Shown here: positions 1-20,002 of the stretch, piece after piece
How the letters are laid out: every line of letters begins with the position of its first letter
Numbering within the stretch: position 1 is the first letter of the stretch
Virus record (IMG/VR): IMGVR_UViG_3300010931_000047
Span: 1 to 20,002 of that record
DNA: 20,002 nucleotides
Source of the DNA: a virus
Reading direction: 5' to 3' (one strand)
Position numbers and translations under genes: made by a program
Notes under the pieces: model-generated
Seen by the model: only the letters and a program-made list of their open reading frames with translations
Told to the model about the DNA's origin: nothing
Database searches by the model: none

Positions 1-354
1 AGACTGCTGTGCGGGCCACGGTTGGCGTAATCGCTTTCTTCCGAGACAGGTCGCCACAATCCGACCGCCAGACCGGGTATCGACGAATCCGCGCTTTGCG
101 AGACTGCGGATGGTAGAGCCACTCAGATCGGTATTCCAAAGCGGAACGCCGCCCCGTCCTCCTCCTGCAATTGATTGCAGAACTACCAACTGGTGGCGCG
201 TCATCCATGCGCCGTGATCCTTCGCCGGTTTTCTTTTCCGGGCCGGGTTACTTTTCCCTTTGCCACCGATCCTTTCCCGCAGCGCGAAAAACATTCCGCC
301 ACTTCCTATCATCATGGCAGCGAGCACAATTCCAAAAAAAGTAAATTTATCCAT
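1..354 (-). CDS. Membrane-anchored protein with winged-helix-like domain (3' end cut by window)
   Basis: This reading frame starts at an ATG at 354 and stays open for 118 codons to the window edge, so its C-terminus is missing. The start is well supported: GAGGAG lies just upstream, overlapping the stop of the exonuclease gene, and only 2 nt separate the genes. Residues about 4-25 are hydrophobic (FTFFGIVLAAMM then GGMFFAL) and look like one N-terminal membrane helix. A Lys/Arg-rich linker follows (about 26-45), suggesting the rest stays in the cytoplasm. Residues about 50-110 (RHQLVVLQSIAG, then STIRSLAKRGFVDTRSGG, then TCLGRKRL) have the helix, recognition helix and wing pattern of winged-helix DNA-binding domains, although I cannot name a family. 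Being last in the recombination operon suggests a role with RecT and the exonuclease, but that is inference. The frame is certain; the function is not. Confidence 0.72.
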   Translation of the reverse strand, partial: MDKFTFFGIVLAAMMIGSGGMFFALRERIGGKGKSNPARKRKPAKDHGAWMTRHQLVVLQSIAGGGRGGVPLWNTDLSGSTIRSLAKRGFVDTRSGGRIVATCLGRKRLRQPWPAQQS

Positions 355-356
355 GC

Positions 357-1037
357 CTACTCCTCGAAAAAACCCGGCACTCCGGATTGAACTTGCGGAA
401 CAGTCGGGCGAGTGCCAGCCCGAAAGTGCGCCAGGAAACGATTGAGTTCTGCATACAGAAAATTCGAATATATTTTATCGATCGGCACCCGGACGATGGC
501 AATGCGATTCGCAAGTATCGGGTAGTCCGGACAGTAGGAAACGTAATCGGCCTGATCGTAGCCGGCGCACATTGCCTGACAGTAAACCTGGTCTTTGTCT
601 TCCGGCAGCATTCCGACCTTTAGTGCGTATTCGTGCTTTGCGTGATCAACCCGAACCTTGCCCTCTCCGGATCGATCTTTCAGCAGCCAATCCGGACTGC
701 ACCCGAACTCATCAATGGTCGGATGCACGACAAAGCCAGGACGGTCGATTTTTATTTTGTACCCATATTCCTGCTGCCGCATTATTTCATACCGGGCGAT
801 AAGCCAATCCTCGCGCTCTTTGCCAAGTCGAATCGATGCGGGAGTTTTATAGCCGAAGCCCTCCATATACTTGTCGAGCGCCGCTTCCCGTTGCTCGACT
901 TCCCATTGCATGATGTTCAACAATCCAGTTTGTGCCGCCAGGGTTCCATGAGCGACAGTTTTAAGCCGCGTTGACGTAACCCGCCCAAGCCGTAGCCCGA
1001 ACCACTCACGGCTTTGCTGCCCGACGTAATGCCTCAT
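357..1037 (-). CDS. YqaJ / lambda-Exo-like recombination exonuclease
   Basis: The 226-residue product resembles YqaJ-type viral recombinases, relatives of lambda Exo in the PD-(D/E)xK nuclease superfamily. These degrade one strand of double-stranded ends so that an annealing protein can load. The N-terminal block REWFGLRLGRVTSTRL matches the family pattern R-x-x-E-W-x-x-x-R-x-G-x-(I/V)-T-(A/S)-S-(R/K). Residues 71-77 hold the GKE-type helix. SPDW gives a candidate catalytic Asp116, and GEGKV gives the E-x-K pair Glu125/Lys127. The segment around 149-170 (DQVYCQAMCAGYDQADYV) matches the family's Q-containing motif. The E-x-K is followed by VRVDH rather than the usual C-P, so the active-site strand is slightly divergent. 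The start overlaps the recT stop in an ATGA, which fits a paired exonuclease/annealase recombination system. The fold assignment is firm; the exact substrate preference is not shown. Confidence 0.85.
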   Translation of the reverse strand: MRHYVGQQSREWFGLRLGRVTSTRLKTVAHGTLAAQTGLLNIMQWEVEQREAALDKYMEGFGYKTPASIRLGKEREDWLIARYEIMRQQEYGYKIKIDRPGFVVHPTIDEFGCSPDWLLKDRSGEGKVRVDHAKHEYALKVGMLPEDKDQVYCQAMCAGYDQADYVSYCPDYPILANRIAIVRVPIDKIYSNFLYAELNRFLAHFRAGTRPTVPQVQSGVPGFFEE

Positions 1038-1909
1038 ACCGGCAACACCAGTCGAACGGCCTCGTCAAAGCACTTTTCAGGAAGCAACGACAACGACACG
1101 ATGCCGAATGCCCGACAAACGGTTTCGGTTGCAATGCTGTGTTCCGAACAAAGGTCGGTAAGTTGGCTGGTCTGCCGTGAGCTGATAATTCGAACGGCCT
1201 CGCCTTCGAACGTCACAGGCTCGATCACATCGAGAACCTCCATTGCTCTCTGCATCTTGCCTTCGGTGTCGTGGGGCCAGTGTTTCCATGCTCTGCGGAT
1301 CACGGCCTTTTTCTGCATTTCACCCCGGAACCTTGACCGCCAAACTGCGCCGCCCGGTTTCTTGCCAGGGCGTGATTTAGTCGCGGCTTCCTCGACCGCT
1401 TCAAGGTCTTCGCGATCCATCACTTCGGTGTGCTGCTTTCCATTCCTGAAGCTGGCTATGCAGTAAGCGTGAGTAACCTCGCCACGATCCTTTCGTGCTT
1501 CCTCGTGCATTATGTACCGACCATCCGGACCTGATCCGACGCTAAAAACCGGATCATTCTCGCAAACGAGCGCCGCCTGTATCGCGATCACCACGCCTGT
1601 TCCATAGGCCATCTGCTCCATGCCGCGATAGCCGATGCAGAGCGTCGCCTTGTCCTTGTAAGGGATTAGGTACAACAACGACTGCGACGGTGCCAGAGTC
1701 AATCCTGTGTACGCCACATCGAGCAAGGCATTGTGAATCGACTGCGGTGTACACCTCCGCAGGTCCTCGCTGCCCTGAATGATCTGCAACGCGAAATTCC
1801 GCTGTGCGGCAAACTTCAACGTCTTGTCGGGTCGGCCCGCATTGAATCTCGCGCTCAATGATCGGTCGGTCAGGATTTCTTTGTATTCAGCCAATGCGTG
1901 TGTGGTCAT
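1034..1909 (-). CDS. recT: RecT family single-strand DNA annealing protein
   Basis: The 291-residue protein matches the RecT/Red-beta class of recombinases, which anneal complementary single strands exposed by a partner exonuclease. Recognisable blocks are the N-terminal LKFAAQRNFALQII helix, TPQSIHNALLDVAYTGLTLAP (residues about 53-74), and LLYLIPYKDKATLCIGYRG (about 78-96). The last block corresponds to the family's A-x-x-G-L-x-P and Y-(L/I)-I-P-Y-x-x-x-x-x-x-x-I-G-Y-K/R-G motifs. KKAVIRRAWKHWP (about 207-219) matches the conserved K-x-x-x-(L/I)-R-R-x-x-K segment. The length is typical of the family. The ATG overlaps the stop of the 72-residue gene by 4 nt and its own stop overlaps the exonuclease start in the same way, so all are probably translated together from one message. 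This pair probably supplies the phage's homologous recombination. Confidence 0.93.
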   Translation of the reverse strand: MTTHALAEYKEILTDRSLSARFNAGRPDKTLKFAAQRNFALQIIQGSEDLRRCTPQSIHNALLDVAYTGLTLAPSQSLLYLIPYKDKATLCIGYRGMEQMAYGTGVVIAIQAALVCENDPVFSVGSGPDGRYIMHEEARKDRGEVTHAYCIASFRNGKQHTEVMDREDLEAVEEAATKSRPGKKPGGAVWRSRFRGEMQKKAVIRRAWKHWPHDTEGKMQRAMEVLDVIEPVTFEGEAVRIISSRQTSQLTDLCSEHSIATETVCRAFGIVSLSLLPEKCFDEAVRLVLPV

Positions 1910-2124
1910 AGGTTTTTATCCTGTTCGCTGCATTTCGGTTGTCGCCCGATAAATTCATTAATCTGTTGCACAAGTTCTGAAATTACAATCCTTGCCGTAT
2001 CTGGCAAATCACCAAAAGCGATCAGCCCCTGCAATGCGCCATTTACGAATGCCAGCATTCCGAACGGTTCTTTATCGCCGTGAGAGGCAACGATAGAAAT
2101 TGCCTGCTGTCGTGGTTGTTTCAT
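1906..2124 (-). CDS. Small unknown protein between csrA and recT
   Basis: A 72-residue protein that I do not recognise. The start ATG overlaps the csrA stop (ATGA), with GAGCAGGAT just upstream, and its own stop overlaps the recT start by 4 nt. It is therefore locked into the csrA-recT-exonuclease operon by translational coupling on both sides. Residues 20-45 (PFGMLAFVNGALQGLIAFGDLP) are fairly hydrophobic with glycines but too broken for a clear membrane helix. Residues 45-60 form a likely amphipathic helix (ARIVISELVQQINEFI), and the tail is polar. There is no cysteine motif or catalytic signature. A small partner or modulator of recombination is possible by position only. Confidence 0.75.
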   Translation of the reverse strand: MKQPRQQAISIVASHGDKEPFGMLAFVNGALQGLIAFGDLPDTARIVISELVQQINEFIGRQPKCSEQDKNL

Positions 2125-2309
2125 ATCCTGCTCTCTGCTTTTTTCTCTTTGTAGATTTCCTCCCGATCAATCAGGAATGTCTTGTTTGCATAAAAACCAA
2201 GCCGCACATGGTGGGCTTTGATATTTCGAATTTCGATTGTGAATTTTTCACCAGACGATTCGTGCGTAACGATTATTCGTTGTCCTTCTGTTCTGGTAAG
2301 ACTCAGCAT
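2121..2309 (-). CDS. csrA: CsrA/RsmA-like translational regulator
   Basis: The 62-residue product has the CsrA fold signature along its whole length. It begins MLSLTRTEGQRIIV, with Leu4 and Arg6 as in E. coli CsrA strand 1, followed by strands EKFTIEIRNIKAHHVRLGFYA and the diagnostic DREEIYKE, in which Arg49 corresponds to E. coli Arg44, the main RNA-binding residue. A 5-residue insertion (around HESSG) lengthens the strand 1-2 turn. CsrA dimers bind GGA-containing sequences, often in hairpin loops over ribosome binding sites, and repress or activate translation. Both RNA-binding edges (strand 1 and strand 5) look intact, so the protein is probably active. It has a strong AGGAG five nt before the start and stands first in a tightly overlapping operon with recT and the exonuclease. 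A terminator-like hairpin lies directly upstream. Host or phage mRNA targets are unknown. Confidence 0.93.
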   Translation of the reverse strand: MLSLTRTEGQRIIVTHESSGEKFTIEIRNIKAHHVRLGFYANKTFLIDREEIYKEKKAESRI

Positions 2310-2320
2310 TTTTGCTCCTA

Positions 2321-2353
2321 TAAAAATCCGGAGCCAGGTTTCCCCGACCCCGG
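2321..2353 (-). terminator. Terminator-like hairpin between the DUF932 gene and csrA
   Basis: On the minus strand CCGGGGTC (2353-2346) can pair with GGCTCCGG (2335-2328) in an 8-bp stem with two G-U pairs and a 10-nt loop, followed at once by ATTTTTAT. This looks like a weak intrinsic terminator after the DUF932 gene. The T-tract is short and runs straight into the csrA ribosome binding site, so it could instead be a 5' structure that protects or controls the csrA message. Confidence 0.5.
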
Positions 2354-2361
2354 CCTTCAGG

Positions 2362-3528
2362 TTATGTCGCTATGGGAACCGGAACTGGCTCGCACATCCG
2401 CATCCAACTGGCATCGGTGATGTCGATCAGCCTGGAGCCAATCACTTCAAGGTCTGATGCCCTATCGTAATCGACCACTTCACTGTTAGCGACCTTTGTT
2501 ACCGCATTGACTACTCCCCACCTCGAATAGTCCCGGTCTTCGATCAGGTTCCTGAGCACTTCGTCCGACTCGGTTTGATTGAGTCCATGATCTTTCGCAA
2601 GCAATTCGATTGCCGGAATCGGGTATTTGATTCCGTCGCCCTCTCGCAAGCTTCTGAGTTTGTCGCCCATCTGGTTCACGAACTCAGGTGTTGCAATTGC
2701 GTGTATGACGTCATTCACCTGGCTGAGAATCGTTTCGTCCTCAGGTTTCTTGCTCTTGTCCGACAAAATTTCGAAGCCTTCGCCCTCGATCAATGCTCCG
2801 CCGAGGTGACCGCGCTTGTATTCGAAGGCATCGGTTTTCCCGAACACGCAACCGTTGTAGCAGAAACTGCGATAAAAGAACGCCGATATCGACACTGAAC
2901 CTGAGCCAATCTCCGAGTTGCGGAGACAGAAGCCCGGCTGAATAATGTCCGGTGTTCCATCGCGAGTTTTACCAATTTCCTGTTTCATTTCCTCGCCGGT
3001 CAAAAGCACTTTGACGTAGAGGTTGCGGTCGGTCACTTGCGAACTGAGCAAGGTTGTTTCCAGATTGCCCCTGACGATAGCGGGCAACGCGGCTCCGAGC
3101 ACCTGGTCATTGTCGATTCTCTTGTACCAATTCGACAGAAATGCTCTCAGTTTATTGTCCATCGTTCGCAACAGGCGAGTTCCCGGCTCACGTTCGAATA
3201 ACTTGTTGACCGCATCCATGACGATATCGGTGTGGTCCTCAAGCATCCGGGCATAAAACTTCCACGGAATTTGCAGCAGACCCGCTATCTGTCGGTGAGC
3301 GTGTTCCGTTATCTCTAATCGTTCGAGACAGGCAAGCCCGGTAACCGGGTAATTTTCGGCAACTTCCGATTCCTGCCCGTTCTGCAAAACGACAGCCACG
3401 TTACCTGGGAATCCGGGCATCGGCACCATTCGAACATCGTTCCTGGTCGATGCGACGTAATCCTTTTTCGCGTGTGACTGGCGCTGCACTTCCGTAAGCA
3501 GTGCTTCGATTGTCATTCCACTTTTCAT
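2362..3528 (-). CDS. DUF932 phage/plasmid-like protein
   Basis: The 388-residue protein resembles the DUF932 / phage-plasmid-like family (TIGR03299), which is common in early regions of phages and on plasmids and has no established biochemical role. Supporting segments are the N-terminal helix and short strands (residues 1-60), LEITEHAHRQIAGLLQIPWKFYARMLED (about 70-98), the strongly family-like RTMDNKLRAFLSNWYKRIDND (about 120-140), and a later LYVKVLLTGEE then GFCLRNSEIGSGSVSISAFFYR block. The C-terminal third is helical and ends with a segment resembling the family's ViNAvT-x-x-A region (GVVNAVTKVANS). The start at 3528 has only a weak AGGCG ribosome binding site, and no better in-frame start is evident. 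It lies between four small genes and csrA. The family is well supported; its job is not known. Confidence 0.87.
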   Translation of the reverse strand: MKSGMTIEALLTEVQRQSHAKKDYVASTRNDVRMVPMPGFPGNVAVVLQNGQESEVAENYPVTGLACLERLEITEHAHRQIAGLLQIPWKFYARMLEDHTDIVMDAVNKLFEREPGTRLLRTMDNKLRAFLSNWYKRIDNDQVLGAALPAIVRGNLETTLLSSQVTDRNLYVKVLLTGEEMKQEIGKTRDGTPDIIQPGFCLRNSEIGSGSVSISAFFYRSFCYNGCVFGKTDAFEYKRGHLGGALIEGEGFEILSDKSKKPEDETILSQVNDVIHAIATPEFVNQMGDKLRSLREGDGIKYPIPAIELLAKDHGLNQTESDEVLRNLIEDRDYSRWGVVNAVTKVANSEVVDYDRASDLEVIGSRLIDITDASWMRMCEPVPVPIAT

Positions 3529-3594
3529 TATTTCTACGCCTGTTCAGGCATCGGAACTGATACCAGCGAGCGCCCTGTCACGACGCTCAAGTTA

Positions 3595-3801
3595 TCAACT
3601 ACATTCAGTCGCCTCGTAAGCATCCGATGCAATTATTATCGGCTCAAGTCCGTTTGCGATTCGATTGGGACTGGCCCGCGCTATGCAACCGCGGCAAACG
3701 GCGTGTCGAACTCCATCGATACGAACGCCAGGCACCGTGTTGGGGTTGTAAGTCATCATTGCCCCACAAATGCAATTACCGATCACGAACATATAACCCA
3801 T
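3595..3801 (-). CDS. Small CxC...CxxC zinc-ribbon-like phage protein
   Basis: A 68-residue protein with a probable metal-binding site: NCICG near residues 8-12 and CRGC at 35-38. Between them is a hydrophobic NPNTVPGVRIDGVRHAV stretch, and after them ANGLEPI. I recognise this overall pattern (Cys pair, F/Y-N-P-x-x-V-P, hydrophobic I-D-G, C-R-x-C, N-x-x-R-x-A-N-G-L-x-P-I) from small conserved proteins in many tailed phages that have no known function. A zinc ribbon used for nucleic-acid or protein contact is likely but not demonstrated. The ATG at 3801 has GGGAG upstream, and the upstream gene's TGA sits between that site and this start, so the two are translationally coupled. An in-frame ATG three codons later is a less favoured start. 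Confidence 0.8.
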   Translation of the reverse strand: MGYMFVIGNCICGAMMTYNPNTVPGVRIDGVRHAVCRGCIARASPNRIANGLEPIIIASDAYEATECS

Positions 3802-3802
3802 T

Positions 3803-3964
3803 TCATTTACTCCCTGTTGATGTTTTTTGTGCTCTCTGCACGGCTTCGATCACCTCCGATGAAAGGAGGCCAGCAGCAACATTCTTATCAAGGTTCCAGT
3901 CTTCAAGGTCTTCGATGGTCTCGACGATTACATCGTCAACGATAATTTCTAGTCTAATTTCCAT
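3803..3964 (-). CDS. Small acidic unknown protein
   Basis: A 53-residue frame starting at the ATG at 3964 (MEIRLEIIVDD) and ending in a TGA just before the zinc-ribbon gene. The leader CGGAGTACACGAA gives a good ribosome binding site and is nearly the same as the leaders of the two genes upstream, which supports this being a real gene. The N-terminal part reads as two short beta strands, and the middle is acidic (ETIEDLEDWNLDK). The remainder is probably helical (NVAAGLLSSEVIEAVQRAQK). Its start overlaps the end of the preceding 75-residue gene by 11 nt. I do not recognise a family. Confidence 0.72.
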   Translation of the reverse strand: MEIRLEIIVDDVIVETIEDLEDWNLDKNVAAGLLSSEVIEAVQRAQKTSTGSK

Positions 3965-4181
3965 TTCGTGTACTCCGTGTTAGGGTAGCCGCAGCCGCTT
4001 CGATTGATTTTTCTGCATCGATCAGATGATCGTGCGTTCTGCGAACTGCAGGAAACGGCACATTGATCGTGTCGAAAACATGGTCGCGGATTTCTGCAAT
4101 CACGATACGTACCTTGCGCAATTCTTTCACGAGGTCGCAAACCTCGACTGCATGTTTGACTCTATCCTGTGATGCACTCAT
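3954..4181 (-). CDS. Small helical unknown protein
   Basis: A 75-residue, probably all-helical protein (HAVEVCDLVKELRKVRIVIA and a later EKSIEAAAATLTRS). It starts at the ATG at 4181, behind AGGAGTACACGAT, one of the shared leaders in this block. It ends 11 nt inside the next gene and starts 21 nt after the stop of the 56-residue gene. No catalytic or metal motif is visible and I do not recognise a family. Its content of Arg, Asp and Glu suggests a soluble cytoplasmic protein. Confidence 0.72.
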   Translation of the reverse strand: MSASQDRVKHAVEVCDLVKELRKVRIVIAEIRDHVFDTINVPFPAVRRTHDHLIDAEKSIEAAAATLTRSTRNGN

Positions 4182-4386
4182 ATCGTGTACTCCTATTGAC
4201 GATCAGTCACCAATGATAGTTACGCTCCACTTCGGGTCGCGGCAGAACTTGTTGGCCTCGGCTTCGGTAAGAGTGCTGTGAATTTTCGGCTTGATGGCAT
4301 TCACTAGGCCCAGCACCTGGTACTGCCATTTATTTTCCTCGATCTGGTCTTGCTTCAAAGTTAGCTTTTTCATTGTCGTACTCCTG
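3965..4386 (-). promoter_or_regulatory. Repeated GGAGTAC translation-initiation leaders
   Basis: Three successive small genes are preceded by nearly the same leader: AGGAGTACGACA before the start at 4373, AGGAGTACACGAT before 4181, and GGAGTACACGAA before 3964. Related forms are GGGAGTAAATGAA before 3801 and GGAGTAGGC before 354. Each contains a Shine-Dalgarno core, but the match goes on past that core (TACACGA). This suggests duplicated initiation regions or a common binding target. The GGA core is also what CsrA proteins recognise, and a csrA gene lies downstream. The coordinates span the three best copies. Confidence 0.6.
4203..4373 (-). CDS. Small unknown protein, first gene of the early block
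   Basis: A 56-residue frame starting at the ATG at 4373 (MKKLTLKQDQIEENKWQYQV) and ending with TGA at 4203. A strong AGGAG lies 7 nt before the start in the leader CAGGAGTACGACA, similar to the leaders of the next two genes. The second half (LTEAEANKFCRDPKWSVTII) suggests a helix and a short strand. It follows the roughly 150-bp gap after the outer spanin gene, and is the first of four small genes preceding the DUF932 gene. I do not recognise a family. Confidence 0.72.
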   Translation of the reverse strand: MKKLTLKQDQIEENKWQYQVLGLVNAIKPKIHSTLTEAEANKFCRDPKWSVTIIGD

Positions 4387-4466
4387 TTTGAGACATTTCG
4401 GGCGAGTGCCCTCAGTTGAAATAATACTCCGCCGACGACAGAACGGCTAGCAACTGTCCAGTTTTT

Positions 4467-4520
4467 CAGCGGTTATTTTCCCCGTTCCACAGGGCCGCTG
4501 GCAGACAACGGATACAGCGG
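4467..4520 (-). other. Mutually exclusive hairpin arms after the outer spanin gene
   Basis: On the minus strand CCGCTG (4520-4515), CAGCGG (4500-4495) and CCGCTG (4472-4467) occur in order. The middle arm can pair perfectly with either flank (6 bp each), with loops of 14 and 22 nt. No U-tract follows, so it is not a plain terminator. The gap 4374-4521 holds no other gene, and I could not find a convincing promoter there. Confidence 0.35.
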
Positions 4521-4521
4521 T

Positions 4522-4833
4522 CTAGTCGATGAGCTGGACGACCTGGGCCTCGTACCACAACCAAAATGCGGAGATTCTCGCGTTACATAAGTCGAGCGTT
4601 TGCAGCAGCGAAAGGAACTCGCCGGGCAGGTCTAGCCATTGTGCATCGAGTGATGGCAACCCGACGCGATCACAAGGCGGCAATTTGCTTTTCGGTATTT
4701 CAATCGGGGTTAGTTGCGGTACCCGGATTATTTCGAGTTCGGTTATAGGTGGCAACTGCGTCGCGCATCCCGACAAGCTGACCAGAAGCAACGCGCTCAC
4801 CAGCACAGAAAAAGTCATCGTCTTCGATTTCAT
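4522..4833 (-). CDS. Outer-membrane spanin lipoprotein (Rz1-like)
   Basis: The 103-residue product has a lipoprotein signal: Lys-containing N-terminus, hydrophobic stretch FSVLVSALLLVSL and lipobox LSGC with Cys23 as the expected lipidation site, leaving about 81 mature residues. The mature part begins with a proline-rich segment (QLPPITELEI, VPQLTPIEIPKSKLPP), as usual for outer spanins. It starts inside the inner spanin gene in another frame and extends about 180 nt past its end, so the pair belongs to the partly overlapping type. GAGG lies upstream of the ATG. Together with the inner spanin it should join the outer and inner membranes in the last step of Gram-negative host lysis. A second cysteine (C54) and a C-terminal extension make it longer than lambda Rz1. 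Confidence 0.85.
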   Translation of the reverse strand: MKSKTMTFSVLVSALLLVSLSGCATQLPPITELEIIRVPQLTPIEIPKSKLPPCDRVGLPSLDAQWLDLPGEFLSLLQTLDLCNARISAFWLWYEAQVVQLID

Positions 4834-5179
4834 TTGTCGCAGCCTCCAACGCAGCCAATTGTTCCTCGTGTTCTATTTCCTTCGCAAGAATGGCCGCAGC
4901 GATTTCCTTTTCAGCAGCCCGCGTGTTATCCAGGCGTAGTTTTTCCCCGGTTGCAAGATCTGTTTGGATACGCACGAGTTCGGCAGTGATCTCAACGTTG
5001 TGATCGTTCGCATCGCGAAGCGCCTGATTTTCGCACTCAAGCACGGCTGTTGCGTTTTTTTCCCAAGCCGCCCTGAGCAAATATCCGGTGAGTGCATTCG
5101 AAGCGAACAATCCGATTAAAATATAAACCAAAACAGGCCCGGACAATCGACCGACCAACCCTGCAAGCGTTCCAATCAT
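4700..5179 (-). CDS. Inner-membrane spanin (Rz-like)
   Basis: A 159-residue protein with one N-terminal membrane helix (about residues 14-37, GPVLVYILIGLFASNALTGY) followed by a long charged coiled-coil-like region (about 40-120, with LECENQALRDANDHNVEI and AEKEIAAAILAKEIEHEEQL). This is the architecture of inner spanins: N-terminus inside, periplasmic helical domain, contact with the outer spanin at the C-terminus. The outer spanin gene begins within it at 4833 in a different frame, the classic Rz/Rz1 arrangement. The start ATG overlaps the stop of the upstream decoration-like gene (ATGA). It completes the lysis pathway after holin and endolysin. The assignment rests on topology and overlap rather than on sequence identity. 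Confidence 0.85.
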   Translation of the reverse strand: MIGTLAGLVGRLSGPVLVYILIGLFASNALTGYLLRAAWEKNATAVLECENQALRDANDHNVEITAELVRIQTDLATGEKLRLDNTRAAEKEIAAAILAKEIEHEEQLAALEAATNEIEDDDFFCAGERVASGQLVGMRDAVATYNRTRNNPGTATNPD

Positions 5180-5583
5180 GCGTGTGTGACGCCGCTTTGC
5201 AAGATTCCGAGTTTCAAGATATTCGCAGTTGTCGCAATCCCGACAACGGTCGTGAAGTTACCGACAGCAGCATCGGCCTCCGGTGCAAGCGCACCGGGTG
5301 CAGCGCCGATAATGTACGTTTGGCCGATTGCGAGAATCGCGCCCATGTCGATTGTGCCGGTAATTCCATACTCGACAGGCTGCAATGCAGCCGCATCATT
5401 CAAGGCAACGCCGACGCAAGCAGCATCAGCGACTGCCTGATCCTTTTCGCAAAGTTCGAGTTCACCATCAGTCGCCTTGAAAAGCGAATCGCCAGCGGTG
5501 ATCGCTTCGCCCGCAATTCCGCGCTTGGTAACCAGGTCCAGTCCCGGTTTGACGTTGGCGGGAACAACTACTAAGTCGACCAT
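5176..5583 (-). CDS. Capsid-decoration-like virion protein (DUF2190-type)
   Basis: A 135-residue, Ala/Gly/Thr-rich, probably all-beta protein. The segments RGIAGEAITAGDSLFKATDG, ACVGVALNDAAALQPVEYGI, IDMGAILAIGQTYIIG and VVGIATTANILKLGILQSG resemble small phage structural proteins of the DUF2190/decoration type, which have a turn-rich 'G-x-x-I-T-A-G-x-x-(L/V)' start and a C-terminal 'VVGIA-x-x-x-x-x-L-x-L-x-I-x-x-S-G'. Such proteins normally bind the outside of the capsid and are encoded beside the major capsid gene. Here the gene lies between the endolysin and the inner spanin. The start at 5583 has AGGA six nt upstream. Head association is therefore inferred from sequence character only; a role elsewhere on the virion cannot be excluded. 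Confidence 0.65.
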   Translation of the reverse strand: MVDLVVVPANVKPGLDLVTKRGIAGEAITAGDSLFKATDGELELCEKDQAVADAACVGVALNDAAALQPVEYGITGTIDMGAILAIGQTYIIGAAPGALAPEADAAVGNFTTVVGIATTANILKLGILQSGVTHA

Positions 5584-5606
5584 CTTATTTCCTCGTCCAT
5601 TTCAAT

Positions 5607-6059
5607 TCAGAGCAATCGTCTGACGCTCAAGATTCTCGATATGTCGTAGCTCGAAATTCTAACACTATTCGATTGGTTTCCGCCAAGCAGTTGCACGAAG
5701 TGCCCTGCTTGTCCCGCGTAGAACCCCACATGGCCCGGTGCGGTCGTGTTCTCGATTCCTGGCTGATCGCCCGATCCGCGCTGTAGCACAACGATATCGA
5801 ACCCGGCCTGTGCATTCGGTAATCCGACTTCCTTTCCAACCGTCAGCCAGGATCGTGCGAGCAGACTTTTCGACCGGGGCAGGCGCAGCAGTTTGCAAAT
5901 GTAATTGACGAATGCAGAACACCACGGCACCTCGTCATTCTGCGGCCAGTTGTTATCGAGTTTCAACATCGCAAGAATCTGCGGGTTGTCCATCGCACCG
6001 CCGACTTCGTCCGTGCCGACGAACACCTGTGCAATATCAAATGCCGTGACGTTCATCAT
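5607..6059 (-). CDS. Endolysin, TIGR02594-type Cys/His peptidase
   Basis: The 150-residue protein matches the TIGR02594 group of CHAP/NlpC-P60-like cell-wall hydrolases along its full length. It has the early DNPQILAMLKL segment, the nucleophile motif EVPWCSAFVNYIC (Cys47), LARSWLTVG, the DIVVLQRG strand, GHVGFYAG with candidate His110, and the hallmark LLGGNQSNSVRI (Asn128 region). Cys, His and the polar third residue are all present, so it should be active. It has no signal peptide, which means it needs a holin, and a candidate membrane protein is encoded directly upstream with a 4-nt ATGA overlap. It probably cleaves a peptide or amide bond of peptidoglycan; the exact bond is not determined. 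The tandem ATG ATG leaves the first residue uncertain by one codon. Confidence 0.87.
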   Translation of the reverse strand: MMNVTAFDIAQVFVGTDEVGGAMDNPQILAMLKLDNNWPQNDEVPWCSAFVNYICKLLRLPRSKSLLARSWLTVGKEVGLPNAQAGFDIVVLQRGSGDQPGIENTTAPGHVGFYAGQAGHFVQLLGGNQSNSVRISSYDISRILSVRRLL

Positions 6060-6430
6060 ATATCAGGCTCAACAGTGCAGCCTTCGGTTCGGTGACAGTT
6101 AATTTTTGTATCGAGTTCCCTGATCTCCGATTCGATTTCATCAACGTCCTCTGCCGCGTTCCCATCTTCGGGGTTTCTCCGCACATCGCGCTTCGCCTCG
6201 CGCAATTCACTCTGCAATGCAGACTTTCGAATGTTCAGAATTTGTACGGCGGTGCTGGTTTGGTACGTGTCGATTTTTTTCTCGAGCCGATTCAAGTCGA
6301 CAGTGAACAACGGTCGCCCGATTCCGGAGGCCGGCCACACCACGACGATTATCGTAAGCAGCGTCCCGATGCTCATGCCGATGAAAGTGTTCTTGGTGAT
6401 TTCGTGCCCTGCGATCTTCGCCACTTGCAA
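6056..6430 (-). CDS. One-helix membrane protein with coiled coil, holin candidate
   Basis: A 124-residue protein with a single strong membrane segment (about residues 15-38, FIGMSIGTLLTIIVVVWPASGIG) and a charged helical, coiled-coil-like domain (about 45-115, LNRLEKKIDTYQTS, SELREAKRDVRR). It ends with a short segment containing two cysteines (CHRTEGC). It sits immediately before the endolysin and overlaps it by 4 nt, the expected place for a holin. It is larger and more soluble than typical class III holins, so an accessory lysis or membrane scaffold role is possible. The start is not an ATG: TTG at 6430 has AAGG upstream, and GTG at 6424 has AGG at better spacing, shortening the protein by two residues. 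Confidence 0.6.
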   Translation of the reverse strand: MQVAKIAGHEITKNTFIGMSIGTLLTIIVVVWPASGIGRPLFTVDLNRLEKKIDTYQTSTAVQILNIRKSALQSELREAKRDVRRNPEDGNAAEDVDEIESEIRELDTKINCHRTEGCTVEPDI

Positions 6431-6441
6431 GCCTGCCTTTT

Positions 6442-6891
6442 CTATTTAGGTGTACCGACAACAGCATGAACGTGATTGATTCCGTTGTCCAACTCGGCAC
6501 CGCCATTGTAACGAATACGGGTGGTGATGACCGCCTTAAGCTCGGTGTCGTCGAGTGGCTCGATATATTCAACCGTTCGGTTGGTGCTGATAAAGTGCCA
6601 CACGTCAAGCGCATCACCACCAGTGGGTGCGTCGTCGACAATATCTTTACTGAACTTCACTGCGTACAGACCATCATTCAAATGATTCGGCATGATCCAG
6701 TCGGTTGCAGCTTGCAATTGCGTTTGCCTTACACCCTCGGTTTTTTCGATTGTTCCGTCCACACGAATCCGTAAAATCGCTATTGCAGTGTTGCCATTTT
6801 CAACTGCATGGTGAATATTGTCGCGACCAGTGACGGTAACAACTGGCACAAGTACCAATCTTTGAATGATGCTGCAGAGCAATAAGCCCAC
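6442..6891 (-). CDS. Unknown protein encoded after the tail fibre
   Basis: A 149-residue frame opening with a GTG whose G is also the last base of the stop of the long tail gene, so it is probably translated by re-initiation. Alternative TTG/GTG starts a few codons in cannot be excluded, because no strong ribosome binding site is visible. The segment GNTAIAILRIRVDGTIEKTEG followed by QAATDWIMPNHLNDGLYAVKF resembles small proteins of unknown function found next to tail fibre genes in other phages ('DGTV ... W-I-x-P-N ... Y-x-V-x-x'). That points to a minor virion or tail-tip protein, by position and loose likeness. There is no catalytic signature and no membrane helix. Confidence 0.68.
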   Translation of the reverse strand: MGLLLCSIIQRLVLVPVVTVTGRDNIHHAVENGNTAIAILRIRVDGTIEKTEGVRQTQLQAATDWIMPNHLNDGLYAVKFSKDIVDDAPTGGDALDVWHFISTNRTVEYIEPLDDTELKAVITTRIRYNGGAELDNGINHVHAVVGTPK

Positions 6892-9800
6892 TAGCTAAAA
6901 TTCTCTGCAAACGTGCCAATCAAAGTTGTTTTGGCGTCGCGTGAGCGAAGGTTAATCAGGAATCGGCCATTGGCAACATTCAAATTCGGTGCGATGCCCT
7001 CCGGCCAGCCAACGGTCCCGGCGATAGCCGTATCCCACGCAATCGTGCGTGGCGTTACGCCCTGTGTAACCTCGATTTCCAATTGACCGAGTCGACTCGT
7101 AGCGGGCCAGTTGGTGATCGTCAATGTCGTGATGCTTGCAGCATCCAGATTCAACAATACCGACTGACCTGTAGTGTAATTGATCGTCGTACTCGCAACA
7201 CCCGTCACCACCTGGTGCCTGACTGCAAAATCATCCATCAATGCGCGGATAATAGAATTGTCCTGCCAGTTCCAATTATTGGCTATATTCGCAGACGCAG
7301 TTCTATCAAGAAGATTCGCTTCGAGGATGCCTCCATAACTGGTGCCAGTTATTGCATCGAAATCTGCGTCGGTGGAACCAGCGATGAGACTCGTGATGTT
7401 GGTCATAGTAACCGTACCAGCAGTTATAGCTTTCAAGTCAATATCGCCACCATTAGGCACTGAAAGATCAAGTTGATTTGGTGTTGCACTCGTGGCCCCC
7501 CAGCCACGAATAGTTGGATTCAATGAGTTGTCAAAACTGTTACCGAAAATTATAATTAAATTCTGGTCATCGGCACCGGCACGGAAAGAGGCGTTACCCG
7601 TACTTGGGCTACTAACAATCCCGGCAGTGTTTAAAAACTGCCATATTCCAAATACATTTTCATTGGCCGATTTGTTGAGTAAATTTGCGTCGGCAATGCC
7701 ATCGTGCAAATGACCAAGCATCGAATACGCAGCGTCGCCCTCGGCCGGCGTCAGGAAAAGCGCGTCGCCCTCGGCCGGCGTCAGGAAAAGCGCGTCGCCC
7801 TCGGCCGGCGTCAGGAAAAGCGCGTCGCCCTCGGCCGGCGTCAGGAAAAACCCATCGTAATCGGCCTGCAAAGGAACGACCGCGCCAGTGCGACCATTGA
7901 ACGAATCGACAGGGCCGCTGTTGATTACCCATGTGCCATCGCCTTGTAAAACCTTCGCGGCATCTGCGGCAGGGGCATCCGGAACCAGCCCGGCGCTCAG
8001 AATGGTATCTACCACGTTATCGCCGAATTTTGGCGAGGTCGGATAAATAAAAATCGAGTCGATGCGCAGCGTGTCCAGCGTGCTCGTCGCGGGCCAGTCG
8101 CTGAGAAAGAACCTGTAGAACTGCGACGCGTCCGACTCGGGCACGTGGAAGAACAGCGACACAGTCAGAAACGCCGCAGTGGAGCGCGCTAAGATTTTCT
8201 TTGTGGAGCCGAACTTATTCCGGGTTCCACCCGTCTCGGCGGAGAAGCCCTCGACGCCAATTTCCAGCTCATGCTTGTCGAAGAAGGTATTGGTCTGCGT
8301 CTTGTAGGTGATGCGGAACTCATAATTGCCCGCGTTGATTCGGTGTCTGCGCAGGCCGATTAGCGCGGAGCGCGAGCCCGTGCCACCCGACGAGATTATA
8401 TCAACGGCATTCGAGCCATTAGTCCCTGCGCCGACGATCAGGGACACGGAGCCGGTCTGCGTCGGGCCGGTGCCCGGCTTAACGTCTGTGGTCCAAAACC
8501 CTCCGGCGAAGGCCGCAGCGGACTTGTCGAAGTCCGGATCGATCAGGATATTGGTGGCCGGAGCTCGCGGTGCAGCGGTTGCGGTTGTCGTGCTGGTATC
8601 AGGCTCGAACCTGCTGACATTTTTATCAGCACCACGCGTGCGCATCCAATAGAAGCGCCTCCTCGGATTTTCCCTCAATATTTCTCTGTACGGCGGTGCA
8701 GCAATCCTACTGATAATTACAGCGGTTGAGCGAACATTAGTATCGCTCGCGTGTATTTCGATTCCCCTAACCAGGGCTGACTCAGGAATCGTACACGACA
8801 ATTGAACTCCTTCAAACACGGGCGTCGCGATCAATGATATCGGTGGCGGCACTATCTCGTGTTGGTCGTCAGTGGGGGTCACATCACAAGGCAAGAATGA
8901 AATCCGAAAGTTCACGCCCGACTGATCGAACCCACTGATGCGATCAGCCATGAACGGCGCCATGTTTCTCAACGGTGCATTTTGTTGGACAAGACTGCGA
9001 TGCTGACTCGGACCATCCAAAAGCGGTAACGCAAACTGCGCAGGCACATCACCAGTGAGTGCAAAAAAGTGCCCCGCCAAATCAGGGAATGTCTGCCCGG
9101 AACCATCTATCAGCCACAACATTGCACCGGGCGAGCCAGCACCACCAGCACCGCCATAGGTATGAAAGATCGGATTACTTGAGATGAAAAACGTAGTGGG
9201 TTGTATCGAATCAGCCCCGTCCAGACGAATTTCGCCAGCTATGCCGAAGTCTCCACCTCGACAAACAACGCAAAGTGCAGCACCACCAGCACCACCAGAA
9301 CCGCCAGCACTTTTCATGTGCGTACGTCCGGCCAGACCTATTTTTAATCCTGCCCTCTGTCCGAACGCTCCGCCGCCGCCGCGCATATCGGTTGGTATGC
9401 CGATGATCGAACCATTGCCGGCGTCGTCAACCTCAAGGATTAGGTTCGGGAATGAATCGAAACGCCCTTGCGTAAAATATCCCGTAGTCACCCACACCCA
9501 ACTAGGCTCCCCGCCATCGTCGGGCTGCCGGATCAACAAGCCACCGTGCGTCTTGCTATTTCCAATGAATCCCTGTACGCCAAAATTCTCTTTGTTGCGA
9601 AAATAGTAGTGCTCATTTACCAGGAAAGTATCGACGCCCGAAATATGGCCTTGCCCCGTGCCGATGATCGAACCATTGATGGTCAAAAAACCTTTAACGC
9701 GGAGTTGCACATTCTGTTCAATGTTCAGAGTCGTGGTCGAGCTGATCGTAAGCGGCGCAGCGTGATAGAAAATCGCGCCCGCAGCATTCATGTCGGCATC

Positions 9801-11543
9801 ACCGACCAGAGTGAATGTTCCGGCATTGGTCACATTGCCTGTCATCAATCCCAGCACACCCGACAGCGCAGTGCCTTCCTGTGAATAAAAAGCATCGGGT
9901 AGACAAATAGTGGCCGTGATCGGTGGAATCTCGTCGGCACGTTCTGAACTGCCGAACAATTTCAGCTTGACGCCTTTGAGCCAATCGACGGTCATTCCAT
10001 GCACGACCATTGTCCGAACCAGGTTGCTCCCGGCCTGGCTGTAATCTCGAATATTCGACAAGTTCACCCGAACGGCATCGCCCACTTCAAGCGGGTTCAT
10101 CAGGTGGAAACCATTTATATCCAGGCGTAAGGGAGGCCCTGTATACATATCGCGCAGCGAAGTAAGCAACTGCCGCAAAACCTGTTCGGTAAATCGAGTA
10201 CCGACCAGACCACGGAATGACATTCGCTTTTCGAGAGCCTGTCCGTGTTTCGCAATCGACAGAGAATCAACAATGATGGTCGAGCGAATATATCGATCAC
10301 CATTCCAGTTCCAATCGACACGCAGATTGTTTTGCATCGATCCCATATCGTGCCGTAGATTGCCCGATCCAATCACATTGCTGTTGTTGATCTCGAACTG
10401 GTACGGTGAATCGGACAGGGAAGGCACCATGCGTTTCAAGCCGAGCTGACCGTCTGCATAAACGGGCGAGAACAACCCAAGCAGCAAATAAAGTTCTGTC
10501 TCTAAAAACGTCTTGGCATCCTGTTTTTCAATGCCATCGAATCGCAGAATTACCCCAGCCGTGTCGTCGGTCGGCACCCACAGATCGTCGCCAATTGCCT
10601 TGAAGTCAGCCAATCGAACGAACGCTGTCGGAACGGCAGCGTGCCAACTGCCGGGCAACACATTAGCGGTCCCTTCAATGACCCCGGTCAGGACCGCGTA
10701 GGCCAGTTTGACAGCCGGTAATTCGAGGTAGACGTACTCCTCCACCTTCGGTCGGCGGTCGCTAGCCGACGCGAGATTGACTTCGACAGCCTGCGCAGTG
10801 GTCTGCAATGCTCCACGAGTAACATTCGTAAAACTGTTCCCGACAATATCCGCGGTCGGGCAGCTAATGATTTCCTTTGTCGAATCGATCCGAATGTAAA
10901 TTACATCGAGGCCCGGAGCATCCGAATAACTCGTGCCATGCACGTTGCCCTCGAATCCGGACAAATCGAGCACTGGAATAGTGGTCGCTGCTTCTGCGAT
11001 CGACGCGGTAAGGTAGGTCTGCGCAAGTTTGAAAATTTGTTTTTTTATGGTCCGCTGAATATCCGTGCACTTGATTGAGTATTTGCCTTCCTTTGTCTCA
11101 ACAGCCTGAATGACCTGGGTCTGAAAAAGCACGAAGTTATCGAAGTCGGGATTGTCGCCGGTGCTTGTGCCATCAAGAATACCCGCACCATCCTGCTCGC
11201 TCTTGTAGCCGACAAAGAACTGCACCGTGCGACCACGCAGGCCGATATTGTTTGTTGTTAGCTGGGTTCGAACGACATTGGTAAACGCGTTCGCAAGGTC
11301 AACAATATCGAACGACATTGAGCCGATAGTCGCATTGGCACGATCCGGGTTCAACGTTTGGCTCGTGGCACTGATTTCAACGATCGCGTTCTGTATTACG
11401 GCAAGCGCAGTCGGCACATTCGCGATATCATCGTGCGAGCTGAGGTGCTGCAACGTGCCATCGAAATCGATGCTGACCACATAGCGCGGCTGTTTCGAGC
11501 CGTCAACATTGTCAGTGGCAAATAGTGTGTTATCAGCTCTCAC
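6891..11543 (-). CDS. Tail hub / tip and fibre protein, 1550 residues
   Basis: This very large protein occupies the lambda gpJ position. Residues about 1-540 look like a tail hub domain (for example GRTVQFFVGYKSEQDG and MNPLEVGDAVRVNL). Residues about 575-635 are a repetitive beta stretch (TISSTTTLNIEQNVQLRVKG). About 715-805 is glycine-rich (SAGGSGGAGGAALCV). About 895-1000 looks like a fibronectin-III domain. About 1000-1175 looks like a carbohydrate-binding-type beta sandwich. Then come a fibre joint (DSFNGRTGAVVPLQADYD), a 10-residue tandem repeat (FLTPAEGDAL), and a beta-rich C-terminal tail domain also seen at the ends of other phage tail proteins. It probably closes the tail tube and binds the host receptor. 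The start is a GTG overlapping the previous stop by 11 nt. The hub call rests on position and character; domain limits are approximate. Confidence 0.82.
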   Translation of the reverse strand: MRADNTLFATDNVDGSKQPRYVVSIDFDGTLQHLSSHDDIANVPTALAVIQNAIVEISATSQTLNPDRANATIGSMSFDIVDLANAFTNVVRTQLTTNNIGLRGRTVQFFVGYKSEQDGAGILDGTSTGDNPDFDNFVLFQTQVIQAVETKEGKYSIKCTDIQRTIKKQIFKLAQTYLTASIAEAATTIPVLDLSGFEGNVHGTSYSDAPGLDVIYIRIDSTKEIISCPTADIVGNSFTNVTRGALQTTAQAVEVNLASASDRRPKVEEYVYLELPAVKLAYAVLTGVIEGTANVLPGSWHAAVPTAFVRLADFKAIGDDLWVPTDDTAGVILRFDGIEKQDAKTFLETELYLLLGLFSPVYADGQLGLKRMVPSLSDSPYQFEINNSNVIGSGNLRHDMGSMQNNLRVDWNWNGDRYIRSTIIVDSLSIAKHGQALEKRMSFRGLVGTRFTEQVLRQLLTSLRDMYTGPPLRLDINGFHLMNPLEVGDAVRVNLSNIRDYSQAGSNLVRTMVVHGMTVDWLKGVKLKLFGSSERADEIPPITATICLPDAFYSQEGTALSGVLGLMTGNVTNAGTFTLVGDADMNAAGAIFYHAAPLTISSTTTLNIEQNVQLRVKGFLTINGSIIGTGQGHISGVDTFLVNEHYYFRNKENFGVQGFIGNSKTHGGLLIRQPDDGGEPSWVWVTTGYFTQGRFDSFPNLILEVDDAGNGSIIGIPTDMRGGGGAFGQRAGLKIGLAGRTHMKSAGGSGGAGGAALCVVCRGGDFGIAGEIRLDGADSIQPTTFFISSNPIFHTYGGAGGAGSPGAMLWLIDGSGQTFPDLAGHFFALTGDVPAQFALPLLDGPSQHRSLVQQNAPLRNMAPFMADRISGFDQSGVNFRISFLPCDVTPTDDQHEIVPPPISLIATPVFEGVQLSCTIPESALVRGIEIHASDTNVRSTAVIISRIAAPPYREILRENPRRRFYWMRTRGADKNVSRFEPDTSTTTATAAPRAPATNILIDPDFDKSAAAFAGGFWTTDVKPGTGPTQTGSVSLIVGAGTNGSNAVDIISSGGTGSRSALIGLRRHRINAGNYEFRITYKTQTNTFFDKHELEIGVEGFSAETGGTRNKFGSTKKILARSTAAFLTVSLFFHVPESDASQFYRFFLSDWPATSTLDTLRIDSIFIYPTSPKFGDNVVDTILSAGLVPDAPAADAAKVLQGDGTWVINSGPVDSFNGRTGAVVPLQADYDGFFLTPAEGDALFLTPAEGDALFLTPAEGDALFLTPAEGDAAYSMLGHLHDGIADANLLNKSANENVFGIWQFLNTAGIVSSPSTGNASFRAGADDQNLIIIFGNSFDNSLNPTIRGWGATSATPNQLDLSVPNGGDIDLKAITAGTVTMTNITSLIAGSTDADFDAITGTSYGGILEANLLDRTASANIANNWNWQDNSIIRALMDDFAVRHQVVTGVASTTINYTTGQSVLLNLDAASITTLTITNWPATSRLGQLEIEVTQGVTPRTIAWDTAIAGTVGWPEGIAPNLNVANGRFLINLRSRDAKTTLIGTFAENFS
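7732..7849 (-). repeat. 30-bp tandem repeat, about four copies, in the tail fibre gene
   Basis: Four consecutive 30-bp units (starting near 7732, 7761, 7791 and 7821) are identical apart from the outermost bases. A faint fifth unit may follow around 7851-7870. In the gene frame each encodes FLTPAEGDAL. As 30 is a multiple of three, gain or loss of units keeps the frame. The units are GC-rich compared with their surroundings, and the perfect nucleotide identity indicates recent expansion by slippage or recombination. Confidence 0.95.
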
Positions 11544-11934
11544 GGATCACGAATGCGTAGCGGTGAAATTTCTTGGCCTGTTCGGATTCCGGATATGATT
11601 TCGACACCATCAAACAAGAAACAGGATTGTCGGGCACAGCGATCGAGCCGTACCGATCAAACGTAAACAGTTCGGCATTCTCGACCGATGCCATAAACTC
11701 AAGCAGTCGCGCCTCGTCCAGGTTACGCGGTTCAATCGATTGCGACTGACAGGAATAATGCTTCTCGCTTCGCAGCAATATCGATTCGACCGAACCACTG
11801 AGCGATGTATTTTGTCGTACCTGCGCACGTCGCGTCAGTCGCCTTGACAGTAACCGAAAGTCACGAGTGACCAGCTCAAGGTTCGATGTTCCGGGCGACA
11901 ATTCTCGCCTCGCTGTGTAAATAAAAATGCTCAT
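11533..11934 (-). CDS. Small tail-tip protein, unknown family
   Basis: A 133-residue protein encoded between the tape measure and the hub/fibre genes. It is coupled to both: its ATG overlaps the tape measure stop (ATGA) and its stop overlaps the next GTG by 11 nt. The sequence is probably mixed beta (SIFIYTARRELSPGTSN, ELFTFDRYGSIAVPDN, KKFHRYAFVIRES) with one basic region (RLLSRRLTRRAQVR). In lambda-like tails this position holds tail-tip initiator components (gpM/gpL group), and a distal-tail-type role is likely from position alone. I do not recognise the family. Confidence 0.72.
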   Translation of the reverse strand: MSIFIYTARRELSPGTSNLELVTRDFRLLSRRLTRRAQVRQNTSLSGSVESILLRSEKHYSCQSQSIEPRNLDEARLLEFMASVENAELFTFDRYGSIAVPDNPVSCLMVSKSYPESEQAKKFHRYAFVIRES

Positions 11935-13775
11935 CCGTTTACCCCCGCGAGTAATTCTGCATTGCGTCCCTGTCCAGAGACAATAATGACGTCGCGATTT
12001 TCCGATGCCTCGCGCAGCGCATCAGCCAATGCGTCGATAGCATCCGGTGTGATGCCGAACAGATTCGGGAATATCAACTGCACGACTCCTTGCTGTTGTA
12101 CTGCCGCGCCGCCAGAGTCAGGGGCAGGGTCATTCGCCGCGTCAGAGCCGCTGAAGTCTCCTGTACCGAATCCTCCACCTCCGCCCAATCCACCCAGACC
12201 ACCGCCACCGCCAACACCGCCAACGCCCGTTAGCGCAGTCGCGGCAATCAACCCGGCTTGTGCAGCGCCAAAGGCAATAATGGCAGCCGCAGCAGGAGGT
12301 CCGGCAATCGGACCGAGGTCTGCCAGTGCTTTCATCGAAGCCGCCGCCGTGTTTTGAATCACCCTGGCAATCGCAAGGCCCTTTTCGACAAGGAACAGTG
12401 CGCGAGCGACGGTTTTATTTTTTCCTACCAACACCTGCAAGATTTGTATACTGGCCTGCGCGGTGGCCTGTCGCAACTGTATTGTTTGTTGCGCGGCTCG
12501 CTCTTCTAATTTCCTTTGCGCATTCAATGCGACTCGTTGTTCACGGGCCTCGTCGGCCAAGATTTTTTTCAGTTCTTTCGCGCGATCAAGCTGCAATCGA
12601 ATGAAGTCTTTGTTTGCCTGTTCTTCGTTTTTTATCCGCATAAGGAGGCGCTCAGCGTCGGCTGTCTGCTCTATTTCCTGCGCCTTTATTCGGGCTTCCT
12701 CGGTTTGCGCGGCTTTCATATCCGCGATTTTTTTCTCCGCAGCCAGAATAACTTGCGCGCGGCGATCCTGCTCAACCTGAACTTCAACCAGACGCGCTTC
12801 GGCGGCTTCTTTTTCACGTAGTAGTAATGCCTCCTCCCGTTTTATTATGCCCACGAATGGCGATCCGACGTTCGCTATGATTATTCCCTGCCTCGCGATT
12901 TTGCGAATCTTTTCAAGCACATCTTCGAGGTCAGCAATCTCGTCCAGTTGCACTTCAACGCGCACGGCAAGTTCGATGCCGCTCAAACCGCGAACATCAT
13001 TTTCCACAAGCCCAAGCTGCTCGAACAGCAGCGCCATCGCAGGAATGAAATCACGACGCAAAGTAACAACAAAATTAGTAAGCCCCTCATTGGCATCTTT
13101 CATGCCCGGAGCGAATCGCCGCGCCAGATCGAAACTAAGCCCTTTCACTGATTCCTGTAAGTCGGTGAATGCATCGTTGGCTTCCTCGATGCTGGCCGCA
13201 TCAACAGCCGATATTGCAGTGCCGAATCGTTTTGTCTTTTCCTCTGCTTCCTCGAAACCCGCAGCTCCTGCCTCCAATGTGCGCAGCAACGCAGCGCCCC
13301 GACCGCCGAACAACTCGTATGCCGCGAGCACTTTTTCAGATTGCGTGTTGAGGCCTTTCATGGCCTCGGCGATCTGCAGGAATTGTTCATCCGGGCTCGT
13401 CCTCGAAAGCGCCACCGCTTCTAAGCCGAGTTTTTTCAGGGTGTCAGTGGCAAGCCCGGTTCCTTCTGCGGCTTCCGCCACGACTCGCGTGACATTGATC
13501 AGCGACTTTTCGAGAGTCTTCTGCTCGATTCCGGTTTTCGCGGCAACCAATTTGAAGGCAGCAAGTTTTTCGGTGGTAATTCCGAGCAATCGAGACTGTT
13601 TCGCAAGGGCATCGATTTGTTGCAGGCCCTGACGAGTGAGTAAGGCAATTCCAGCCGCTGCGGCAGCCAGGCCAACAGTGGCGAATCGTCCGAGTTTTTG
13701 ATTGACCTGGGTGAACGCGCGCTTCGTGCGATCCTGCGCCGTTAAGACTATTTCTGCTTGGTTGCGTCGAGCCAT
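11931..13775 (-). CDS. Tail tape measure protein
   Basis: A 614-residue protein with the tape measure layout. The N-terminal domain has hydrophobic segments (FATVGLAAAAAGIALL), and a TMP-like helical region reads TTEKLAAFKLVAAKTGI, then SPDEQFLQIAEAMKGL, then ELFGGRGAALLRTL (residues about 70-165). A long charged coiled coil spans about 280-440. A hydrophobic Ala-rich stretch (about 485-520) and a glycine-rich linker (GVGGVGGGGGLGGLGGGGG, about 520-545) lead into a compact C-terminal domain. The protein sets tail length; using the usual rule of about 0.15 nm per residue its tail would be near 90 nm, a short siphovirus tail. It follows the tail assembly chaperone, as expected, and its ATG at 13775 lies inside the end of the frameshifted chaperone reading frame. 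Confidence 0.92.
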   Translation of the reverse strand: MARRNQAEIVLTAQDRTKRAFTQVNQKLGRFATVGLAAAAAGIALLTRQGLQQIDALAKQSRLLGITTEKLAAFKLVAAKTGIEQKTLEKSLINVTRVVAEAAEGTGLATDTLKKLGLEAVALSRTSPDEQFLQIAEAMKGLNTQSEKVLAAYELFGGRGAALLRTLEAGAAGFEEAEEKTKRFGTAISAVDAASIEEANDAFTDLQESVKGLSFDLARRFAPGMKDANEGLTNFVVTLRRDFIPAMALLFEQLGLVENDVRGLSGIELAVRVEVQLDEIADLEDVLEKIRKIARQGIIIANVGSPFVGIIKREEALLLREKEAAEARLVEVQVEQDRRAQVILAAEKKIADMKAAQTEEARIKAQEIEQTADAERLLMRIKNEEQANKDFIRLQLDRAKELKKILADEAREQRVALNAQRKLEERAAQQTIQLRQATAQASIQILQVLVGKNKTVARALFLVEKGLAIARVIQNTAAASMKALADLGPIAGPPAAAAIIAFGAAQAGLIAATALTGVGGVGGGGGLGGLGGGGGFGTGDFSGSDAANDPAPDSGGAAVQQQGVVQLIFPNLFGITPDAIDALADALREASENRDVIIVSGQGRNAELLAGVNG

Positions 13776-13936
13776 TTTTTGTGCACCGCGTATGGCGATT
13801 CGCCTTTGATTGCGAAGTATGCCATCCAGGCGCGAAATTCGGTAGCAGTCAGCCTACGAACGTAATCGAGCGATCGGCCCAGCTTTTCGGCGCACCAGTG
13901 CTGAGCGAACAGCTCCGGGTTATCCCTTATTTTTTT
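13748..13936 (-). CDS. Tail chaperone frameshift extension (GT-like, T part)
   Basis: This 62-codon open stretch has no usable start codon of its own. It opens only at the A9 run (a stop in its frame, TAA, lies just upstream) and ends at TAG 28 nt inside the tape measure gene. It encodes DNPELFAQHWCAEKLGR, then RRLTATEFRAWMAYFAIKGE, which resembles the T part of lambda-like GT tail chaperones. It lies +1 (equivalently -2) relative to the upstream chaperone gene, and the -1 frame is closed by TAA. Slippage on the A run would give a fusion of about 181 (+1) or 182 (-2) residues. The position between chaperone and tape measure is exactly where GT frameshifts occur. Confidence 0.83.
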   Translation of the reverse strand, partial: KKIRDNPELFAQHWCAEKLGRSLDYVRRLTATEFRAWMAYFAIKGESPYAVHKKWLDATKQK

Positions 13937-14294
13937 TTAGTTCCTCGGTGAAGGTCGAATTTTCCCCGTTCAGCGCAACAAGTACTCGCCCGATTATGTC
14001 GGACGGCTCATTGAGTAGCGCCGGTTTATCCAGCAGAGTGAAGAAGTGGTCGCCCTTTCCGTCGAGGCATTGCCGAATAATCTGCATGACATTCTGCTCG
14101 GCGTTGCTCTGGTACACGTTGTCCAGCGATATCACATCGTTAACGGTCAACGGATAGGCATACAGTAGTAGCGGTTTGCTTTGTGTGCCCCATTCCGGCA
14201 CTTTGATAACGCGCACCTTTTTGTGTGCCTGGCGTTTCGCGTGTATTTTCCCGAACGCTGTTTCGTCCGGGTGAACGGGTTTCTCGTCAGTCAT
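13920..14294 (-). CDS. Tail assembly chaperone (G-like)
   Basis: A 124-residue protein encoded between the tail tube and tape measure genes, the invariable place of lambda-G-type chaperones that bind the tape measure protein during tail assembly. I chose the ATG at 14294 because GAGGTGG stands just before it; an upstream ATG at 14372 would add 26 residues from a structured, low-quality leader. The N-terminus is polar (MTDEKPVHPDETAFGKIH), followed by KKVRVIKVPEWG, a strand and helix part (LLYAYPLTVNDVISLDN), then a helical C-terminal part (NVMQIIRQCLDGKGDHFFTL, DIIGRVLVALN). The final codons run into an A9 tract, where a frameshift leads into a second reading frame. Most ribosomes probably stop at the TAA at 13920. 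Confidence 0.82.
   Translation of the reverse strand: MTDEKPVHPDETAFGKIHAKRQAHKKVRVIKVPEWGTQSKPLLLYAYPLTVNDVISLDNVYQSNAEQNVMQIIRQCLDGKGDHFFTLLDKPALLNEPSDIIGRVLVALNGENSTFTEELKKNKG
13930..13939 (-). other. Slippery A9 run, programmed frameshift site
   Basis: On the minus strand the sequence reads CTAAAAAAAAATAAGGG. The chaperone frame reads CTA AAA AAA AAT AAG GGA TAA. The +1 frame is open only from inside the A run, because the codon before it is TAA. The overlap of the two open frames is 14 nt and contains the run. Lysyl-tRNA re-pairing at AAA (+1 or -2), or slippage of RNA polymerase on nine A residues, could both produce the fusion. Confidence 0.8.
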
Positions 14295-14340
14295 GGTCCC
14301 ACCTCTGTTCCTCAATCTGGCCCCGCTCCGGGCTGATCTT

Positions 14341-14389
14341 CTATCGATGCACCGATAGCAACTCAGTGACATCGCCCCGCACCGGGGCG
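14341..14389 (-). other. Pair of intergenic hairpins between tail tube and chaperone genes
   Basis: In the 115-bp gap, CGCCCC (minus strand, from 14389) pairs with GGGGCG (to 14373) around a 5-nt loop, and CTATCG (from 14358) pairs with CGATAG (to 14341) around a 6-nt loop. Neither is followed by a U-tract, so termination is unlikely. Message processing, or stabilisation of the highly expressed tail tube transcript, is more plausible. Confidence 0.45.
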
Positions 14390-14409
14390 CTGCTCTGATG
14401 TATTAGATA

Positions 14410-14802
14410 TTACGGCACAAGGTCGCGAACAACCGCGCCGGTTGAAATTCCATAATTGAACGATTGCGGCAAAATTTCGTCAATCGCACCCGATGTACTT
14501 CGACCTGTAATCTGCACCGTCAGGGTGATTCGCGGGTTGGCTGTCGTGTTTCCTTTCGGGAACAGAATCAGCACTCCGGTCGCGGCAGCATCCATTGATT
14601 CCTGTACCGAATCAGCCTCATCGTAATGAACCTCGATGGTTCCGGTCGCGCCGGGCAATCCGGCTTTCGCGGTCCGGTTTGTGTCACCCATTGCCGTATC
14701 GTCGAGCTGTTCGGCACTTTCCTCAAGCGACCACGACTTCAATTCGGTGATATTCGGTCCGCCGAAACTAAGTTGCCCGGAATTGCCTGTCGCTGTAGTC
14801 AT
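14410..14802 (-). CDS. Major tail tube protein
   Basis: A 130-residue, beta-rich protein whose N-terminal FGGPNITELKSWSLEESAEQLDDTAMGD matches the start of siphovirus tail tube proteins, which begin with a 'V-x-x-(I/L)-x-x-W-x-(I/L)-x-x-x-x-x-x-x-D-x-T-x-x-G-D' strand pair. The rest (GTIEVHYDEADSVQESM, VLILFPKGNTTANPRITLTVQI) fits the tube beta-sandwich. It is shorter than lambda gpV, so it may lack the additional C-terminal Ig domain. GAGG precedes the ATG at 14802, and the gap from the tail terminator gene is 12 nt. It should polymerise into the tail tube around the tape measure protein. A tail tube is expected here, between terminator and chaperone. Confidence 0.85.
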   Translation of the reverse strand: MTTATGNSGQLSFGGPNITELKSWSLEESAEQLDDTAMGDTNRTAKAGLPGATGTIEVHYDEADSVQESMDAAATGVLILFPKGNTTANPRITLTVQITGRSTSGAIDEILPQSFNYGISTGAVVRDLVP

Positions 14803-14814
14803 GTTCGTTCCTCG

Positions 14815-15261
14815 TTATCGAGCGATGTCGGGTGTCCCGGCCCGCGTTCGGTAAGTGTACTGAAATTCCATTTCGATTGCACCGTGTGGCTGGTCGGCGT
14901 CCTCTCCGGTCAGTGTTGTCGTTGTCCGTTGAATGCCGTGGTAGATTTTAGCCAAATTCCCGGCTTCTGCAAGCCCATCAACTGCAATTTCAACTTCCAG
15001 CGCAATCTCGTCCAGCTCATCCTCGATTCGATCACTGATGGCAACAAGCCCATGCACAACCAGCACAAGGTCGCGCATCGATTCGTTTGGTGATTCCTCG
15101 CGCGCAGAATCCTCCTGCGGCGTATAGACGCACAGCCCCGGCAACTGCGCTTTAGCCAGCGGATACACGCGGCCCTCATACACCCGATTACCAGTAGTCG
15201 CAAGCCCCTGTAACTCAGCGAGCACAGCCTTTCGAATCTGTTGTCGAACGTGTTTAGCCAT
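14815..15261 (-). CDS. Tail terminator protein (lambda gpU-like position)
   Basis: A 148-residue protein with the usual tail terminator pattern: RQQIRKAVLAELQGLATTGNRVYEGRVYPLAKAQLPGLCVYTP at the start, then strands RDLVLVVHGLVAI and LDEIALEVEIAVDG, ending with the strand EMEFQYTYRTRAGTPD. These proteins cap the growing tail tube and join it to the head. The start overlaps the stop of the head-tail joining gene (ATGGCTAA), so the two are translationally coupled. Length and position agree with the assignment. A combined gpZ/gpU-type role cannot be separated on sequence alone. Confidence 0.84.
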   Translation of the reverse strand: MAKHVRQQIRKAVLAELQGLATTGNRVYEGRVYPLAKAQLPGLCVYTPQEDSAREESPNESMRDLVLVVHGLVAISDRIEDELDEIALEVEIAVDGLAEAGNLAKIYHGIQRTTTTLTGEDADQPHGAIEMEFQYTYRTRAGTPDIAR

Positions 15262-15565
15262 TGGCTTGCAATGTCAGCGTCGTCATTCCGAATCCGTCCG
15301 GTTCATTCGTGACCAGCGTGCCCGAAAACACCGTGCCATCCTGGCGCACGATATCGATTGGCTCGCCTTCCGCAACGTCCGCTGGAATCCTGACGGCCTG
15401 GCACATAAATACCGGGTCGGTGGTTTGCATCGGGACGGGTCCGACGCCCTCGACAAACTCGGTCCGTTCATCGAACTGGCCGGCCACGTCAACACCACGG
15501 ATGGTCGCGGTTTCCGCATCATCGAAAAACGACGCGCGGTCAGCTTCGGATTCGATTGGCGGCAT
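15254..15565 (-). CDS. Head-tail joining protein (lambda gpFII-like)
   Basis: A 103-residue protein in the gpFII position, after the capsid genes and before the tail terminator. The N-terminal FFDDAETATIRGVDVAGQFDERTE and the C-terminal VRQDGTVFSGTLVTNEPDGFGMTTLTLQ agree with the head-tail joining family, in which a flexible start leads to a small beta barrel with a 'Y/I-x-(V/I)-x-x-x-x-x-D-G-x-G-x-x-x-L-x-L' end. It should attach to the portal complex and provide the binding surface for the tail. The ribosome binding site before the ATG at 15565 is weak. It lies 12 nt after the stop of the 62-residue gene. Family assignment is moderate to good. Confidence 0.8.
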   Translation of the reverse strand: MPPIESEADRASFFDDAETATIRGVDVAGQFDERTEFVEGVGPVPMQTTDPVFMCQAVRIPADVAEGEPIDIVRQDGTVFSGTLVTNEPDGFGMTTLTLQANG

Positions 15566-15577
15566 GGCTACTTCGTG

Positions 15578-15766
15578 TTAGACGCTTTCCGCTACCTTCG
15601 GCTTGCCGGTCTTTTGATTCCAGTTGCGATCCTTGCAGCGTTTTTCCCATGCTTTAACTTCCTCTGCATCCGGCTTGTAACCCGGCTTCTGCCATCGACC
15701 ACAAACGCGAATCATCGGCAGTCGTACCGACTGCTTCGGTGATTTCTCTTTTGCTTTATCAGCCAT
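15578..15766 (-). CDS. Small basic unknown protein in the gpFI position
   Basis: A 62-residue, lysine-rich protein (MADKAKEKSPKQSVRLPMIR, then DAEEVKAWEKRCKDRNWNQ). I chose the ATG at 15766 because AAGGTGG stands seven nt before it; a longer frame going upstream would run through the hairpin and has no ribosome binding site. The position, between major capsid and gpFII-like genes, is that of lambda FI, but there is no visible similarity to FI. Two tryptophans and two cysteines (CGRW, RCKD) could support a compact fold. Head assembly or DNA packaging is likely by position only. Confidence 0.72.
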   Translation of the reverse strand: MADKAKEKSPKQSVRLPMIRVCGRWQKPGYKPDAEEVKAWEKRCKDRNWNQKTGKPKVAESV

Positions 15767-15787
15767 TTCTCCACCTTTGTTGGAAAT

Positions 15788-15812
15788 GGGGCGGGCAAGT
15801 AATGCCCGCCCC
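15788..15812 (-). terminator. Perfect 10-bp hairpin after the capsid gene
   Basis: GGGGCGGGCA and TGCCCGCCCC form a perfect 10-bp GC-rich stem with a 5-nt loop in the 79-bp gap downstream of the capsid gene. On the minus strand the following bases are ATTTCC, so there is no true U-tract. It is probably a 3' stabiliser or partial attenuator that raises capsid message relative to downstream genes, rather than a full terminator. Confidence 0.5.
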
Positions 15813-15845
15813 GTTGTCGTACTCAGAACCATCGGCCCGCGGTTA

Positions 15846-17888
15846 CTACAGCGTATCGTTCTCGAATGCAAACGACTCCGGATGTCGCACGGCAAAGTCA
15901 GTCGTCCAGAAAGCGATCACTCGCGTATTCCCTCGTGCAGAAAGCGTGAACGGATCAATCAGAACATCCAGACCGCCCCACGCGCCTTGCAGCAAGTCAG
16001 ACCAGTTGGCGAAGAAAACATCACCATCGGTAATCTGATTTGACACTTCGGTGCGGTGACCGTTGAGCGTGTTCCCCTGTTCCCAAATGAACTGTGCCGT
16101 GGCCGCGACCTTTTCCGCCGATTTCAAGCTGCCGCGCATTCCGGTATCGACTGCATACGCAAGCGATGCCGTTAATGCATTGGCCTGAGCAACCACCGTC
16201 TCAAGCGAGATGACCTCGGCAAAAGTCGGAACCGCTGCGGCGAATGTTCCCGGCGCACCGATACCTGCCGTGTTCGCGACTCCAGTTGGCTCACCGCCAG
16301 CGCCAGTGCCGTACAGCCCTGCTGTGTCAATTGCAATCGCGAGCACGGTAGCGATATCGCTTCGCACCAATGCCTCAATTGCAACACTCGATTGCAACAG
16401 CAACTGCCGTGTGAAAATCGACAGAGCACCGACATTACGCGGCACCAACGTGACCTGATCTAAGGTCTGTGTTGCCTCGGTGATATCCGTTTCGTCGGTC
16501 GCAAGCCAAAAGTGCGTACCACCGCCCGACAGTCTCGGAATGGCAACGTCGCCATCAAGCCCATTGAGCATCGTCACACCGAGCGCAGACAGGATCATGC
16601 GGTTTCGCAACAGATCGATGAACGACCCGTCAAGCAGGTCCTCAGCAATCATTGACGCTCCCGCGACGGCCTGTGTCAATACACGAGTCTGCATCAACTC
16701 CTGGATGGCACGAACAGCCCTCCAATCCCGACCCGCATCGTAGTTTTGGTAGAGCAGAATGTCATTCGGGATAATCAGGCCCCGCTGCTTCCGGTTGCCT
16801 TTCTTGGCTTCCTCACTAGCAACCCGGCAAACTTCCAGCTCGAACGATGCTTCTTTGACGAATTCAGGCTGGTCGTGGCCATACGTGCGCGCACGAATCA
16901 GTCGCAGGAACTGAAATCGCTTGATTTCTTTTCCGGTGAGGCCGATATTTACGTCCTCGTCAGATCGTGTCTCCGGCGTGTAGCGTTGTGCGCCTGGTAG
17001 TGCATCGAGCAGCGCAGCATTGAACTCGGCAAGTGATTTATTTTCGGCAATACACTTCGTTGCCAACTCCATTTGGCCATACTTCGCGCCGACTTCCGTA
17101 ATCAATTTGATTCGAAGCTGTTCCGCAGCGCGGACTTCGTCGGCGTTGACCGCTTTCGGAATAGCGGCGACAACAGGAGCAGCAGCGCCGGCAACAAACA
17201 GCGTACCATCCTCTCGCTTCGCAGTTCCCGCGGCAATCGCAGCGCGATCCTCGTTTGTCTCGGCAACGGGGTTGCCGTTCGTGTCGAATTTCATAGTCGT
17301 AGTTTCCTTTGCAGGTAAATCAATAGTGATTGTATCGTGATGCCCTTCATCTCCGTTACGCCATTCGCGGGCCTCCCGACCCACTCCGACGCCGATATCA
17401 GCGGGCATCGACACCAGCGAGATTTCGAACGGTTCCCAATCGGTTGCCCGATAAACGTCTGGTTCGTCGTCGCTGCTTTCTTCGAGTTTCATTCGGTGAA
17501 TTTGATAGCCCACGCTAACAGCCTTCCGAATGCCGTCCTCGATATCCTGCAAAATCGCGTCACGGCCGGCCCCCTGACCAAACCGCACTACCGCGCGTCC
17601 AACACGGTCACTATCGATCTTCGCAGACTGAACTGTTCCGATATGTTCTCGGCCATCATGGTTTAAAAGCAGTGGTCCGGTTTCGCGCAACCGTTTCATC
17701 CGGACAGACTCTTTGCCATGATCTAAAATTTCTTCACCAAACCATCGCGTCACAGGTTCTTCACTCGAAAACGCGAGGTTCACGGTCCTCGCATCCATAT
17801 CGACGCTTTCCCGATCAAAGAACGCCACTCGCCGAAGCGTCGTTGTACGGATTTTTCGATCAGTTTTCTGTTTCACCTTGTCAGGCAT
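15846..17888 (-). CDS. Prohead protease / major capsid protein fusion
   Basis: A 680-residue single chain. Residues about 15-170 form an HK97-type prohead protease (peptidase family S78): LLLNHDG gives candidate catalytic His77, GIRKAVSVGYQI gives Ser125, and FEISLVSMPAD (156-164) is the conserved closing strand. Residues about 180-300 form an Ala/Glu-rich linker that can serve as the scaffolding delta domain. Residues about 310-680 form an HK97-fold capsid protein, with RGLIIPNDI, LLDGSFIDLLRNRMIL, VAIPRLSGG, FWLATDETDITEATQTLDQVTL, YGTGAGGEPTGVANTAG and the C-terminal DVLIDPFTLSARGNTRVIAF. The fusion couples protease, scaffold and shell in a 1:1 ratio, with self-cleavage expected during maturation. 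The ATG follows the portal stop by three nt. No break in frame is seen, so the fusion is real in this sequence. Confidence 0.92.
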   Translation of the reverse strand: MPDKVKQKTDRKIRTTTLRRVAFFDRESVDMDARTVNLAFSSEEPVTRWFGEEILDHGKESVRMKRLRETGPLLLNHDGREHIGTVQSAKIDSDRVGRAVVRFGQGAGRDAILQDIEDGIRKAVSVGYQIHRMKLEESSDDEPDVYRATDWEPFEISLVSMPADIGVGVGREAREWRNGDEGHHDTITIDLPAKETTTMKFDTNGNPVAETNEDRAAIAAGTAKREDGTLFVAGAAAPVVAAIPKAVNADEVRAAEQLRIKLITEVGAKYGQMELATKCIAENKSLAEFNAALLDALPGAQRYTPETRSDEDVNIGLTGKEIKRFQFLRLIRARTYGHDQPEFVKEASFELEVCRVASEEAKKGNRKQRGLIIPNDILLYQNYDAGRDWRAVRAIQELMQTRVLTQAVAGASMIAEDLLDGSFIDLLRNRMILSALGVTMLNGLDGDVAIPRLSGGGTHFWLATDETDITEATQTLDQVTLVPRNVGALSIFTRQLLLQSSVAIEALVRSDIATVLAIAIDTAGLYGTGAGGEPTGVANTAGIGAPGTFAAAVPTFAEVISLETVVAQANALTASLAYAVDTGMRGSLKSAEKVAATAQFIWEQGNTLNGHRTEVSNQITDGDVFFANWSDLLQGAWGGLDVLIDPFTLSARGNTRVIAFWTTDFAVRHPESFAFENDTL

Positions 17889-17891
17889 GGT

Positions 17892-19472
17892 TTACTTTCC
17901 CTGTTCGGCCAATTCGTCAACGGCTAATTCAAGCACCGTGATACGGTCCTCGGCCGAATTTGAGCCGAGTGTAGCATCTACCTGTGCACCGTCAATGCCG
18001 AGCGTGGTCATTAGCTCATTCTCTGTAGCGATTTCCTGAAAAACTTCCGTAGGCTGGCGCCCGCGTTTTCGGATGCGCTCGGATCGACTCATGGTTAAAT
18101 CTTGCTGTTGGAAGCGATCGGCAGTCGTGTCTTTTAGCGGATCAATCCAATCCCAACGGCGAGGTTGCCACTCGTGTTCCAGAAACTTCGCAAAGCGCTC
18201 AAACGGTAACGGCACGCCATTCCGATTCGTAATCGCCCGCGACTGTAAGCCAGTCTCAAGCCAGTTTGCGAATATCCGGTCAAATGCTTCCTCGATCAGC
18301 CACTGTTGCAGGCCCATCCACACGGCACGCTCGCTCAATGCGCCCTGGCGCAGACTTCCAAAACTGACGCCTTCGAGGTCCTGTGCGAATTGGTTATATG
18401 ACTCTCCGAGTGCGGCAGCGATGCCGCGCAAATTAACCTTCACAAAGTCGCCGAATATCGCGTTCGGGTGATCCGGATTGAAACCAGTAAACACCTGTCC
18501 CTTTTTCAGTCGCCCGATCAATCCCGGCTCGAACTCCTCGATCAGATAATCGTCATCGGAGTCGTCTTCGTCATCGTCGCCAGTATATCCGGTTCCATCG
18601 TCGCCATCAGTGATAAAGCCCATCTTGCTCGCACCGCCGCGGGCAGATACGAGTTCGGCTTCCTCATACTTATTTAGTTGATTGAAGCGAAGCAGCGCAG
18701 GGTGAATCCACGGCACGCCACGAGTCTGCCAGATGCCATCGTTCAGAAACAGGTGAATGATTTCATTGCCAGGCACTCGAATATATTTACGCCCGGTCGC
18801 AGCGTTTATGAAAAATTCGACATCCCGTTCGCTGGCGAGCACATGATAGGCAACCGGGAATCGGTTAGCGTCATATTCGACGCCCATTCGAACAACATTG
18901 CCAGCAGCAACATTGACGCCGGTCACGCTGCCAGAATTTTGCTCCGTGTTCACGTTCACATCGATGCTGCCCGGTTCCATTAGCCGCAACGAGTAACGGT
19001 ACGGGTTGAATCTCTCGCCCTTGCGCTCCCAAATAAAAACTTCGCCGTCCTGGGCGGCAGAGCGAATCACCAGTTTGCAAAAGTTCTTGAATCCCATGCC
19101 CGACACCTCCGGGCGCATTTCTTTTGACTGCCAAATTTTCCAGTGCCGCTCGATACTGTTTTTCGCCTCAACATCGACAACGGTGTCAGTGTCCATCGGT
19201 TTACTGATTAGCTGGAAGCCCTGAGCTCCTACTACATTTTCCTGCAGGTCGCGCAAGAATCCTTTGTAGTAGCCATTGTTTTGTGCTTCCTCGCGAGACC
19301 GGGCGCGGAGCACAGTCAAGCCACCCCGAATGTCGGTGTCGATCAGGGCGGGTTGTGTGATCCAGCCCTGTTGCAATCGCCCAATCTGCGCAGCCGCGTA
19401 CTTCCGCGCAGCGCGGCCCGCGGTTTTCTTACTGACCGGGATTAGCTTTTTCAATCGATCAAGGAATCGCAC
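17892..19472 (-). CDS. Portal protein, lambda gpB family
   Basis: About 526 residues matching the lambda-type portal family. Recognisable segments (numbered from a possible GTG start at 19487) are GGLTVLRARSREEAQNNGYYKGFL (55-78), NVVGAQGFQL, GEVFIWERKG, NEIIHLFLNDGIWQTRGVPWIHPAL (241-265), ELVSARGGASKMGFIT and LEGVSFGSLRQGALSE (371-386). Twelve subunits form the ring for DNA passage, head assembly and tail attachment. A very acidic insertion (294-313, with DDDEDDSDDD) lies between the stem and crown parts. The start is ambiguous: GTG at 19472 has GAGG seven nt upstream and is preferred; GTG at 19487 has none. Both overlap the end of the gpW-like gene, so the two are coupled. It precedes the protease/capsid gene, as in lambda. 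Confidence 0.92.
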   Translation of the reverse strand: MRFLDRLKKLIPVSKKTAGRAARKYAAAQIGRLQQGWITQPALIDTDIRGGLTVLRARSREEAQNNGYYKGFLRDLQENVVGAQGFQLISKPMDTDTVVDVEAKNSIERHWKIWQSKEMRPEVSGMGFKNFCKLVIRSAAQDGEVFIWERKGERFNPYRYSLRLMEPGSIDVNVNTEQNSGSVTGVNVAAGNVVRMGVEYDANRFPVAYHVLASERDVEFFINAATGRKYIRVPGNEIIHLFLNDGIWQTRGVPWIHPALLRFNQLNKYEEAELVSARGGASKMGFITDGDDGTGYTGDDDEDDSDDDYLIEEFEPGLIGRLKKGQVFTGFNPDHPNAIFGDFVKVNLRGIAAALGESYNQFAQDLEGVSFGSLRQGALSERAVWMGLQQWLIEEAFDRIFANWLETGLQSRAITNRNGVPLPFERFAKFLEHEWQPRRWDWIDPLKDTTADRFQQQDLTMSRSERIRKRGRQPTEVFQEIATENELMTTLGIDGAQVDATLGSNSAEDRITVLELAVDELAEQGK

Positions 19473-20002
19473 TGCTGAACCTCGCACGGACGTTGGCGTG
19501 TGATTTCCCGCCCGACTTTCTGCGGGCCTTTTGTCGTTCGTCGCGTACCTCTACACGCAATTGCCCCCGCCATTCGTTCAACTCATCGATTGAATACCTC
19601 GACAATGCCCGACCATTCAGCGAGTAGCTGGTCTGGTCCTTCGTCGCCTTGCCTTTCAGCAACGCCTCGATGGCCGCCAATGCGATTGCAGCGTAACTGC
19701 GCCGATCCACTGCGACTGTGTCGGCAGACAAGTCCGGGTCCACATCGAGTATGCCGCTTTCGAGCGTGAACGTGCTTGTGCCATCAGCGACTTTTTTAGT
19801 CCAGTCGTAGTGTCCTTCGTTGAGCGAGGTCGTATCGATAGTGATGCGATGATCATCAACAACGGCAGCGTGTGTGCTGGCGAACTGCCCGTCTTTACTG
19901 GTAAAGCTGTAGGTCACGACCCAAGATGCGCTCGCAGGGAACTCGTCGAGCGTTTCATCCCATGTAATCGTATCTCCGATGGTGATTCGGCGGGGTAACT
20001 CA
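19459..20002 (-). CDS. gpW-like head completion / head-tail joining protein (5' end cut by window)
   Basis: The frame is open to the right edge, so the N-terminus lies outside; 180 residues are visible. An internal GTG at 19917 is not the start, because similarity continues upstream (RITIGDTITWDETLDEFPAS). The N-terminal part is a beta-type domain seen in a group of phage proteins beginning 'I-x-x-G-D-T-x-x-W-x-x-x-L-x-x-(Y/F)-P-A-S'. The C-terminal part (ALAAIEALLKGKATKDQTSYSLNGRALSRYSIDELNEWRGQLRVEV) corresponds to the helix, beta hairpin, helix layout of lambda gpW, which binds under the portal and enables tail joining. It ends in a basic tail (RQKARRKSGGKS). It sits directly before the portal gene as W does in lambda. 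Terminase should follow beyond the edge. Confidence 0.8.
   Translation of the reverse strand, partial: ELPRRITIGDTITWDETLDEFPASASWVVTYSFTSKDGQFASTHAAVVDDHRITIDTTSLNEGHYDWTKKVADGTSTFTLESGILDVDPDLSADTVAVDRRSYAAIALAAIEALLKGKATKDQTSYSLNGRALSRYSIDELNEWRGQLRVEVRDERQKARRKSGGKSHANVRARFSSAIP

Follow-up and report, generated by a model that had tools for sequence, protein, structure and literature searches.

We analysed a phage fragment from an IMG/VR virus record, a stretch of 20,002 bases referred to throughout as the window. Its minus strand carries a DUF932 gene followed, after a gap of 52 nt, by csrA, an ORF of 72 aa, recT and an exonuclease gene (Table 1). The last four ORFs matched their description in an earlier note, as did the three 4-nt ATGA joins between them (2121–2124, 1906–1909 and 1034–1037), and csrA does stand at the head of a recombination operon, with a CsrA whose fold is intact and with RecT and the exonuclease recognised by profile. 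RecT scored above its Pfam cut-off of 24 bits. The exonuclease fell below the Pfam YqaJ (PF09588) cut-off, with 17.2 bits against 22; despite this, its function is supported by the match to the phrog_149 exonuclease profile. Phage RecT/YqaJ exonuclease operons share the order of recT and then exonuclease, and the operon in the window differs from them in being headed by csrA.

Table 1. Features of the csrA–recT–exonuclease locus, in window coordinates.
Feature	Position	Strand	Evidence or remark
csrA, 62 aa, CsrA-family RNA-binding protein	2121..2309	-	PF02599, PDB sequence matches, AlphaFold, Foldseek
72-aa ORF, between csrA and recT	1906..2124	-	no Pfam/PHROG match
recT, 291 aa, single-strand annealing protein	1034..1909	-	PF03837 94.1 bits; phrog_148 E=1e-45
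YqaJ/RecE-type exonuclease, 226 aa	357..1037	-	phrog_149 E=1e-14; phrog_434 E=6e-5
DUF932/phrog_1362 gene, adjoining the csrA leader on its upstream side	2362..3528	-	phrog_1362 E=4e-39
Leader hairpin, 11 bp, GAAA tetraloop	2328..2353	-	conserved in three lineages
U5 run 3' of the hairpin, terminator-like	2322..2326	-	also in L015, not in L004
AGGAG Shine-Dalgarno of csrA; one of three leader GGA triplets	2315..2319	-	

The CsrA of the window exceeded the PF02599 gathering cut-off (41.8 bits against 27), and the CsrAs of its relatives, described below, scored 53.8 and 27.4 bits. Its sequence matches in the PDB were CsrA/RsmE proteins. Compared with E. coli CsrA (PMC7652899), with which it has the fold in common, it shows about 36% identity in the structural match and carries a 5-residue loop insertion between strands 2 and 3, because of which its Arg49 aligns with E. 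coli Arg44. The RNA-binding residues that had been pointed out in it, Leu4, Arg6 and Arg49, are all present and are invariant across the 29 phage CsrAs that we aligned (the window included), in which the only invariant columns are L2, L4, R6, A41, R49, E51 and I52. The stretch TFLIDREEI, in the RNA-contact region, is unchanged among the three related lineages. The AlphaFold monomer model (pLDDT 94.7) has the beta-beta-beta-beta-beta-alpha fold, and its best Foldseek matches were CsrA/RsmA/RsmE chains (1vpz, 2bti, 5z38 and 2mfc), with TM scores (query) of 0.71–0.86 to most RsmA/CsrA/RsmE chains and E-values of only 0.008–0.1, which are weak because the protein is short. The model leaves strands 1 and 5 unpaired, as would be expected were they to pair between the two subunits of a dimer. 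Sequence and model thus indicate a divergent but intact CsrA that keeps the fold and the RNA-contact residues and, therefore, probably dimerises and binds GGA-containing mRNAs. In these residues (L4, R6 and the R44 equivalent) it resembles other small CsrA/RsmA proteins of tailed phages, namely Pseudomonas F116 RsmM and those of Burkholderia DC1/JC1, Vibrio 1.232.O and VvAW1 (PMC7366521, PMC8450108, PMC9144972).

A search for relatives of the window returned a 36-kb contig that is nearly identical to it (99.97%) and, in addition, two other lineages, L004/L005 and L015. In all three related lineages, csrA lies between the DUF932 gene and recT. Identity to the window is 91% for DUF932, 60% for CsrA and 85% for RecT in L004/L005, and 81%, 53% (full-length alignment) and 76%, respectively, in L015, so that csrA diverges faster than either neighbour. 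In L004/L005, the place of the 72-aa gene is taken by an unrelated ORF of 73 aa, which csrA still overlaps by ATGA, a 22-nt gap lies 5' of recT, and two small ORFs precede the exonuclease gene. In L015, the 72-aa gene is absent, csrA overlaps recT directly via ATGA, and no exonuclease was recognised downstream within the sequence covered. The position of csrA beside recT is, consequently, conserved in the related lineages, unlike the 72-aa gene and the precise overlaps. A 19-nt block within csrA that is identical in the three lineages, TGATTGATCGGGAGGAAAT, was considered as a sign of synonymous constraint. This was rejected, since DUF932 and recT, compared by codon identity, show runs of similar or greater length. 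A scan of GTDB genomes with RecT and csrA for a host gave no match.

Several other features of these phages were recorded. At window positions 3414–3468 (minus strand; about codons 21–39 of DUF932), nucleotide conservation across the three lineages is unusually high, with exact blocks of 23 and 29 nt. The window also holds nearly four perfect 30-bp tandem repeats (7732–7849; FLTPAEGDAL) inside a 1550-aa ORF (6891–11543), and the near-identical 36-kb contig is broken near these repeats. This 36-kb relative carries a RecA-dependent nuclease gene (Ref, PF16786; L093:4130-4624, minus strand) downstream of the recombination genes. This phage also has a gene resembling TET-associated glycosyltransferase/beta-glucosyl-HMC-alpha-glucosyltransferase and a ParB-like gene (L092:14575-15360 and L092:15582-16217), both upstream of a terminase-size gene, hinting at DNA hypermodification.

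Does translation of the recombination genes depend on translation of csrA, as had been claimed from the chain of overlaps? For recT, "depends on" is too strong, because the gene keeps its own Shine-Dalgarno-like AGGA about 10 nt upstream. A strict coupling chain is also at odds with the gap before recT and the small ORFs before exo in L004 and with the abutting csrA and recT of L015. Stop/start overlap occurs at all three joins of the window; among the relatives, the overlap of csrA with the next gene is kept in both L004 and L015, and the other joins differ. Furthermore, 4-nt overlaps occur at 6 of the 25 adjacent gene pairs in the window and are ordinary here, and the overlap chain probably reflects the usual joint expression of phage genes rather than a device dedicated to dosage. 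For exo, which has no visible Shine-Dalgarno sequence upstream, coupling may matter.

We then asked how common csrA is near recT in other phages. Of 50 csrA-bearing viral contigs, 14 carry RecT; in 5 of 10 RecT-bearing csrA contigs, the two genes are no more than 3.5 kb apart. This proximity exceeds that of uniform placement (p=0.012), but it is not significant against a null in which both genes are early (p=0.56), and, of 64 diverse recT loci, just 2 had csrA within the 3–5 kb flanks covered, of which one lies on the query's own contig. Proximity as a general rule was rejected on these two grounds. On the other hand, the arrangement recurs in two phages with another RecT family. L030 has the order csrA–71-aa ORF–recT–exo, with csrA overlapping the 71-aa ORF; this ORF, examined as a homologue of the 72-aa ORF of the window because of its position, is not homologous to it. 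L110 has csrA–recT–exo with overlaps of 1 nt and 4 nt. The two RecTs are relatives (59%), BLASTP found no similarity between that of L030, tested for the L030/L110 family, and that of the window, and both CsrAs differ from the window type. A scan with the L030 RecT gave 59 loci, among which L110 was the sole csrA–recT–exo arrangement beyond the query's own contig. These observations show csrA at the head of recT/exo operons to be a recurring but uncommon arrangement and no general rule. Had csrA never been conserved beside recT in related phages, this would have refuted the earlier note; it is so placed in the three related lineages and in the two phages with another RecT family.

The contexts of other phage csrA genes are varied. 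In the P. aeruginosa phage PP9W, csrA, small ORFs, a PD-(D/E)XK nuclease gene and RecT form one run over 3 kb; in Providencia PSTCR8lys, csrA is followed by an RdgC-like gene; and in Vibrio VvAW1, csrA overlaps a DEDD-type exonuclease gene. The known phage csrA genes that we inspected lie in contexts other than that of the window: away from recT in Vibrio phages of the D279 and 1.232.O type, in a repressor-proximal operon in F116, and beside the capsid gene in JC1, where csrA is described as a moron gene whose product is possibly virion-associated (PMC9144972). An Acinetobacter "phage" match, MD-2021a, was set aside; it looks like host chromosome, with csrA beside alaS and thrA.

In each of the three lineages, the 52-nt csrA leader folds into a hairpin of 11–15 bp. 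The window has 11 bp closed by a GAAA loop, L004 has 15 bp and a GAAAU loop, and the stem of L015 is extended, with at least 11 bp. No change is seen in the 5' arm and loop, GUCGGGGAAA, while the 3' arm varies, and GTCGGGGAAA occurs in one copy per phage record. At the inner stem pairs 7 and 10, both bases have changed in a way that preserves pairing, and both sides of the outermost counted pair differ between L015 and L004. In a 7-pair covariation test on the three lineages, a small sample, the hairpin outscored every slid control, and its value was attained in 12 of 500 shuffles. In the window and L015, the stem is followed by a U5 run, so that the hairpin looks like a terminator or attenuator; a GC-rich stem followed by a U-run, as in intrinsic terminators, is seen in these two and not in L004. 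In the first 5.2 kb of the window, the hairpin with its U5 is the best terminator-like site. Rfam covariance models gave no match at the gathering threshold in the window, L012, L013 or L015. The leader had been proposed for binding assays with the CsrA, and what we found is a conserved hairpin that is closer to a terminator than to a CsrA site of high affinity.

Taken together, the reading that we favour, at about an even chance of being correct, joins a host-directed action of CsrA to hairpin gating of csrA–recT–exo. The divergent phage CsrA would be made as the first cistron of the recombination operon. The hairpin between DUF932 and csrA is most likely either a leaky terminator/attenuator or a structured ribosome-binding-site leader, and it would set the amount of csrA–recT–exo made. 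Because about 10 nt separate the hairpin from the csrA Shine-Dalgarno sequence, expression of csrA–recT–exo would occur by readthrough, unless a promoter lies in the end of DUF932. The main targets of the CsrA are probably host mRNAs, with altered host physiology or defence during infection as the outcome. In favour of host-directed action, phage csrA genes are scattered over varied contexts, as a trans-acting factor would be expected to be; this action also fits the published correlation between the presence of RsmA/CsrA in phages and in their hosts and the anti-CRISPR role proposed for RsmA-like phage proteins (both PMC8450108), as well as the precedent of RsmQ, a CsrA homologue on another mobile element for which control of the host proteome was demonstrated (PMC9928087). 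RsmQ differs in being encoded by a plasmid (pQBR103), not a phage, and in having no recombination operon. The retention of csrA beside recT in three lineages, despite its faster divergence, counts for the favoured reading. The L004 leader counts against it, since without a U-run termination is not conserved.

Could the phage CsrA instead bind its own leader, at the loop GGGGA and the AGGAG of the Shine-Dalgarno sequence, and so repress csrA and, via coupling, recT and exo, limiting recombination dosage? The model here is the leader of E. coli csrA, which is autoregulated by translational inhibition (PMC7652899). Such autoregulation is possible because, among the three GGA triplets of the window leader, those of the loop and the Shine-Dalgarno sequence are 22 nt apart, and CsrA bridges RNA sites 10–63 nt apart (PMC7652899). 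The invariance of the loop and 5' arm against a changing 3' arm would also suit a binding site, and in the window and L015 the csrA Shine-Dalgarno sequence pairs partly with CCU/CC at the leader start. However, in L004 it is not sequestered, and a GGA within a Shine-Dalgarno sequence is near universal. The loop GGA is half inside the paired, GAAA-tetraloop hairpin of 11–15 bp, whereas most SELEX ligands have no more than 4 contiguous pairs and a paired GGA lowers affinity (PMC7652899). Moreover, the loop lacks the A-N-GGA context, and the hairpin differs from the E. coli csrA leader in being long and in having a GAAA tetraloop and a U-run. We regard autogenous control as rather unlikely.

It is also conceivable, and in our judgement unlikely, that csrA entered an early operon by chance and is functionally unconnected with recombination, with the hairpin serving as the terminator of the DUF932 transcript. 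The many other contexts of phage csrA, the free swapping of small genes around it and a csrA–RecT proximity not significantly greater than that of two early genes would all agree with this. But csrA keeps its place in three lineages even where CsrA identity has fallen to 53%, two or more unrelated csrA–recT–exo operons exist, and a terminator so close to the csrA Shine-Dalgarno sequence would silence csrA, barring readthrough or a promoter within DUF932. Quite improbable, finally, is the proposal that a CsrA-type regulator is repeatedly placed at the head of RecT/exonuclease operons and gates phage recombination post-transcriptionally through the conserved leader hairpin, as a CsrA-responsive attenuator setting annealase and exonuclease dosage.

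Phage csrA genes as such are already known, with CsrA homologues in 30 of 2,517 phages (PMC7366521). The remark in the earlier note that phage copies are little studied is fair, although they have been the subject of published work (PMC7366521, PMC8450108, PMC9144972). In the literature searched, we found no report of a csrA–recT/exo linkage in phage, of the csrA leader hairpin or of a physiological target of any phage CsrA; relative to that literature, the linkage and the hairpin are new. The csrA–recT–exo operon and its conserved leader hairpin supply a specific cis-target that can be tested, and may connect a global RNA regulator with phage recombination. Should the protein act on the host instead, it would be a candidate for an early factor of host takeover or anti-defence, a role already proposed for phage proteins of the RsmA type (PMC8450108).

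A strong hairpin before csrA was also considered as a general rule (7/23 versus 13/218, p=0.001). This was rejected, and the wider trend is suggestive only, because about three independent groups remain after relatives are collapsed. In unrelated phage csrA genes (L026, L060, L064, L071 and L075, of which L026 and L071 come from one isolate), the 65 nt 5' of csrA hold a strong hairpin directly before the Shine-Dalgarno sequence, with no Rfam match to these five. Some phage contigs hold multiple CsrA matches: four on that of L026 (G016) and two each on those of L042 (G029), L071 (G049) and L073 (G050). The five leaders have common flanks, CAUCAC-stem-GGGAUG or related, followed by CCAAGGAG, and their stems covary; this hairpin is possibly a further csrA leader element.
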